The notes beneath the pieces were generated by a model. That model was not told the origin of the DNA and ran no database searches. It saw only the letters and a program-made list of their open reading frames with translations. A stretch of DNA of 64,000 nt from Planctomycetota bacterium (GTDB lineage Bacteria; Planctomycetota; UBA1135; GCA-002686595): the NCBI GenBank assembly GCA_016779205.1, contig JADHOC010000009.1:1-64000 (forward strand), given 5' to 3'. The translations under genes were made by a program, and so were the position numbers. This document shows positions 1 through 64,000 of this stretch, piece by piece; positions within the stretch are counted from its first letter, which is position 1; every line of letters starts with the position of its first letter.

Positions 1-1458
1 CAGCGGAAGGCGGAAGGCCCGTAGCCGGTCGAGGAACGCCTGGGCCCGCACTTGGGCGCGGGGCAGGTGCCGGACGAGCAGCGCGTCCGGCTCCGCGGTC
101 ACCCGGTCGCCCTGGTCCCAGCGGTGGAGGTCCCCGAGGGCGTCGCCAAGCTCGTGGACGAGCCCGTCGGTGCCGCTGCGTGCCGTGCGATACAGCGGAG
201 GGGGAACGGCGCCATCCTCGAAGAAGGGGACCGGATCCAGCCGGAGGTCTTCGAGCCGGTACTCGAAGTCCACGGCGTGCTCCATGAGCTCCCCGAGGTC
301 CGCCACCTGGACGGCGCCGTCCGCCACCTCCCACCGGGGGCGGCCCTCGGCGAGGCCGAGGGTCAGGGCGAGCCACCGGGCGAAGCTGACCTTGGTCGGT
401 CGAACCAGCCACCGTGGGTCGGACGGCGTGGTCGCGCGGGCGGCGCCTTTCGCGACCACGATCGGCACCGCCGCGGCGCTGGACAGGCGGGTGAGCGTCG
501 TGCCCAGGGGCTCCCCGGGGGTCCACGTGGGCGGTTCGACCCCGAGCGACTCGACTCGCGTCCGCAGAGCCCGCTCGGCTTCGGGCTCGTCGATCACGTA
601 TCGGGGGATCCCCGCGCGCGCCTCCCGCACGGCGGTCCAGTACGGGTGCTCCTCAGCGAGCAGGGCGACGCGCTCCCCCGGCTGCGCCGCCGGCGCGAGG
701 AGGCCGCGCGGCCCAACGGGTCCGAGGCCGGCGAGGGCCACGGGCCGCCGGGCGTGCCCCGAGGGCACGGCCGCGTGCGCGCCTCGATCCGCTGGACGGC
801 CCAGGTCGGCCCATGGAGAGGGGAGCCAGCCGAGGAGGAGGCCAGCGGCCAGGGCGCCCGCGACCGCGAGGGCCGCGCCGATCCCCTGGACGGAAGCGAG
901 GGGCAGCGCCGGGGTGGCGGTGGCCAGGGCGGAGAGCCGCCCGCGGCTCTCATCGTCCGCGCAGAGCAGGCGCTGCAGCTCCTGGTGGGCGCGATGGAGG
1001 CGCGTTCGAACGGTGCCCGGGGCGACCCCGTCCACCTGCGCGATCTCGGGGACGCTCATCCCCTGGTCGTAGCGGCGCACCACCGTGCTCCGATAGGGCT
1101 CCTTCAGGCCCAGCACGGCCCGAACCACCTCGTGGCGAAGCTCCAGGTCGCTGGAGGGCTGGCACTCGTCCCTCGCCCCGCTCTGCTCGTGGAATCGGCG
1201 GCGCCGGGCCGCCCGATCGCGGTTCCGGCTCACGCCCCGGACCGCCGCCTGCAGCCAGGGACGCAGGCCCCGCCCCTCACGGTCCCGAGAGGGGGGCGGC
1301 CCGCCGGACGGGGCCCTCTCGAGTGCGCGGACCCAGACGTCCTGCGCCACGTCATCCGCCTCCGCGGGGTGCCGGGTCAATCGCAGGGCCAGCCGGCGGA
1401 CGAAGTCCTGCTGCTGGATGAGGGCCTCGTGAAGGTCATTGGCGGTTCGCTGATGCAT
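1..1458 (-). CDS. ECF-type sigma-70 family factor with membrane anchor and C-terminal extension (partial)
   Basis: The frame is open from an ATG at 1458 to the left edge: 486 codons with no stop, so the C-terminus is missing. Residues about 18-75 match sigma region 2 (acidic stretch EADDVAQDVWVRALE). Residues about 98-166 match region 4, with a helix-turn-helix (MSVPEIAQVDGVAPGTVRTRL). A hydrophobic segment follows at about 190-210 (rich in Ala, Gly and Leu). The rest, about 270 residues, would lie outside the membrane. Around residues 300-370 it has an LGTTLTRLSSAAAVPIVV then VSFARWLALTLGL pattern that resembles a short secretin/STN-like fold; this is inference. ECF factors usually end soon after region 4, so this is a sigma factor tethered to the membrane, possibly sensing through its own tail. 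An AGGAGA ribosome binding site 7 bases upstream supports the start. The sigma assignment is firm; the tail function is unknown. Confidence 0.85.
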   Translation of the reverse strand, partial: MHQRTANDLHEALIQQQDFVRRLALRLTRHPAEADDVAQDVWVRALERAPSGGPPPSRDREGRGLRPWLQAAVRGVSRNRDRAARRRRFHEQSGARDECQPSSDLELRHEVVRAVLGLKEPYRSTVVRRYDQGMSVPEIAQVDGVAPGTVRTRLHRAHQELQRLLCADDESRGRLSALATATPALPLASVQGIGAALAVAGALAAGLLLGWLPSPWADLGRPADRGAHAAVPSGHARRPVALAGLGPVGPRGLLAPAAQPGERVALLAEEHPYWTAVREARAGIPRYVIDEPEAERALRTRVESLGVEPPTWTPGEPLGTTLTRLSSAAAVPIVVAKGAARATTPSDPRWLVRPTKVSFARWLALTLGLAEGRPRWEVADGAVQVADLGELMEHAVDFEYRLEDLRLDPVPFFEDGAVPPPLYRTARSGTDGLVHELGDALGDLHRWDQGDRVTAEPDALLVRHLPRAQVRAQAFLDRLRAFRLPL

Positions 1459-1465
1459 GGTCGTC

Positions 1466-1471
1466 TCTCCT
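1466..1471 (-). promoter_or_regulatory. Shine-Dalgarno site for the tethered sigma factor
   Basis: On the minus strand the sequence reads AGGAGA, with 7 bases to the ATG at 1458. Most genes in this window lack a clear Shine-Dalgarno site, so this one is useful: it fixes the sigma factor start. The rest of the 259-base gap up to 1717 shows no convincing promoter or terminator. Confidence 0.6.
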
Positions 1472-1717
1472 ACCCTGATCCCTCCGGCGGGTTTGCGAAC
1501 GTTCCCGGCGCCAAGCATTTTCTTTGGACCCCCACGTACGCCCTCGGCCGGGAGCCTCGGGCGGAAGAGGACGCTCTCGGTCTCACGCCACCGGACGGTT
1601 CGATCTGCGCTTGGCGTCACCTCTGCCGACCGAACTCCAGTTGGAGGTGGCGCCACCAGGGCGCGCGGATGGGGCCGCGTACACCCGGACCCTCCACGCC
1701 TCAGCCGCCGCGCGGGG

Positions 1718-4408
1718 TCAGCGGTCGTGGGCGTGGCCGTGGTCGTAGTCCATGGCCTCGTCCTCGGTGCGCTTGTCGATGGGGCCGGTGGACTGGACGG
1801 CGCCGGAGAAGAAGAGGGCGTTGAGCAGGAGGCGGCGGGTGCCGTACCAGACGCCGCGGAAGCAGGGGTTGTCGATCATGGCGGTGACGGTACCGCCGCC
1901 CATGCGGCGCACGCGGACCGCGGGGGTGCCGGCGATCTTGGCGACGTTCGGCCCGCTGGCGAAGCCGGAGACCAGGGGGCTCTCGGTGTAGCGCAGGGGG
2001 GTCGCGAAGGGGTCAGGGCCCTCGGGCAGGACGCCCTCGAAGTTGCGGAAGACGGGGACGGTGTCCCGGTCGAAGCCGTAGCCCAGGGGGTGGGTGCGGT
2101 CGATGCGCGCCTCGAAGATGGTGCCGGCGATGCGTTGCTCGGCGCGGCGGGCCTCGTACTCGCCGTAGGGGAGGTCGCCGGACTCGGCCTCGTCGTCCTC
2201 ATCGTGGGCGTCGTGGTCGTGGCTGTCCGCCTTTGTGGTCATGAGGCGCTCGGCGGCCCAGACGGCGGAGCGCTTGGTGGCGATCACGTGGCCGCCGTCG
2301 CGGACCCAGGCGCCCAGCTGGTCCGCCTCCTCTTCGCCCCAGCCGCCCGTGGCGCCGTTGACGAGGATGACGTGGGTGTAGTCCGCGAGGTCCAGGCGCC
2401 CGAGGCGCGCCCGGTCCACGGTGCTGACGGTGAGGCCGACCCGCGTGTCCAGGTCGTGCCAGACCTCGCCCGCCTCGTAGGCGGACACGCCCGACCCGAT
2501 GAGGAGGAGCGGCTTCGGCTCGCGCAGGACGCTGAAGGAGCCGCTGCCGAGGTCGGGCCCCACGTCGGTCAGGCCGGTGGCGATGGGGATCAGCTCGAGG
2601 CCGTGCTCGCGGGCGTCCAGGAGGGCGGCGGTGATGACCTCGGTGGAGAGCTCCTGGGGACCCATGGGCACCAGGATGGCGCCGGGGTCCAGGGTGACCC
2701 GGCGGCCAGCGGACTGGCCGGCGATGGTGACCTCCTTCGTGAGGACGCTGGTGCGGATCCCCAGGGACTGCAGGTGGGCGAGGCCCGCGGCGGCGCCGGA
2801 GTCGTGCCACTGGAAGGCGTAGGCGGTGACCTCCCCGTCGGACCACAGCTCGCGGTCGGGGCCGTCTCGCATAGGTTGAGCGACCTCGCCCACCAGGTCG
2901 CCGCTCCACTTCGCCATGGGCACCGCCTCGTGGCGCACGTCGAAGCTCAGGGGGAAGGTCCAGGAGGACACGTCGTAGAACGTGTTGTCGTCCCAGGAGG
3001 TGCGGGTCTCGAACAGCGCCCGGACGAGCTTCGCCTGGGGCTGGTCCGAGGGGATCACGTAGGACTCTCCCGCGGGGAAGCCCTCCAGGTCCTCGGCCAG
3101 GTCGTGCACCGCGATCCCGTGGCGCTGGAGCCGGTCCACCATCTCGTTCAGGCGGAAGCGGTCACGGTCGGTGACCACGTAGCCGCCCACGTCGCCCTCC
3201 CGGGCCTCGGTCCGGGCGTCGCGGAAGAACTCCCGCTGGTAGGCGCCGAGCTTGATCCGCATGCGGTCCGCGGCCTCGAGGGTCGTGAGCGAGGTGGTGA
3301 ACTGGTTGCGGATCGTGAAGGGGAAGGTGAGCTCGCCGCGCTTGGTGCTCATCAGGTGCCCGCGGGAGCTCGCCTGCTCGAACAGGATCCCGATGGCGCC
3401 CTGGAGGTCGGGGTAGGTGGAGCCCTTGCCGTAGTAGAAGTCGTCGAAGCGCTCCTCGGTGAAGTAGAGGCTCCCCATGGCGTCCAGGGCCGCGGCGTGG
3501 AACGTCGCGATCTCGCCGGTGAGCTGCTGGTTGCGCTCGGGGGTCAGGGGGTTGCGGCGGCTGGGGATCCCCGGCTGGAAGAAGTAGGTCGAGTCGCTCC
3601 CCATCTCGTGGTAGTCGGTGAGCACCGTGGGCATCCAGCGGTGGAAGGCCGCCACGCGCCCGCGGGACTCGGGGTGGGTGAGCAGCAGCCAGTCCCGGTT
3701 CAGGTCGAACCAGTAGTGGTTCGTGCGCCCGCCCGGCCAGGCCTCGTTGTGCTCGCGGGAGGCAGGGTCACCCACCAGCTGCCGGCCCCGGTGCATGTTC
3801 GCCCAGTGGGCGAAGCGCGCGCCGCCGTCGGGGTTCACGCAGGGGTCCACGAGCACCACCGTGCGCTCGAGGTAGGCGTCGAACTCCGCGCCGCTGGCGG
3901 CGGCCAGGTGATAGAGGAGCAGGAGGCTCGCGTTGGACGCGCTCGACTCGTTGCCGTGCACGCCGTAGCCCATCCAGACCACCGAGGGGCCGTCGTAGTC
4001 CGCGGCGCCCGTGAGGACCGCCGAGCGGTGGGCGGCGCGGATCTCCTCGATGCGCGCGAGGTTCGCCGGCGAGCTGATGGTGGCCAGCAGCGTGGGCCGC
4101 GCCTCGTGGGTCTGCCCCGTCTGCTCCAGGGTCACGCGGGGCGACTTCTCCGCCACCACCTCGAACCAGCGCACGAGCTGGTCGTGGCGCACGTGCCAGG
4201 TGCCCACGGGCCAGCCGAGGACCGACTCGGGGCGCGGGAACGCGGGGTCGTAGGCCTGGCCCGTGGGCAGGTACGTCTCGAGCGTCGGCGGCCAGAGGGT
4301 CTCGTGCTCCAGGGCGCCGCCCTGGGCGGCCTCGACGCGGGGGGCGGCGAGCAGGAGGACGGCGGTGCTGGCGAGGAGGCGACGTCGGATCAGGGAGGGC
4401 GCGGTCAT
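1718..4408 (-). CDS. Secreted M14-family zinc carboxypeptidase with His-rich tail
   Basis: This 896-residue exported metallopeptidase would remove C-terminal residues from peptides outside the cytoplasm. A signal peptide is clear (LIRRRLLASTAVLLLAAP). The M14 zinc site is visible: GVHGNES supplies H151 and E154, and DYHEMG supplies H267; the NPDG and FDLNRDW blocks typical of the family lie between. The catalytic half covers about residues 70-400. The long C-terminal half contains a glutamine-amidotransferase-like stretch (residues about 560-720) as in other large planctomycete M14 proteins. Two His/Asp-rich patches follow: one near residue 727 (DSHDHDAHDEDDEAE) and one at the extreme C-terminus (DYDHGHAHDR), suggesting metal binding. 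I start at ATG 4408; an in-frame GTG at 4423 is the alternative and gives a less natural signal peptide. The gene lies downstream of the cbb3-like pair on the same strand, about 110 bases apart. Confidence 0.85.
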   Translation of the reverse strand: MTAPSLIRRRLLASTAVLLLAAPRVEAAQGGALEHETLWPPTLETYLPTGQAYDPAFPRPESVLGWPVGTWHVRHDQLVRWFEVVAEKSPRVTLEQTGQTHEARPTLLATISSPANLARIEEIRAAHRSAVLTGAADYDGPSVVWMGYGVHGNESSASNASLLLLYHLAAASGAEFDAYLERTVVLVDPCVNPDGGARFAHWANMHRGRQLVGDPASREHNEAWPGGRTNHYWFDLNRDWLLLTHPESRGRVAAFHRWMPTVLTDYHEMGSDSTYFFQPGIPSRRNPLTPERNQQLTGEIATFHAAALDAMGSLYFTEERFDDFYYGKGSTYPDLQGAIGILFEQASSRGHLMSTKRGELTFPFTIRNQFTTSLTTLEAADRMRIKLGAYQREFFRDARTEAREGDVGGYVVTDRDRFRLNEMVDRLQRHGIAVHDLAEDLEGFPAGESYVIPSDQPQAKLVRALFETRTSWDDNTFYDVSSWTFPLSFDVRHEAVPMAKWSGDLVGEVAQPMRDGPDRELWSDGEVTAYAFQWHDSGAAAGLAHLQSLGIRTSVLTKEVTIAGQSAGRRVTLDPGAILVPMGPQELSTEVITAALLDAREHGLELIPIATGLTDVGPDLGSGSFSVLREPKPLLLIGSGVSAYEAGEVWHDLDTRVGLTVSTVDRARLGRLDLADYTHVILVNGATGGWGEEEADQLGAWVRDGGHVIATKRSAVWAAERLMTTKADSHDHDAHDEDDEAESGDLPYGEYEARRAEQRIAGTIFEARIDRTHPLGYGFDRDTVPVFRNFEGVLPEGPDPFATPLRYTESPLVSGFASGPNVAKIAGTPAVRVRRMGGGTVTAMIDNPCFRGVWYGTRRLLLNALFFSGAVQSTGPIDKRTEDEAMDYDHGHAHDR

Positions 4409-4522
4409 GCAGAGAGTGTGCACGACGGGCCCGGATCTCGAACAGGATCGGCGCCGCTTATGGGGGCCGGGGGCACGCGCCGAGCCCGGGGCGGCCCCCT
4501 CGGAGTTCCCGCTCCGCGCGGC

Positions 4523-5116
4523 TCAGTCCGCGCCGCCGGGGAACCAGGGGGCGATGACCTCCCCGTCGGCCTCCTTGCCCTCCACGAAGCCCCCGCGCAG
4601 GGAGGCGGCGTAGGCGGATACCAGCACGATCTCGTTCATGCTCAGCTGGTCCTTCCAGGCGGGCATGCCCGCGGCGATGGAGCCGCCGATGACCGTGTCC
4701 GCCACGTCGGTGAGCTCGCGCACCCGGATGTAGTGGTCGTCGGTCAGGTTCGGGCCCGAGACGCCGGCGCCCTCGCTGCCGTGGCAGGACACGCAGTTGG
4801 TGGTGAAGATGGCCTGGCCCACCCGCAGCCAGCGAGCCTTCTCCGGGTCCGTCATGAACGCGCCCAGGGTGCCGGCGGTCGGGGTGAGGTTGCCGATCTC
4901 CGCGAACTGTGCCTGGAGCTCCGCGGTGACGGCGCGGTCGTAGCTCGCCGCAGGATCGGTGAGGTCGGGCCGGATCACCGCCAGGAAGAGGGACCCGAAG
5001 GCGAGCACCGCGGAGATCAGCGCCGCCACGGACCACCAACCGGGGAGGGGGTGGTTCCCCTCCTCGATCCCGTGGGCGGCGGGGCGGTGGCTGGGCTGCG
5101 GGTCGGTGTCGGGCAT
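4523..5116 (-). CDS. CcoP/FixP-like membrane-anchored monoheme cytochrome c
   Basis: This 197-residue protein has the N-terminus of cbb3 oxidase subunit III: an HGIEEGNHPLPGWW motif followed by one transmembrane helix at about residues 27-48. A periplasmic cytochrome c domain follows, with heme site C108-V-S-C111-H112 and a probable distal methionine at M151 (AAGMPAW). Classical CcoP has two c-type hemes; only one is present, and the length agrees with loss of one domain. It lies 55 bases downstream of the CcoNO-like fusion on the same strand, so both are probably made together. In a normal oxidase this subunit passes electrons from cytochrome bc1 or soluble cytochrome c towards subunit II. 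Its partner here has lost the oxidase ligands, so the terminal acceptor is unclear. Confidence 0.85.
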   Translation of the reverse strand: MPDTDPQPSHRPAAHGIEEGNHPLPGWWSVAALISAVLAFGSLFLAVIRPDLTDPAASYDRAVTAELQAQFAEIGNLTPTAGTLGAFMTDPEKARWLRVGQAIFTTNCVSCHGSEGAGVSGPNLTDDHYIRVRELTDVADTVIGGSIAAGMPAWKDQLSMNEIVLVSAYAASLRGGFVEGKEADGEVIAPWFPGGAD

Positions 5117-5171
5117 GTTGAGAGCTTGGGCGGCGAGGCGCGGAGGTCAACCGGGGCGGATGGCCGCGGGG

Positions 5172-7439
5172 TCAGGGCTGCTCGTTATCGGCGGGAGAGG
5201 AGGGGTCGGCGGGATCGGAAGGATCGGCGGGCGCCTCGGACCGGGGGAGCCCGAGCTGCTGGAGGTAGGCCACCAGCGCGATGGCGTCCGAGCCCTCGAG
5301 GTCCACGGGGGCGCCGGCGCCGGGGCGCACGAGGGGGGCCCCGTTCTGGGCCTCGAACTCCGCGGTGAGGGCGGCGGCCTGGGCCGCGGCGTCCTCGGCG
5401 GCGACGGCGGGACGCTTCAGTTGACCGGAGCGGTGGACGAGGCGCGGGAGGTCCCGGGGTCGCTCGAGGAGGTGCCGGTACGAGGGCATCGCCGAGCCGG
5501 GGGAGACGGCGCGGGGGTCGTCGAGGTGCAGGACCTGCCAGCGGGTGGAGCGGCGGCCGCCCTCGCGGGCGAGGTCCGGGCCGACCCGGCGGGCGCCCCA
5601 CAGGGCCGGCCCGCCCTCGACGGGCTCCTCCGGCGCGCTGATGGCGCCGTAGCGCTTGGTGTCCGCGAGCAGGGGACGAACGGCCTGGGTGTGGCACGTG
5701 GCGCAGCCCTCGCGCTCGTACACCGAGCGACCGTAGGCCTCGAGGGGAGAGAGCGCGGCCCTGAGGCCGGGCTCCGCGCGCAGCAGGGGGCCGAGCTGGA
5801 TGGCCGCCACGGCGACCGCCGCCAGGACGATCCACCCGGCGAGCCGGACGGGCTGGCGCTCGAGGCGTCGGTGCCACCACAGGGTGCAGAAGACCTGGAG
5901 GCTCCGGCCCCAGTCGAGCACCGCACCCGCCGGCGGCGCCGGGGCGGCCTCGGCGGCGGCCATGGGCTCGAGGGGCGGCTCGGTCACCGGGGTGGCGTGG
6001 TAGGCCGAGGGTCGCGCGGCCCAGGTGCGGAGGAGGTTCCAGGCGCCCACCAGGGCCCCCGCGAGGAACAGCCCGAGCCCCGCCACGTGCAGGAGGCGGT
6101 GTCCCTCGACGCGCGTCACCGCGTCGGTGAACTCGGGGTGCAGGAGGTGGCCCTCCGGCGACAGCGCGCCGAGCACCCCCGCCTGGGCGGCGCCGCTGAA
6201 GCGCAGGGCGGCGGCGGAGGTGAGGACGCCGAGGGTGGCGAGCCAGAAGTGGGCGCGGGCGAGGGCGGGGGAATGCAGCGGCGCGTGGAGGATCCGCGGC
6301 GCGAGCCAGTAGGAGCCGGCGAACACCACGAAGGCGCCCCAGCCCAGCAGGAGCAGCTCCTGGTGCCCCTCCACCCAGTCGGTCGAGCCCACCGCGGCGC
6401 TCACCCGGCGCAGGGCGAGCACGGGGTCCTCGATGGCGGCGACGGCGAAGAAGAGCAGGGCCGCCACCAGGAACGGCCGGGCCGGCTCGCTCGAGGTCTC
6501 ATCGGGGCGCCCGTCGCGCAGGGTGGCGGCGAGGTTGAACACGCCGCTGGCGGACGGCAGCCAGACCAGGAAGGCGAAGGCGAGGGCGAGGGCGGAGAGC
6601 CAGCCGGGCGCGGGGGTCAAGTGCAGGTGGCGCGGCGCGACCCAGAGCTGGATCAGCAGCAGCGACCACAGGTGCACGATGGCCATGCGGTAGGAGTGCA
6701 GGGGCGCGGCGGCGAGGCGGGGCGCGAGGTCGTAGGCCACCCCGAAGAGGCCGATGACCACGAGGGCGCCCGCGCCGTTGCGCACGTACCACCACTGCAG
6801 GGCGGCGTCGGCGGCTCCGGCGAGGGGCGGGCTCCCCAGGAGCGGGTCGGGGAAGGACGCGAGGGCCGCCGCGACCTGGAGGCCGCCGAAGAGGAGGGTG
6901 GCCGCGAGGTAGAACCAGAGCGACGCGTACATGTAGCGCTGGCGCCGTCGGGTCAGCGTCACCAGGAGCTGCACGCCGAACACGGTCCAAAGGCCCGCCA
7001 GGGCGAGGTCCACCGGGGCCTCGGCCGGGGAGAGGAGCCGGGGCTCCAGGGCCCCGCCGGCGACGGTCCACGCGGCCCAGCCCAGCGCGAGCTGCCAGCC
7101 CCAGAGGTGGAGCGTGCCCAGGGCAGGGATGGCCATGGGCGCGCAGCACAGGCGCTGGGTCGAGTGGTGCACGAGGGCGAAGAAGCCGTTCCCGAGGAAC
7201 CCGAGGAGGACCAGCATCTCCGCCAGGGGCCGCAGGCGACCGAAGCCGAGGGCGGGGCGGCCGTCCGCCCATTCGGGGTGCAGCAGGCTCCAGCCGGCGA
7301 GGGCGGCGAGCGCCAGGGAGACGAGGCCCCAGGCCCAGCAGGCCGCCATGAAGCGGCGCGTCGGCCCGTCGTCGAGCCAGGGGCCGGTGGAACCCTCGGG
7401 GCGGGCCTCGTCGGTGGCTTGGCGGGGGGCGGCGGTCAT
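5172..7439 (-). CDS. CcoN-CcoO fusion-like protein, cbb3 oxidase scaffold lacking most heme/copper ligands
   Basis: The 755-residue protein fuses a polytopic CcoN-like part (about residues 30-475) to a CcoO-like part (about 505-755). Landmarks of cbb3 subunit I are easy to see: FGRLRP, QWWY, SYRMAIVHLW, HLHLT, STDW, GH, AHFWLATLG. The ligands are mostly gone. The low-spin heme His in RPLH is A73 and its partner in GHVH is E361. The CuB His of WWYGHN is R220, and the HH pair of GPHHLHY is R270-H271. The active-site Tyr is Q264. Only H359 and H271 remain. The CcoO part keeps heme site C579-A-T-C582-H583 and a likely Met ligand M651 (GSAMPSY). I expect a membrane electron-transfer protein, not an oxygen reductase. 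No assembly genes (ccoQ, ccoS, ccoG) are nearby. The fold assignment is strong; function is unknown. Confidence 0.85.
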   Translation of the reverse strand: MTAAPRQATDEARPEGSTGPWLDDGPTRRFMAACWAWGLVSLALAALAGWSLLHPEWADGRPALGFGRLRPLAEMLVLLGFLGNGFFALVHHSTQRLCCAPMAIPALGTLHLWGWQLALGWAAWTVAGGALEPRLLSPAEAPVDLALAGLWTVFGVQLLVTLTRRRQRYMYASLWFYLAATLLFGGLQVAAALASFPDPLLGSPPLAGAADAALQWWYVRNGAGALVVIGLFGVAYDLAPRLAAAPLHSYRMAIVHLWSLLLIQLWVAPRHLHLTPAPGWLSALALAFAFLVWLPSASGVFNLAATLRDGRPDETSSEPARPFLVAALLFFAVAAIEDPVLALRRVSAAVGSTDWVEGHQELLLLGWGAFVVFAGSYWLAPRILHAPLHSPALARAHFWLATLGVLTSAAALRFSGAAQAGVLGALSPEGHLLHPEFTDAVTRVEGHRLLHVAGLGLFLAGALVGAWNLLRTWAARPSAYHATPVTEPPLEPMAAAEAAPAPPAGAVLDWGRSLQVFCTLWWHRRLERQPVRLAGWIVLAAVAVAAIQLGPLLRAEPGLRAALSPLEAYGRSVYEREGCATCHTQAVRPLLADTKRYGAISAPEEPVEGGPALWGARRVGPDLAREGGRRSTRWQVLHLDDPRAVSPGSAMPSYRHLLERPRDLPRLVHRSGQLKRPAVAAEDAAAQAAALTAEFEAQNGAPLVRPGAGAPVDLEGSDAIALVAYLQQLGLPRSEAPADPSDPADPSSPADNEQP

Positions 7440-7554
7440 GGGGGAAGGGCGCCGGATCGCAGGGGCCGGCGGCGCCTCAGCCTAGCGATCCCGGGGCCGC
7501 AGCGGAACGGAGGCGGCGGCGCGGGGGGGCCGCCGGGTTTCGGAACGAGCCGGC

Positions 7555-8772
7555 TCAGTCGCCCGCGGCGCGGAGCTCCTCGGCCAGGCGGCCGAGGAAG
7601 AGGCCCACGTCGGTGACGACGCCGACGGTCTGGGAGGAGCCGCGGTCGCTGAGCTTGGTCACCACCGCCGGGTTGATGTCCACGCACACGACGCGCACCC
7701 AGGAGGGCAGCATGTTCCCGACCCCGATGGAGTGCAGCATGGTGCTCAACATCAGGACCATGCCCGCGTCCTTGAGCTGGTGGGCGTAGGCCTCCTGGGC
7801 CTCGATCAGGTCCATGAGGGTGTCGGGGAGCGGGCCGTCGTCGCGGATCGAACCGGCCAGCACCACGTCCACGTCGTGCTCCACGCAGGCGTGCATGATG
7901 CCGCTCTTGAGCACGCCCGTGCGCACGGCCTCGGAGATCGAACCCGCGTGGTTGATGCGGTTGATGGCCCGCATATGGTTCTTGTGCCCCTCCTCCACGG
8001 GCTTGCCCGTGCCGAGGCTCACGCCCAGGGAGGTGCCGAAGAAGCTGTTCTCGATGTCGTGGACGGCGAGGGCGTTGCCCGAGAGGATCGCGTCCACCCA
8101 GCCGCCCTCGATCAGGCTGCGGAAGGGGTCGATGCCGTCGGTGTGGATCACGACCGGGCCGGCGACGAAGATGATCCGCTTGCCCTCCTCCCGCGTGCGG
8201 CGCATCTGCCGGGCGACACGCTTGACGCTCGTCTCCACGCTGCGCTCCGAGCTGATGTCGTTGCTCATGAAGGCGAAGGTCGCCCGCTCGCCGTCGGTCT
8301 GCTCCAGGTTGACCCTGACGCCGGAGACGCCGCACACCACCAGGTCGCCCGCGCGCACGTCCCGGAGCTTGCGGCACAAAGGCTCGCCGTCCTCCAGGAC
8401 GATCACGGCGTCCATGCGCTGGGCGCCGACCGTGCGCCACACGCCGTCCAGCCGCACCTCGGTCCGGTGGTTGGTGGTCGAGTAGAAGTCCTCGGGCACG
8501 CACATGTCCCGCTCGATGGGCACGAGCCGCGCGTCCCGCGCCGACGCCACCGCGCAGCCGAAGGAGAGCGTGGCCTCGATGGTCTCCCGCAGGGTCGCCT
8601 CGTCCTCCGCCGTGATCTTCAGCTCGATCTCCGACTCGTCCGCGTGGGTGGTGCCCACCTCGAAGCGCAGGATCTCGTAGGAGGCGCCGTGCTCGAGGAT
8701 CTGGTCGAAGATCCGCTCGAGGACGTGGGTGTCGATGAGGTGACCCTTGGCGCTGACGGTCTCGTGGAGCAT
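7555..8772 (-). CDS. TIGR00300/LOR-SDH family protein, probable ornithine cyclodeaminase
   Basis: The 405-residue protein matches the LOR/SDH conserved family (TIGR00300). Members are known as the ornithine cyclodeaminase domain of cyanobacterial ArgZ/AgrE and as an archaeal ornithine cyclodeaminase; the reaction converts ornithine to proline with release of ammonia, using NAD. The N-terminal half carries the small LOR/SDH domain (HLIDTHVLERIFDQI, FEVGTTHADESEIELKI). The C-terminal half holds the nucleotide-binding region (IIFVAGPVVIHTDG, NALAVHDIENSFFGTSLG). The arginine dihydrolase half found in ArgZ is absent, so this is the stand-alone form. The product would be cytoplasmic. It lies on the minus strand between the JAMM protease gene and the cbb3-like genes, with gaps of 36 and 115 bases. 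A hydroxyproline dehydratase gene lies about 10 kb away; a shared proline pathway is only a guess. Confidence 0.75.
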   Translation of the reverse strand: MLHETVSAKGHLIDTHVLERIFDQILEHGASYEILRFEVGTTHADESEIELKITAEDEATLRETIEATLSFGCAVASARDARLVPIERDMCVPEDFYSTTNHRTEVRLDGVWRTVGAQRMDAVIVLEDGEPLCRKLRDVRAGDLVVCGVSGVRVNLEQTDGERATFAFMSNDISSERSVETSVKRVARQMRRTREEGKRIIFVAGPVVIHTDGIDPFRSLIEGGWVDAILSGNALAVHDIENSFFGTSLGVSLGTGKPVEEGHKNHMRAINRINHAGSISEAVRTGVLKSGIMHACVEHDVDVVLAGSIRDDGPLPDTLMDLIEAQEAYAHQLKDAGMVLMLSTMLHSIGVGNMLPSWVRVVCVDINPAVVTKLSDRGSSQTVGVVTDVGLFLGRLAEELRAAGD

Positions 8773-8808
8773 GGGGCGTGGAGTCTCGTTCGGCGGGTCC
8801 GCGGGGGC

Positions 8809-9369
8809 CTAGGCCTCGAGCAGGCCCTGGGAAGAGACCCATCGTGCCACGGGGCCTCGGTGACCGTGAGCGCTTGCCGGCGCATCCTTGGCGGCCTCCA
8901 GGAACGGGTCCATGACGACCTTCGACTCCTCGAGCTCCCCGTCCACCGTGTCCCAGGCCTTGAGGTCGGTGAGGACCCCGTCGTCGACCCGGGCGATGAG
9001 CTGGGTCCAGCCTGGCTGGCTCCCCTCGGTGTCGAGCCGGCTCGGGCTGGCCGGCTGCCGGGGGTGGCTGTGCCAGACCCCGAGAATCTCGAGCCCGTCC
9101 GCGCCCGTGTGCTGCGCCTGACGCATCAGGTGAACGGGGTCGAGGAAGAAGCGGTCGGGCTCCTCGGCGAGGTTCTTCGCGATGGTGAGGCGTCGCACCT
9201 GTCGCTCCCCGCGGACCACCTCACCCAGCAGGACCCCGCAGGCCTCCCTGGGTGCGGTCTCGACGGAGGCTCGGGTGAGGCGGATCACATGGCCTGGGGC
9301 CAGAACAAGAGGGGCTTGGGCGAGCGGGGGCATAGGAAGACACAGGTAGGGAAGCTCGAGCGGGATCAA
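8809..9369 (-). CDS. JAMM/MPN+ metalloprotease-fold protein
   Basis: This 186-residue protein has a complete JAMM zinc site: E42 in REACGVLLGE, then H100-S-H102, seven residues, S110 and D113 (HSHPRQPASPSRLD), matching HxHx7SxxD exactly. Bacterial members include Mec-type peptidases that process sulfur-carrier proteins in cysteine or cofactor synthesis, but no sulfur carrier or ThiF-like gene is present here, so the substrate is unknown. The start codon overlaps the stop of the upstream dipeptidase gene (ATGA), which implies translational coupling. A methionine at residue 13 is an alternative start. No signal peptide is evident. The C-terminal 40 residues are outside the core fold. Confidence 0.8.
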   Translation of the reverse strand: MIPLELPYLCLPMPPLAQAPLVLAPGHVIRLTRASVETAPREACGVLLGEVVRGERQVRRLTIAKNLAEEPDRFFLDPVHLMRQAQHTGADGLEILGVWHSHPRQPASPSRLDTEGSQPGWTQLIARVDDGVLTDLKAWDTVDGELEESKVVMDPFLEAAKDAPASAHGHRGPVARWVSSQGLLEA

Positions 9370-11510
9370 TCGCTCTCGGGCTCGGAGGTCGCGCTCGCGA
9401 CCTCCTCGACGGCACGCCAGACGCGGAGGGTGTTCCCGGACCAGATCTTGCGGATCTGATCCTCGGAGTAGCCTCGGCGTACGAGCTCCAGCGTGACGTT
9501 GAAGGTCTGGCTGGCGTCGCTCCAGCCCTCGACGCCGCCGCCGCCGTCGAAGTCGGAGCTGATGGCCACGTGGTCCACACCGATGCGACGGACGGCGTGG
9601 TCGATGTGATCCACGAAATCACGGACGTTGGCCCGCTCGCGGGCCTCGTCGAAGGCGCGGACGCGGTCGCGGAGCTCCCGGTTCAGGGCGCGCACCTCCG
9701 GGTCGGAGCTCGCGGGGCGGCTGCCCTGCTGCGGCGGGAGCCCGAGCTCCTCCCGGGTCCGACGGATGAAGCCCCGGCGGTCTCCGTCGTCCTTCACGTA
9801 GCTCGCGAATGCCACGCACTGGACCACGCCGCCGTTGGCTTTGAGCGCGTCGAGCTCCGCGTCGCTCAGGTTCCGCCCGTGGAGCCGGACGGCGTCCACG
9901 CCGGAGTGGGAGGCGATCACCGGGGCCTTCGAGTGGGCGATGGCCTCGAGGCTGGTCTTCTCGGAGGCGTGGGAGATGTCGACCATGATCCCCACGCGGT
10001 TCATCTCCTCGATGGCGCGGCGCCCGAGGTCCGAGAGCCCGCCGTGCAGCGGCTCGTCCGCCGGCGTGTTGGAGTCGCCGAGCTGGCTGTGCTTGTTGTG
10101 GGTGAGGCTCATGTACCGAGCCCCTCGACGGTGGAACGTCTCGATGGCCGAGAGGTCCTCTCCCATGGCGTAGCCGTTCTCGATGCCGATGCAGGCCACG
10201 AGCTTGCCCTCGGCGGCGAAGCGCTCCACGTCGGCCGCGCTCCGCGCCAGGCCGATGTGCTCGGGGAACCGCTCCGCCATGCGCTCGATGGCGTCGAACT
10301 TGGCGTCCGCGGCGGCCCGCGCCCGGGCGAAGGCCTCGGGGGTGAGGTCGCCCTGCCCGACGTAGACGATGAAGAAGGCGACATCGAGCCCGCCGCTGCG
10401 CATCTTCGGGAAGTCCACCTGGTTGCGGCCCCAGACCCGCGGGTCGTTGCGGACGAGGAAGCGCCGCAGGGCGGCGGGGTCCTCGGGGATCTCGGTGGAG
10501 GCCAGGGAGGCGGAGATGTCCTTGTGGGTGTCCAGGGTCAACGCCGACGAGTGGATGGCGCGCGCCCGCGCGAGGACGGCGGCGTCCGGCCCGGCGTCCA
10601 GGATCCAGCAGCCGTGGGCGTCCGGGAGCGCAAGGCGGCTCTGCTCCTCGAGGTCCGCGCCGAGCTCCACGGCCAGGAGGCCAGGGGCGCCGTCGAGTCG
10701 TGTTCCGGTCAGGGCCCAGCCGTCCACGCCCGGGAGGCCGCTCTGCTGGATCGGCCGGAGGTGGAGCACGGCCCCGAGGCCCAGGGCGCGGATCGCCTCC
10801 GGGGCGAGGACGGTCTCCTCGGCCACGCGGTCTGGACCCCAGGCGTGCACCGCCATCAGCGCGCCGTCCGCGCGGATCCCGGCCCAGCCGTCCCCCGTGG
10901 CCACGGCATGGCGCAGGGGCTCGGCGGGCGATCGGCCTCGGGTCGTGAGGGTCTCATGGTCCACGACCTCGAACTCGCCTGTGCCGCGGTCCACCAGGAG
11001 TCGCTCCCCCGTTGGGCCCCCGTTGTCGAGGCCGAGGTCCTGGAGCTGGTCGGTGGCGAGCCCGCTGTCCATCGGAGGGGCGAGCAGGCGAGAGCCCGCC
11101 CACAGCGGGCCTGCCGCCTCCACCGTCGTTCGCTGACCGAGGCGGTCGATGAGCTGAAGCCGGCCGGCGGAGACCACCGCGAGTCGACCGTCCGGGAGGA
11201 GCGTGAACGACTCCGCGGCGGCGTCGGAGAGGCTCCATACGCGGAGGCCATCGGCGCCCCGGTGTTCGGCGAGGGCCCCGCCGGGCTCGAGCACGATCAG
11301 GTTCCCGTTGGGGAGCCCCTGGACCTCGCGGGCCCGCGCTGCGACCTCGACGGTGATCCCATCGGAGGCCTCGCCGCCGGTGGAGGCGATGGTGAGGACC
11401 TCCGCCCCGTCCACCAGGCGCAGCGCGGCGACGCGCAGGTCCGTGGGGGGCGCGGCCGGGGCCGCCAGAGGGGCAGCCGACAGGGACAGGACACAGAGCA
11501 GGGCCGTCAT
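9366..11510 (-). CDS. Secreted M19 (renal-type) dipeptidase with N-terminal propeller-like region
   Basis: The 714-residue protein begins with a signal peptide (MTALLCVLSLSAAPLAAPAA). Residues about 25-310 form repeated short beta-rich units with NGN, PDGRL and ADGALM turns, like a beta-propeller. The peptidase M19 domain occupies about 320-700. Its binuclear zinc ligands are visible: H329 and D331 in DTHKD, Glu in GIENGYAMG, His in VDISHAS, His in IASHSGV and Asp in AISSDFDGGGG. The family hydrolyses dipeptides, including some with D-residues. Typical M19 enzymes are 350-420 residues, so the N-terminal 300 residues are an addition. The gene overlaps the JAMM gene by 4 bases and is transcribed away from the FG-GAP gene across a 123-base divergent gap. 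Confidence 0.85.
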   Translation of the reverse strand: MTALLCVLSLSAAPLAAPAAPPTDLRVAALRLVDGAEVLTIASTGGEASDGITVEVAARAREVQGLPNGNLIVLEPGGALAEHRGADGLRVWSLSDAAAESFTLLPDGRLAVVSAGRLQLIDRLGQRTTVEAAGPLWAGSRLLAPPMDSGLATDQLQDLGLDNGGPTGERLLVDRGTGEFEVVDHETLTTRGRSPAEPLRHAVATGDGWAGIRADGALMAVHAWGPDRVAEETVLAPEAIRALGLGAVLHLRPIQQSGLPGVDGWALTGTRLDGAPGLLAVELGADLEEQSRLALPDAHGCWILDAGPDAAVLARARAIHSSALTLDTHKDISASLASTEIPEDPAALRRFLVRNDPRVWGRNQVDFPKMRSGGLDVAFFIVYVGQGDLTPEAFARARAAADAKFDAIERMAERFPEHIGLARSAADVERFAAEGKLVACIGIENGYAMGEDLSAIETFHRRGARYMSLTHNKHSQLGDSNTPADEPLHGGLSDLGRRAIEEMNRVGIMVDISHASEKTSLEAIAHSKAPVIASHSGVDAVRLHGRNLSDAELDALKANGGVVQCVAFASYVKDDGDRRGFIRRTREELGLPPQQGSRPASSDPEVRALNRELRDRVRAFDEARERANVRDFVDHIDHAVRRIGVDHVAISSDFDGGGGVEGWSDASQTFNVTLELVRRGYSEDQIRKIWSGNTLRVWRAVEEVASATSEPESD

Positions 11511-11633
11511 CTGACGCCCACGCTAGCGCGGCTTGACGTCGCACTTCAAGGCGGGAGTGGTGGACCGGTCCCACCTGTTGAAATCCCCGGCTTGGGCGCA
11601 CCCCATGGGCCCCTGGCCCCTCATCCTTGGGGT

Positions 11634-13118
11634 ATGTCATCGCTGCTCTGTACCGCCCTTGCCCTGGCCGCTGCCCCCGTCCAGGGAGTGCCCTTCCTCG
11701 TGGAGGTGGGCGCCTCCCGCGGGATCGGCCCCTACGTGTCGCCGCCTGGCCTCGCCGCTGGCCTCGCCGCCGCTGACTTCGATCGGGATGGCGACGTGGA
11801 CCTGTTCGTGCCCAACGGACCGGGCGCCCCCGACCAGCTCTACGTGAACGACGGATCGGGTCACTTCACGGAGCAGGCGGCGGCCTTCAATCTCGACGTG
11901 GACGGCAACCACCGGGGCGCCCTCTGGTTCGACGCCGACGGCGACAGGGACCTGGACCTGGTCACGGTGGGCGACTGCTTCACCTCCGTCCCGTGCACCG
12001 GGGCCCCGACGGTCCGCCTCCACCAGCAGCTCGCCTCGGGCGTCTTCCGCGAGGTGACCGTGGGCTGCGGCTTCGACCGAGACCTGGCGTCCTTCTCCGA
12101 CTCCCATGTGGGCGGCCTCGCGGCGGGCGACGTGGACGGGGACGGGGACCTCGACCTGCTGGTCACCATCTGGGAGGGGCTCGCGTACCTCTTCATCAAC
12201 GATGGCATCGGACGCTTCGAGGAGCAGGGCGCGGCCCGGGGGATCCAGACCCTCGCGAATCACTGGCAGCCGGTGCTCTTCGACCTGACCGGCGACGGTG
12301 CCCTGGACATCTTCCAGCCGGTGGACTTCACCGCCAACTACCTCTGGGTGAACCAGGGGGGCGGGACGTTCGTGGACGAGGCGCCCCAGGCGGGGGTGGC
12401 CAGCGCCTTCAACGAGATGGGCGTCGCCCTCGCGGACCACGACCGCGACGGGGACCTCGACCTCTACGTCACCAACATCTACGTGCCCGGCGTGCGCTAC
12501 AACACGCTCTATCGGCGTGACGCGGGGGGGCTCCGCTTCACGGAGATCTCGGCCCAGATGGGGGTCCAGGATTCAGGCTGCGGTTGGGGAACGAGCTGGG
12601 TCGACCTGGACCAGGACGGCTGGTTCGACCTCCCCGCGAGCAACGACTGCCCGGGCCGCGAGTCGCGGGTGTTCTGGAACGGGCTCGGCGTGACGGGGAA
12701 CTACCTCGACGCCACCGACCGGGCGGGCTTCGCGGGCCGGGACGGCACGGGACTGGTCACCTTTGACATGGACGGGGACGGGGACCGGGACATGGCCCAG
12801 GTCGGGCTGGATGGGCTGCGCCTCTACGAGAACCTCCACCTCGGCGGGTCCCTCCGTCGCCACCTCGTGGTCCGTCCCCGGATGGCGGGGAGCAACCGCT
12901 ACGCGGTCGGTGCGCTGGTGACGATCTCCGACGGGACCTTCCGGACCTCGCGGCCGATCCTCGCCGGCCAGAGCGTGCTATCGCAGGAGCCCTTCGAGGC
13001 CCACTTCGGGGTCGGTGACGCCCTCACCGTGGACGTGCGGATCGACTGGCCGGATGGTCGCAGCGTGGTCCTCGAGGATGTGGCGGTCGGTCAGACCCTG
13101 ACGGTCACCGCGCCCTGA
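11634..13118 (+). CDS. Secreted FG-GAP/VCBS repeat protein with C-terminal ASPIC/UnbV domain (CRTAC1-like)
   Basis: The 494-residue protein starts with a short signal peptide (MSSLLCTALALAAAPVQG). At least six calcium-binding FG-GAP/VCBS repeats follow, recognised by DxDxDGDxD motifs (DFDRDGDVDLF, DADGDRDLDLV, DVDGDGDLDLL, DHDRDGDLDLY, DLDQDGWFDL, DMDGDGDRDM). They would form a seven-bladed propeller over residues about 30-400. The last 95 residues match the ASPIC/UnbV domain (RRHLVVRP, AVGALVTI, WPDGRSVVLEDV). Homologues such as cartilage acidic protein are extracellular and their function is unclear. I start at ATG 11634 because the signal peptide begins there; the frame is open far upstream only as the antisense of the dipeptidase gene. 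Whether it shares a transcript with the next gene, 246 bases on, is not clear. Confidence 0.88.
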   Translation: MSSLLCTALALAAAPVQGVPFLVEVGASRGIGPYVSPPGLAAGLAAADFDRDGDVDLFVPNGPGAPDQLYVNDGSGHFTEQAAAFNLDVDGNHRGALWFDADGDRDLDLVTVGDCFTSVPCTGAPTVRLHQQLASGVFREVTVGCGFDRDLASFSDSHVGGLAAGDVDGDGDLDLLVTIWEGLAYLFINDGIGRFEEQGAARGIQTLANHWQPVLFDLTGDGALDIFQPVDFTANYLWVNQGGGTFVDEAPQAGVASAFNEMGVALADHDRDGDLDLYVTNIYVPGVRYNTLYRRDAGGLRFTEISAQMGVQDSGCGWGTSWVDLDQDGWFDLPASNDCPGRESRVFWNGLGVTGNYLDATDRAGFAGRDGTGLVTFDMDGDGDRDMAQVGLDGLRLYENLHLGGSLRRHLVVRPRMAGSNRYAVGALVTISDGTFRTSRPILAGQSVLSQEPFEAHFGVGDALTVDVRIDWPDGRSVVLEDVAVGQTLTVTAP

Positions 13119-13364
13119 GCCGCGGCCGCGAGTCGGCCTGCGATCCTGGCCCCGCCGGGCTCCCTTCGGGCGCCGCCGAGAGGCGCGGCGTGTCCCGTTT
13201 CGGGGCTCCCCAGAAGCGACAGAATGACGCGCTCGATGTGGGCTCGAAGGCCGGCCTTGAGACAGGGAAGAGGGTGCACGCGTGGTATTCTTCAGGGCCC
13301 CATCGCAAGGGGCGCGCGCCGCGCAGGGAGCGGCGCACGCAACCCCGAATCCTCTGGATCCGAC

Positions 13365-16300
13365 ATGCTCGCACTTCGCCTCGCCGCCCTCGGCGGCCTG
13401 ACCTGCTCGCTCGCCCACGCCGACGTCACCTACGTCGACTTCTCTTCCACCGCCGGACTGACCCTCGTGGGCTCCGCGGCCACGGCCGGGAACGACCTGC
13501 GCATCACCCCCGACCAACCCTCCCAGGTGGGCGCGGTCTGGGCCACCACCCGCCAGGACGTCACCTCTCCGTTCACCAGCGAGTTCACCTTCCGGCTCTC
13601 GGGCGGCGGTGAGGGCTTCGCGTTCGTCATCCAGCGCGACGCCGTGGACGCCATCGGCTCCGGCGGCGGCGGGCTGGGGTACAGCCAGATCCAGAACTCG
13701 ATCGCGATCGAGTTTGACACCTTCGGCAACCTGCTGACCTTCGACCCGTCCGCCAACCACGTGTCGGTCAACACGAACGGCGCGGCGTCCAACGCGTCGA
13801 GCCACTCTGCCTCCTTGGGGGCCACGTCGGCGGTCACCACCATGGCGGACGACGACACCCACACGGTGCGCGTGGAGTACACGCCGGGCGCGTTCCAGGT
13901 CTACGTGGACGACGCGGTGGTCACGCTCCAGCTCGACCTCGACATCGCGAGCGCCCTGTCGCTCACCGACGGCACGGCCTGGGTCGGGTTCACCGCGGCC
14001 ACCAGCGGCCTCACCCAGTCCACCGACCTCATCTCCTGGACCTTCGAGGAGCAATCGCGGGTGGCGACGGGCAACCGCTCCCCGCTCGCACCGGACATCT
14101 CGGAGCCCGCCTCCTCGAACCAGCCCCTCAACCCCTACGACGTGCACATGGAGGCTGGCCCCTTCGCGGATCCGGACGGCGACCTGCACGCCTGCAGTGA
14201 CTACGAGATCTGGACCATCATGCCGCCGGAGCGGGTGTGGCGGACCTCGTGCATCGGCGGGCCGCCCAAGGTCCACTCGCACCTCGGCGACGGGACCTTC
14301 ATGGGCTCCCACGCCGGCGCCACCTCCCTCGATCCCCTGAAGAGCTTCACCTTCCGGGTGCGCTTCCGGGACGACAGCGGAGACGGCGTCACCGACTTCA
14401 GTCCCTGGTCCGAGAAGACCTTCCAGACCGGGGCCGCGAGCACCTTCTATCCCTTCGAGACCGAGGACATCGTCGAGGACCCCGCCCCCGAGTGGACCTT
14501 CGCCGTCGGCAGCGTGGAGCCGATCCTCCCGGCCTCTGCCAACCCCGCGGAGATCTCCCTCGAGTCCGGCATCGGGCTGTCGCTGCTGCTGATCGAGGCC
14601 AACGACGGGGTCACCAACTCCTGGACCAACTTCGCCGCGCTCCCCGAGCACGAGGACCTGCGCCTCCGCATCTTCGGCGGCGCGTCTGGCCTCACCCTGG
14701 GGGACACGGACCTCGTGGTGGTGGACGATGAGTGCAAGCGCACCCGCATCCTGATCCCCTCCCTGGCTCTCGCGCCGAACCAGTCGGCCTACTACTGGAT
14801 CTCCTCCGACGGGGCGACCTGGGAGACCACGGCGGGCCAGACCACCCCGGACTTCTCGACCCAGGCCCGCGGGCTGTCGCTGCCCTGGGTGGCGTCTCAG
14901 CCGGGCTACCAGGTCGAGGTCGTGGCCACCGACCTCGAGCTGCCGATCCACATCGCGTTCGTGCCCGACCCTGGGACCGAGCCGGGTGATCCTCTCCTCT
15001 ACGTCACCGAGCTGTACGGCGCGATCAAGGTCGTGACCAACGACGGCACGGTGGGGACCTATGCGGACAACCTGATCAACTTCAACCCGACCGGGGCGTT
15101 CCCGGGCTCGGGCGAGCAGGGGGTCTCCGGCATCGCCGTGGACCCGGTGACCGGCGACGTGTTCGCCGGGATGCTCTATGACGCGAACGGGCCGCACTTC
15201 CCGAAGGTGGTGCGCTTCACGAGCCTGGACGGCGGGCTGACCGCCGCGACCCAGACGACGATCCTGAACATGCCCGGCGAATCGCAGGGGCAGTCGCACT
15301 TCATCTCCCAGTTCCAGATGCTCCCCGACCGCACGCTCCTCGTGCACATGGGGGACGGCTTCAACGCGTCGACCGGTCGCGACCTCTCGTCCTATCGGGG
15401 CAAGATCCTGCGCATGAACCTCGACGGGAGCCCGGTGACGAGCAACCCGTTCTACAACGGCGGGCAGATCAACGCCCGCGACTACGTCTACGCCTACGGG
15501 GTCCGAAACCCCTTCGGCGGGAGCTACCGTGCGTCGGACGGCTTCCACTACATGGTGGAGAACGGCCCGTCGGTGGACCGCTTCGCGCGGATCGTTCCCG
15601 GGCGTGACTACCTGTGGGAAGGGTCGGACAGCAACATGTTCAACTACGCCCTCCATAACTGGGTGCCCGCCACCGGGCCGGTGGCCATGGCGTGGATCGA
15701 GCAGGAGACCTTCGGCGGGAGCGGCTTCCCCCAGGCCAAGTGGGACCACGCCTTCGTGACGGAGTCGGGCCCCACCTACGCGGCCGGTCCGCAGAACTTC
15801 GGCAAGCGCATCACCGAGTTCGAGATCGACTCGTCGGGCCAGAAGGTCTCCGGGCCCACCAACCTCGTGGAGTACGCGGGGACGGGCCGGGCCACGGTGT
15901 CGGCGCTGACCGCCGGGCCCGACGGGCTCTACTTCGCCGACCTCTACAAGGACGCCGGCAGCGACCCGACCGCGCGCGGGGCCAACATCCTGCGCGTGCG
16001 CTGGGTGGGTGCCCAGCTGGGGACCTGCGGCACCATCGGGGACAGCTACTGCGACCCCGCGGTCGTGAACTCCACCGGCCTGCCGGCCGTGCTCGAGATG
16101 CGCGGCAGCGACCGGGTGTCGGAGAACGACGTCCGCCTCGACGTGGAGCAGCTGCCCCAGAACTCCCTGGGCTACTTCCTCGCGTCGCAGACCCAGTCGT
16201 TCATCCCGAACCCCGGCGGCAGCATGGGCAACCTCTGCATCTTCGGGACGATCGGTCGCTTCATCGCCCAGGCCCAGAACTCCGGCCCCTCGGGCACCTT

Positions 16301-16448
16301 CAGCTTCAACCTCGACCTCTCGAACATGCCGCCGCCGCTCTCGGCCGTGGCGATCGGTGAGACCTGGAACTTCCAGGCGTGGTACCGGGACTTCCAGCTG
16401 GTGGTGACCTCGAACTTCACCAACGCGGTGTCCGTCGACTTCCAGTGA
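13365..16448 (+). CDS. Secreted L-type lectin plus glucose/sorbosone-dehydrogenase-like propeller protein
   Basis: This 1027-residue exported protein begins with a signal peptide (MLALRLAALGGLTCSLAHA). Residues about 20-230 look like a legume/L-type lectin domain (FTFRLSGGGEGFAFVIQRD, SIAIEFDTFGN, VRVEYTPGAFQVYVDD). Residues about 245-390 form a fibronectin-like module. Residues about 510-880 form a GSDH-type six-bladed propeller (LPIHIAFVPDP, GVSGIAVDPVTGDVF, YAYGVRNPFGG, PGRDYLWEG, ISALTAGPDGLYFADLY-like pattern). Residues 890-1027 are a domain shared with the proteins at 27461-29917 and 42272-43375: a C896-containing start, LCIFGTIGRF, then AWYRD and SNFTNAVSVDF. The lectin part would bind glycan and the propeller may oxidise sugars, if PQQ is bound; cofactor ligands were not verified. 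The start is chosen at the signal peptide. Confidence 0.82.
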   Translation: MLALRLAALGGLTCSLAHADVTYVDFSSTAGLTLVGSAATAGNDLRITPDQPSQVGAVWATTRQDVTSPFTSEFTFRLSGGGEGFAFVIQRDAVDAIGSGGGGLGYSQIQNSIAIEFDTFGNLLTFDPSANHVSVNTNGAASNASSHSASLGATSAVTTMADDDTHTVRVEYTPGAFQVYVDDAVVTLQLDLDIASALSLTDGTAWVGFTAATSGLTQSTDLISWTFEEQSRVATGNRSPLAPDISEPASSNQPLNPYDVHMEAGPFADPDGDLHACSDYEIWTIMPPERVWRTSCIGGPPKVHSHLGDGTFMGSHAGATSLDPLKSFTFRVRFRDDSGDGVTDFSPWSEKTFQTGAASTFYPFETEDIVEDPAPEWTFAVGSVEPILPASANPAEISLESGIGLSLLLIEANDGVTNSWTNFAALPEHEDLRLRIFGGASGLTLGDTDLVVVDDECKRTRILIPSLALAPNQSAYYWISSDGATWETTAGQTTPDFSTQARGLSLPWVASQPGYQVEVVATDLELPIHIAFVPDPGTEPGDPLLYVTELYGAIKVVTNDGTVGTYADNLINFNPTGAFPGSGEQGVSGIAVDPVTGDVFAGMLYDANGPHFPKVVRFTSLDGGLTAATQTTILNMPGESQGQSHFISQFQMLPDRTLLVHMGDGFNASTGRDLSSYRGKILRMNLDGSPVTSNPFYNGGQINARDYVYAYGVRNPFGGSYRASDGFHYMVENGPSVDRFARIVPGRDYLWEGSDSNMFNYALHNWVPATGPVAMAWIEQETFGGSGFPQAKWDHAFVTESGPTYAAGPQNFGKRITEFEIDSSGQKVSGPTNLVEYAGTGRATVSALTAGPDGLYFADLYKDAGSDPTARGANILRVRWVGAQLGTCGTIGDSYCDPAVVNSTGLPAVLEMRGSDRVSENDVRLDVEQLPQNSLGYFLASQTQSFIPNPGGSMGNLCIFGTIGRFIAQAQNSGPSGTFSFNLDLSNMPPPLSAVAIGETWNFQAWYRDFQLVVTSNFTNAVSVDFQ

Positions 16449-16458
16449 GCCGAGCGGC

Positions 16459-16487
16459 GGGCGGGCGCCCTGGCGCCTCGCCCGTCC
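16459..16487. terminator. Possible bidirectional terminator hairpin
   Basis: A 9-base-pair stem (16459-16467 with 16479-16487, one G-U pair) and an 11-base loop sit between two convergent genes. There is no T-run, so this is a hairpin in the right place and not a canonical intrinsic terminator. Confidence 0.35.
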
Positions 16488-16500
16488 CCCGGCGGTGGGC

Positions 16501-17352
16501 CTAGCCCCCGCGCACGATCTCCACCTCGGCGCCGATGGGCAGGAGGTCGAAGAGCGCGATCACGTCGCGGTTCCTCATGCGCACGCACCCGTGAGAGGCC
16601 GGGGTCCCGATGAGGCCCTCCTCGTTGGTGCCGTGGATGTAGATGAAGCGCTCGCGGCTGTCGATGCCCGGGCCCTTGTTGAGGCCGGGCTCCAGCCCGT
16701 CGAGCCACAGGATGCGCGACAGGATCAGGTCCTCCTCGACGTCCACCGGTTCCGTCAGGATGGGGGCCACGGTTTGGGTGTTGACGCGGGAGCGGAAGAC
16801 GGTCCCGAGGGGCGCGTCGGCCCCGAACTTCTGGTGGACGCGGTGCCGGCCGAGGGGCGTCCGGAAGCTCGCCTCCCGGTTGCCCACCCCACGCGCCGCG
16901 GTGGAGATCGGGTAGCGGGCCACGAGTCGCTGGCCCCTCAGGACGGAAAGGGTCTGGGCGCGCACATCCACCACCGCGCGAAGCGCGCCGGCGGCCCTGT
17001 CCGGGGGCTGTGGGCTGGGCTGCCAGCGGCTTGTCTCCCCCGCGGGCTCGGGCGTCTCGAAGCTCACGGCAGGCAGCGCGCCGGGCGCGGGGTGCGGGAC
17101 CGGCGTCGTGGGGGCCTTGGCGCTCGATGCGGGGCCCGAGGGTCGGCCCTCGTCAGTGGTCCAGCGCACCGGCGGCGACGTGGGGGTGGCGTGGGGCGGA
17201 GCGACCTCTGCACCCAAGGGGCCCGGGCCAGGGGTGGTGCGGGCGGGGTCGGGCGGGCTGGTCGGGGCGCAGCCGTACCAAAGGAGGATTCCCCAGATGA
17301 GGGCGCTGCGGCGCGCGGCACGCTCCGACGGTCTGAAGTGCAGGGTCCCCAA
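16501..17352 (-). CDS. L,D-transpeptidase (YkuD) lipoprotein
   Basis: This 283-residue protein carries the YkuD catalytic signature near its C-terminus: IHGTNEEGLIGTPASHGCVRMRNRDV, read in parts as HGT, then SHGCVR with the nucleophilic Cys. The enzyme cross-links peptidoglycan stem peptides (3-3 bonds) or attaches proteins to them, outside the inner membrane. The N-terminus has a basic stretch, a hydrophobic core (ALIWGILLWYGC) and a lipobox Cys, so it is probably lipid-anchored. A Pro-rich linker of about 90 residues leads to the catalytic domain. I chose a TTG start at 17352 because a GGAG site lies 6 bases upstream (17359-17362); another TTG at 17418 would add 22 residues without a matching site. 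It is divergent from the zinc-ribbon gene. Confidence 0.82.
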   Translation of the reverse strand: MGTLHFRPSERAARRSALIWGILLWYGCAPTSPPDPARTTPGPGPLGAEVAPPHATPTSPPVRWTTDEGRPSGPASSAKAPTTPVPHPAPGALPAVSFETPEPAGETSRWQPSPQPPDRAAGALRAVVDVRAQTLSVLRGQRLVARYPISTAARGVGNREASFRTPLGRHRVHQKFGADAPLGTVFRSRVNTQTVAPILTEPVDVEEDLILSRILWLDGLEPGLNKGPGIDSRERFIYIHGTNEEGLIGTPASHGCVRMRNRDVIALFDLLPIGAEVEIVRGG

Positions 17353-17468
17353 GGAATTCTCCGGAAGGCCTCCGGTACCCGTTGATAACCCCTGCGCCGG
17401 GCCAGATGCGAGCGCCAATGGCGGGAAGGGGCGTGCTTGTCCACAGCGCCGTGACTACGTTCGGGTTC

Positions 17469-18596
17469 ATGGAAGACACGTCTGCTGCGCCGCCGGCGCC
17501 TCCCACCACCCGTGGCTCGAGATTCGGCGCCTTCACGCTGGCGACCATCCTGACGTTCCTCTGGATCTGGCTGCTGGGCTTCCTGCTCGACGACGTCGGG
17601 AGGGTCAGGCCGGTGAACTACCAGGAGTTGCTCGAAGCGGGGATGCCCGCCGAGCTCCTTGAGGAAGTCGCCGAGACGGACCTCGAGGTGCGCACGCTCG
17701 AGCGGAAGATCAATCGCCAGGAGCAGATTCAGCGCGACCTCCAGCGTGACATGGAGACCTCGGGTGAGGTCATGCGTCAGATGATGGACCTGCAGCGCCT
17801 CGCCCTCGAGAAGGGCAACGCTCCGTCCGAGGCGGAGCGAGACGCGCTGGCGACCGCGCAGGAGACCTTCCTGACCTCCCAGGGGCAGTACCGCGAGGCC
17901 AATGTGGAGATCCAGTCGGCGAACGCGACCCTGTTCGCGCTCCAGGGGCGTCGGTCCGCGCTCGACTCCAGGAGGCAGGCGGCCGAGGCTCCGATCCGGA
18001 AGGCCTTCCAGGCCAAGGTCCGGACCCGCGCCCTCATCGAGGCCTGTGTGCGGCTCGGGATCCTCATCCCGCTCTTCCTGGTCGCCGCCGCGACCGTCCG
18101 CAAGCGCTGGCGGCACCCGTGGCGGCCCATCTACCTCTCGTTCCTCGTGGCGACGTTCTGGACCCTCGGCTACGAGATGTTCGAGCAGTTCCCGGCGGAG
18201 TACTTCAAGTACATCGCCATCGTCACCGCGATCGCCATCACCCTCGCGTTCCTCTCCTGGATCATCCGGAAGGCGACGTCGCCGAGCCCCTCGCTCGTGC
18301 TCGCGCGCAACCGCGCCGCGTACATGGAGAGCGTCTGCCCGGTGTGTGCGTTCAAGCTGAGCCGGACGCCGATCCAGGCGGCGCCCTCCACCAAGCGGCG
18401 GGGCCGCGTTCCCCATGAGCCTGTGGGACCGCTGGCGCCGGAGGGGCGCGTCGACTTCAGCTGCCCGAGCTGCGGGACGGGACTCTTCGAGGCGTGCGGC
18501 GAGTGCTCGGGTCCGCGGCACTCGCTGCTCCCCTTTTGCGAGGGCTGCGGGGCCGAGGCTCCCGGGGCGCTGGTCGTGCCCTCCGGCGCCGGCTGA
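17469..18596 (+). CDS. Membrane protein with coiled coil and C-terminal zinc ribbons, unknown function
   Basis: I do not recognise this 375-residue protein. One transmembrane helix lies at about residues 19-41. A charged, heptad-like coiled coil follows at about 45-185 (EETDLEVRTLERKINRQEQ-like composition). Three hydrophobic segments lie at about 190-270. The last 85 residues are cysteine-rich: CPVC near 290, then CPSC, CGEC and CEGC, which form two zinc ribbons. With four membrane segments the ends would be on the same side, and the zinc ribbons suggest that side is the cytoplasm; the coiled coil would then be periplasmic. The start is ATG 17469; an upstream in-frame extension would place 29 non-hydrophobic residues ahead of the first helix and overlap the divergent gene's leader. 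The downstream gene is convergent. Confidence 0.75.
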   Translation: MEDTSAAPPAPPTTRGSRFGAFTLATILTFLWIWLLGFLLDDVGRVRPVNYQELLEAGMPAELLEEVAETDLEVRTLERKINRQEQIQRDLQRDMETSGEVMRQMMDLQRLALEKGNAPSEAERDALATAQETFLTSQGQYREANVEIQSANATLFALQGRRSALDSRRQAAEAPIRKAFQAKVRTRALIEACVRLGILIPLFLVAAATVRKRWRHPWRPIYLSFLVATFWTLGYEMFEQFPAEYFKYIAIVTAIAITLAFLSWIIRKATSPSPSLVLARNRAAYMESVCPVCAFKLSRTPIQAAPSTKRRGRVPHEPVGPLAPEGRVDFSCPSCGTGLFEACGECSGPRHSLLPFCEGCGAEAPGALVVPSGAG

Positions 18597-18632
18597 TCCG
18601 GCCCGCGGACCTCCCAGGGGCCGCGTCGGGGC

Positions 18633-19700
18633 TCAACCACCCCGTAGCAGCACGCCGCCAGCGAGGGGATCGCCGGGGTCGATGAGCAGCTCGTTCACGC
18701 CGGTGATGTACGCCCTCCCGGTGACCTCGGGGACGATGGCCGCGAGGCCTCCAGCGCGCGTCTCGCGGGCCGCGCGGACGGAGAAGCGTGTCCCGATCAC
18801 GCTTTCGATGACGAGCTCCTCGCCGGTTTCTAGACGGCCGCAGGCGTGCTCGATGGCGGCCCGTCCGCTGACGCCCGTCCCCGTGGGCGAGCGGTCCACC
18901 TCGCCGTCCGCGAAGATGCACACGTTGCGCAGGTGGGCCCCGTCGGAGGCGGGCTGGGTGAAGATGACGCCGTACAGGAAGTTGAGGTCGGCGTCCCCCT
19001 CGGGGTGGGCGAAGGGGTGCGCCGCCATGACGGCGCGCTTGATGTCCATGCCCACGGCGATGAGCCGGTCCACCTGGGACGGCGCCACCTCGACGCCGAG
19101 GGAGCCTGCGTCCACGTAGGCGTAGAAGGCGCCACCGTACGCCAGGTCATAGGTGACCTCGCCCAGGCCCGCGACGTCGACGGTGCAGGCGGACTCCAGC
19201 AGGAAGGAGGGGACGTTCTCGAAGGAGACCTCGCCCACGCCGTCCGCGGTCAAGGTGGGGCGCGCGGTGATGCGGCCGGCCGGTGAGTCGATGCGGAGCA
19301 CGTCCTCACCGGAGCGCAGGCTCAGGAGCCCGCAGTCGAGCCCGACCTTCACGAGGCCGATGATCCCGTGCCCGCACATGGTGCTGTACCCCTCGTTGTG
19401 GAGGAAGAGGACCCCGACGTCCCCGTCCTCGGTGACCGGCCGGGTGAGGACGCAGCCGTACATGTCGGCATGCCCGCGGGGCTCGAGCATCAGGGCCCGG
19501 CGCACCCCGTCATGTCGCTCCAGGGCGTCCCGACGCATCTCCAGAAGGGTCTCCCCCCGAAGCTCGGGGTAGTCGCCCGTGATGACCCGGAGCGGCTCGC
19601 CCGCGGTGTGGGCGTCGATGACGCGGAAGCGCGGCCAGTGTGCGGGAGGGCGCCACTCGATGGGGGCCGGGCGGCCCGCGGCGGGTGAGGGGGTGCTCAT
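18633..19700 (-). CDS. Proline racemase family enzyme, probable trans-3-hydroxy-L-proline dehydratase
   Basis: The 355-residue protein belongs to the proline racemase fold (FRVIDAHTAGEPLRVI, NEGYSTMCGHGIIG, DRSPTGTGVSGRAA). The first catalytic residue is C109. The second, Cys in racemases and 4-hydroxyproline epimerases, is T273. A Cys/Thr pair is the hallmark of trans-3-hydroxy-L-proline dehydratases (human L3HYPDH type), which form pyrroline-2-carboxylate on the way to proline. The enzyme lacks a signal peptide and needs no cofactor. Its ATG overlaps the stop of the upstream PHP lipoprotein gene (ATGA), so the two are translationally coupled. Collagen-like or plant-wall hydroxyproline is a plausible source of substrate; no pyrroline-2-carboxylate reductase is in the window. 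Confidence 0.85.
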   Translation of the reverse strand: MSTPSPAAGRPAPIEWRPPAHWPRFRVIDAHTAGEPLRVITGDYPELRGETLLEMRRDALERHDGVRRALMLEPRGHADMYGCVLTRPVTEDGDVGVLFLHNEGYSTMCGHGIIGLVKVGLDCGLLSLRSGEDVLRIDSPAGRITARPTLTADGVGEVSFENVPSFLLESACTVDVAGLGEVTYDLAYGGAFYAYVDAGSLGVEVAPSQVDRLIAVGMDIKRAVMAAHPFAHPEGDADLNFLYGVIFTQPASDGAHLRNVCIFADGEVDRSPTGTGVSGRAAIEHACGRLETGEELVIESVIGTRFSVRAARETRAGGLAAIVPEVTGRAYITGVNELLIDPGDPLAGGVLLRGG

Positions 19701-20932
19701 CGAGAGCCGGGCGTCGCCGGCTGGGTCCAGGCCATCTCGCGGTCACCCTTCAGGTAGGGCTGGGGGTGCAGCCGGCTGGAGGTGACCTGGGCGCGGACGT
19801 AGAGCTCGTCACCGCCGAAGCGGTACTCCGCCTCGGGCCCGTCGACGACCATGAGCTCCTCGCCGATGGGCCCGAGGGCGCCGTCCACCTGGCGGGTGCC
19901 GATGAAGCGGATCCTGAAGCTGGCGTCCCCGTCCTCCTTCACGCGGAGCCGATACCCGTCGGCGGTGACCTCCAGGTCCTCGAGGGTGACGCCGCTGGAG
20001 GCGTAGAAGTCTCCACGGTTCATGGCCGCCGTGACCAGGTCTCGATCCAGGGCCTCCGCGCGGACCATGACCCAGCCACGCCCCGTGGGAGAGGTGAGGT
20101 TGCCGAAGTAGTGGTGGGCGTCGTCGGTGGCGACCCCGTAGAGCAAGGGGAAGGGCGTGTCGGCGGTGAGGCGACGGGCGAGGGCGTTGTCCCAGAGCGC
20201 CTCCATGGACGGGTGCTCGGAGTCTCCCTGGTTCCGGGTGGACCGGTGCCCGTTGTACACCTCGAAGAAGCGGTCCTCCTTGACGGCGGCCACCTCCTCC
20301 CAGGTCACCCCCCAGCCGAAGTTGGGGTGATTGAGGTGCCCGAACACAGGCCGCCCCGCCGCCGCGCCTGCCTCCTCGATGGAGCGCAGGGTGTCGGACA
20401 TGAGCTCGACGATCGACGACCGCTGGAGGGCGGGCAGGACCCCGTCGGTGTTGACCGCGTTGATGTGCACGGGCCGGCCCTCGAAGCTGGAGGTGACCTC
20501 CTCCCCCGGGAGGAGGAGGAAGCCGCCCTCGTCGCCCTCGGGGGCCCGGTCCACCTGGGCCTTGAGCTCCGACAGCGTCCGGAGGCGCATCTCCCGGCTC
20601 CCGGCGTCGCCCCGGAGCTCGACCTTGTCCGCCCCGAAGCGCGTGATGAGCTCGTCGACCTCGGAGGGCTTGAGGCGCCCCACCCCGTCCTCCGCCACCG
20701 GGAACCAGCGCTCGTGGTCCTGGTAGATGTTGTGGTCGGAGAGCACCAGGAACTGGTAGCCGTTGTCGGCGTACCAGGAGGCGACCTGCTCGGGGGCCGC
20801 GTCGCCGTCACTCCAGAGGGTGTGGGTGTGGGTGTTCCCCTTCAGCCAGCGGAGCGGAGCCTCGTCCGGGGTGGCCGGGCCGCAGGCGGCGAGGAGGAGC
20901 GGGGACAGCGTGAGGGCGGCGAGGGGGCGCAT
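19697..20932 (-). CDS. PHP-domain lipoprotein, putative metal-dependent phosphoesterase
   Basis: The 411-residue protein has a lipoprotein signal peptide with lipobox LLAAC at residues 13-17. The PHP domain follows, with the GNTHTHTLWSDGD motif near residue 32, LVLSDHNIY, LPGEEVTS, HINAV, GHLNHPNF and ATDDAHHYF, which together give the metal-binding His and Asp residues. Other PHP proteins hydrolyse phosphoesters with a trinuclear metal centre, but the substrate here is unknown, and export of a PHP protein is less usual. The last 100 residues are beta-rich and may be a separate module. The gene precedes and overlaps the hydroxyproline dehydratase gene by 4 bases. It is divergent from the AIM24 cluster, with an 88-base gap. 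Confidence 0.82.
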   Translation of the reverse strand: MRPLAALTLSPLLLAACGPATPDEAPLRWLKGNTHTHTLWSDGDAAPEQVASWYADNGYQFLVLSDHNIYQDHERWFPVAEDGVGRLKPSEVDELITRFGADKVELRGDAGSREMRLRTLSELKAQVDRAPEGDEGGFLLLPGEEVTSSFEGRPVHINAVNTDGVLPALQRSSIVELMSDTLRSIEEAGAAAGRPVFGHLNHPNFGWGVTWEEVAAVKEDRFFEVYNGHRSTRNQGDSEHPSMEALWDNALARRLTADTPFPLLYGVATDDAHHYFGNLTSPTGRGWVMVRAEALDRDLVTAAMNRGDFYASSGVTLEDLEVTADGYRLRVKEDGDASFRIRFIGTRQVDGALGPIGEELMVVDGPEAEYRFGGDELYVRAQVTSSRLHPQPYLKGDREMAWTQPATPGSR

Positions 20933-21020
20933 GGGGCGTTCTGGGCGGAGGAATGGGGGCCCTGGCGGCGGTTGCCGGGGAGTCCTTCAAGTGAAGCGCG
21001 TGGCACCGTACCCTCGGGCC

Positions 21021-21680
21021 ATGAAGATCCGCGTCCGAGGAAACCCCGATTTTGGCGAGGCCACCTGCGTCCTCGACCCTGGCGAGAAGCTGATCTGCGA
21101 GGGCCGTGCCATGAGCCGCATGAGCGCCGACATGGAGCTCCGCGTGAAGACCCAGGGCGGGCTGCTGCGTTCGGCGGCGCGCTCTGCCTTGGGGCGCGAG
21201 TCCTTCTTCATGTCCGAGTACTCCAGCGACTCCGGCGGGTTCGTCACAGTCGTCCCGGGGACCCCCGGCTCGGTCATCCATCGGCAGCTGCAGGGGGAGA
21301 CGCTGATCCTCACGGCGGGGTCCTTCCTCGCGTCGAGCGCGACGGTGGACCTGAAGACCAAGTTCGGCGGGCTGAAGTCGTTCTTCGGCGGGGAGGGCGC
21401 GTTCCTGCTCTTCGCCAAGGGGCACGGTGACCTCCTCTTCAACGCGTTCGGCGGCATCGTGGAGCGCGAGCTCGACGGCTCCATGACCGTGGACAGCGGG
21501 CACCTGGTGGCCTGGGAGCCCTCGCTGGACTACGAGATCAAGTCCGTCGGCGGGCTCAAGCAGACGCTCTTCAGCGGTGAGGGGCTGGTGATGGAACTCC
21601 GCGGGCGCGGGAAGGTCTGGCTGCAGACCCGGACGCTCAAGGAGACGGCCGGGTGGATCACCCCCTACCTGATGGGCTGA
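21021..21680 (+). CDS. AIM24/TIGR00266 family protein, first of three
   Basis: This 219-residue protein is all-beta and matches the AIM24 (TIGR00266) family. Characteristic blocks are GEKLICEGRAMSRMS near residue 22, GRESFFMSEY near 66, PGTPGSVIHRQL, GSFLAS, HLVAWEPSLDYEI near 160 and GEGLVMELRGRGKVWLQTR near 190. Bacterial members have no agreed role; the yeast relative is a mitochondrial protein needed for inner-membrane organisation. There is no signal peptide or transmembrane helix. Its stop codon overlaps the start of the next paralogue (TGATG), and a third copy follows. I start at ATG 21021, where family similarity begins; an open extension upstream runs antisense to the PHP gene. Confidence 0.85.
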   Translation: MKIRVRGNPDFGEATCVLDPGEKLICEGRAMSRMSADMELRVKTQGGLLRSAARSALGRESFFMSEYSSDSGGFVTVVPGTPGSVIHRQLQGETLILTAGSFLASSATVDLKTKFGGLKSFFGGEGAFLLFAKGHGDLLFNAFGGIVERELDGSMTVDSGHLVAWEPSLDYEIKSVGGLKQTLFSGEGLVMELRGRGKVWLQTRTLKETAGWITPYLMG

Positions 21681-22375
21681 TGGAGATCTCGATCAAGGAT
21701 ACGGGCGCCTTCGCGTCCGCGAGCGTCACACTGGCCCCGGGGGAGCGCTTCGTCTCCGAGTCGGGCTGCTTCTTCCACTCCTCGCCCAACGTCGAGATCG
21801 ACGTCACCACCCGGCGCAAGTCGGGCGGCAAGGGCGGCTTGCTCGGCGGCATCAAGTCGATGCTTGGGGGGGAGTCCTTCTTCCTCTCGACCTACCAGGC
21901 GACGGACGGGCAGGCCTCGACGGTGCACCTGGCGCCGGGGCTCCCCGGGGACGTGCGCCGCGTCGACCTCGACGGGTCGAGCCGCTGGCTGTGCTTCGGG
22001 GGGAGCTACCTCGGGTCCGCCCCGAGCCTCGACCTCGACACCCAGGGCCAGGGGTTCAAGGGGTTCTTCTCCGGCGAGAGCCTCTTCGCCATCAGCGTCA
22101 GCGGCCAGGGGCCCCTCCTGGTGAGCGCGTACGGCGCGATCCATGAGGCCGAGATCGACGGCGAACTGATCGTCGACACGGGCCACCTGGTGGCCTTCGA
22201 GGACACCCTGGACTACGAGATCACCAAGGCTGGCGGCTCGTGGCTGCGGTCCATGCTCGGGGGCGAGGGGCTCGTGATGCGGGTGTCGGGCAAGGGGCGG
22301 CTGCTGGTGCAGTCGCACGACGCAGGGAGTCTCGGGCGACGGATCGGGCGGCTCTTGCCGCCCAGGCAGGGCTGA
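21680..22375 (+). CDS. AIM24/TIGR00266 family protein, second of three
   Basis: This 231-residue paralogue repeats the family blocks: GERFVSESGCFFHSSPNVE, GGIKSMLGGESFFLSTYQA, APGLPGDVRRVDLDG, GGSYLGSAPSLDLD, GHLVAFEDTLDYEITKAGG and GEGLVMRVSGKGRLLVQS. It has a Gly-rich loop (KSGGKGGLLGG) after the first sheet that the other two copies lack or shorten. Its start overlaps the previous stop by one base (TGATG), so the ribosome probably reinitiates here. The next paralogue starts 2 bases after its stop. Such spacing points to one transcript and to equal amounts of the three proteins, as expected if they assemble together; that last point is inference. Confidence 0.85.
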   Translation: MEISIKDTGAFASASVTLAPGERFVSESGCFFHSSPNVEIDVTTRRKSGGKGGLLGGIKSMLGGESFFLSTYQATDGQASTVHLAPGLPGDVRRVDLDGSSRWLCFGGSYLGSAPSLDLDTQGQGFKGFFSGESLFAISVSGQGPLLVSAYGAIHEAEIDGELIVDTGHLVAFEDTLDYEITKAGGSWLRSMLGGEGLVMRVSGKGRLLVQSHDAGSLGRRIGRLLPPRQG

Positions 22376-22377
22376 AG

Positions 22378-23049
22378 ATGGAATACCAGATCACGAACAA
22401 CCCCAGCTTCTCTTGCGTCGAGGTCTCGCTCCCTGCGGGGGAGTCGATCATCTCCGAGGCTGGCGCCATGGCCTGGAAGGACGTGCACGTGCGGGCCGAG
22501 ACGGCCAGCCGCGGGGGCGTGCTCCAGGGCCTCAAGCGCAAGCTCCTGGCCGGCGAGAGCTTCTTCCAGAACACCTGGACCGCGGAGGGGGCTCCGGGCT
22601 CGATCACCCTGGCGCCCGGCGCCTGCGGTGACATTCAGCACGCGACCGTCGCCGGTGAGATCCTGCTGGAGAAGAGCGCCTTCCTGGCCGCCACGGAGGG
22701 GGTCAACGTCGACTCGTCGTTCAACGGGTTCAAGGGCTTCTTCAACGAGGGGTTCTTCGTCCTCCGCTGCACGGGGCACGGCGAGCTCTTCTTCAACTCC
22801 TACGGCGCCATGCAGTGCGTGGAGCTGCAGGACGAGGAGTACCTCGTGGACAACGGCTACGCCGTGGCCTGGGACTCCACCCTGGAGTACCGGATCACGC
22901 GGTCCCAGAAGGTGCGCTCCTTCCTCTTCTCCGATCAGCTCCTGCTGCGCTTCTCGGGGAGCGGCCGGCTCTGGGTTCAGTCGCGAAGCCCCAGGGTGTT
23001 CGCGGGCTGGGTGCACCCGTTCCGGCCGGTGAAGAAGAACAACGACTGA
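22378..23049 (+). CDS. AIM24/TIGR00266 family protein, third of three
   Basis: This 223-residue paralogue has the same fold markers: GESIISEAGAMAWKD, LLAGESFFQNTWTA, APGACGDIQHATV, SAFLAATEGVNVD, GYAVAWDSTLEYRI and LLLRFSGSGRLWVQSR. EAGAMAWKD is closest to the consensus of the single-copy AIM24 proteins I know, so this may be the ancestral copy. It begins 2 bases after the previous gene and ends 9 bases before a convergent membrane-protein gene. No export signal or transmembrane segment is visible. Function is unknown beyond the family relationship. Confidence 0.85.
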   Translation: MEYQITNNPSFSCVEVSLPAGESIISEAGAMAWKDVHVRAETASRGGVLQGLKRKLLAGESFFQNTWTAEGAPGSITLAPGACGDIQHATVAGEILLEKSAFLAATEGVNVDSSFNGFKGFFNEGFFVLRCTGHGELFFNSYGAMQCVELQDEEYLVDNGYAVAWDSTLEYRITRSQKVRSFLFSDQLLLRFSGSGRLWVQSRSPRVFAGWVHPFRPVKKNND

Positions 23050-23058
23050 GCGCGTCGG

Positions 23059-23628
23059 CTAGACGCCGGGCCACATGGCCCCGAAGACGCCGGCGGTGAC
23101 CAGCCCGTACAGGATGCCGCCGAAGACGAAGCGCGCGGTCACGGCCCACTGGACCCCGCGCCAGATGGAGTCCTGGATGGGCGCCGTGGCGAAGCCGAGC
23201 AGCGCCACGGTCCCGGTGATCCGGAAGACCTCGTGGTCATCCGCCCCGCGCGGCAGGCACAGGGTTCCGATGTAGCCCGCGAAGGTGGCGAGCAGCGCCG
23301 AGTAGAGGAACCAGATCAGGAGGGCGCCGCCCATCTTGATGGGCCCCTTGGGGAGCACCTGCATGAACCCCACCGGGCCCAGGTTCTGCCGGGCGATGAA
23401 TCCCTCCTCGGCCATCTGCTTCATGGAGCTGGCGTAGGGGAAGGCGTAGCCGCCCCGCTCCAGTCCAGCGCCGCGGAGGGCCTCGAGGACCCGGTCCTCG
23501 TCGGGCAGGGGCTTGTAGTCGGCCTTGTGGAGCGGCGACGCCACATGGATCACCGAGCTGACGACGAAGACGGCGGCGGCGGCCAGGAGGATCGGGAGCC
23601 ACAGCTCCGTGATGGTGACTTCAGGCAT
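23059..23628 (-). CDS. Small integral membrane protein, unknown function
   Basis: I do not recognise this 189-residue protein. It begins with a transmembrane helix (TITELWLPILLAAAAVFVVSSVIH, about residues 4-28) followed by a soluble stretch of about 60 residues (HKADYKPLPDEDRVLEALR, FPYASSMKQMAEEGF). Three further hydrophobic segments lie at about 98-120, 130-150 and 160-185. The ATG at 23628 directly precedes the first helix; the frame is open further upstream only with low-complexity Pro/Arg sequence. The gene is 68 bases downstream of the FAD oxidoreductase gene on the same strand and may be the last gene of that operon. Confidence 0.7.
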   Translation of the reverse strand: MPEVTITELWLPILLAAAAVFVVSSVIHVASPLHKADYKPLPDEDRVLEALRGAGLERGGYAFPYASSMKQMAEEGFIARQNLGPVGFMQVLPKGPIKMGGALLIWFLYSALLATFAGYIGTLCLPRGADDHEVFRITGTVALLGFATAPIQDSIWRGVQWAVTARFVFGGILYGLVTAGVFGAMWPGV

Positions 23629-23696
23629 GGGCCCAGCTTGCGGGTCGCCGGGCGGCCAATGCCAGGGGGACGATTGCCAGGGCTCCCCAGGTGGCC

Positions 23697-25307
23697 TCAG
23701 GCGCCCGCCTGGGCGTCCCTCAGGACCTGGCGAGCCGCGAGCATGCCCGGGCCGCCGGAGACGCAGCCGCCGGGGTGGGTGCCGGAGCCGCACTGGTAGT
23801 AGCCGCTGAGCGGGGTCCTGTACTGGTTCCAGCCGGGGGCCGGGCGGTTCAAGAACAGCTGCGAGTCGAAGAGCTCCCCGGCGAAGATGTTCCCCTCCGA
23901 GAGGCCCACGGCGCGCTCGATGTCCAGGGGCGTCACCACCTCGCGGTGGAGCACCAGCTCGCTGAAGCCCGGGAAGAACTCCTCCAGGGTCTCCTGGACC
24001 GTGTCGCCGAGGGCGTCGCGCTGGTCATCCCAGGTCCCCTCCGCCAGCTGGTAGGGGGTGTACATCACGAAGCACGACATGACGTGCTTGCCCGGCGGGG
24101 ACATCCCGGGGTCCACGGTGGACTGGATGCAGCAGTCGATGAACGGCCGCCGACTGAAGCGGCCCTCCTTGGCCTCGGTGAAGGCCTGGTGGAGGTAGTC
24201 GATGGAGGGACCCAGGTTGGTGAAGCCGCGGAAGAGGTCCGGCTTGTCCTCGAGGCCCGGGAAGGTCGGCAGGTCGGAGAGGGCGAAGTTCACCTTCGAG
24301 GCGCTCCCCTGGTACTTGTAGCCCTCGAGGTGCTCGATCAGGTCCGCGGGCATGTCAGCGGGGTCCACCAGCCGGGTGAAAGTCTGGCGCGGGTCGAGGG
24401 CGCTCACGACCACGGGGGCCTCGATGCGCTGGCCGTCCTCCAGCTCCACGCCGCGCACGGTACCTCCCTCATGGAGCACGCGCCGGACCCGCGCCTCCGT
24501 CCGGATCTCGCCGCCGAACGCCTCGCACGCCCGGGCGAGGACCTGGGTGAACCCGCCGTTGCCCCCCTTGTGGAAGCCCCAGGACCCGGGGGAGCCGTCG
24601 TACTCGCCCATCTTGTGGAAGAGCCAGACCAGCCCGGACTCGCGGTCCCGCGGACTGACCATGCTCCCGATGATGCCGCTGGAGGCGTAGAGGGACTTGA
24701 CCAGGTCGTGCTCGAAGGTCTCGTCCAGGATCTCCGCAGCGCTGCTGGAGGCGAAGCGCTCGCCGAGCGCCCGCACCTCGGGGTCGAGACCCTCCATGAA
24801 CGCGCGGAGCTCGGCCAGGGCCTCCAGGTCCGCGGGGTCGTTGCTGCGGACGTTGGGCGGGATCCGGTCCATCCACGGCTTCAGGGCCACGCAGAGCCGC
24901 GCGATCAGGTGGTCCAGGTCCCTCGCGGCCTCCGCGTCCTCGGCCGAGAAGCGCGCGATCTCGTGGTAGTTGGCGTCCGCGTCGGGGCCCAGGGCGAGGT
25001 ACTCCCCGTTCAGGCCGGGCTGGAAGGTGTTGGCAAGGGGGAGCACCATCAGGCCGTGCTCCACGAGGTCGAGGTCGTCCACGATCTCAGGCCGCAGCAG
25101 GCTGATGGCGTAGGAGAAGGTGGTGAAGCGGAAGCCTGGCAGGAGCTCCTCGGTGATTGCCGCGCCGCCCACCAGGTGCCGTTGTTCCAGGAGGAGGGTC
25201 CTCATGCCGGCGCGGGCGAGGTAGCCCGCGTGGACCAGGCCGTTGTGGCCGGCGCCGATCACGACCGCGTCGTACCGGAGCGAGGCGCTCTGGGGTTCGG
25301 TGCTCAT
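23697..25307 (-). CDS. FAD-dependent oxidoreductase, PYROXD2/phytoene-desaturase-like
   Basis: The 536-residue protein opens with an FAD-binding Rossmann motif (DAVVIGAGHNGLVHAGYLA, residues 13-31) and the following LLLEQRHLVGGAA. A second family motif lies near the C-terminus (GSGTHPGGCVSGGPGMLAAR), typical of the phytoene-desaturase/PYROXD2 branch. The substrate is unknown. There is no carotenoid cluster here, and the protein resembles PYROXD2 more than CrtI. Its ATG overlaps the stop of the upstream GcvT-like gene (ATGA). The pairing suggests that the oxidase makes a methylene or imine group that the T-protein-like partner moves to tetrahydrofolate, as in dimethylglycine or sarcosine oxidation; this is inference. 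An open frame fuses upstream into antisense sequence, so the start is set at 25307. Confidence 0.82.
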   Translation of the reverse strand: MSTEPQSASLRYDAVVIGAGHNGLVHAGYLARAGMRTLLLEQRHLVGGAAITEELLPGFRFTTFSYAISLLRPEIVDDLDLVEHGLMVLPLANTFQPGLNGEYLALGPDADANYHEIARFSAEDAEAARDLDHLIARLCVALKPWMDRIPPNVRSNDPADLEALAELRAFMEGLDPEVRALGERFASSSAAEILDETFEHDLVKSLYASSGIIGSMVSPRDRESGLVWLFHKMGEYDGSPGSWGFHKGGNGGFTQVLARACEAFGGEIRTEARVRRVLHEGGTVRGVELEDGQRIEAPVVVSALDPRQTFTRLVDPADMPADLIEHLEGYKYQGSASKVNFALSDLPTFPGLEDKPDLFRGFTNLGPSIDYLHQAFTEAKEGRFSRRPFIDCCIQSTVDPGMSPPGKHVMSCFVMYTPYQLAEGTWDDQRDALGDTVQETLEEFFPGFSELVLHREVVTPLDIERAVGLSEGNIFAGELFDSQLFLNRPAPGWNQYRTPLSGYYQCGSGTHPGGCVSGGPGMLAARQVLRDAQAGA

Positions 25308-26545
25308 GGGTTCTGGACCCCCTCCGCGACCGCGATCTTGCGCTCGGGGTTGAAGAACGACCCGCCGTGCACGCGCGCGAGCACGTTCTGCGGGCGGCGG
25401 ATGACCGTCAGCTCGAGGTCGACCTCGGTGCCCTCCACGGCGAGGTCCATGGGGATCTTGGCGAGGGCCAGCGGTCGCCGCAGGAGCGAGGAGTAGTGGA
25501 AGCTGGTGGCGTACCCGGCGTAGTCCCAGGGGGTCTCGCTGCGTCGGTAGACGCTCATGGTGGTCTCTTCGTAGACCTCGTGGCGCGGGGCGAGGATCCC
25601 CGCCTCGTCGTGGACGCGCTCGTAGTCGTGCACGTCCACCGCGAGCCCGGTGGTGGTCCAGCGGGAGGAGCCAGTGGCCAGCTCCTGCTCGATCGCCCCT
25701 CGACCCACGAAGTCCCGGTCGCTGCGTTCCATGGCGCGCAGCATCCAGGCCCAGCCCAGCTCGGCGGGGGTCTCCCGCTGCTCGTCCACCCACGCGTGGC
25801 GGGAGGAGCGGAAGTCGACGTCCATCAGCAACAGCCCCGCCTCGACCCGCGCCATCTTCAGGGCGGTGGTCCCCATCATTGTCAGGTTGTCGCCGCGACC
25901 CGCCTCGAGCAGCGCGTCCAGCACGGGGAGGGCGCCCTCCCTCGGGACCCACAGCTCGTAGCCCAGGTCCCCGGTGTAGCCGGTGCGTGACAGGATGACC
26001 CCGTGGCTGGCGATGGCGCAGCGGGTGACACCGAAGTAGCGCAGCCCGTCGGCGGCGTCGGTCAGGCGCGCGAGGATCCGGTGCGCGAGGGGCCCCTGGA
26101 GAGCCAGGATGCCGTAGTCGAGGGAGACGTCCTGGACGGTCTCCCGGGCGATCCCGAGGTCGCTGGCGAGGTCCCGGAAGTACTTGAGGGTGGGCTCCGC
26201 GGCGGTGAGCAGGAAGTCCTCGCTGGAGAGGCGTAGCACGACGCCATCCTGGAGGACGTATCCGCGCCGGTCGCACCAGCAGGTGTACTGGGCTCGCCCG
26301 TCCGCGATGGCGCCCACGTCGCGGACCATGGCGTGGCGAAGCAGGGTCTCGGCGCTGGGGCCGGCGAAGCGCAGCTTGAAGAGCGGCGAGGTGTCCAGCA
26401 GCGCCGCCGAGTTGCGGATGGCGTAGTACTCGGTGGAGATCGAGTGCTGGTACGCCGGCGCGACGGTGTACCCGGCCCACAGCTTCCAGACCCCTGTCTG
26501 GTTGAGGCCGCTGAGGCGCGGCTGGAACGGGGTGGACTGCGGCAT
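25304..26545 (-). CDS. GcvT-family aminomethyltransferase-like, folate-dependent
   Basis: The 413-residue protein matches the glycine-cleavage T-protein/GcvT family. Visible blocks are STEYYAIRNSAALLDTSPLFK (read in parts), CDRRGYVLQDGVVLRL, LALQGP, SRTGYTGDLGYELWVP, MGTTALKMARVEAGLLL and GRGAIEQELATG. The Asp in LQDGVV fits the folate-site acid of the family. Length is slightly above the 360-400 residues of GcvT. No glycine cleavage P- or H-protein genes are nearby; the downstream partner is an FAD oxidoreductase overlapping by 4 bases. That context favours a methylated-amine demethylase over the glycine cleavage system. The ATG at 26545 starts about 20 residues before the first conserved block; upstream codons in frame are low-complexity. 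Confidence 0.8.
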   Translation of the reverse strand: MPQSTPFQPRLSGLNQTGVWKLWAGYTVAPAYQHSISTEYYAIRNSAALLDTSPLFKLRFAGPSAETLLRHAMVRDVGAIADGRAQYTCWCDRRGYVLQDGVVLRLSSEDFLLTAAEPTLKYFRDLASDLGIARETVQDVSLDYGILALQGPLAHRILARLTDAADGLRYFGVTRCAIASHGVILSRTGYTGDLGYELWVPREGALPVLDALLEAGRGDNLTMMGTTALKMARVEAGLLLMDVDFRSSRHAWVDEQRETPAELGWAWMLRAMERSDRDFVGRGAIEQELATGSSRWTTTGLAVDVHDYERVHDEAGILAPRHEVYEETTMSVYRRSETPWDYAGYATSFHYSSLLRRPLALAKIPMDLAVEGTEVDLELTVIRRPQNVLARVHGGSFFNPERKIAVAEGVQNP

Positions 26546-26665
26546 CGGTGGGCGTGGCCCGCCGGAGCGTCCGTCGGGGCCGCCAGTCCACCACAGCCCG
26601 GTCCTCCAGGGCAAGGGCGCTTCAGCGCTCCTGCCAGCGGTCGAGTCGCTCCGGGACGCGCGTGC

Positions 26666-27346
26666 TCAGGCGGACCGCGCGCGGTCCGACCGGGCGCGGA
26701 CCTGCTCGTGCTGGATCCAGGACCGCAGCTGGCGCTCGATCTCGGCGATGCCGCTGGTGGCCGGCCAGTCGAAGACCATGCCGCAGTTGGCGCGCGGTCC
26801 CTCGAGGCGCCGCTGCACGATCCGAGCGGGCAGCACGTGGGTCCAGTTGGCGCCGAGGCACAGCTCCAGCTCGGCCTCCGTGCAGTCGGAGGTCTTCGCC
26901 TCATCCCTGGGCGGGAGCAGGACCGCGGCGCCAGAGATGGAGATGTTCTTGAGGATCACGTCCATCCACTCCCCGCCCCGAACCCGGAGGCGGGCGCTGG
27001 CGTGGGGGTGGCGAGCTGTCTCGAGGTGATAGTCATTCCGCAGGCCCTCGGCCTGCAGGACCTTCCTCGCCACCTCAGGGGGAACCTGAATGACGTACGC
27101 CCTCGAGCAGTCGAGCTCTCGGCGCTCGATGATGCGCCCCGGGGCCTCGACGCCTTCGATCGAACCGTTGGAGCAGAACCGGAGGGAGACGGCGTCGGTG
27201 ATCGCGTAGCAAGGGAGGGAGGGCCCCTCGAACTTGACGTGCACGCGGGCGAAGGAGGCGTCCACAACGCAGCCCTGGACCTCGGGGCCCGCTTCAGCGG
27301 TGACCCGGACGATCGGGGCGGTCTTGGCTGAAAAGAGTTCGGGCAT
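26666..27346 (-). CDS. PilZ-domain-like protein
   Basis: This 226-residue cytoplasmic protein carries a PilZ-like domain at about residues 110-215. The usual D/NxSxxG motif is present (NISISGAAVLL), followed by a beta-rich stretch ending in CGMVFDW. The upstream RxxxR arginine motif that holds c-di-GMP is degenerate here (ARHPHASARLRV), so binding of the nucleotide is uncertain. The N-terminal 100 residues form another beta-rich segment, perhaps a YcgR-like N-domain or a second PilZ. The gene stands alone between the GcvT-like gene and the large sulfatase gene, 120 and 114 bases away, all on the minus strand. Downstream effectors are not visible. Confidence 0.65.
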   Translation of the reverse strand: MPELFSAKTAPIVRVTAEAGPEVQGCVVDASFARVHVKFEGPSLPCYAITDAVSLRFCSNGSIEGVEAPGRIIERRELDCSRAYVIQVPPEVARKVLQAEGLRNDYHLETARHPHASARLRVRGGEWMDVILKNISISGAAVLLPPRDEAKTSDCTEAELELCLGANWTHVLPARIVQRRLEGPRANCGMVFDWPATSGIAEIERQLRSWIQHEQVRARSDRARSA

Positions 27347-27460
27347 CTACTGCGATGGGTAGTAGTTACCCTTAACCATCGGCCGGGGCCGCGCCTCAAC
27401 TTGTGCCGTGGGTGAGCGTCCGCGCGGGGCCCGTCTCCCTTCGAGCCAGCCTTCCGCCCC

Positions 27461-29917
27461 TCAGGGGCAGAAGATCACGTTCACCGCGTTGGTGAAGTTC
27501 GACGCGCCGCCGTCTCGATACCAGTACTGGAAGTTCATGAACGTGGCGTTCTGAAGGTCCAGCGCCGGGGGCACGAGCTGCGGGTCGAGGGTGTAGTCCA
27601 CCGCTCCGGCTGCGTCGGCCTGGGAGATCTGGTTGCTGATCCGGTAGAGCGGGCTGGCGAGGCACACGTAGCCGCTGGCCACCGGGAGCCGTCGCTGGGC
27701 GCGTGAAGCGAGCAGGAATCCGAAGGTCCCGCCGGGGATGTTGCGGACGCGAATGCGCAGGTCTTCCGCGTCGAGGAAGAAGCGGCCCGTGAGGTCCAGC
27801 TCGGCGAAGCTGCCCACGGTGTTCATGCGAGCGCTGCAGTAGGAGTACTTCACGTGGCGACAGAGGTTGCGCTCCACCTCCTGGCGGAACATCGCGCGGC
27901 TCTGGATGGTCACGCCGCCGAGTTCGGCGATGCAGTGGTGGGCGTTGAACGGGCTGGGGCCCTGACCGCCGGCGCCGCCGAGGGCGCCCACCCGGCCGAA
28001 GAGCGACCACGTCTCGGTGTCGAGGTTGCCGATGTCCCCCGACTGCGCGGGGACCCGTGCGGTCTCGGAGCCCTGCAGGTAGACCACGAGGTCCCCCGCC
28101 GCGTCGTAGGTGACCATGAGGTGCACCATCTCGTCGGTCCAGCTGCCGGGCAGGTCGACCGTGGCGGTGGTGCTCTGGCCGCTCTGGGCGCCGCGCAGGC
28201 GCACCCGGAGGTCGTCGGCGACGTTGGCGCCAGCATCGTCTCCGATGATCCCGCCATCGCCGACGGTGATGGAGAGACCCTCGCTTGCGTCACCCACGTC
28301 GAGGAGCACGAGCTCCTCCTGCGGCTGCGCTTCGATGCTCCGCGTCCAGAGGCCCACGCTGAACGCGCGGCGGGCATCCATGGGGAGCCCGCGGCGGGTC
28401 AGCCGCAGCTGGGTGCTGGGGGTCCCGGCGCGGATGACCGTGGGGGAGAGGTCGCTCGGGCCGGCACCCGTGCGGGGCACGACCTCGAAGTCTGCGTTGG
28501 CGTCGAGGTCGACGACCTCCCAGGTGGGGAAGGGTTCCTGCGGCGAGTTCCAGAGCTGACCGAGGGCCAGGGGACCCTGGGACTGGAGGCCGAGGTTGGG
28601 GCTCCACGTCGCGATGAAGGTGGAGCGGGGCTCGGGCGAGCGCGCGTTCGTGGAGACGTTGGCGCGGAAGTTGTCGAGGTCGCTCTGGAGCAGGGCCACG
28701 ATGCCCGCGTGCTGCCCCGCGACGTCTGTGGACTCCGTGGGGTCGTTCAGCAGGTTGTAGAGCTCCCCCTGCCTGAGCTTCCACTGCCCGTATCGGATCG
28801 CGTCGATGGAGCTGCCGGCACCTCGGAAGAGCGGACGCGCCAGGGCTGGCGGTCCCCCAGTGATGGTCGAGAGCAGGCTGACGCCGTCGAAGTTCAGCTG
28901 GGGCGGGGCGGCGATGTTCACCGCCTCGAGGATGGTGGGTGTCAGGTCGACGTCGGCGCCCACATCGTTGAGCGTGAGGCCGGGGGGGATCCGGGAGGGC
29001 CACTTCGCGATGAAGGGCACGCGGATGCCCCCCTCGAACGTGCTCCCCTTCGCGCCCCTCAGCCCACCGGTGGAGCCCGCCTGGTAGGGGTTGGCGGCGC
29101 CGGCCGGACCGTTGTCCGACAGGAAGATCACGAGGGTCTGCTCGGAGATCTCCAGCTCGTCCAGCAGGTCGAGGACCTGGCCGGCGCTGTGATCGAGCTC
29201 CTCCACGGCGTCTCCGTACTCGCGGCCCTCCGCGCTGACCCCGTCGAATGCGGGGCTGGCGATGGCCGGGACATGGGGCGTGGAGTAGGCGAGGACCGCG
29301 AGGAACGGGGACTCCGTCTCGTCCGCATCGCGGATGAAGTCCAGGGTCCGCGCGGTGAAGCGCGCGGTGCTCATCCGGGCGTCCGGCTGCCACTCCCACT
29401 CGGAGGTCTCGGAGTCGACATACGCGTTGGGTTCCGCGAGGTGGCCCCACGGCGAGGTGAGGTAGTGGCTGAAGCCCTGGCCGCCCGGGAGCTGCGAGGG
29501 TGAGTCACCGAGGTGCCACTTGCCGAAGTAGCCCGTGCGGTAACCGGCGCTCGCCATGATCTCGGCGAGGGTGGTCTCGCTCGAGCTCATGCCGTATTCG
29601 CTCCACTGGGAGAGCGCGGTGAAGATGCCGAGCCGCTGGGGCGTGAATCCGGTGAAGAGCGCGGCCCGCGTGGGTGAGCACCTGGGCTGCACGTAGAAGG
29701 AGTTCATCCGAACGCCCTCGTTCGCCATGGCGTCCAGCCGCGGGGTCGCGATCAGCGGAGCGCCGTAGCAGCTCAGGTCCCCGTAGCCGAGGTCATCGGC
29801 GAGGAGGATCACGATGTTCGGCTGCATCCCTTCCGAGGGCGGCAGGCTCGGCGGCGGGGACGCTACGGCGTTCCCTGCCAGGCAGAGGAAGGAGAGACTG
29901 ATACAGACCGCGCGCAT
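27461..29917 (-). CDS. Secreted sulfatase with LamG-like and shared C-terminal domains
   Basis: The 818-residue exported enzyme has a signal peptide (MRAVCISLSFLCLAGNAVA). The sulfatase domain spans about residues 30-410: NIVILLADDLGYGD supplies metal ligands, C80-S-P-T-R is the formylglycine site, followed by GKWHLG and LSDNGPAG. It should hydrolyse sulfate esters, probably on polysaccharides, after maturation by a formylglycine-generating enzyme that is not in this window. Residues about 530-690 resemble a LamG/concanavalin domain (FSVGLWTRS, MVHLMVTYDAAGDLVVYL, AELGGVTI). Residues 690-818 are the shared C-terminal domain (YCSARMN, GFLLASRAQ, YWYRD, SNFTNAVNVIF). Typical sulfatases are 450-550 residues, so the back half is an addition. 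The start at ATG 29917 is fixed by the signal peptide. Confidence 0.88.
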   Translation of the reverse strand: MRAVCISLSFLCLAGNAVASPPPSLPPSEGMQPNIVILLADDLGYGDLSCYGAPLIATPRLDAMANEGVRMNSFYVQPRCSPTRAALFTGFTPQRLGIFTALSQWSEYGMSSSETTLAEIMASAGYRTGYFGKWHLGDSPSQLPGGQGFSHYLTSPWGHLAEPNAYVDSETSEWEWQPDARMSTARFTARTLDFIRDADETESPFLAVLAYSTPHVPAIASPAFDGVSAEGREYGDAVEELDHSAGQVLDLLDELEISEQTLVIFLSDNGPAGAANPYQAGSTGGLRGAKGSTFEGGIRVPFIAKWPSRIPPGLTLNDVGADVDLTPTILEAVNIAAPPQLNFDGVSLLSTITGGPPALARPLFRGAGSSIDAIRYGQWKLRQGELYNLLNDPTESTDVAGQHAGIVALLQSDLDNFRANVSTNARSPEPRSTFIATWSPNLGLQSQGPLALGQLWNSPQEPFPTWEVVDLDANADFEVVPRTGAGPSDLSPTVIRAGTPSTQLRLTRRGLPMDARRAFSVGLWTRSIEAQPQEELVLLDVGDASEGLSITVGDGGIIGDDAGANVADDLRVRLRGAQSGQSTTATVDLPGSWTDEMVHLMVTYDAAGDLVVYLQGSETARVPAQSGDIGNLDTETWSLFGRVGALGGAGGQGPSPFNAHHCIAELGGVTIQSRAMFRQEVERNLCRHVKYSYCSARMNTVGSFAELDLTGRFFLDAEDLRIRVRNIPGGTFGFLLASRAQRRLPVASGYVCLASPLYRISNQISQADAAGAVDYTLDPQLVPPALDLQNATFMNFQYWYRDGGASNFTNAVNVIFCP

Positions 29918-30036
29918 GCATCGAATGGTATCTCCCCTTGGATTCAGGGGCTGGGTGCCGTCGTCGAGGGTTTCGTGGATCCAGGCCCCATGCGTCCTTG
30001 ACGTGTCCGTGGTGACTCTCTCGTTCTCGATCCGTC

Positions 30037-31203
30037 TCAGCCGGGGACGTCCACGGGCGGACCTGCGTCGTTGGAGCGCAGGCGTAGCAAGCCGGAATAT
30101 GCGGCCTTGAGCGCGGCCGCGGCAACCACGAGGGCCGCCCCGGGACCGATCGATACCGTGGCGAGGTCGTCCAGCTTGACGACGACGATCACCAGGGCGA
30201 GGGCGAGGACGTCGAGCATGCACCATCGACCAAGCTCGCGCTCGAGCACGACCCATCGGGGCGCTGGGCGACCGCTGGACCAGTGCGCCATGCCGGCGAC
30301 CGCGGCCCTCGCCACCGGGACGACGGCCATGAAGGCGGCGAGCCCGCACGCGAGCCAGAGCTCGCCCCCCGCCGCCTGCTCGCGGACCGCCTCCAGCAGG
30401 GAGAATGCGCGCTCCTTGAGGATGCCCTTCTTGATGCTGAGCAGCATGGGGAGCGGCGCCGCGAGGAGGCACAGGGAGCCGGCGAGGTGAAGGGCGCGGC
30501 CCAGGGCCGGGGCGGCCCAGGCGCGTGGAAGGGGCCTGGGAGTTCGAGGGGCGGAGGGTGCTGGTCCCAGGGCGCTGTCGATCACGCGGGTGGCCAGGAT
30601 GCCGGCGACCATCGCGAGCATGAAGAGGTGGATTCCAGGGCGCGTCTCGCTGCGCGTGACGCCGAGCTGGACGGCGCTCACGAAGAGCCCGACGACCCAG
30701 AAGTCCAGGGTGGACCAGCGGCCGGCGCCGTGGAGGCCGCGCAGCAACGCCGCGGACCTGCGGGTGGCGCCGCCGCGGGCGACGATGACGCCAGCCACGC
30801 CGAGCTTGAAGGTGGGGAGCACCAGCGAGAACGCGAAGACCACCGCGCCGAGCAGCGGCGTGCCGTCCTCCCAGAGGGCCCGGATGCCCCCGAGGATCGA
30901 GTAGATCTCCTCCGGGCTCCCGAGGGTCTGATACCAGATGGTCGGGAGGGTGAGCGCGATGCACATGCCCGAAGCGCTCACCAACACGAGCGCCCCGGCG
31001 ACCCGTCGAGCGAGGGGCCGGAGGGTGCGGGGTGGGTCCGAGGGTGGGGCGTTCGCCGGGGTCGGCGTGGCGCGGCGCACCGGGCGCTCGGCTCCCGCTG
31101 CCTCGTCAGCTCCGCGGCGTCGGTGGGGGGCGGGGAGCGGGGGATTCAAGGGGCGGGGCCGGCGCAGCGGCCGACCCGATGCTGGCAGGGCATACGGGGC
31201 CAT
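30037..31203 (-). CDS. PqiA-like integral membrane protein, two tandem PqiA domains
   Basis: This 388-residue polytopic protein looks like two PqiA (paraquat-inducible A) domains in tandem. Each has an early Gly/Leu-rich helix pair, a KxG motif and a GRWxxLDxxxV block: GRWSTLDFWVVGLFV in the first, GRWCMLDVLALALVIVVVKLDD in the second. In Enterobacteria PqiA works with PqiB/PqiC in lipid transport between membranes; no MCE-domain partner is adjacent here. The first 70 residues are Pro/Arg-rich and unlike PqiA, so translation may begin later. ATG 31203 is the most upstream plausible start. The gene is divergent from the DUF1501 operon, 121 bases away. Confidence 0.72.
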   Translation of the reverse strand: MAPYALPASGRPLRRPRPLNPPLPAPHRRRGADEAAGAERPVRRATPTPANAPPSDPPRTLRPLARRVAGALVLVSASGMCIALTLPTIWYQTLGSPEEIYSILGGIRALWEDGTPLLGAVVFAFSLVLPTFKLGVAGVIVARGGATRRSAALLRGLHGAGRWSTLDFWVVGLFVSAVQLGVTRSETRPGIHLFMLAMVAGILATRVIDSALGPAPSAPRTPRPLPRAWAAPALGRALHLAGSLCLLAAPLPMLLSIKKGILKERAFSLLEAVREQAAGGELWLACGLAAFMAVVPVARAAVAGMAHWSSGRPAPRWVVLERELGRWCMLDVLALALVIVVVKLDDLATVSIGPGAALVVAAAALKAAYSGLLRLRSNDAGPPVDVPG

Positions 31204-31324
31204 GCAATCACTCTCTCGCGCCCCTGGGGGCCCATGGCCGCCCGATATCGAGGCGGGCGTATATGCTCAACGGGGCGCGCCCGGCGCTGGAGGCCGGCGG
31301 CGTCGAACCCCGTCCAGGTCACCC

Positions 31325-32611
31325 ATGAGCAGCAACCTCCATCGCCCCAGCCGCCGCGGGTTGCTCCGTGCGGGTGTGGCCTCCACCTTCGGCTTCGGAG
31401 AGCTCGCCAGGGCCGCCACCCGGTGGGACGACGCGGCCCCCGCCAGGACGCAGGCGGTCATTCAGATCTTCCTCCCGGGCGGCCTCGCCCACCAGGAGAC
31501 CTTCGACCCCAAGCCCTACTCACCGCTCGCCTACCGCGGGGACGTCAAGGCCATCCCCACGGCCCTCGATGGCGTGCGCTTCGGCAGCTACTGCAAGGAG
31601 ACCGCCAAGGTCGCAGACCGCCTGTGCGTGGTGCGGTCCTTCACCCACGGCGAGGCGGCCCACGAGCGGGGCGTGCACAACATGATGACGGGGTTCCGCC
31701 CGAGCCCCGCCGTCGTCTACCCGAGCATGGGGAGCGTGGTCTCCCATGAGCTCGGCGGGCAGCGGGACCTGCCCGCCTACGTGTGCGTCCCCCGGCCGCC
31801 GAGCGTGTACGCGGGGCCGGGCTACCTCTCGTCCTCCTTCGCGCCCTTTGGGCTCGGCGGAGATCCCGCGTCTCGCTCCTTCAAGGTCCGGGACCTCGAC
31901 CTCCCGGACGGGGTGGATGGCGATCGCTTCGCTCGCCGTCGCGCGATGCTGGAGGACGTCAACGGGTCCTTCCTCGACTCGGTGGACGCGGACGAGGTGG
32001 GCGCCATGGGGGACTTCTATGAGCGGGCCTACGCCCTGCTCGAGTCGGAGTCCGCCAAGAGCGCCTTCCGGCTGAACGAGGAGCCGAAGAAGCTCCGCGA
32101 CCGCTACGGCCGCGGGGGCGCGGGGCAGCGGCTGCTCATGGCCCGCCGCCTCGTGGAGAACGGGGTGCGGTATGTGACGGTGAGCCTCGGGTCGTGGGAC
32201 ATGCACCAGAGGATCTCCCGCGGCATGAGCCAGCAGTTCCCGGCGGTGGACCGGGCCTTCGCGACGCTCATCGCGGACCTCGACGATCGCGGCCTCCTGG
32301 ACACCACCCTCGTCCTCCTGACGACGGAGTTCGGGCGGACGCCGCGGCTCAATCCCACCGGCGGCCGGGATCACTGGCCCCGGGTCTTCTCCGTGGTCAT
32401 GGCAGGGGGCGGAGTGAAGCGCGGCCACGTGCACGGTCGCTCCGACGCCACCGCCTCCGAGGTGGAGGAAAAGGCCGTCGGTCCCGAGGACCTGGCCAGG
32501 ACCGTGTACACGCTCATGGGGGTGGACCCTGACCGGACCCTGCTGGCGGGCGGGAATCGGCCGCTCCAGCTGGTGAAAGGGGGCCGGGTGATGCGCGAGG
32601 TCCTCGCGTGA
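31325..32611 (+). CDS. DUF1501 protein with Tat-like signal
   Basis: The 428-residue protein belongs to the DUF1501 family, abundant in Planctomycetota. It starts with a twin-arginine-like leader (RRGLLRAGVASTFGFGELARA). Family blocks include AVIQIFLPGGLAHQETFDPK, RSFTHGEAAHERGVHNMMTG, SLGSWDMHQ, TEFGRTPRLNPTGGRDHWP and VYTLMGVDP. DUF1501 folds like alkaline phosphatase/sulfatases, but no member has a proven reaction. It is the first of four tightly packed genes; the next start overlaps its stop (GTGA). The start at 31325 is set by the leader peptide. In other planctomycetes such genes pair with DUF1549/DUF1553 genes, as here. Confidence 0.88.
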   Translation: MSSNLHRPSRRGLLRAGVASTFGFGELARAATRWDDAAPARTQAVIQIFLPGGLAHQETFDPKPYSPLAYRGDVKAIPTALDGVRFGSYCKETAKVADRLCVVRSFTHGEAAHERGVHNMMTGFRPSPAVVYPSMGSVVSHELGGQRDLPAYVCVPRPPSVYAGPGYLSSSFAPFGLGGDPASRSFKVRDLDLPDGVDGDRFARRRAMLEDVNGSFLDSVDADEVGAMGDFYERAYALLESESAKSAFRLNEEPKKLRDRYGRGGAGQRLLMARRLVENGVRYVTVSLGSWDMHQRISRGMSQQFPAVDRAFATLIADLDDRGLLDTTLVLLTTEFGRTPRLNPTGGRDHWPRVFSVVMAGGGVKRGHVHGRSDATASEVEEKAVGPEDLARTVYTLMGVDPDRTLLAGGNRPLQLVKGGRVMREVLA

Positions 32612-35025
32612 GCGCCCGAGCCTGGGCCAGGTTCCTCGTCCCGCTGCTCCTCATCGGTCCAGCGGCGGCGCAGCTGCCGACCCTCGACGCGCTGCTCCCA
32701 CGCGGCGGGCAGCGGGGGACCGAGGTCTCGGTGGAGCTGCGGGGTAAGAAGCTCGGGGGCGCGCTGGACCTGATGTTCAGCGACCCCGCGCTCGAGCTGG
32801 TCGAGCTGGAGCAGGAGTCTGCTCGGCGGGTGACCGCGCGGATTCGGATCGGCGCGTCGGCGCCCCCCGGGCCGCGGTGGATCCGGCTGCGGACCTCCTC
32901 CGGGCTCACCAACCTCCTGAACTTCTCGGTGGGCGCGTTCCCGCACCTCGCGGAGGTGGAGCCCAACGGCAGCCCGGCGCAGGCCCAGGCGATCGGCGGG
33001 GCGGATGGGGGCGCCGTCACGGTGCGCGGTGTCGTGGAGCTCGAGGACATGGATGTGTACCGCGTGGAGGGGCACGCCGGGGAGCGTCTCTCGGTGGAGG
33101 TGGAGGCCATGCGCATCGGGAGCCGGCTCGACGCGGCCGTGTCGCTGGTGGATTCCAGGGGCTTTGTCCTGCGCTCCTGCGACGACGTCGCCTTCGCGCG
33201 CCAGGACCCCGCGTTCTCGGTGGTGCTCCCCGAGGACGGCGCCTACTTCATCCGGGTGCGGCAGGCCGCGTACCGGGGCGACAAGGACTCGCACTACCTG
33301 CTGCATGTGGGCGACTTCCCGCGGCCGCTGTCCCTCCTGCCCCTTGGCGGGCCGGCCGGGGAACCCCTGGAGGTGGAGCTCCTCGGCGAGGAGGGGGCCC
33401 TCGGCTCGGCCACGGTGCAGGTGCCCGCCGGGGGAGCCCACGGCGGCTGGGTCCCGCCGGGGGCCGCGGGGGTGCCGGTCGAGCTGGGCGGTCGGGTGGC
33501 ACCCACGCCCTGCTGGCTGCGGCCCTCGCCGCTCCCCAACGTGATGGAGTCGACCGACGGCTCGGTGACTCCGTTCGCCGTTCCGGCGGCCCTGAACGGG
33601 CGGCTGGAGTCCGAGGGGGACACAGACCGCTTCTCCTTCGAGGTGAAGGAGGGTCAGAGCTACGTGGTCGAGGTGTGGGCCCGGCGGCTCCGGTCGCCGC
33701 TGGACAGCGTGCTCCGCTTGCGGCGCGACCCGACCAAGGCGCCGGTGAAGGAGAATGACGACTCGGACGGTCACCCGGACAGCGCCATGCGGTTCACCGC
33801 GAAGGGCGGGGGCCGGGTGGAGCTCGAGCTCGCGGACCAGCTTGGCCGCGGGGGGCCGGAGTTCACCTACCGCATCGAGGTGACGAACGGCGCGCCGTCG
33901 ATCGCGGTCAGCACGCCGCGGCTGATCAAGGCCCTCGCCGTCCCGCGCGGCGGGCGGGCCCTCGCCATGGTTCGGGTGGAGCGCGAGGGCGCCCCAGGCG
34001 ACCTGGAGCGCGTGATCGAGGGCCTCCCGGAGGGGGTCGCCGCGGAGGTGATCGAGCTCCCCGAGGGGATGGGCCTCTGGCCGATCCTCCTGGAAGCGGC
34101 AGCGGACGCCCCGCTGGCCCACGGCGAGCTCCACGTGCGCGCGGAGGCCGGCGGCGCCACGGCGGGCTTCCTGGACGAGCGTCGGCTCGTGGAGGGGGCC
34201 AACCAGACCCTGTTCTGGGCGCAGACCGTGCGGGGCATGTCCCTCGCGGTGACCGACCAGGCGCCCATCGCCCTGTCGCTCGACGTCCCCTCCGTCCCGC
34301 TCCCCCGGAGGGGCGCCGTCGATGTCCGGGTCCGGGTCCAGCGCGCGGAGGGGGCCAAGGGGCCCGTGACCGCGTCGCTCCCGTTCCTGCCCCCCGGACT
34401 CACGGCTTCCGGGCAGATCACGATCCCGGCGAACAAGGACGAGGGCGTCATCAGCCTCAACGCCGCGGCCGACGCGCGACTGGGCTCGTGGCAGCTGGTG
34501 GCCGCCGCCGAGATGGACGGGCCGGCGAGCCGGGTGCGGGTCGCCTCCGCGCCGGCGTCCCTCGAGGTCACGCCCCCGTTCCTCACGGGGAGGGCGCAGG
34601 CGCTCTCCCTGGAGCGCTCGGAGTCCGGTTCCCTGCTGGTCAAGGTCCAGCGCAACGAGGGGTGCCCTGCCGGTGGAGAGCTGCGCGCGGTCGGCCTCCC
34701 GCGCGGCGTCTCCGCGGAGGCGGTGGCCTTCGGTGCCGACGCGGCCGTGGGGGCCGCCGAGGTCCTCGTGCCGCTCCGCGTCGCGGAGGATAGTCCGACG
34801 GGGAAGCACTCGGGGCTGGTGCTCAACGCGATCTTCAACCTGCCGGAGGGCCGAGTGGTGCAGTCGGTCTCCGCCGCGGAGCTCCGCATCAAGCGGGCGC
34901 CCAAGGTGGCCGCGAAGCCGGCCCCGGCGTCCCCCGCCGCCGCGCCTGCCCGGCCGCCCACCCGACTGGAGAAGCTGCGGGCCGACCACGCCCGCAAGCT
35001 CGGTGAGAAGGGGGAGTGGCCTTGA
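32608..35025 (+). CDS. Secreted protein with PPC (pre-peptidase C-terminal) domains
   Basis: The 805-residue exported protein has a signal peptide (RFLVPLLLIGPAAAQ). Residues about 20-110 look like an IPT/TIG-type beta domain (LLPRGGQRGTEVSVELRGKKL). Two PPC-like domains follow: about 112-235 (EVEPNGSPAQAQAI, GVVELEDMDVYRVEGHAGE) and about 320-425 (LNGRLESEGDTDRFSFEVKEG). The rest is repeated beta sandwich sequence. The C-terminus is Ala/Pro-rich then basic. The GTG start overlaps the upstream stop, and the downstream gene overlaps this stop (TTGA). PPC-containing partners of DUF1549/DUF1501 genes are common in Planctomycetota, where they are thought to be surface or periplasmic binding proteins; function is unproven. 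Confidence 0.83.
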   Translation: MSARAWARFLVPLLLIGPAAAQLPTLDALLPRGGQRGTEVSVELRGKKLGGALDLMFSDPALELVELEQESARRVTARIRIGASAPPGPRWIRLRTSSGLTNLLNFSVGAFPHLAEVEPNGSPAQAQAIGGADGGAVTVRGVVELEDMDVYRVEGHAGERLSVEVEAMRIGSRLDAAVSLVDSRGFVLRSCDDVAFARQDPAFSVVLPEDGAYFIRVRQAAYRGDKDSHYLLHVGDFPRPLSLLPLGGPAGEPLEVELLGEEGALGSATVQVPAGGAHGGWVPPGAAGVPVELGGRVAPTPCWLRPSPLPNVMESTDGSVTPFAVPAALNGRLESEGDTDRFSFEVKEGQSYVVEVWARRLRSPLDSVLRLRRDPTKAPVKENDDSDGHPDSAMRFTAKGGGRVELELADQLGRGGPEFTYRIEVTNGAPSIAVSTPRLIKALAVPRGGRALAMVRVEREGAPGDLERVIEGLPEGVAAEVIELPEGMGLWPILLEAAADAPLAHGELHVRAEAGGATAGFLDERRLVEGANQTLFWAQTVRGMSLAVTDQAPIALSLDVPSVPLPRRGAVDVRVRVQRAEGAKGPVTASLPFLPPGLTASGQITIPANKDEGVISLNAAADARLGSWQLVAAAEMDGPASRVRVASAPASLEVTPPFLTGRAQALSLERSESGSLLVKVQRNEGCPAGGELRAVGLPRGVSAEAVAFGADAAVGAAEVLVPLRVAEDSPTGKHSGLVLNAIFNLPEGRVVQSVSAAELRIKRAPKVAAKPAPASPAAAPARPPTRLEKLRADHARKLGEKGEWP
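35008..35016 (+). promoter_or_regulatory. Shine-Dalgarno site selecting the TTG start of the DUF1549 gene
   Basis: The sequence AAGGGGGAG lies 5 bases before the TTG at 35022, which overlaps the previous gene's TGA. A GTG at 35016 in the same frame lies within this site and is less likely to be the start. Confidence 0.5.
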
Positions 35026-37526
35026 AGCTCACCCTCCTCCTGGTCGCGGGCCTCGCAGGGCTCGGCGGCGACCGGCTGATGGGCCCCGACGCCTCCCCGG
35101 CGGGGGCCCCTGGGGACCCGGTTCCGGAGGACCGCTCCACCCCGTCTGGGGCCCTTCCGGCGGTCCGGGTCTACCCCCCGAGCATCGCCCTCGACATGGG
35201 GCGAGACTGGCAGGGGGTCCTTGTGGTCACCGAGGCCATCGGCGGCCTCTGCGACGACCGCACGGAGGAGGCCGCCTATGAGGTCGCGGACCCCTCGATC
35301 GCCCGCCTCGAGGGCGGGGAGTTGATCCCGGTCTCGGCGGGGGAGACGAGCCTCTGGGTCTACGCGCTCGGGCAGGTGCGGGAGGTCCCGGTGCGGGTGT
35401 CCGACCCCAGCACGAGCCCGCCCCTCAGCTTCGAGCTGGACGTGGTCCCGGTCCTCACCGCGCGCGGCTGCAACAGCGGCGCGTGCCACGGCTCGGCCCG
35501 GGGCCAGGACGGCTTCCACCTGTCCCTCTTTGGCTACGACCCCGCGGGGGACCGGCGTCGGCTGGTGGACGAACTCCCCGGTCGCCGGATCAACCGGGCC
35601 CTGCCTGAGCGGAGCCTCCTGCTCGAGAAGGCCACCGGCGCGGTGCCCCATACGGGCGGCGCCCTCATGTCGTCCAGCGACGCAGATCATGGGACCCTGA
35701 TCGCCTGGATCCGGGAGGGCGCGCGGGCGGACGAGTCCGACGTCGCCGCCCTGCGCTCGATCGAGCTCTTCCCCCCGGAGGTCCTGTTGCGCGGGCCCGG
35801 GGAGCGCGTCGGCTTGATGGTGCGCGCCAGCTACTCGGACGGGACGGACCGGGACGTCACTGCGCTGGCTCGCTTCCGGACCAGCAACGAGGTGACCGCG
35901 GCTCCGCTGGACGGCGGGCGGATCGAGAGCGGGCAGCCCGGGGAGGCGTTCGTGACCGCGAGCTTCGGGCCCCACACGGTCGGCGTCCCGATCATCGTCC
36001 TGCCGGCCGAGGGCGCGGCCGAGTACGCGGACCCGGCGGGCCCCGAGGTGCCTGGGAACTGGATCGATGGGCTGTTGGAGGTCAAGCACCGGCGCCTGCG
36101 GGTCTCCCCGTCTCCGACCTGCACGGACGAGGAGTTCATCCGCCGGGTGACCCTGGACACCATCGGCCTGCTGCCCACCGTGGCCGAGCGAGAGGCCTTC
36201 CTCCGGGACCCCCGGCCCTCGGCCGCCAGGCGCGCCGCGCTGGTGGAGTCCCTGCTGGGGCGCCGGGAGTTTTCTGACCTGTGGGTCATGAAGTGGGCCG
36301 AGCTCCTGGGGATCCGCTCGGACAACCAGGGGGTGAGCGAGAAGTCAGCCCTCCTCTACTTCGAGTGGGTCCGCGACCGCCTCGCGGCGAACGTCCCGGT
36401 GGATCAGATGGTCCGGGAGCTCCTGACCGCGAGCGGGGGGACGTTCGCCGCGCCCGAGTCGAACTTCTATCAGGTGGAGCGGGACACCCTCGTGCTGACC
36501 GAGAACGTGGCGCAGTCCTTCCTCGGGATCCGCCTGCAGTGCGCGCAGTGTCACAATCACCCCTTCGATCGCTGGACCCAGGACGACTACTACGGCTTCG
36601 CGGCCTTCTTCGCCCAGGTGGGACGCAAGCGCGCCGAGGACCCCCGGGAGTACATCATCTACGACCGCCGCGGGGGCGAGGTCCGGCACCCCGTCACGAA
36701 CAAGACGGTGCGACCCAGGTTCCTGGGCGGGGAGGCCCCGGACCTCGAGGGCCGGGACCGGCGCGCGGTGCTCGCGGATTGGTTGACCTCGCCGGAGAAC
36801 CCCTGGTTCTCGCGATCCCTCGCGAACCGGGTCTGGTCCCACTTCATGGGGCGAGGGGTCGTGGAGCCTGTGGACGACTTCCGGGTGAGCAACCCGCCGA
36901 GTGAGGCGGCGCTGCTGGACGGCCTGGCGGCGCGGCTCGTGGAGACGGGCTACGACCTGAAGCAGCTGGTGCGGGAGATCACGTCCTCGCGCGCCTATCA
37001 GCGCACGACGGAGGTCACGGGGTCCAATGCCCAGGACCTGCGCAACTTCACCCGCCAGGAGGTCCGTCGCCTGCGAGCGGAGACGCTGCTGGACGTGGTG
37101 TGCCAGGTGACCGAGGCGCCCGTGAAGCTGAACGGGTTGCCCCTGGGCTCGCGCGCGGTGGAGATCGCGGACGGGGCCACGAGCAACTACTTCCTGCAGA
37201 CCTTCGGCCGGGCGCCGCGTGAGTCGGTCTGCGCCTGCGAGGTGTCCTTTGAGCCCTCGCTCTCCCAGGCCCTGCACCTGCTCAACGGGTCCACCGTCTC
37301 GCGGCAGATCGATAGCGGGGGGCTGGTGGGGCGATGGCTCGGCGAGGGAGCCTCCGTGGACGACGTCATCTCGAGGCTGTACCTGCGCTGCCTCGGCCGC
37401 AGCCCCTCGTCGACAGAGCTCGAGTCCCTGCAGGCGAAGGTGGCCGCCGCCCCCGCCGCCGAGGACGCCCTCGAGGACGTCTTCTGGGCCTTGCTCAACT
37501 CCCGCGAATTCCTCTTCCAGCACTGA
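35022..37526 (+). CDS. DUF1549/DUF1553 secreted cytochrome-type protein
   Basis: The 834-residue protein starts with a signal peptide (MKLTLLLVAGLAGLGG). Residues about 45-130 hold an Ig-like/Big-2 domain. A heme-like motif C150-NSGA-C155-H156 follows in a planctomycete cytochrome region, with an unusual four-residue spacing. DUF1549 lies at about 345-560 and contains C507-A-Q-C510-H511 followed by NHPFDRW; DUF1553 covers about 575-830 (LADWLTSPENPWFSRSLANRVW, FRVSNPPSEAALLDGLA). Such proteins are typical of Planctomycetota and Verrucomicrobia and are presumed periplasmic, with unknown activity. It is third in a four-gene operon; the last gene starts 3 bases after its stop. Confidence 0.87.
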   Translation: MKLTLLLVAGLAGLGGDRLMGPDASPAGAPGDPVPEDRSTPSGALPAVRVYPPSIALDMGRDWQGVLVVTEAIGGLCDDRTEEAAYEVADPSIARLEGGELIPVSAGETSLWVYALGQVREVPVRVSDPSTSPPLSFELDVVPVLTARGCNSGACHGSARGQDGFHLSLFGYDPAGDRRRLVDELPGRRINRALPERSLLLEKATGAVPHTGGALMSSSDADHGTLIAWIREGARADESDVAALRSIELFPPEVLLRGPGERVGLMVRASYSDGTDRDVTALARFRTSNEVTAAPLDGGRIESGQPGEAFVTASFGPHTVGVPIIVLPAEGAAEYADPAGPEVPGNWIDGLLEVKHRRLRVSPSPTCTDEEFIRRVTLDTIGLLPTVAEREAFLRDPRPSAARRAALVESLLGRREFSDLWVMKWAELLGIRSDNQGVSEKSALLYFEWVRDRLAANVPVDQMVRELLTASGGTFAAPESNFYQVERDTLVLTENVAQSFLGIRLQCAQCHNHPFDRWTQDDYYGFAAFFAQVGRKRAEDPREYIIYDRRGGEVRHPVTNKTVRPRFLGGEAPDLEGRDRRAVLADWLTSPENPWFSRSLANRVWSHFMGRGVVEPVDDFRVSNPPSEAALLDGLAARLVETGYDLKQLVREITSSRAYQRTTEVTGSNAQDLRNFTRQEVRRLRAETLLDVVCQVTEAPVKLNGLPLGSRAVEIADGATSNYFLQTFGRAPRESVCACEVSFEPSLSQALHLLNGSTVSRQIDSGGLVGRWLGEGASVDDVISRLYLRCLGRSPSSTELESLQAKVAAAPAAEDALEDVFWALLNSREFLFQH

Positions 37527-37528
37527 CC

Positions 37529-39733
37529 ATGTGGCCCCTCCTCCTGCTCGCCGTCGGCGCGACGGCCCCCGCGGCCGATGACGCCCCGCCCAACTTCGCG
37601 GATCACGTCTCGCCGGTCCTGCGGGAGAACTGCGTCTCCTGTCACCGTGGGAGCCGGGCGCGGAATGGCCTGGACCTGCGCAGCGTCAAGTCGATCCTCA
37701 AGGGCGGGAGCGCCGGGCCTGCGGTGGTGCCAGGGGACTCGTCGGGGTCCCTGCTGTACCAGGTGATCGCCCACGAGGCGGAGCCCTTCATGCCCCCCGA
37801 TGAGGACGCCCTGGATCCGGCGGTGGCCCAGCTGGTGGCGGCCTGGATCGACGGAGGGGCGCGGGCGGACGCGAACGACAAGGGGGCGGCCCCCGAGGCC
37901 GCAGCGGCGCGGCCCGTGGCGCCGCCGCTGCCCTCGGGCAAGGCGCCCATGCCGGAGGGGCTCGCCACCCAGCCCGTGTGGTGGACGGACCGTGGCGGCG
38001 CCGTGATGGCGGTGGCCGCAAGCCCGGGGGCTCCGCTGGCCGCGGTCGCGGGGTACCGCCAGGTGAGCCTCTACGGGCTCCCCGGGGGAGAGCTTCTGGG
38101 CGTGCTGCCGTTCGAGGCCGGGCAGGTGCACAGCCTCCGCTTCAGCGCCGGGGGGGAGACCCTCATCGTTGGCGGGGGGCGGTCGGCGGATTCGGGGAAG
38201 GCCGTGGCCTTCGAGGTGGCCACGGGCCGCGCGTGGGCGACGGTGGGAGAGGAGCCCGACGTGGTCCTCGACGCCGACATCTCGGTGGACCTCCAGCGCA
38301 TCGCGATCGGCGGCCCGGATCGGACCCTGCGCGTCTATGGCGCCGCCACGGGCGAGCTCGCCTTCGAGGGCGGCGGCCACACGGACTGGGTCACGGCGGT
38401 GGCCTTCAGCCCGGACGGGGTCCTCGTGGCCTCCGGCGATCGCGCGGGCGGGCTCTTCGTCCGGGAGGCCATGACGGGGGAAGAGTTCCATCGGCTGCCC
38501 GCGGTGGACGGCGGGGTCACGAGCCTCAGCTGGCGCGCGGACTCCATGGTCCTGGCGGCGGCCGGGGAGGGCGGGAAGGTCGCGCTCTTCGAGATGGAGA
38601 ACGGGAAGCGCATCAAGAACTTCAACGCGGGCTCAGGCGTGCTCGACCTTCAGTACGGGCGGAGCGGCGGGCTGGCGTCTGCGGGACGGGACGGGCGCTT
38701 CAGGGTGCACGACGGAAACGGGAAGGAGCAGGCGAAGATGGGCCCCGCGCCTGCGCCCGGGGTGAGCGCGGCGATCTCGGGCGATGGCCGCTGGATCCTC
38801 GGGGGGGACAGCGCCGGCCAGGTGCACCTCATCGAGGTGGAGTCCAGGAAGACGGTCGCGACCCTCTCGCCCTTCCCTGCAACGGACGAGGCTCGGTCCC
38901 TCGAGGCCGCCGAGGCGCTGGAGGCGGCGGGGGCGGCGGGGGCGGCGGCTCTCCTGGCGGCGCGGGAGCGCCTCGCGGAGGCCGAGGCGGGGCAGGCTGG
39001 CCTGGCCGAGGCTGCGGGGGCCGCGCGGCGCGAGGCGGAGGGGGCTGCGGCTCGGGCTGCGGAGGCGAGGGAGGCCGAGGCGGAGGCCGTCGCCGCGCTC
39101 CGCGCCGCCGAGGACAAGGCGGCGGGCTTCGAGCCCGTGTTGCTGGAGTTGAGCCGGGCCCTGACCGAGGCTGACGGGTTCGCCGAGTTGGCGACCTCCA
39201 GGAAGATCGCCAACGAGCTTGTGCTGGCGGAGCGTGTCGCCGAACTGGACCTTGCGCTGCTTCGCCAGGCGGAAGCCCGGGGCCCAGCGGTGGCCGAGGC
39301 AGAGGCCGCCGCCGGCGCCGCGCGCGAACGGATGGAGGGCGCCACAGCGCTCCTTCAACTGGCAGCTGGTGAGGCTGCCCGCGCCGCGGTGCTCATGGAG
39401 CAGCGCCGGGCCCAGCTCGTGCGATGGCGGGAGCGGGCGGAGCCCCGGGTGGCCGCGCTCGAGGCCGCACGGACAGCCAGTGAGGCGGCTTCGGTGCGCT
39501 CCCAGGAGGAGGCGCAGGGGGCCCAGGCGGCGGCGGAGCGGGCCGCGGCGGCGTCCGCCGATGCCCAGGTCGCGGCGGCGGCCCTGGAGGCGGCCGGCGC
39601 GGCCCTCGAGTCCGCGGAGCGAGACGCCACCGCCCATGGGGCGGCCCTGAACGCCGCGCGCCGCGCCCATGAGGCGCGGCGCGAGGACCTGATGAGGTCG
39701 GGCGGTGAGGTTCGACCGCTCCCCGGCGACTGA
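37529..39733 (+). CDS. Planctomycete-type cytochrome with WD40 propeller and long Ala-rich coiled coil
   Basis: The 734-residue protein has a signal peptide (MWPLLLLAVGATAPAA). A planctomycete cytochrome (PSC1-type) domain follows: NFADHVSPVLRENC35-V-S-C38-H39, with MPPDEDAL as the probable distal ligand region. Residues about 145-445 form WD40/propeller repeats (HTDWVTAVAFSPDGVLVASGD is the clearest). The final 275 residues are almost all Ala, Glu and Arg and read as a continuous coiled coil, with only brief breaks. Fusion of a c-type cytochrome to WD40 repeats is known in planctomycetes. As the last gene of the DUF1501-PPC-DUF1549 operon, it probably acts in the same envelope complex. The coiled coil may mediate oligomer formation or anchoring. 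Confidence 0.86.
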   Translation: MWPLLLLAVGATAPAADDAPPNFADHVSPVLRENCVSCHRGSRARNGLDLRSVKSILKGGSAGPAVVPGDSSGSLLYQVIAHEAEPFMPPDEDALDPAVAQLVAAWIDGGARADANDKGAAPEAAAARPVAPPLPSGKAPMPEGLATQPVWWTDRGGAVMAVAASPGAPLAAVAGYRQVSLYGLPGGELLGVLPFEAGQVHSLRFSAGGETLIVGGGRSADSGKAVAFEVATGRAWATVGEEPDVVLDADISVDLQRIAIGGPDRTLRVYGAATGELAFEGGGHTDWVTAVAFSPDGVLVASGDRAGGLFVREAMTGEEFHRLPAVDGGVTSLSWRADSMVLAAAGEGGKVALFEMENGKRIKNFNAGSGVLDLQYGRSGGLASAGRDGRFRVHDGNGKEQAKMGPAPAPGVSAAISGDGRWILGGDSAGQVHLIEVESRKTVATLSPFPATDEARSLEAAEALEAAGAAGAAALLAARERLAEAEAGQAGLAEAAGAARREAEGAAARAAEAREAEAEAVAALRAAEDKAAGFEPVLLELSRALTEADGFAELATSRKIANELVLAERVAELDLALLRQAEARGPAVAEAEAAAGAARERMEGATALLQLAAGEAARAAVLMEQRRAQLVRWRERAEPRVAALEAARTASEAASVRSQEEAQGAQAAAERAAAASADAQVAAAALEAAGAALESAERDATAHGAALNAARRAHEARREDLMRSGGEVRPLPGD

Positions 39734-39751
39734 GGGGCGCGGCGGCCAGCC

Positions 39752-40243
39752 TCAGGGGGTTGGGCCCTCCACCGGGACATGCTCGCCGACGTCCTCGCCG
39801 GGCATCAACCGGTAGGTGCCCTGGAGAGGCTCCACGAGCTCGTCGTCGAAGAGGGCGGGGTCGATGGCGACTCCGGGGCGACTTGCGATCTCGATCAGGT
39901 TGCCGTGGGGGTCCCGGACGAACATCTGCATCTTGCCCCCCGGGAGCGCGCGCACGCGACCCCAGGGCTTGGTGTCGATCCCTCCCACGGCCTTCGCGCG
40001 CTGGAAGACCCCCTCGAAGTCGGGCACCTCCAGGCAGAAGTGCCCCCGATACGCGCGGGCGTCCGCGAGCACGTTCATGTGGATCTGCTGGCGGTCGTTG
40101 ATGCGGAAGAACTGCGACGCCATCCCCTGGTCCGGCGTCGGGTCGAGCGGGAGCCCGAGCACGTCGCGGTAGAAGGGAATCGCGGTCTCCAGGTCATCCA
40201 CGTTCACGTTGATGTGGTGAATGTGCGCGTCGCCGTCGGTCAT
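39752..40243 (-). CDS. VOC (glyoxalase-like) superfamily protein
   Basis: This 163-residue cytoplasmic protein has the paired beta-alpha-beta-beta-beta pattern of the VOC superfamily. IHHINVNVDDLETAIPFYRD opens the first unit with a metal-binding His. GHFCLEVPDFEGVFQRAK opens the second, and FVRDPHGNLIEI supplies the C-terminal Glu. Members include glyoxalase I, dioxygenases and fosfomycin-resistance enzymes, and the substrate cannot be told from sequence. The gene lies 10 bases downstream of the epimerase-like gene, so they probably share a transcript and perhaps act in one pathway. Confidence 0.82.
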   Translation of the reverse strand: MTDGDAHIHHINVNVDDLETAIPFYRDVLGLPLDPTPDQGMASQFFRINDRQQIHMNVLADARAYRGHFCLEVPDFEGVFQRAKAVGGIDTKPWGRVRALPGGKMQMFVRDPHGNLIEIASRPGVAIDPALFDDELVEPLQGTYRLMPGEDVGEHVPVEGPTP

Positions 40244-40253
40244 GGCCGTGGGG

Positions 40254-41144
40254 TCACTTCTTGATGAGCGGAAGGAGCGTCTCGGAGGCGCGCTCGTAGA
40301 GCATGGTGTAGTACTCCTCGCTCAGGAGGCTCGAGCCGTGGTCCTCGATGAACTTCAGCTGCTCGGGGGAGATGTCCACCGGGTTCTGCTCCACCTGGTT
40401 GGTCCAGGGCGAGACGGGGGTCCGGTCGATGGGGGCCACGGCCTCCATGGTGAGGGCGCCGTCGTAGCCGATCTCGTCCAGGGTCTTCACGAAGGACGCC
40501 CAATCCACTGATCCCATGCCGGGGGCGAGGCGGTTGTTCTCCGCCACGTGGACGTCCACGAGGCGCGAGCTCGAGGCGCGGATGGCGGCGAGCATGTCCT
40601 TCTCCTCGATGTTCATGTGGAACACGTCGAGGCAGACGCCGCAGTTCGGGCCCACGGCCTCCGCCAGCGCCATGGCCTGGTCGGCCCGGTTGAGGAAGTA
40701 GGTCTCGAAGCGGTTGAGGGGCTCCAGGGCGAGGCGTACCCCGCGGTCCTCGGCGAGGGCGTAGACCTCCTTGAGGCCTGCCACGACCCAGTCCCACTCC
40801 TCCTCGGGGGTGGCGTCGGGGTTGACCTTGCCCACCGTCGCGGGGACCACGGTCAGCTCGTGGCCCTCCAGCTGGTGGACCATCTCCACGAGGGACCGCA
40901 TGTAGTCCACGGTCGCCGCGCGCTGGGCGGGGTCCTTCGCGGCCAGGTTCCGGTCTCCCAGCGTCAGGGTGACGGCACCCCAGCAGCGGATCCCATACTG
41001 CTTGAGGAGCGGGAGGCACTCGGCAGGCGGGTACTGCTCCGGTTCGCCGCTGATCTCAATGCTCTCGAAGCCAAGGCGCTTGATCCGCTTGAGGGTGACC
41101 TCGAGGGGTTCGGCGCGCATCCAGTTGTGGGTGGAAAGGTGCAT
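40254..41144 (-). CDS. Sugar phosphate isomerase/epimerase family TIM barrel
   Basis: The 296-residue protein belongs to the xylose-isomerase-like TIM-barrel family (AP endonuclease 2 superfamily). Metal and catalytic residues of the D-tagatose/psicose 3-epimerase branch fit: LALEPLNRFETYFLN (first Glu), GVCLDVFHMNIEE (Asp and His), VDVHVAENN and GALTMEAVAP (last Glu). It should epimerise or isomerise a sugar or polyol in the cytoplasm; the precise substrate is unknown. It precedes the VOC gene by 10 bases. A promoter-like pair lies directly upstream, very near the ATG. Confidence 0.82.
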   Translation of the reverse strand: MHLSTHNWMRAEPLEVTLKRIKRLGFESIEISGEPEQYPPAECLPLLKQYGIRCWGAVTLTLGDRNLAAKDPAQRAATVDYMRSLVEMVHQLEGHELTVVPATVGKVNPDATPEEEWDWVVAGLKEVYALAEDRGVRLALEPLNRFETYFLNRADQAMALAEAVGPNCGVCLDVFHMNIEEKDMLAAIRASSSRLVDVHVAENNRLAPGMGSVDWASFVKTLDEIGYDGALTMEAVAPIDRTPVSPWTNQVEQNPVDISPEQLKFIEDHGSSLLSEEYYTMLYERASETLLPLIKK

Positions 41145-41150
41145 GGCCCG

Positions 41151-41180
41151 ATTCTAGGGTCGGCTCGCAGATTCGTTCAG
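41151..41180 (-). promoter_or_regulatory. Possible promoter for the epimerase gene, near-leaderless
   Basis: On the minus strand CTGAAC (41180-41175) and TAGAAT (41156-41151) are 18 bases apart. The ATG at 41144 follows only 6 bases after the second box, so the transcript would start at or next to the start codon. The match to sigma-70 consensus is moderate and the window is GC-rich, which makes an AT-rich box stand out. Confidence 0.3.
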
Positions 41181-41264
41181 GACACCTTCATGGAAGGTGA
41201 AGCGCCTCGCATTCAAGGTCGCGGCCCCGTCGCGCGGTCCGGCCCCGGGGAGAGCCCGCCCATC

Positions 41265-42173
41265 ATGCATACAGAACCCGCCCCGGCCCCCGCGTCCCCG
41301 CCCCGCCTCATCCGCTTCACGGTGCTCGCGGGCGCGTGCCTCCTCGTGTTGGCGGTGGTCTACCTCGTGACCCCGAGGTGGCTCGGCGGCGCGTCGACGG
41401 AGGAGCGGCAGCGTATCGAGGCCGACTGGAGCTCGCTGGTGGAGGCTGGAGCGGTCGCGGTACCGGCCGCCGGTCCACCCTGGGAGGGGTCGGCACTCGA
41501 GCGCGCCTTGGAGGCGGCGGAGGTCGAGGGTCTGGACGGACTGCTCCTCGCCGTCGGAGACGGGGCGACCTGTCCGCTCCCGGATGACTCGGTCGGCGCG
41601 GTGGGCATGGTGGGTGCTCTGTCGCCCGAGCGAGTGGCTGAGCGAAGCCTCGATGAGCTCGCCGGGCTGCTGACCCTGAGCCGTCGATGGGAGCGAGGGG
41701 CGCCGAACCTGGTGGCCCTCCTCGCGGCTGTCGCCATCGGCGAGCGCGTTCTCGACGTCGCCCTTGAGCGCGAGGGCGGGCCGGCGGCGGTCGCCGGCAT
41801 CGATCCGCCGGACCCCGAGGGCCTGTTCATGGCATTCTGCCGCGAGCAGCTGGAGGTCCACGCCGAGCTGAGGGCCGCGGTGGCGGCGGAGGCCAGCGGG
41901 GAGACGCTGGAGCTGACGGTGCTCGGGCTGAAGTTGGCCGCGCTGCACGAGGCGCGGCGTTTGCGAGACCTCCTCGAGGATGGGGCCAGCATGGAGGGGC
42001 AGACGGTGGCGCGGCCAGGCCGCCTCCTGGGGTGGCGGGCCATGTGGCTCCAGCGACCGGAGGATCTCTCGAGGGGGGTCTTTCTGCCGCTGATGGCTCA
42101 CTCGCTTGGGGGCGCCGCGGCGGCGTGGGGCGACCACCTGGCCCGGTGGGACGCCATCGAGCAGGGCGACTGA
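41265..42173 (+). CDS. Single-pass membrane protein, unknown function
   Basis: I do not recognise this 302-residue protein. A hydrophobic helix at about residues 15-36 (IRFTVLAGACLLVLAVVYLVT) anchors it in the membrane, and the rest is a helical domain rich in Ala, Leu and Glu. It has an ordinary mix of codons for the window. The antisense strand also carries a long open frame, but the transmembrane anchor directly after the ATG at 41265 and the sensible soluble helices favour this strand. It is divergent from the epimerase gene and convergent with the secreted protein gene beyond a strong hairpin. Confidence 0.65.
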   Translation: MHTEPAPAPASPPRLIRFTVLAGACLLVLAVVYLVTPRWLGGASTEERQRIEADWSSLVEAGAVAVPAAGPPWEGSALERALEAAEVEGLDGLLLAVGDGATCPLPDDSVGAVGMVGALSPERVAERSLDELAGLLTLSRRWERGAPNLVALLAAVAIGERVLDVALEREGGPAAVAGIDPPDPEGLFMAFCREQLEVHAELRAAVAAEASGETLELTVLGLKLAALHEARRLRDLLEDGASMEGQTVARPGRLLGWRAMWLQRPEDLSRGVFLPLMAHSLGGAAAAWGDHLARWDAIEQGD

Positions 42174-42207
42174 GGGGGCCCCGCCGGGGGGCGCAACCCC
42201 CATGGAA

Positions 42208-42242
42208 GAGGGGGGGGCTGCGCGCAGCGCAGCCCCCCCCTC
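42208..42242. terminator. Perfect 16-bp hairpin between convergent genes, probable bidirectional terminator
   Basis: Bases 42208-42223 pair without mismatch with 42227-42242, leaving a 3-base loop (GCA). The stem includes eight G-C pairs in a row. It lies midway between two convergent genes (stops at 42173 and 42272). No T-run follows on either strand, so termination may depend on stem strength or Rho. It could also be a small palindromic repeat. Confidence 0.55.
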
Positions 42243-42271
42243 AAAGGTTTGAACCTGACCCGGGCGCCTTC

Positions 42272-43375
42272 TCAGGGAGCCCAGGTGATGGCGATGCCGT
42301 TGGACCAGTTGCCGCCGGGGGCCGGCGTGTCGCGGTGGAAGAACGAGTAGTACAGCGTTCCTCCAGCGATGGCCGCGCTCTCGGGCCGGGCGGCGTCCGT
42401 GAAGTCACAGCTGTAGGTCGCACGGTTCGCCGAGGCGGCCACGACGCTGAGTCGCTGGATGCCGCTGTTGATGCAGAAGGTCCCGCCGAGGGGCGAGGAA
42501 GCCGGCGCGCCAGCGCCGGTGGCCTGGACGAAGACCCCGAAGAAGTCCGGGATGTCCTCGACCACCAGGACGGCGTCGTTCGACGACAGGAAGGGAGAGC
42601 CCTCGAGGCCCATCTTGCCGCCGCTGGTGCTGATGGAGTTCGCGGTGCCGGGGTCGCAGAAGGCCGTGGAGCTGTAGAGGCAGGTCGCGTTCAGCTCGCC
42701 AGGCGTGTCGTCAAAGAACGGCGAGAGCCCGAACGCCCCGATGCGGACGTCCTGGAAGCTGCTGTTGCACCGGTAAACGTGACCGGGGACGAAGTTGCCG
42801 TCCGGGCCCACGTCGACGGCGCTGCCATTCGGAGTGAAGAGGGAGGAGGCGTAGAACTGGTCGCCAGAGCCGGGGGACTCCACGAGGGAGATGGCGTCGA
42901 GGACCACGAGCCAGGGCGTGACGTCGAGCACACCGTCGTCATCGGTATCGAGGTCGTCTCCGACCGCGCCCGTGAACTGGAGGGCGATCAGGTGCGTGAC
43001 GTTGTCGCTGTTCTCGAAGTTCAGGGTGGTCGTGTAGTCGGCCGTGCCGAGCGTGAAGGTGCTCTCCGCCATCAGGAACGTCGAGTCGGACGGGATCGTC
43101 TGTCCGGCCAGATCGATGGCGGCTTCCACGACGCCGGAGCCGCCGGAGCCGTCGCCGATGACCACGTACGTCAGGCCGTCCAGGTCGTCGCCAGCGAGTC
43201 CGAGCAGTTCGACGTACTCATCGTCGTCGGCGCCGGGTTGATCGATGCGGATCTCGTTGATGTAGACGAGGTTGTTGCCCTGCGCGGTGAGCGAGCGGGG
43301 TGTCAGGTCGGAGACCTGCGCATTGGCGGCCGATGCGAATGCGAGTGCGGGGATGAGTAGGGAGGGGATGCGCAT
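42272..43375 (-). CDS. Secreted lamin-tail-like protein with shared C-terminal domain
   Basis: This 367-residue protein has a signal peptide (MRIPSLLIPALAFASAANA). Residues about 35-230 resemble a lamin-tail/LTD-like domain: LVYINEIRIDQPGADDDEYVE (in parts), DGLTYVVIGDGSGG and a calcium-like DDLDTDDDG near 141. Residues 238-367 are the domain shared with two other secreted proteins here: FC240DPGTANS, then VVVEDIP-like, GGTFCINSGIQRL and a terminal SFFHRD plus NWSNGIAITW. LTD-type modules are known in extracellular nucleases and surface proteins, but no catalytic site is seen. The ATG at 43375 directly precedes the signal peptide. Confidence 0.75.
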   Translation of the reverse strand: MRIPSLLIPALAFASAANAQVSDLTPRSLTAQGNNLVYINEIRIDQPGADDDEYVELLGLAGDDLDGLTYVVIGDGSGGSGVVEAAIDLAGQTIPSDSTFLMAESTFTLGTADYTTTLNFENSDNVTHLIALQFTGAVGDDLDTDDDGVLDVTPWLVVLDAISLVESPGSGDQFYASSLFTPNGSAVDVGPDGNFVPGHVYRCNSSFQDVRIGAFGLSPFFDDTPGELNATCLYSSTAFCDPGTANSISTSGGKMGLEGSPFLSSNDAVLVVEDIPDFFGVFVQATGAGAPASSPLGGTFCINSGIQRLSVVAASANRATYSCDFTDAARPESAAIAGGTLYYSFFHRDTPAPGGNWSNGIAITWAP

Positions 43376-43647
43376 TGGAGTTAGCCGGTGGGGTGAGGCC
43401 CGGGTCGGGGCCCATTGGTTGAGGATGAAGGCGATGGAGAGGTCCGCCTCCAAGCTTCACAGTCTGTCCTGCTTTTTGCTTCCGCGCGAATCTGTCCTCC
43501 GACTTGCTTTGGCGTGTCACAATTCGGAACCGCCCCCGACCGTGGGGTCGCTAGGGAGAATCCCTCAAATGACCTAGGACGAGGTGCATACTGATTTTTG
43601 TGGGGGGCGCGCGCCGAGGGGCCCCGCGGGCCCGGCATGATGAGCCC
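43376..43647. other. 272-base divergent intergenic region
   Basis: This is a divergent gap between two secreted-protein genes, so it should hold both promoters. It has the most AT-rich short stretches in the window (CTTTTTGCTT near 43470 and GATTTTTG near 43595), but no convincing -35/-10 pair. I see no gene or RNA in it. Confidence 0.4.
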
Positions 43648-46452
43648 ATGCGCTTGCCCTCCTCCACCGCTCTTCTAGCCCTCCTCTTGGCCGGCCTCGC
43701 CGGTCCGGTCGCCAGCGCCCAGCAGCTCCCGGGCGCGAGCAATGCGCGACAGCGCGCGGTCCCCGCGCTCCTCGCGGCCACTGCAACGGCGAGCTCCCAG
43801 GGCGCGGCCGGGGGGCCGTCCCTCACCGTGGACGGCGACCTCTCCACCCGCTGGGAGTCGGCCCACGGGGTGGATCCCAGCTGGCTCATCCTGGACCTCG
43901 GGGCGCCCTTCGCCCTCGTTCGCACCAAGATCCACTGGGAGGCCGCCAACGCCGCGACCTACACCGTGGATGGGTCCCTGGACGGGACGACCTGGACGAC
44001 CATCAGCTCCCAGACGGGCGGGGTGTTCGGGGACCGGCTCGACCGCTTCCCGCTCTCCGGGGTCTATCGCTACATCCGGATGAACGGTCTCACGCGGAGC
44101 GCGGGGAACTTCTGGGGCTACAGCATCTGGGAGATGCAGGTCTTCGGGGTGCGCCCCATGGACCTGGACGGAGACGGCGTCGACGACAGCATCGATCAGT
44201 GCCCTGGCACTCCGCCGGGGGTGACCGTGGACTCGACCGGTTGCGAGGTGGTGATCCCTGAGACGGAGGTGGCCCACGCGGGCGGCTTCCTGGTGGGTGG
44301 GCCGGACTCGGCGGCCCCCGGGCACACGCTCTACGTGTTCGACGGGGACCTGGCGCAGCCCGGCGGGAGCGCGTGCAACGGTGGCTGCGCCTCCGTGTGG
44401 CCCCCGCTGCTCTTCACCGATGGCGTCCCTTCCGGCATGTCGGGTCTTGGCGGCATCGTGCGCGCGGATGGCTCCTCCCAGGTGACCTATCAGGGCCGCC
44501 CGCTCTACTTCTTCTCCGGGGACGCGGCGCCGGGCGACACGCTCGGGCAGGGGATCGGCAACCAGTGGTGGCTCGTCCCCTACAACCAGCTCGTGGTGCC
44601 GCTCTACGACTCCTCGACTCAGCTGGATCCGCCGCTGCAAGAGGACACCCCGACCGCGCTCATCACGCGCTTCGCGGACCGGGCGCGCGACCGGCACGCC
44701 CGGGAGGACCAGTTCCAGCAGTACGACCACTACCTGTCCCACTACTGGGAGCACCGCACGGCCGCGATCGAGATCGTGGACACCGTCGGCAAGGGAGGGA
44801 ACACGATCACCTTCAACGTGGCCACCCAGTGGCAGTTGAGCCCCCTCGAGGCGGAGCTGCGCTTCTTCTACCGTGGCATCGGGACGGTTGCGGAGTACCA
44901 CAACAACGGTGTGATGACTCCGGTCACGAGCCAGAACGTGCCCGGGTCTAACGTTCGCCACTACACGCGGAGCCTCAACTTCAACCAGAAGACGGGCGGG
45001 CCCCTCCAGGTGGGCGACCGGCTCGAGTTCGAGCTGAGCCAGTTCCTGAGCGGGGTTCCCGCCGGCCGCAACAACTATTACGGCACCGCGATCCTCTACA
45101 TCGTCGGGGAGGGCGTCGTCCCGTGGGAGGCGCGGGGAGTCTTCGGTAACCCTTCAACCGAGCGTGAGGACTCCTACCCGATGCCCCTCGCCGGGCGTAT
45201 CGGCGGCGACGTCACCCTCCCTTACCAGTACTCGGACGAGCCGGACAACCACTTCATGCAGATGGCGCCGAACCTGGCGCCCCAGCACGGTCAGCGCTTC
45301 GTCGAGGGTCGCCGCGTGCACCACACGGACTTCGGGGACGGGAGCCACGACGAGACGGCCGCGAACCCGCCGTTCACGGCCCTGGCGGGCATGCTCGGCG
45401 GGCACTACGTGAACCGCTCCTGCGTGGCGTGCCACGACCGCAACGGGCGAGCGCTGCCGCCCGCGGTGGGCCAGGAGCTCTCCAGCTACGTCGTCCACGT
45501 GGGCGAGGCCAACGGGGACCCGCACGCCCAGCTGGGCTCCGTGCTGCAGTCCCGCAACACGGCCGGGGCGCCCGAGGCGCTCGCGGTGCTCGGCGGCTGG
45601 AACAACGTCCAGGGGGGGCTCCGGGAGCCCGTCTACCAGTTCCTCGGCGTGACCCCGACCCACTACAGCGTGCGGATCGCGCCGCCGCTGGTGGGGATGG
45701 GGCTGCTGGAGAGCATCCCCGAGGGCGAGGTCGAGGCCCTCGCTGATCCGAACGACGCCAACGGCGACGGGATCTCCGGGCGGATGCGCATCGTGACCGA
45801 CCCCGAGACCGGGGACTCAAGGCTTGGCCGGTTCGGCTGGAAGGGGTCCCAGGCGAGCGTGCGCCACCAGGTGGCCTCCGCGCTCAACACGGACCTCGGC
45901 GTCATGACGTCGGTCTACCCCGACCCCGATTGCGGGCCGCAGCAGAGCGGGTGTGGCCCCTCCGGCGCCGAGCTCTCCGAGGACCATCTCGGGAAGCTCA
46001 CGGACTACGTCGCGCTCCTCGGCGTGAGCGCCCGCCGTGATACCGATGACCCGGCGACCTTCCAGGGTGAGCTGCTCTTCAGCTCCATCGGATGTGCGGA
46101 CTGCCACGTGCCGAGCTTCGAGACCTCGGGGTTCCACCCGCGGTCCGAGCTGCGCAGCCAGCGGATCTACGCCTACACCGACCTCCTGCTCCACGACATG
46201 GGTCCGGGGTTGGCGTCCAACCTGCCCGAGGGCAACGCCGAGGGCGCCGAGTGGCGGACGGCCCCGCTCTGGAACATCGGCCTCACGGCCGGCGTGAGCG
46301 GCGGTGAGGCCTACCTCCACGACGGGCGCGCCCGCAGCCTGGAGGAGGCGATCCAGTGGCACGGGGGCGAGGGCGACGCGTCGCGGCAGGCCTACGAGGG
46401 ACTCACCGCGACGGAGAAGAACGCGGTCCTGGCCTTCCTGGGCAGCCTCTGA
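43648..46452 (+). CDS. Di-heme oxidoreductase (DHOR) protein with F5/8 C and COG4315 modules
   Basis: The 934-residue exported protein has a signal peptide (MRLPSSTALLALLLAGLAGPVASA). An F5/8-type C (discoidin) domain covers about residues 45-170 (SLTVDGDLSTRW, WLILDLGAPFALVRTKIHW, YRYIRMNGLTR). A thrombospondin-3-like DLDGDGVDDSIDQCP repeat follows. A COG4315-type lipoprotein repeat occupies about 210-315 (TLYVFDGDLAQPGGSACNG, YQGRPLYFFSGD). The last 435 residues match the DHOR/DUF1111 di-heme family, with heme sites C592-V-A-C595-H596 and C816-A-D-C819-H820; RGL-like patterns such as APPLVGMGLLESIP are typical. The protein likely binds carbohydrate on the surface and oxidises an unknown partner. 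This fusion is unusual. Confidence 0.83.
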   Translation: MRLPSSTALLALLLAGLAGPVASAQQLPGASNARQRAVPALLAATATASSQGAAGGPSLTVDGDLSTRWESAHGVDPSWLILDLGAPFALVRTKIHWEAANAATYTVDGSLDGTTWTTISSQTGGVFGDRLDRFPLSGVYRYIRMNGLTRSAGNFWGYSIWEMQVFGVRPMDLDGDGVDDSIDQCPGTPPGVTVDSTGCEVVIPETEVAHAGGFLVGGPDSAAPGHTLYVFDGDLAQPGGSACNGGCASVWPPLLFTDGVPSGMSGLGGIVRADGSSQVTYQGRPLYFFSGDAAPGDTLGQGIGNQWWLVPYNQLVVPLYDSSTQLDPPLQEDTPTALITRFADRARDRHAREDQFQQYDHYLSHYWEHRTAAIEIVDTVGKGGNTITFNVATQWQLSPLEAELRFFYRGIGTVAEYHNNGVMTPVTSQNVPGSNVRHYTRSLNFNQKTGGPLQVGDRLEFELSQFLSGVPAGRNNYYGTAILYIVGEGVVPWEARGVFGNPSTEREDSYPMPLAGRIGGDVTLPYQYSDEPDNHFMQMAPNLAPQHGQRFVEGRRVHHTDFGDGSHDETAANPPFTALAGMLGGHYVNRSCVACHDRNGRALPPAVGQELSSYVVHVGEANGDPHAQLGSVLQSRNTAGAPEALAVLGGWNNVQGGLREPVYQFLGVTPTHYSVRIAPPLVGMGLLESIPEGEVEALADPNDANGDGISGRMRIVTDPETGDSRLGRFGWKGSQASVRHQVASALNTDLGVMTSVYPDPDCGPQQSGCGPSGAELSEDHLGKLTDYVALLGVSARRDTDDPATFQGELLFSSIGCADCHVPSFETSGFHPRSELRSQRIYAYTDLLLHDMGPGLASNLPEGNAEGAEWRTAPLWNIGLTAGVSGGEAYLHDGRARSLEEAIQWHGGEGDASRQAYEGLTATEKNAVLAFLGSL

Positions 46453-46465
46453 TCCTGATCGCCAT

Positions 46466-46491
46466 CGGCCGGGCCCGCGGGGGCTCGGCCG
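46466..46491. terminator. GC-rich hairpin between convergent genes
   Basis: An 11-base-pair stem (46466-46476 with 46481-46491, one G-U pair) and a GCGG loop lie in the 44-base gap between the DHOR gene and the convergent methyltransferase gene. No T-run follows. The position suits a shared terminator. Confidence 0.45.
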
Positions 46492-46496
46492 TGGGC

Positions 46497-47180
46497 TCAG
46501 GCCTTCGTGTAGACGAACGTCGTACCCTGCTCGTGCGTGCAGTCGAAGCCTGCGCCGCCGAAGACGTCGTCCAGGGACGCCCGGTCGAAGAGGGTGTACC
46601 GGCCCTCGCGGATGCCGCTGTTGAACTCCCGGAAGACGGCCTCCATCACCGGCCAGGTGCCGAGGAGGACCTCCTCGCTGATCCCCAGGACCTCGCGGTT
46701 CACGGAGTAGTACTCCCAGGCGAGCTCCATGTCGTAGGGGCCCGGCATCTCGTAGATGGCGACGTGCCCGCCCGCCAACGTCCGCTCAGCAATCTGCCGC
46801 GCCAGCTCGCGGTAGGGTTCGAGCTCGCCGTGCAGGCTGTAGAGGGAGCGCTGGAAGAGGAAGAGCTTCTGCGCGGGGAGCCCTGCGATCAGCGCTCCAT
46901 CCAGGGGCTCATGGACCAGGTTGGCGCCAAGGGGGAGCCGGGCCGCTGCGATCTCCATCATGGGCGGCGAGGGCTCCACGAAGGTCAGCTCCACCCAGGG
47001 CACGCGCTCGAGGAGCTCGGCGGTGAACATGCCGGTCCCGCCGCCCACGTCCGTGACGCGGTCACCGGGGGCGAGGAGCCCCGCGGCGATCTCGATGAAG
47101 TCGAGGTTCTGGGGGAACAGGTGCACGTTGGAGTACAGGTCGAACACTTTCGCGTAGTCGTCGTAGCAAGTGGGCTTCAA
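46497..47180 (-). CDS. Class I SAM-dependent methyltransferase
   Basis: This 227-residue cytoplasmic protein has the Rossmann-like methyltransferase fold. Motif I is RVTDVGGGTGMFTAEL (residues about 41-56); the acidic residue closing strand 2 is in LTFVEPSPPM. The remaining strands are recognisable (LFLFQRSLYSL, HVAIYEMPG). The substrate cannot be assigned. Its ATG overlaps the stop of the upstream sulfatase gene (ATGA), so the two are translationally coupled, although a link between the two reactions is not obvious. Confidence 0.8.
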   Translation of the reverse strand: MKPTCYDDYAKVFDLYSNVHLFPQNLDFIEIAAGLLAPGDRVTDVGGGTGMFTAELLERVPWVELTFVEPSPPMMEIAAARLPLGANLVHEPLDGALIAGLPAQKLFLFQRSLYSLHGELEPYRELARQIAERTLAGGHVAIYEMPGPYDMELAWEYYSVNREVLGISEEVLLGTWPVMEAVFREFNSGIREGRYTLFDRASLDDVFGGAGFDCTHEQGTTFVYTKA

Positions 47181-48649
47181 CGGTCGTCCCCCTCCGGCGC
47201 CTGATCGTCCGCGGTCTCTCCGGTGTCGGCGGGCGCGTCGGCCGCCGCCCGGGCGGCCATGACCGCGGCGCGCTTCAAGGATCGCTCCACGACCTCCTCC
47301 AGGGCCCGCTTCGCCTCGGCGGCCTCCTCGGGGAGCTCCTCGCCCTTCAGGAGGTTCACGTGCTCCTGCGGGTCTGCCGAGAGGTCATGGAGGCGCACCG
47401 CGTCCCCGAGGAGGTCCACCGTGAGCTTGAAGCGGCCATCGGTGACCGTGTAGCGGTCCACCGCGGGCCAGCGACTGGGGGGCGGCTCGGATTGGAAGCG
47501 CTCCGCGAAGGCCCAAGCTCGCCTCCCCGCGGCGCTACCGGAGAGCTCGCCCACGAAGCTGACCGAGTCCAGCGCCTCGGGGGCGGGGCTGGCGCCCAGG
47601 AGCTCGTGAATCGTGGTGAACAGGTCGGTGGTGTTGATCAGGGCGCTGGAGACCCTCGAGGGGCCCACGACCGCAGGCCCGGCGGAGATCATGGGGACGC
47701 GGATGCCGTCCTCGTAGAGCGACCCCTTGCCGAGGCGGAGCGGGCGCTCCTTGTATTGCGCCTTGCTGGCGGTGCCGTTATCCGAGAGGACGATGACCTG
47801 GGTTCGCTCGAGGGTCTCCGGGGCGATCCCCTCGAGCAGGCGACCGATCTCATGGTCGAGGGCGTCCACCATCGCCATGAAGTGCGCTCGGGCTTGGAGC
47901 TTCGGTGTGCCCTCGAGAGTGCGAGAATGAAGGGCCTCAGGGGGCGCGTGGAAGGGCGTGTGGGCGGCGTGGAAGGAGGCGATGACCAGCCAGGGGTCCG
48001 GACCGAAGTCCCGGATCGCCTCGAGGGCATCGTCGACGACCGCGCTGGTGGCGTAGCGCTCGCGGGTCGAGGTCTCCGTCGAGCGCCCGGAGCGCTCGTC
48101 GTATTCGAAGTACGGGCGAGGGCGCGTCTTGACGCGCAGGTTGCCGCTGGTGCCCCGGAATCGCTCGAATCCTTGGGCGATCGGGCCCTGCTCCTCGGTC
48201 GGCCCCAGGTGCCACTTCCCGAGAAAGGCGGTGCGGACCCCGGGACGCGCCCGGCGCAGGGACTCAGCGATGGAGACCTCCTCGGGGCGGAGGCCCTCCG
48301 AGCCGAGCGCCTTGACGCTGCCGACCCCGGTACGAAAGCCGAATCGTCCCGTGAGCACGGTGGCACGGGTCGGGCTGCAGGCCGGGTTGGACCAGACCCG
48401 GTCGAATCGAACGCCGCGCTCGGCGAGCCCGTCGAGTACCGGGGTACGTGCGTCCGGTGCTGCGCCGGGGTAGCAGCTGACGGCGTCCATGCCGATGTCG
48501 TCGAGCACGAGCAGGAGCACATGATCCGCCAGGGGGGTCAGGCTCCGGCCCTCGGGCGCCAGGGGGCGGGTCCCTTCCTGGGGCGCCGGGCCCCCGTCCG
48601 AGGCGGGGACGACCACGAGGGCCAGCGGGAGGAGCAGGGGCAGCAACAT
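47177..48649 (-). CDS. Secreted sulfatase
   Basis: The 490-residue enzyme starts with a signal peptide (MLLPLLLPLALVVVPASDG). It is a standard-length formylglycine sulfatase. VLLLVLDDIGMD supplies metal ligands, C91-S-P-T-R is the formylglycine site, then LGKWHLG, HAAHTPF and VIVLSDNGTA. The C-terminal part ends in a His/Asp-linked substrate region (DRYTVTDGRFKLTVD) and an acidic, Ala-rich tail. It should remove sulfate from an extracellular glycan or other ester. The ATG at 48649 is divergent from the membrane sulfatase-like gene, with a 192-base gap that includes a TATCAT box near 48830. The downstream methyltransferase overlaps by 4 bases. Confidence 0.87.
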   Translation of the reverse strand: MLLPLLLPLALVVVPASDGGPAPQEGTRPLAPEGRSLTPLADHVLLLVLDDIGMDAVSCYPGAAPDARTPVLDGLAERGVRFDRVWSNPACSPTRATVLTGRFGFRTGVGSVKALGSEGLRPEEVSIAESLRRARPGVRTAFLGKWHLGPTEEQGPIAQGFERFRGTSGNLRVKTRPRPYFEYDERSGRSTETSTRERYATSAVVDDALEAIRDFGPDPWLVIASFHAAHTPFHAPPEALHSRTLEGTPKLQARAHFMAMVDALDHEIGRLLEGIAPETLERTQVIVLSDNGTASKAQYKERPLRLGKGSLYEDGIRVPMISAGPAVVGPSRVSSALINTTDLFTTIHELLGASPAPEALDSVSFVGELSGSAAGRRAWAFAERFQSEPPPSRWPAVDRYTVTDGRFKLTVDLLGDAVRLHDLSADPQEHVNLLKGEELPEEAAEAKRALEEVVERSLKRAAVMAARAAADAPADTGETADDQAPEGDDR

Positions 48650-48841
48650 CGTTCCTGGAGTGTCCGTGATCTAGGTTCGCCGTTCCAGGGGTCGGTCGGC
48701 GGCGTTTGGTCGTTGCTCCAGGTGGCTCCCGTCGCACCTCCGGACAATTCCGGGCGTCGCTCGGGCTCATTCAGAGCATCGGCGCCGAGGCGCCTCCAAC
48801 TCCACGCCTGGGGCGCATTCCGGCGCTATCATTCCCCCGAC

Positions 48842-50764
48842 ATGTATCTGGTCGCCATCACTCTGGCCTGCCTCGCCCTGTTCTTCGCGGGGATCGACAG
48901 CGCGACGAGCAGCTTCTCTTTTTGGTACCGGGAAGCCTCAGGGTGGCTGTTCATCGCCACGTGGATGCTGTGGTCGGTGCTGGCGATGATCGTGCTGATC
49001 CCCACCTACGTGGCGTGGGTCGTGATCGGTCGTCTCCGGCCGCGCTCCGAGCGGGGCGAGCGCCGCGACGCGGTGTTCATCGGCTTCATGCTGATGGGGG
49101 CCCCGGTGATCACGCACATGGGGCTCAACGCGTTCCTCCCCATGGGGGCAGGTCCCGGCGCGCTGCTCTCACCGATGCCGCTCCTCGGCGGGCTCCTCTG
49201 CCTCCTGGTCTCCATCGGGCTGGCGGTCGGCCTGGGCCAACTCGCTCGCCTGAAGGGATTTCGAGTCATCGGGCTCCTCGGCGTGGCGGGGCTCCTCTTC
49301 GGAATGCTCGACTTCTCGACGTCGGAGGAAGGTGGCCGCTCCACCAGGGAGGCCCCGGGCGACGCCCCCAACCTGTTGCTGATGGTCTGGGACACGACCC
49401 GCGCTGCCAGCCTCGGGATCTATGGCAATGACCGGGCCACGGCTCCACTGCTCGCGGGGCGGAGCGAGGGCATGGCGGTCTATGACGAGGCCCGCTCGAC
49501 CTCGATCTTCACGCTCACCTCCCACATCTCGATGTTGACCGGGACCTACCCCAGCCACCACGGGGCCCGGCTGACCAGGCAGAGCTACAACCCCGCGGAG
49601 ACGCCCTCGATCGCCGAGCTGCTGCGCGACGCGGGCTACCGAACCGGCGCCTTCGTCGGGACGGCGGTGCTGAACGGGGACACCGGGGTCGGCGAGGGGT
49701 TCGAGGTCTTCGATGATCGGGTGGACCCCGACGTCTGCAAGTCCAGCATCTGGGGGATGGTCCACGACATCCAGGCCTTCCTCGCGAAGCTGTCGCCCCA
49801 GCTGCAGGGGAACGGTCGACCCCACTGGTTCGAGACCTTCGATCGACCCGCGGAAGACGTGCTGTCCCGGGCCCTGGCGTGGATCGATAACGGGGACTCG
49901 AGGCCTTGGTTCTGCATGATCAACATGTACGACGGCCACTGGCCGTACCTCCCGGGTCAGGCGGCGGCGAGTCAGTTCGTGGTGGAGGGCTACGGAGGGA
50001 CGGTGGACGGGTACCTCTTCCGCAGTAACGCCTACCGCCGTAACGAGGCCTACCCCGGCGAGACCCTGGACGAGAAGGATCGGCAGTACCTCGTGGATCT
50101 CTACGAGGCGGAGATCTTCGAACTGGACGGCAAGGTGGATCAGTTCTGGGCGTCCGTGGAGGCTGCCACGAGGAACTCGGGTCGCGGGCTGGGGGCGGTC
50201 GTCACCGCGGACCACGGCGAGGCCTTCGGGGAGAACGAGGTCTTCGGGCATAGCGATGTCCAGGAGGTCCAGGTGCGCGTGCCGTTCCTGCTGAAGGCTC
50301 CCGGCGCTGGCCCGGGTGGGCCCGAGAGCGGCCGCCGAGGCGGCAAGGTGAGCAGCGTGGACATCGCGCCGACGCTCCTCTCCTTCGCCGGAATCGAGCG
50401 GCCCGGCTGGATGCCGGGGCTCGACCTCAACGTCCAGCAGCCGTCCGCTCAGCGGGTCGTCCTCGTGGAGGACCGCGACCACCTTGGGGCCGAGAAGTCC
50501 CAGCACGCGGTCTATCGAGGAGATTGGAAGCTCCTCGTCCATGGCTTCTCGGCCGACGGGGCCGTCGAGCTCTACAACCTGGAGGAGGACCCCGCGGCGT
50601 CGGAAGACGTGGCGAGCTTCTTCCCCGAGGTGGTGGATGAGCTCCGCGCGGTGCTCGGTGACCTGCGTTCGAGCTGGGGCGCGGACGGCGGCGAGAAGGC
50701 CTGGGCCGGAGACGGGGCCGGGCTCGCCGACCACCTGACGGGCCTCGGGTACGGCGGAGACTGA
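48842..50764 (+). CDS. Membrane-anchored sulfatase-like hydrolase with Thr nucleophile position
   Basis: This 640-residue protein has about five N-terminal hydrophobic segments (residues 1-155), then an alkaline-phosphatase-superfamily domain facing outward. NLLLMVWDTTRA opens it, and VVTADHGEAFGEN supplies late metal ligands. The nucleophile block is T224-L-T-S-H228 before ISMLTG; aligned to CxPxR sulfatases, Cys is replaced by Thr and Arg by His. Thr is the nucleophile in LtaS and phosphoethanolamine transferases, so a phosphotransferase or phosphodiesterase role is as likely as a sulfatase role. No formylglycine can form here. The following glycosyltransferase gene is convergent. The start at ATG 48842 precedes the first helix directly. 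Confidence 0.8.
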   Translation: MYLVAITLACLALFFAGIDSATSSFSFWYREASGWLFIATWMLWSVLAMIVLIPTYVAWVVIGRLRPRSERGERRDAVFIGFMLMGAPVITHMGLNAFLPMGAGPGALLSPMPLLGGLLCLLVSIGLAVGLGQLARLKGFRVIGLLGVAGLLFGMLDFSTSEEGGRSTREAPGDAPNLLLMVWDTTRAASLGIYGNDRATAPLLAGRSEGMAVYDEARSTSIFTLTSHISMLTGTYPSHHGARLTRQSYNPAETPSIAELLRDAGYRTGAFVGTAVLNGDTGVGEGFEVFDDRVDPDVCKSSIWGMVHDIQAFLAKLSPQLQGNGRPHWFETFDRPAEDVLSRALAWIDNGDSRPWFCMINMYDGHWPYLPGQAAASQFVVEGYGGTVDGYLFRSNAYRRNEAYPGETLDEKDRQYLVDLYEAEIFELDGKVDQFWASVEAATRNSGRGLGAVVTADHGEAFGENEVFGHSDVQEVQVRVPFLLKAPGAGPGGPESGRRGGKVSSVDIAPTLLSFAGIERPGWMPGLDLNVQQPSAQRVVLVEDRDHLGAEKSQHAVYRGDWKLLVHGFSADGAVELYNLEEDPAASEDVASFFPEVVDELRAVLGDLRSSWGADGGEKAWAGDGAGLADHLTGLGYGGD

Positions 50765-50796
50765 TCGGGCTCGGCTGCCGACCGGGGGGCGCTGGC

Positions 50797-51969
50797 CTAG
50801 AGGCCGCGCACCTCTGCGGCGACGCGGCGCGCGTTCCCTCGCCAGGTGAGGTCGCGGTCCTCGATCGTGGCCATGGCGGCTCGCCCCATGGCGGTGCGGA
50901 GGGAGTCGTCCTTCGCGAGCTTGGAGAGCGCGGAGATGAGCGCAGGGCCATCTCCAGGGGGAACGAGGAGGGCGTCATGCCCGTCGGTCAACACCTCGCG
51001 GAGGTTCGGTTGATCGGGCGCCACCGTCGGGAGGCCAGCCGCCATGTACTCGTGCAGCTTCAGGGGAGAGGCATACGGGTTGATGGCGGGCACCAGCCCC
51101 ACGTCGAAGGCGGGCAGGATCCGCGGAATGACCCCGTGGGGCCTGGTGCCGGCGAAGTGAAGGCGGTCCTCGACCCCGAGCTCACGGGCCCTGGCGCGCA
51201 GGCCGTCTTCCGCGGGCCCTGTGCCCACGAGGACCAGGTGGGCGGTGGCCAGGCCCTCGGTCGCCATTCCGTCCAGGACGAGGTCGAGGCGGTGCCAGTC
51301 GCGGTAGTACCCCACGAAGCCCAGCACGATCCCGCTCGTGGCCTGGATGCCGAGGTCCTCCCTCGCCGCGCTGCGGTCGAGGTCCTGGTAGAGCTCGGGG
51401 TGCACCCCGTTCGGTGTGACGAAGATCCGCCCGGGCTCCACCCCGAGCTCGGCCACCATGCCCTTGAGCACCTCGGTGACCACGCAGACCCTCGTCGCGC
51501 GCTGGAAGATGCGGTTCTCCACCCTGCGGGCGAGGCGGGGGAAGGCGAGGCCGCGGGTGCGACCGAGCTCCAGCACGAGGGGAGAGTTGACCTCGAGGAT
51601 GAGAGGGATTCCGAGGGCCTCGGAGGTCGCGACCCCCGCGCTGTTCCCGAAGGCGTACCGCTCGTAGATGACGTCCGGTTGGAACTCCCGCGCCGCCCGC
51701 TCCAGCCGGCGCCTGGCGTGGAGGCTGTAGGCGTACTCCGCGAGCTCCTTGACGAAGCCAGGGAGGAGGCCGAAGAGGGCCCAAGGAGACCACCCCCGGG
51801 ACCGGGTCGAGGGCTCCGGCGTCGGCTTGTCCGAGCCCTCGGCGCTGCGCTCCACGAGGGCCACCTCGCGGACCTCGTGACCCTCGCTCTGGAACGCCTC
51901 GATCAGCGAGCGAATGTGAACGGCCTGGCCATCCTCGGCCTGGGTCCGGTGGTGGTAGAGGATCTTCAC
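50797..51969 (-). CDS. GT4-family glycosyltransferase
   Basis: The 390-residue protein has the GT-B fold of family GT4. KILYHHRTQAEDGQAVHIRSL is the donor-free N-terminal opening, VTPNGVHPELY the linker, and KLHEYMAAGLPTVAPDQPNLREV the nucleotide-sugar-binding motif with the EX7E-like acid pattern. It should transfer a sugar from an activated nucleotide to a polysaccharide or lipid acceptor on the cytoplasmic side. I start at GTG 51969, which gives a canonical start MKILYHH; an in-frame GTG at 52008 would add 13 residues without family similarity. No other polysaccharide genes are adjacent. Confidence 0.85.
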   Translation of the reverse strand: MKILYHHRTQAEDGQAVHIRSLIEAFQSEGHEVREVALVERSAEGSDKPTPEPSTRSRGWSPWALFGLLPGFVKELAEYAYSLHARRRLERAAREFQPDVIYERYAFGNSAGVATSEALGIPLILEVNSPLVLELGRTRGLAFPRLARRVENRIFQRATRVCVVTEVLKGMVAELGVEPGRIFVTPNGVHPELYQDLDRSAAREDLGIQATSGIVLGFVGYYRDWHRLDLVLDGMATEGLATAHLVLVGTGPAEDGLRARARELGVEDRLHFAGTRPHGVIPRILPAFDVGLVPAINPYASPLKLHEYMAAGLPTVAPDQPNLREVLTDGHDALLVPPGDGPALISALSKLAKDDSLRTAMGRAAMATIEDRDLTWRGNARRVAAEVRGL

Positions 51970-52159
51970 GGGAGAGCAGGATCGCCTGTCGGCCGAGGAG
52001 CCTAGCACGCGGTCTGCCCCGGCGCGGCAAAAGGGTCGGAGGGGGCCGGTTCGGGCCGTCGCGGCCGCCCCTTTGTGCGTGTTCGGAATCCAGGCCAGCG
52101 GGTAGTCTCAACCCCTCGAAGTGCCCCGGTTTGTCCCCGCCCCAGCTGCCCTGCTCCCC

Positions 52160-54778
52160 ATGCTCAACCCCACGCTCCTCGCCTCGTCCTCCCTCGGCCT
52201 CCTCCTGCTGGCGGGAGCCGCCCCCGGGCCCGAGCAGGGCCGCCCGGAGGACCCCGCGCAGGGCGAGCCGGCTGGCCAGGCGCCGGTCCCGGCCACGGAC
52301 CTCCACCTCCCGGCGGGCTTCGAGGCGGAGCTGCTCTACACGGTGCCCAGGGATGAGATGGGGTCCTGGGTCTGCCTGACCCGTGATGATCGCGGGGGCC
52401 TCTTCGCCAGCGACCAGGGCGGGAAGGGGATCTACCGGATCACGCCCGCGCCCATCGACGGGATCGGCGAGACGACCGCCGTCAAGCTCCCGACCGACGT
52501 CTCGGGGGCCCAGGGTCTCCTGTGGGCGTTCGACTCGCTCTACGCCAACGTCAACGGGCAGGGGCTGTGGCGCATCCGGGACACCGACGGGGACGGGGAG
52601 CCCGAGGACGCCAAGCATCTGGTGAAGCTCGGCAACGGGGGCGAGCACGGTCCCCACGCGGTGCTGCCCACGAGGGATGGGGAGGGCATCTACTTCATCG
52701 CGGGCAACCACACCATGCTCCCGGAGATCGACGGCTCGCGGGCGCCGTCCAACTGGGGCGAAGACCTGCTGCTCCCGCGCCAATGGGACGCCCGCGGCCA
52801 CGCCCGCGGCCGGCTCGCGCCGGGGGGCTGGATCGCCCGCTGCGGTCCGGACGGCGAGGACATCGAGATTGTCAGCAGCGGCTACCGCAACCAGTACGAC
52901 ATCGCCATCAACGACGACGGCGAGATGTTCACCTACGACGCGGACATGGAGTGGGACATCGGGATGCCGTGGTACCGGCCGACCCGGATCTGCCACGCCA
53001 CGAGCGGGAGCGAGTTCGGCTGGCGCAGCGGCACGGGCAAGTGGCCCGAGCATTACGAGGACTCCCTGCCGCCGACGTACAACATCGGACCCGGGTCACC
53101 CACGGGCCTGCTCTTCGGCACCGGCGCCAAGTTCCCGGCCCGCTATCAGCGGGCGCTCTACGCCCTCGACTGGACCTTCGGGACGATCTACGCCTTCGAG
53201 ATCGTCCCCGAGGGTTCGAGCTACCGCGCGGTGCGGAGCGAGTTTGCGTGGTCCAAGCCGCTGGGCGTCACGGACGCCACCATCGGCGCGGACGGAGCCA
53301 TGTACTTCACCGTCGGCGGCCGAGGCGCCCAGTCGGCGCTGTACCGAATCACCTACACCGGCGATGAGTCCACCGCGCCCGCCAGCGGCGCCGACGCGGA
53401 GGGCGCTGACGCTCGCGCCCTGCGGCGCTCTCTGGAGGCGTTCCACGGCGCGCCGAACCCCGGCGCCCTCGAGGCCGCGTGGGGCCACCTCGGCGCCCAG
53501 GACCGCTTCATCCGCTTCGCGGCACGGATCGCCGTGGAGAACCAGGAGGTCTCCACGTGGGCGGCCGCGGCCCTGTCCGAGGAGGACCCCCGGGCGGCGT
53601 CCACCGCCCTCCTCGCCCTCGCCCGTCAGGGGCGGGAGCAGGACACCGGGCCCCTCGTGGCGCGGGGCCTCGAGCTCTGGGACGGGGGCCTGGAGGACCC
53701 GGATCGGCTCACCCTCCTGCGGGCCTTCGCCGTGGCCATGGCGCGGCACGGGAGCCCCGATCGCGGGACCCGCGCCGACCTCTCTCGGCGCCTGTTGGCG
53801 GCCGCCGCGTCGGGGCCGGCGAAGGGGGGCAGCCAGGCCCTCGTGGACGTGGAGGTGACGAGGCTCCTGACCTACCTCGGGGAGCCGCGGGCGGTGACCT
53901 TCGGGATGGAGATGGTCCGCGCCCCACGGGGAGACGAGGAGCTGCCCCTCTGGGCGGAGCTCCTGGACCGCAACGACCGGTACGGCCCGCCCATCAAGGC
54001 GATGATCACGGACCGGCCCCCGATCCGCGGCATGGAGGTGGCCTTCATCCTCAGGAACGCCGAAGAGGGATGGACCCCGGAGCTCCGAAGGGAGTACTTC
54101 GCGTTCCTGAACGAGGCCGCCGCCCACTCGGGCGGGGCGAGCTACCCCGGCTTCCTCCAGAACATGCGCGCGGACGCCGCGGACAAGCTGACCGTCAAGG
54201 AGCGGCAGTCGCTGGCGGAGCTGCTGGGGCTCTCCCTCGTCGCGGGCCCCCCGGAGGGCGTCACGCCCCCCAAGGGACCGGGGCGCAAGTGGACCACGGA
54301 GGAGGCGGTCGCCGCGGTGGAGGGCCACCTGACGGACAGGGACTTCGCCGCCGGGGTGAACCTCTACCACGCGACCTCGTGCAGCTCTTGCCACATGTTC
54401 GCGGGGAAGGGCGGCGCGATAGGGCCTGACCTCTCGACCGTCGGGAACAAGTTCGCGCTCAGGGACCTGCTGGAGTGTGTGATCGAGCCGAGCCTCGCGA
54501 TCTCCGACCAGTACGGATCCCAGCTCCTCATGGACCATGACGGGAACATCGCCGAGGGCATCGTGGTCGAGGAGGGCGACGAGTACGTGGTGTACCCCCG
54601 GGACCTCGGTGCGGAGGCCCTCGTGTTCCACCGTGACGAGGTCAAGGTCCTCAAGGAGTCGAAGGTCTCCCAGATGCCCGAGGGGCTGGTGGACGGCCTG
54701 AACGTCGACGAGCTGCGCGACCTGGTGGCGGTGCTCCTCTCCGGCGGCAACAAGAAGGCCAAGTACTTCAAGCAGTGA
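52160..54778 (+). CDS. Secreted heme-binding membrane-bound dehydrogenase-like propeller protein
   Basis: The 872-residue exported protein has a signal peptide (MLNPTLLASSSLGLLLLAGAAPG). Residues about 45-410 form a sugar-dehydrogenase-like propeller (LHLPAGFEAELLY, GLWRIRDTDGDGEPED, SGYRNQYDIAINDDGEMFTYD). Helical repeats follow at about 420-700. The last 140 residues carry a planctomycete heme-binding domain with CSSCHMF near residue 741 and the family pattern VIEPSLAISDQYGSQ. Similar proteins in Planctomycetota are labelled membrane-bound dehydrogenase/heme-binding (TIGR02604/TIGR02603). The substrate is unknown. The next gene, a double sulfatase, overlaps its stop by 4 bases (GTGA), suggesting joint use on the same sulfated glycan. 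Confidence 0.85.
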   Translation: MLNPTLLASSSLGLLLLAGAAPGPEQGRPEDPAQGEPAGQAPVPATDLHLPAGFEAELLYTVPRDEMGSWVCLTRDDRGGLFASDQGGKGIYRITPAPIDGIGETTAVKLPTDVSGAQGLLWAFDSLYANVNGQGLWRIRDTDGDGEPEDAKHLVKLGNGGEHGPHAVLPTRDGEGIYFIAGNHTMLPEIDGSRAPSNWGEDLLLPRQWDARGHARGRLAPGGWIARCGPDGEDIEIVSSGYRNQYDIAINDDGEMFTYDADMEWDIGMPWYRPTRICHATSGSEFGWRSGTGKWPEHYEDSLPPTYNIGPGSPTGLLFGTGAKFPARYQRALYALDWTFGTIYAFEIVPEGSSYRAVRSEFAWSKPLGVTDATIGADGAMYFTVGGRGAQSALYRITYTGDESTAPASGADAEGADARALRRSLEAFHGAPNPGALEAAWGHLGAQDRFIRFAARIAVENQEVSTWAAAALSEEDPRAASTALLALARQGREQDTGPLVARGLELWDGGLEDPDRLTLLRAFAVAMARHGSPDRGTRADLSRRLLAAAASGPAKGGSQALVDVEVTRLLTYLGEPRAVTFGMEMVRAPRGDEELPLWAELLDRNDRYGPPIKAMITDRPPIRGMEVAFILRNAEEGWTPELRREYFAFLNEAAAHSGGASYPGFLQNMRADAADKLTVKERQSLAELLGLSLVAGPPEGVTPPKGPGRKWTTEEAVAAVEGHLTDRDFAAGVNLYHATSCSSCHMFAGKGGAIGPDLSTVGNKFALRDLLECVIEPSLAISDQYGSQLLMDHDGNIAEGIVVEEGDEYVVYPRDLGAEALVFHRDEVKVLKESKVSQMPEGLVDGLNVDELRDLVAVLLSGGNKKAKYFKQ

Positions 54779-57357
54779 GGCGGCTCAGCGATGGGGCGTC
54801 CCGTGCGCGCCGATCCACGTCCACCCTGGTCGCGTGGGCGGTGGCCGTCCTTGGGTGGGCGGGGCCGTCGCTCGCGTCCGGCGGCGGGTCGGAGGGGGCT
54901 CCGGACGCCCCGGCCCGGCCCAACGTGCTGCTGCTGATCTCCGATGACCAGGCGTGGTCGGACTTCGGCTTCATGGGGCACGGGGTCATCGAGACCCCGC
55001 GCCTGGACGCCCTGGCCGCAGAGGGCCGGACGTTTCCGAGGGGCTACGTCCCCACGGCCCTCTGCCGTCCGAGCCTCGCCACGATCATCACGGGCCTGTA
55101 CCCACACCAGCACGGGATCACGGGCAACGACCCCCCGAAGGGCGTCGCCCGCGAGGAGATGTTGCGGCTGATCGCGGCCACCCAGACCCTCCCCGATCTC
55201 TTGGGGGAGCTCGGATACGAGAGCCTCCAGACCGGCAAGTGGTGGGAGGGGAACTGCCAGTGCGGCGGATTCACCGAGGGCATGACCCACGGGGACCCCA
55301 GGCGCGGCGGTCGGCACGGGGACGTGGGGCTGGAGATCGGACGGAAGACCCTCGCGCCGGCGCTCGACTTCATGAGCGGCTGCGCGGACTCCGAGACGCC
55401 CTTCTTCCTCTGGTACGCGCCCTTCCTCCCGCATCGGCCGCACAACCCGCCGGCGAGGCTCCTGGAGCGCTACCTCGCCGAGGGGGTCCCCGAACCCATC
55501 GCCAGGTATCGCGCCATGTGCACCTGGTTCGACGAGACCTGCGGCCAGCTCCTGGACCACCTGGACGCGATCGGGGAAGGCGAGGACACGCTGGTGGTGC
55601 TGGTCACCGACAACGGCTGGATCCAGCGTCCCGACGCCCAGGGCTACGCCGCGCGGAGCAAGCGCACCTCCTACGAGGGCGGCGTCCGCACGCCCATCGT
55701 GCTGCGTCACAGGGGCGCCATCGAGCCGGAGCGCCTCGATGTGGCGGTGAGCAGCGTGGACCTCGCTCCGACCATCCTCCGCGCCTGCGGCGCCGAGGTG
55801 CCGGACGCGCTCCCCGGGGTGGACCTGCTCGGGCAAGGCGGGCCGGCGCCGCGTCCGGTGTTCGGCGCCGCGTTCACCCATGACGTGGTCGAGGTGGGGG
55901 CCCCGGAGCGGAGCGTGCTCTCCCGCTGGGTGATCGACGGGGGCCGGAAGCTCATCGACCACGGCGCCGGCGAGGCGGAGCTCTTCGACCTCGCCGCGGA
56001 TCCCTGGGAGCAGGAGCCCATCGTCGACGCCCCGTCAGAGGCGCGACTGCGGGCCTCCCTGGACGGCTGGTGGGACCCAACGCCGGCGCGCCCGAACTTC
56101 CTGGTGGTGGTGACGGACGATCAGCGCTTTGACCAGCTCGGCGCGGCGGGCCATCCGCACCTGAAGACCCCCGTCATGGACGGCCTCGCCGCGCGGGGCG
56201 TACGCTTCGAGAACGCCTTCGTCACCACGCCCATCTGCGCCGCGAGCCGCGCGAGCATCCTGACCGGGCGGCGCGAGGGCAGGCACGGTTACACCTTCGG
56301 GACGCCGCCCATGGGGAGCGCCCTGGCGGAGGGCTCGTTCCCCATGCGGCTGCGCGAGTCGGGTTACCGCACGGGCTTCGTGGGGAAGTGGGGAGTGCGC
56401 TTCGAGAAGGGGGTCATGGACGGCGCCTATGACCTCTTCAGGCCCATGGGGCTGCCCTACCGCAAGGAGGGCAAGGCTCACCTGACCGACCGCATCGGCG
56501 AGGCGGCGGAGTCCTTTGTGGCGGAGGGTGGCGACGAGCCCTTCTGCCTGATGGTGTCCTTCTGGGCGCCCCACGCCGAGGACAGCCACCCGGACCAGTA
56601 CCTGCCGCCCATGGATCTCGCCGGGATGTATGACCATGTGGACGTCGATCTCCCGCCACTGAAGGACGCTGGCTTCGACGCCCTCCCCGACTTCCTGCAG
56701 CGCTCCCTCGGGCGCAAGCGCTGGCATTGGCGCTTCGACGAGCGGCAGAAGCAGGTCCAGCGGACCCGTGACTACTGGTCGCTGATCTCCGGCGTGGACC
56801 GCGCCCTCGGTGGCATCCTGGAGGCGCTCGAGGAGGCGGGCGTGGCGGAGGACACCGTGGTCCTGCTGATGGGGGACAACGGGTACTTCCTCGGCGAGCG
56901 CGGTCTGGCGGGCAAGTGGCTCATCTACGAGGAGTCCATCCGGGTGCCCCTGATCGTGATGGACCCGAGGGCGCCGCAGCCGCGGCGTGGCGCGGTCGAG
57001 TCCGCGACCGCGCTCAACGTCGACCTCGCGCCGACGCTCCTTGACCTCGCCGGCGTCGAGCCTCCCGCCGCCTATGAGGGCCGCAGCCTGGCGCCGTTGC
57101 TCGAGGCGTCATTGCCTGCCGAAGAGCGGTCCTTCCTCGTGGAGCACCGCTTCCGACACGCGGAGATCCCCACCAGCATCGGGGTCCGCGGGTCTCGCTG
57201 GGTCTACGCCGTCTACGACGGGCAGGACCCCCCTTACGAGCAGCTCTTCGACCTGCAGAGCGACCCGTCGGAGCTCGTGAACCTCGCAGGGGAGCCTGAG
57301 TTCCATGGGGTCCTCGAGGCGCAGCGCGCGCTGTGTGAGGCGCTGCGGGCTCGGTGA
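54775..57357 (+). CDS. Secreted tandem double sulfatase
   Basis: The 860-residue protein contains two complete sulfatase domains in one chain. Residues about 48-400 form the first: NVLLLISDDQAWSD, then C97-R-P-S-L101, DNGW and GRKLIDH. Residues about 438-855 form the second: NFLVVVTDDQRFD, C488-A-A-S-R492, VGKWG, LMGDNGYFLGE. In the second, CxAxR is a valid formylglycine motif. In the first the Arg is Leu, though CRPSL occurs in planctomycete sulfatases I recall. A signal peptide is present (TLVAWAVAVLGWAGPSLA), preceded by a basic leader. Starting at GTG, it overlaps the upstream heme-binding gene. A two-step or two-site desulfation enzyme is plausible. Confidence 0.87.
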   Translation: MRRLSDGASRARRSTSTLVAWAVAVLGWAGPSLASGGGSEGAPDAPARPNVLLLISDDQAWSDFGFMGHGVIETPRLDALAAEGRTFPRGYVPTALCRPSLATIITGLYPHQHGITGNDPPKGVAREEMLRLIAATQTLPDLLGELGYESLQTGKWWEGNCQCGGFTEGMTHGDPRRGGRHGDVGLEIGRKTLAPALDFMSGCADSETPFFLWYAPFLPHRPHNPPARLLERYLAEGVPEPIARYRAMCTWFDETCGQLLDHLDAIGEGEDTLVVLVTDNGWIQRPDAQGYAARSKRTSYEGGVRTPIVLRHRGAIEPERLDVAVSSVDLAPTILRACGAEVPDALPGVDLLGQGGPAPRPVFGAAFTHDVVEVGAPERSVLSRWVIDGGRKLIDHGAGEAELFDLAADPWEQEPIVDAPSEARLRASLDGWWDPTPARPNFLVVVTDDQRFDQLGAAGHPHLKTPVMDGLAARGVRFENAFVTTPICAASRASILTGRREGRHGYTFGTPPMGSALAEGSFPMRLRESGYRTGFVGKWGVRFEKGVMDGAYDLFRPMGLPYRKEGKAHLTDRIGEAAESFVAEGGDEPFCLMVSFWAPHAEDSHPDQYLPPMDLAGMYDHVDVDLPPLKDAGFDALPDFLQRSLGRKRWHWRFDERQKQVQRTRDYWSLISGVDRALGGILEALEEAGVAEDTVVLLMGDNGYFLGERGLAGKWLIYEESIRVPLIVMDPRAPQPRRGAVESATALNVDLAPTLLDLAGVEPPAAYEGRSLAPLLEASLPAEERSFLVEHRFRHAEIPTSIGVRGSRWVYAVYDGQDPPYEQLFDLQSDPSELVNLAGEPEFHGVLEAQRALCEALRAR

Positions 57358-57378
57358 CCGGCCGTGGAGGGCCTCGCC

Positions 57379-57930
57379 TCAGTTGAGCGAGGAGTCCTTC
57401 CAGTACTTGGTGCCCCGCACGTTGGCGCGGAGCGCGAGGCCGGTCTCGGTGAGCTGGTAGATCGCCATACCGTCCGTGAAGCTGGCGGAGCCCGACGCGG
57501 TGGCGCCCTTCCCCTCGACCTCCGCGCTCGCCGCGGCCTCGACGCTGGCGTCCCAGCCACTGTCCACGAACCGTCGGAAACGCTCCTCAGTCTCGAATAC
57601 GAAGACGGCGCGGAAGTCCTTCACGCCGAACCCGATCCCGACGCCGGCCTCGCCCACCTTCATGTACGTGCGCTCCCCCGAGGAGCGGTCCACGGCGACC
57701 CCGTAGCCGCCGCCGCCGCCGACGAGGAAGAGGTCGACGCCGAAGTTGCTGAAGACGGCGTACCCGGCGCTCTCGGAGACCTGCTTCTCGGCGGCGGGGG
57801 ACTCCTCGTAGAGGCGCTCGAGCACCTCCTCGGTCCGCTGGTCGATGTTGGCGCGCTGGTCGGTGGGGGTCGCCCCCGTGGCGGCGCAGGCGACGAGGAG
57901 GAGGGCGGCGAGGGGCAAGAGGAGCTTCAT
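57379..57930 (-). CDS. SYLF/YSC84-domain lipoprotein
   Basis: This 183-residue protein starts with a lipoprotein signal (LLPLAALLLVAC, lipobox Cys at residue 15). The rest matches the SYLF (YSC84) lipid-binding domain: AGYAVFSNFGVDLFLVGGGGGYGVAVD in parts, GVGIGFGVKDFRAVFVF, and a C-terminal GLALRANVRGTKYW. SYLF proteins bind phospholipids, and bacterial forms are often stress-related envelope lipoproteins. It would sit on the outer or inner membrane through its lipid. It is convergent with the double sulfatase gene (21-base gap) and is followed on its strand by 68 bases before the kinase gene's end. Confidence 0.82.
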   Translation of the reverse strand: MKLLLPLAALLLVACAATGATPTDQRANIDQRTEEVLERLYEESPAAEKQVSESAGYAVFSNFGVDLFLVGGGGGYGVAVDRSSGERTYMKVGEAGVGIGFGVKDFRAVFVFETEERFRRFVDSGWDASVEAAASAEVEGKGATASGSASFTDGMAIYQLTETGLALRANVRGTKYWKDSSLN

Positions 57931-57998
57931 GGCGCGACGGCCTCGTCCGAGAGGCGAGCGGGAGGGTGTATGGCGGGTCAGAGTGATTCAGCGCCAGT

Positions 57999-60900
57999 CT
58001 AATGCCCGGCGGCTGCTCCCTCGGTGCCCATGGCGACCTTGAACAGTTCTTCCTCGGTGGGGGACAGCTGGGGGGGCTCTTCGCCCGACTGTAGCTGGGC
58101 CAGCGCCTCGGCCAAGAGCCACATCGAACTACCCTTGGCCCGTCGATGGGCCCGGAAGGACTGCCAGATCCGCTCCCGGTGGTTCTCGGCGTATTCCGCT
58201 GCGCCCTCAAGGTCCCCCGCCTGGCGCAGCGAGACCCAGATCAGGCTGTGCGGTGTTTGCGTCCACCGGTAGGTGGGAACGTCGAGGCCTGCTGCCAAGC
58301 GCACGCTGAGCGTCATCTCGAGCGGGTGGTGGTCGGCCTCGTCGACCACATCGCCTGGATCGAGGGTGGAGAGGATCTGCTCGCCGTACTGCGCGGCCTC
58401 GGCGAAGCCCACGGTCTGAGCCAGGTGAATCATCTCCGCGGTCAGTGGCAGGCGTTCGTCCATGGCGAAGCTCCACTTGGTCTCAAGGCTCTCGTGCCCG
58501 GCGCTCAGGTCCCGGATCAGATCCATGTATCCACGGACCTCATCCGCCCTTCCACGACAGATGCTGAGTAAGAGGAGGTAGTGCGCGGTCGTCACCGCGG
58601 GGCTCCGGCCGATCGATTCCTCCTGCCGCATGAGCGCCTCGAGCTGCCACCTGAACTCCTCGTCGGCCTCCTCAAGTCGGCCCTGGTTCCTGAAGGCCTC
58701 GGCGAGGCCGCGGCGAGGGATGATGGCGTCGTGGTGTTCGGGGCCGAGAGCCTCCGCGTAGGCCGCGGCCATCTTGCGGTAGATCACCTCGGCTTCCTCG
58801 CAGTGACCGAGGGAGTTCAAGGTCACGGCAATGGCGGTCTCGAGGGACTGCATGGTCGGGCTGTCGGGCCGCTCCCATTTGGCGAAGGCGGCCTGGACGG
58901 CGCGGTAGTGGATCAGCGCCTCGGCGCTGCGGCCATCGTGCAAGAGCGACTCCGCCAGGCTCCACCGCGTCACGAGGGTGGTCCTCGAATCGGGACCGAG
59001 GACTTCTTCTGCGGCTGGAAGGAGCAGCTGAGCGAGTTCTAGCCTGGTCCATTCGGTCTCACGAAGCTCGTAGAGGAGCCCCCAGTTCAGGGTTCTCGCG
59101 AGCTGCGTGCCGGCGGCCAGGGTCCGGTAGTCGTAGAGGCCATGTCGGTCCCGGAGCTCCACGAAGGTCTCCTCGATGACGTCGAAGGCCTCCGTGTATC
59201 GGTGACGGTGGTGCAGGTAGCTTCCGAGGCTCCGGTTCAGGGCAAGGCGATCGTGGGCCGCCGCCGCTCCCCCCTCTTCCCGAAGATCCGCGATGAGCCC
59301 CGTGGCCATGGCGACGACATCGCCGTGTTTGGACTCGATACGTTCAATGTCCGAGGTCTCCTGGAGAATGCTATGGGCGTTGATGACTTCGAGAACGAAC
59401 CGGCAGCGCAGGTACAGCGGCTCGGTGCCGTCGAGTTCGGCGAGGTATGCGTCGCCGAATCGAGTGGCTTCTTCTCGAAACCTGCTCAGCCGGAGTGCCC
59501 GCAGGTGCTGCAGTCTGGCCCTTAGCAGCAGGTCCTGGGCGCCCTCCACGCCGAGCTCTCTGGCCGCGCTGGCGCGGTTGCAGCTATGCAGGAAGATGTC
59601 CACGGCCGCGTGCGTGTGGCCGAAGCGCATTCCAAAGTTACCCGCCGCAAGGGACTGCCTGGCAGCGGCCATTGGCCTCAGGATCCCCTGGTCTCTCGCA
59701 GAGGAAGCCATGGCCTCGACCAGGGCCAGCGTCTCGGAGCGGTCAATGGCGGATCCTGGGGCGAGGCTCGAGAGGAGGTTCTCGGCAGTGGCGAGGGTGG
59801 CATCCACTGCGACCTGGGACCTGGCAAGGGCCCGGTTGTTCCGGTTCAGTTCCTTCCGTTGTGCCTCGAGGTTGAACCAGGAATAGGTGGAGATCAAGAC
59901 GATGGCCGCCGTGGAGAGGATCGCCGTCGCTGCCACGGGGCGCCTGCGAGCGAGCTTCCTCAGCTTTCTCACCGCGCTGGCTGGGCGAGCCATGATGGGC
60001 TGGTACTTGAGGAAACGGTTGAGGTCATCCGCCAGGGCCGTCGCATTGGGGTAGCGGAGCTCGGGGTCCTTCTCGAGGGCGTGCATGCAGATCGTCTCGA
60101 GGTCCCGCGGGATCTCTGGCCTCACCTGCCGCGGAGTGGGCGGATCGGCGTGGAGAATCTGCTCATTGCCGGGTAGACCCTCCGTCGAAGGGGCGGCGCC
60201 CCACCAGGAGCTCGTAGATGGTGACCCCGAGGCTGAAGATGTCCGATCGCTCGTCGAGGGAGCCCGATTCACGGACCTGCTCGGGGGACCGGTAGAACGG
60301 GGTTCCGGCCCCGCTCCGAGAGGTGATCAGGGCGTCCCGGACGCGGAACGTGGCCAGCCCGAGGTCTGCGATGACAGGGTCGCCGGACGGACGTATCAGG
60401 ATGTTCGCTGGCTTGAGGTCCCGATGGATGATGCCGGCGGCGTGGAGGACGCCCAGTCCCCGGGCGATCCTTTCCAGGAACCGCGCGGCGAAGCGGGGAG
60501 TGAGATTGGGGAGGGCCTTGCGCTCATCCGCCAGGAGGTCCGTGACGGTGCGGCCCTCCTCCACGTACTCGGTCACGATGAAGTGCACCCCGCGATGGAA
60601 ACCCACGTCGTGAACGGCCAGAACGGCGGGGTGGGAGACGCTCCCGGCGATGGTGGACTCGCGCTTGAAGCGGGTGAGCTGCGTCTCCGAGAGCCCATGC
60701 TCGGGGAGGAGCACCTTGACGGCCACGTGACGCTAGATGGACTCGTCGAGCGCTCGCCAGACCGAGCTGGTGCTCCCGTGGCCGATCGGCTCCAGGAGTC
60801 GGTAACGGCCCAGGAGATCTCCTTTCGCGGGCAGGGTTCCGATCGCTCCGCGGTGCCGCCGGAGGCGGTGGATATCCTCGAGCATCCCCTCGACCTCCCG

Positions 60901-61071
60901 CTGCGTCGCAGGGTCGAGTCGGCGGAGCACCTCGCCGGGTTCCAGCCGTCCGGTCTCCTTCTCAAGGTCGAGGATGGACTCCAGGGCCTCGGACGCGCGC
61001 TGGATGAGCCCTGGGTCCCCTGCGTTCGAACCCGCGCTGTCGTCGACGGGGAGGTCGGCCTCGCCGCTCAT
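57999..61071 (-). pseudogene. Ser/Thr protein kinase with TPR region, broken by a stop and a frameshift
   Basis: Read as one gene of about 1024 codons, this is a Hanks-type kinase with a C-terminal transmembrane helix (RPVAATAILSTAAIVLIS) and a long TPR-like helical region. The kinase domain shows the Gly loop GHGSTSSVW, VAVKVL with the Lys, IHRDLKPANIL and IADLGLA. Two lesions break it. A TAG stop (60733-60735) falls between DESI and RHVAVKVL, in the same frame. A frameshift follows at the CCC run 60180-60182: dropping one base restores DGGLPGNEQILHADPP. Pieces before, between and after read as sensible kinase. The start overlaps the upstream ECF sigma gene (ATGA). Either the gene is decaying, or the assembly contains errors; a recoded TAG is unlikely given the second lesion. 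Confidence 0.8.
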
Positions 61072-61793
61072 GTGTCACCGTTCCCGGGTTTGGGGCCCCG
61101 CTGCAGCGCGCTCTCGAATGCGACGCGGGCGCGGCGGAGGCGTTGCCGGAGGGCCTCCGGCGTGATGCCCAGCTCCTCGGCGAGCGCGACCCGTGGCTCC
61201 CCGTCGATCATGGCACGGATCAGCCGCCGATCGGGGGCTGAGAGCGACCCGATCGCTCTTGCGATGTGGGCCTCGGATTCCGTCTGGATGAGCTCGTTCA
61301 ATGGGGTCCAGGAACTGCTGTTCGGCCCGGCGTGCAGCGAGAGCTCCTCCAGCTCCCCAGAGAGCGAGTGCGGGACAGGCCCGAGGCTCTTCAGCCGGTC
61401 AAGGCGCTTCCAGCGGAGGCGCTGATGGAGCAGGGACAGGAACTGTGCCCGCGAGTTGAAGTAGAGGGACTCGAACCCCGGCAGGAGATCTCCCACCACC
61501 GACTGCATGAGGTCGGTCTCTCCGCCATCCTTGCCGCCCTTGGCGACTCGGCTTCCGGTCGGGGTGGCGAGCCCGAAGAGCAGCGCCCTGAAGTAGGAGA
61601 GGAACTCCCCCTGGACCGCCCGGTTTCGCTTGCAGACCTCGAAGGCGATGTGAAGCAAGGCGTCCGCCTCGTCGGCGCCCTCGGCCCTCAGCGCGTCGAA
61701 GGTGGACGCATATTCCCAGTCGGCGACCGCGGCGGCGCTTTCCGGTCCGAGCATCCTCAGGGCGAGCGCTCGGAGCTGATCGGGGTGGGTCAT
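61068..61793 (-). CDS. ECF-type RNA polymerase sigma factor, kinase-associated
   Basis: The 241-residue protein matches planctomycete ECF sigma factors that occur beside Ser/Thr kinases. The core includes FNSRAQFLSLLHQRLRWKRLDRL as part of the region 2-like segment and SAPDRRLIRAMIDGEPRVALAEELGITPEALRQRLRRA as region 4 with a helix-turn-helix (in parts). A short non-conserved middle holds GSRVAKGGKDGGETD. Its stop overlaps the kinase start (ATGA), which suggests one transcript and a joint signalling route. The start at ATG 61793 begins family similarity; an open extension upstream to 62090 is low-complexity and antisense-like. The 274 bases up to 62067 show no gene. Confidence 0.82.
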   Translation of the reverse strand: MTHPDQLRALALRMLGPESAAAVADWEYASTFDALRAEGADEADALLHIAFEVCKRNRAVQGEFLSYFRALLFGLATPTGSRVAKGGKDGGETDLMQSVVGDLLPGFESLYFNSRAQFLSLLHQRLRWKRLDRLKSLGPVPHSLSGELEELSLHAGPNSSSWTPLNELIQTESEAHIARAIGSLSAPDRRLIRAMIDGEPRVALAEELGITPEALRQRLRRARVAFESALQRGPKPGNGDT

Positions 61794-62067
61794 CGAGGAA
61801 AGTGGACCGTCGAGGAGGCGGCGGGCAGGTGCTCGCCCCGAGCTCGGCAGGGGATCTTCCCGGAACGCCGCCGCTCCCGAGGGCGAGCGCGGGGGCAGGC
61901 AGACAGTGCTGACAGATCCGTCCTTTTGGCAGGAAGACGTTCCCCCGGCCGAACAGACTCGCGCGCCTCCAGGCGTGACACCAATTCCGAGATAAAGCCC
62001 GAGGGCCCCCGGAACGCCCCCCGTCGAGGGTGCCAGCGGGGCGGGCAGCGCCCCGGCCGGAGATCGC

Positions 62068-63354
62068 TCAGAGTCCCTGGAGCGGTCCATGGCTATCCCC
62101 GAAGGTCGTGGGCCCGCCGCTGACTTCGCCGATCAGGCTCGCGTAGAAGTTGCAAAGCGGCGTGGGGCGAGCCTGTCGCAGGTGACGACCCCCACGCCAC
62201 GGACCGCCCGCCACGAGCACAGGCAGGTCGTCCGGCTGATGGCGGTTGCCGTCCGCGAGCCCGGAGCCGAACTGCACCACCGTGCGGTCCAGGAGCGAGC
62301 CGCCACCATCGGAGTGGCCCGCGAGGCGGCCGACCAGATAGGCCGCTTGCTCGGCGTGCCATCGGTTGATCCGGGCGTACTGCGCCATGCGCTCTGGCTT
62401 GCGCTCGTGATGGGAGAGCGAGTGGTGGCCGCCCTCGACGCCCTCGAGGAAGGAAAAGTTCTGGCCGGAGACCGAGTTCCCGAACATCAGGGTCGCGACC
62501 CGGGTGCTGTCGGTGCGCAGGGCCTCGAAGATGATGTCCAGCATCAGCCGGACCCGGTCCTGGAAGCCAGGCAGGCTCTCCCGGGAGGCCTCGAGACCCC
62601 GGGGGGGCTCCAGGGCCGCGGTCTCCATGGCGGCGAGGCGCCCCAGGCGGACCTCCAGCTCCCGGACGCTCTCCAGGTACTCCTCGAGCTTCGCTCGGTC
62701 CGCGCCGCCCAGACGGCGACTGAGGCTGCGGGCCTCCTCGAGCACCAGGTCAAGGGCTCCCGGCTCCGCCGAGGCGGACACGGCCCCGTTCCAGCGGGTG
62801 AGCCGCGCGTAGGCGCGTCGCGGGTCGATCTCGCGCGGGGCAGGCTGGGTCGGTGTCCGCCACGAGATGTTCGCGCCGTAGACGGTGCTGTAGCCCATGT
62901 CGACCCGGTTACGAACGGGCTCGATGCCGAGCACGAGGGACTCGATCGGCGTCTGGCCCGCGTGGTGAGCTGCGATGACCTGGTCGATGGACTTGCCCAC
63001 CCTCAGGTCCCGGCCGCCCGTCCGGTGCACGGGGGCGCCCGAGAGCCAGGCTGTGGTCTTGACGTAGTGCCCTTCACCAGCCCGGCTCGCGCGGTTGAGG
63101 AGGTTGCCGAGCACCAGCACGCGGTCGCGGTGGGGTGCGAAGGGCGCCAGGGTTGGCGACCACTTGAAGTCGGCGCCGGTGCCTTCGGGGCGCCAGGCGG
63201 CGGGCAGCATCCCGTTGGGAGCGAAGAGGCAGACGTACCGCAGGGGCGCGGGCTCGAGCGGCGGGGCCATGGCCTCCAGCAGCGGCAGGGCGATCGCAGC
63301 GCCCGTTCCCCGGAGGAGGGCGCGACGGTGGATCGGGGTGCGGAGGGGCCTCAT
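62068..63354 (-). CDS. DUF1552 protein with Tat-like leader
   Basis: The 428-residue protein belongs to DUF1552, a family of exported proteins in Planctomycetota and myxobacteria. It begins with a twin-arginine leader (HRRALLRGTGAAIALPLLEAMA). Family blocks include APNGMLPAAWRPEGTG, GKSIDQVIA, SLVLGIEP, ARLTRWNG and GFQDRVRLMLDIIFEALRTD. The reaction is unknown; these proteins occur as partners of DUF1592-type cytochrome proteins. Its ATG overlaps the stop of the upstream gene (ATGA). Both lie on the minus strand. Confidence 0.87.
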   Translation of the reverse strand: MRPLRTPIHRRALLRGTGAAIALPLLEAMAPPLEPAPLRYVCLFAPNGMLPAAWRPEGTGADFKWSPTLAPFAPHRDRVLVLGNLLNRASRAGEGHYVKTTAWLSGAPVHRTGGRDLRVGKSIDQVIAAHHAGQTPIESLVLGIEPVRNRVDMGYSTVYGANISWRTPTQPAPREIDPRRAYARLTRWNGAVSASAEPGALDLVLEEARSLSRRLGGADRAKLEEYLESVRELEVRLGRLAAMETAALEPPRGLEASRESLPGFQDRVRLMLDIIFEALRTDSTRVATLMFGNSVSGQNFSFLEGVEGGHHSLSHHERKPERMAQYARINRWHAEQAAYLVGRLAGHSDGGGSLLDRTVVQFGSGLADGNRHQPDDLPVLVAGGPWRGGRHLRQARPTPLCNFYASLIGEVSGGPTTFGDSHGPLQGL

Positions 63355-64000
63355 GGGTTCCGGCGCGAGGTGAACGCCGGGGATCCGACGATACCGCGGA
63401 TGAGGGCGGAGAAGCGATAATCGTCGCCCGCTGCCTCGATGAGCGCCACCCGCAGGTGTTCATCGTCGGCGAGCCCGGGGGGTCTCCCGATGGCGTAGGT
63501 GAACAGGGCGCGTTGGAGGGCGACGAGGAACGGGAGCGGGTCCTGCCGAAGCGCGATCTTGAGGCCCACCGGGCCGTCCACCTCGGCGCCAGAGGGGAGC
63601 GTGACCCCCGTGCGAATGGGCGGTTCGCCAGGGCGCCCGACGCGCCAGCGGCCGATGCCGTCGAAGGACTCGAGGGCCAGCCCGTACGGATCGAAGAGGG
63701 CGTGGCAGCCCGCACAGGCGGGCTGTGCCCGGTGGGCCTCGAGGCGCTCCCGCAGGCCCAGCCCGTCCTTCTGGCGGTCGTCCTCGGGGAGGCTCCCCGC
63801 GTCCGGGGGAGGTGGGGGCGCGGTGCGCCCCAGGAGCCGCTCCAGGACCCACTGACCCCTCTGGACCGGGCTCGTGCGCAGGGGCGTCGAGGTGACCGTG
63901 AGGATCGCGCCCATGCCGAGGACGCCACCGCGGCGGCGGTCGGTCAGGGGGGTCCGGCGGAGGTCGCCGTGCCCCACGGGGGGGAGCCCGTAGTGGGCCG
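63351..64000 (-). CDS. DUF1592/DUF1588/DUF1585 cytochrome-type protein (partial, C-terminal part)
   Basis: The gene enters from the right edge; about 216 C-terminal residues are present. The upstream codons read AHYGLPPV, which fits this family. RRGGVLGMGAILTVTSTPLRTSPVQRG in parts is the DUF1588 signature. The Pro-rich APPPPPDAG linker follows. C-A-G-C-H-ALFDPYGLALESFDGIGRW marks DUF1585 with a c-type heme site. The last block (FTYAIGRPPG, IVGSPAF) is the typical C-terminus. The family is exported and typical of Planctomycetota. It overlaps the DUF1552 gene by 4 bases. The N-terminal PSD1/DUF1592 half should lie in the next window. Confidence 0.85.
   Translation of the reverse strand, partial: AHYGLPPVGHGDLRRTPLTDRRRGGVLGMGAILTVTSTPLRTSPVQRGQWVLERLLGRTAPPPPPDAGSLPEDDRQKDGLGLRERLEAHRAQPACAGCHALFDPYGLALESFDGIGRWRVGRPGEPPIRTGVTLPSGAEVDGPVGLKIALRQDPLPFLVALQRALFTYAIGRPPGLADDEHLRVALIEAAGDDYRFSALIRGIVGSPAFTSRRNP

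Follow-up and report, generated by a model that had tools for sequence, protein, structure and literature searches.

A planctomycete cbb3-related CcoNO fusion protein that has lost most metal ligands of subunit I

A fused CcoN-CcoO gene in the window (the whole stretch of 64,000 nucleotides that was analysed) encodes a protein that most likely descends from the cbb3 family and in which subunit I has other residues in place of its cross-link tyrosine and of four of the six histidines that bind metal. Six genomes of a single genus-level group carry such ligand-poor genes, and loss of the oxidase function is well supported. The reading that we favour, at a probability of roughly one half, is a pseudo-cbb3 complex in which a mostly cofactor-free CcoN would act as a scaffold that supports two c hemes at the membrane. 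It is supported by the lost ligands, the retained heme c motifs, purifying selection and cbb3 maturation genes that were not found in the six genomes.

Gene and locus organisation

The features referred to below were the following.
5172..7439, minus strand: CcoN-CcoO-like fusion of 755 aa with an ATG start (open reading frame, Pfam, alignment).
6000..7358, minus strand: CcoN (subunit I) part, approximately residues 28-480 (Pfam, alignment, and a model with some 12 long helices there); notable positions A73, E74, R220, D237, Q264, R270, H271, D338, E357, H359 and E361.
5250..5873, minus strand: CcoO (FixO) part (Pfam, alignment, model).
4523..5116, minus strand: CcoP-like single-heme cytochrome c of 197 aa, downstream of CcoNO and on the same strand.

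Pfam matched COX1 to residues 28-418 of the fusion protein (E 2.1e-53) and FixO to residues 523-730 (E 1.1e-44). The CcoO part featured a helix at residues 530-554, a CATCH heme c motif (C579, C582, H583) and the conserved M651, while the CcoP-like protein had a CVSCH motif and the sequence HPLPGWW close to its amino end. Its single heme c motif was likewise seen in the aligned intact relatives. The upstream neighbour of the pair is an ornithine cyclodeaminase-like gene (TIGR00300) and the downstream neighbour an M14 peptidase gene. Elsewhere in the window (9366-11510), a protein whose residues 320-699 match a membrane dipeptidase (M19) domain has a long amino-terminal extension free of Pfam matches at 0.001.

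Loss of metal ligands in subunit I

A sequence-only reading of this DNA had the protein aligning with CcoN across its membrane part, and phmmer against P. stutzeri CcoN (3mk7_A) confirmed this, with residues 27-483 aligned at E 3.4e-71 and FGRLRP, QWWY, VHLW and STDW all present. The ligand positions were gap-free on both sides. MAFFT agreed exactly with the replacements and retentions that had been listed, A73, R220, Q264, R270, H271, H359 and E361 corresponding to H60, H207, Y251, H257, H258, H345 and H347. The replacements relative to P. stutzeri were H60A, H207R, Y251Q, H257R and H347E, while H258 and H345 were kept. H60 and H347 are presumably the heme b ligands and H345 the heme b3 ligand. 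The CuB ligands are H207, H257 and H258 (PMC3578206). Two of the six histidines of the cbb3 metal signature were thus retained in the window protein and one in G076, the sixth member of the group. Glutamine (Q264) occupied the position of the tyrosine Y251 in the other five species and alanine in G076, and A73 and E361 stood in place of the low-spin heme histidine pair by which NO reductases and NO dismutases are recognised. The tryptophan W216 (W203 in P. stutzeri) was retained in the five species. Local read errors at the ligand codons are very unlikely because five separate genomes share the pattern and the codons of R220 and R270 vary synonymously among the species (CGC, CGG or CGT) with arginine constant.

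Profile scores fell in all parts of the complex. The window protein and G076 scored 516.3 and 747.2 with the NCBIfam fusion model (cut-off 1080), 258.7 and 376.5 with ccoN (cut-off 583.15), and 125.2 and 157.5 with ccoO (cut-off 200.65), whereas the intact relatives L043 and L045 exceeded all three cut-offs. Scores with FixP_N, the model of the CcoP amino-terminal region, were 20.7 for the window and 23.3 for G076 against a cut-off of 24.9, compared with 62.8 for the intact L043. Pfam, which presumably includes an NnrS model, gave no NnrS match for the window protein at E values up to 10. Having lost most of the six histidines as well as the tyrosine, and missing the NCBIfam cut-offs, the ligand-poor protein should not be filed as a cbb3 oxidase.

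Distribution among relatives

The same pattern was present in five species of one genus-level group (G000, G077, G073, G078 and G074), among which only the H60 position varied across the seven sites, being alanine or valine. The sixth member of that group, G076, had S, N, A, H, P, G and Q at the seven positions, so that five of six histidines and the tyrosine were lost. Two further members, G071 and G075, had an intact CcoN or CcoNO, and CcoNO was not found in G072. Homologues with the histidines in the same clade, which the sequence-only reading had named as evidence against itself, therefore exist at the genus level but not inside the six-member branch.

In total, 135 rows were read, comprising the six ligand-poor rows, 122 keeping all seven positions (two sets of 84 and 38, all legible at every position) and seven that were truncated or misframed. 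Four of the latter showed all four ligand motifs and L127 three of the four, while L113 and L123 were cut off and intact where read. Six ligand-poor rows set against 122 fully legible rows that keep all seven positions exclude chance. In the class search 112 of 154 genomes gave a match, and the rows were taken among the matches listed, with some fragments left unread. The phylum draw covered 392 genomes, 100 of them matching at 1e-40, and reading covered 30 loci, some of which repeated those of the class, plus 40 selected stretches; this phylum was the scope of the search. The sequence-only reading had suggested testing whether the substitutions recur across planctomycetes. Among the matches listed they were confined to the six genomes of one genus-level group, and a planctomycete-wide ligand loss was rejected, being absent from the 122 readable relatives.

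Several other divergent CcoN-like genes were seen during this survey. G071 carries a second one (L046:5217-10193) with all seven ligand residues intact, adjoined by genes for a cytochrome c and a P-type ATPase. L128, L129 and L133 have all seven residues and a W203 to glycine change resembling the W203G of Nitrospina. L177, L178, L179, L181, L182 and L183 belong to the same family and keep all seven, with PGH/AGH-R..H and FIHD instead of FGRLRPLH and YGHN, and are possibly another oxidase or NO reductase type.

Origin of the ligand-poor branch

Trees were built from the six ligand-poor rows and 37 of 71 intact rows. With the ligand columns omitted, the six formed one branch (100/99) in the 43-row tree, which contains long branches, and they also grouped together with the CcoN part alone (99/96) and the CcoO part alone (99/94). 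The stem branch was very long at 4.75 changes per column. In a test for long-branch attraction, the window clade run without L015 was a very long, weakly placed branch (33/0), nearest by path to L069 and not to L012, whereas L015 run without the window clade joined L012, of the same genus, at 100/97; when both were included they joined each other. A single origin of the ligand loss is the best supported history on these trees, and two separate losses are possible because the window clade and L015 place differently when run apart.

Selection and sequence change

Subunit I is still under purifying selection. In a Nei-Gojobori count over the ten pairs of the five species, the CcoN part gave dN/dS values of 0.13-0.18 and the CcoO part values of 0.15-0.30, and the frames were open in all six ligand-poor genes. 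The c-type heme sites of CcoO and CcoP retained CxxCH and methionine, a CcoP homologue with both adjoined every one of the six genes, and the CcoNO-CcoP gene order was maintained throughout. Among positions at least 97% conserved across the 71 intact relatives, CcoN of the five species retained 72 of 150 and their CcoO part 35 of 42, CxxCH and methionine included, and G076 retained 88 of 150 and 36 of 42, respectively. CcoN thus bears most of the loss but not all of it, since the CcoO part and FixP_N fall below cut-offs that intact relatives pass. Three conserved CcoO residues were lost in both branches (E548Q, D572 and H635).

A relic on its way out, left functionless and decaying as an operon after the loss of its oxidase, would account for the very long stem, the missing maturation genes described below, the lowered CcoO and CcoP-N scores and the drift of the ligand-poor CcoN part to more alanine and leucine and fewer aromatics. 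We consider it rather unlikely, given the open frames, the low dN/dS of the CcoN part, the intact heme c motifs and the conserved gene order. Filling of the heme space by bulkier side chains was considered and rejected, as the summed residue volume of CcoN was smaller and not larger. The 71 intact relatives averaged 63,697 cubic angstroms (sd 437), against 62,068 for G076 and approximately 59,800-60,600 for the five species.

Of the 453 CcoN-part positions, 351 (77.5%) were invariant among the five species, so single conserved residues prove little. This bears on H271 and H359, which we take to be the former CuB and b3 ligands. One heme might still bind, as both are kept in all five species together with W216, and they could clamp a six-coordinate bis-histidine heme in a membrane cytochrome or a redox or gas sensor. 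Such a single-heme relay or sensor is nevertheless unlikely: at this level of invariance the two histidines carry no significance, both low-spin heme ligands are gone, and an electron would have to make a long jump from the CcoO heme. The claim that H271 and H359 remain held for the five species and not for G076, which has proline and glycine there, so their retention is not general to the group.

The five species had gained charge at 12 CcoN positions in all. Six of these (E74, R220, D237, R270, D/E338 and E361) were invariant and other than D, E, K or R across the 71 intact relatives, and E337 was kept beside them. Nine other charged positions were lost, including two invariant glutamates (the E135 and E138 sites). 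A metal-free interior converted into a polar pathway for ions or protons, lined by these new charges, is suggested by the gains and by E337. It is quite improbable in view of the nine losses and of G076, which has none of D, E, K and R at the six sites. Residues that we assume to belong to the K-channel of CcoN, T215 and Y251 among them, were moreover partly replaced (T215V, Y251Q), and the charge pairs may simply brace helices.

Structure model

An AlphaFold2 model from 106 rows (pLDDT 89.3, pTM 0.91) returned the CcoN fold that the sequence-only reading would lead one to expect, its CcoN part being made up of approximately 12 long helices. The top matches in a Foldseek search were seven chains of cbb3 CcoN, with TM scores of 0.93-0.96 normalised by target length. 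As the 106 rows were mostly intact oxidases that guided the prediction, the good model indicates compatibility with the fold and is not an independent proof; a six-row model was poor (pLDDT 46.9). One of the seven matched structures, 9g83, is by its title a supercomplex with both CIV and cbb3 and offers a precedent for such company.

Accessory genes and the respiratory chain

The maturation-gene survey consisted of CcoG, CcoI and FixH. CcoG and CcoI, the latter at E 1e-40, were each found in none of the six ligand-poor genomes and in both congeners with an intact CcoN (G071 and G075). FixH was likewise found in none of the six and in one of the two intact congeners, G071. The CcoI search at this threshold also returned a distant ATPase in G072. 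The six genomes were 82-90.5% complete, so that a single absence means little while six joint absences are telling. That the complex is still an oxidoreductase with unusual ligands has a related case in putative NO dismutases, in which one histidine is changed to asparagine (PMC3413370). It is highly improbable, given that the tyrosine and all but one or two of the six histidines were lost and that the maturation genes were not found in the six genomes.

In G071 the maturation genes adjoin the intact CcoNO and CcoP, along with an Rrf2 regulator gene. Intact cbb3 oxidases are tied to redox signalling in Rhodobacter, and with its c-heme motifs kept the ligand-poor complex could conceivably sense electron flow through the c hemes and inform a regulator. 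This appears improbable, as a regulator gene was not recognised among the four neighbouring genes scanned and an Rrf2 gene like that beside the intact operon of G071 was not seen at the window locus.

The window genome encodes a second COX1, which at 681.3 scores above the cut-off of 670.75 for cytochrome c oxidase subunit I and clusters with COX2, COX3 and alternative complex III genes (five-CxxCH cytochrome, NrfD and ActD). The label caa3 for this oxidase reflects one CxxCH motif in the COX2 protein, in which the Pfam cytochrome c domain was absent at 0.001. Such a COX1 was present in five of the six ligand-poor genomes and was not found in G073 (82% complete). Of the two bc-type cytochrome b models, PF13631 and PF00033, the search used the first, which matched none of the nine genus members compared with eight of 14 control genomes, and within that scope alternative complex III was the sole quinol:cytochrome c reductase found. 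Cytochrome bd was found in G071 alone, the six ligand-poor genomes giving no match. The CcoNO gene lies outside the alternative complex III-caa3 cluster, between the ornithine cyclodeaminase-like and M14 peptidase genes.

A proposed pseudo-cbb3 complex

Taken with the ligand loss, these observations point to a pseudo-cbb3 complex predicted to be incapable of oxygen reduction. Its CcoN, mostly free of cofactors, would hold and orient the c hemes of CcoO and CcoP in the membrane, and the new charges E74, R220, D237, R270, D/E338 and E361 may replace the former metal cross-bracing between helices. Alternative complex III would feed electrons into CcoO and CcoP, which would pass them on to the caa3 oxidase or to some other acceptor in the periplasm, so that the whole would be a membrane-bound cytochrome c module and no oxygen reductase. 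Such a complex probably serves the alternative complex III-caa3 chain, its electron partners being putative. The place of the gene outside the cluster for that chain counts against this explanation, as do the lowered CcoO and CcoP scores, the lost CcoO residues and the retention of H271 and H359 in the five species, where one heme might still bind. Bracing by salt bridges is weakened by G076, which has none of the six charges, and by the nine charges lost in the five species. The fullest form of the proposal, in which a metal-free CcoN with a buried salt-bridge network would connect c-type cytochromes to a supercomplex of alternative complex III and caa3 as the first described pseudo-heme-copper oxidase, is put forward tentatively and may well not hold in all its parts.

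The sequence-only reading had proposed a new function as an electron relay, a structural scaffold or a partner of another enzyme. The scaffold and the partner fit the kept fold, cytochrome c and selection, while a relay through subunit I is less likely given the loss of both ligands of low-spin heme b. A lineage without most of the histidine sextet and yet under selection would show that an oxidase scaffold is useful beyond oxygen reduction, and what the CcoN frame and the accessory subunits with their c hemes do on their own becomes testable. There is also a warning for annotation. With Pfam matches to COX1 and FixO, the ligand-poor gene could be counted as a high-affinity oxidase and a sign of low-oxygen respiration, which it most likely is not; the stricter NCBIfam cut-offs, unlike Pfam, exclude it.

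Comparison with known systems

A description of a ligand-poor CcoN was not found in the open-licence literature among the matches listed. The ligand-poor group shares its subunit make-up, fold, fused CcoN and CcoO, CcoP partner and heme c motifs with the cbb3-type cytochrome c oxidases of the C-family (CcoNO fusion type), with which it clusters in sequence and structure. Unlike them it lacks four or five of six histidines and Y251, the maturation genes were not found in its six genomes and the family cut-offs are missed.

The fused cbb3 of Nitrospina gracilis also has an unusual residue at the copper site, W203 being replaced by glycine, and has been treated as a terminal oxidase (PMC3578206), whereas the five species keep this tryptophan and lose histidines instead. 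The orphan CcoN4 of Pseudomonas aeruginosa is likewise divergent and a partner of CcoO and CcoP, and it is part of Cco isoforms functional in biofilms (PMC5697931); the main text of that report uses neither the word histidine nor the word ligand.

Outside the cbb3 oxidases, type 1 opsins that lack the canonical retinal binding site, an unrelated family, are a further case of a membrane fold outliving its cofactor site (PMC4915679). Another parallel is offered by the NO dismutases or divergent qNOR, also of the heme-copper oxidase superfamily, of which the histidine sextet is a signature, and in which an altered metal ligand, one coordinating histidine changed to asparagine, accompanies a proposed new activity (PMC3413370). 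Compared with that one changed histidine, the ligand-poor CcoN has lost four or five of the six while its separate c-heme subunits stay.
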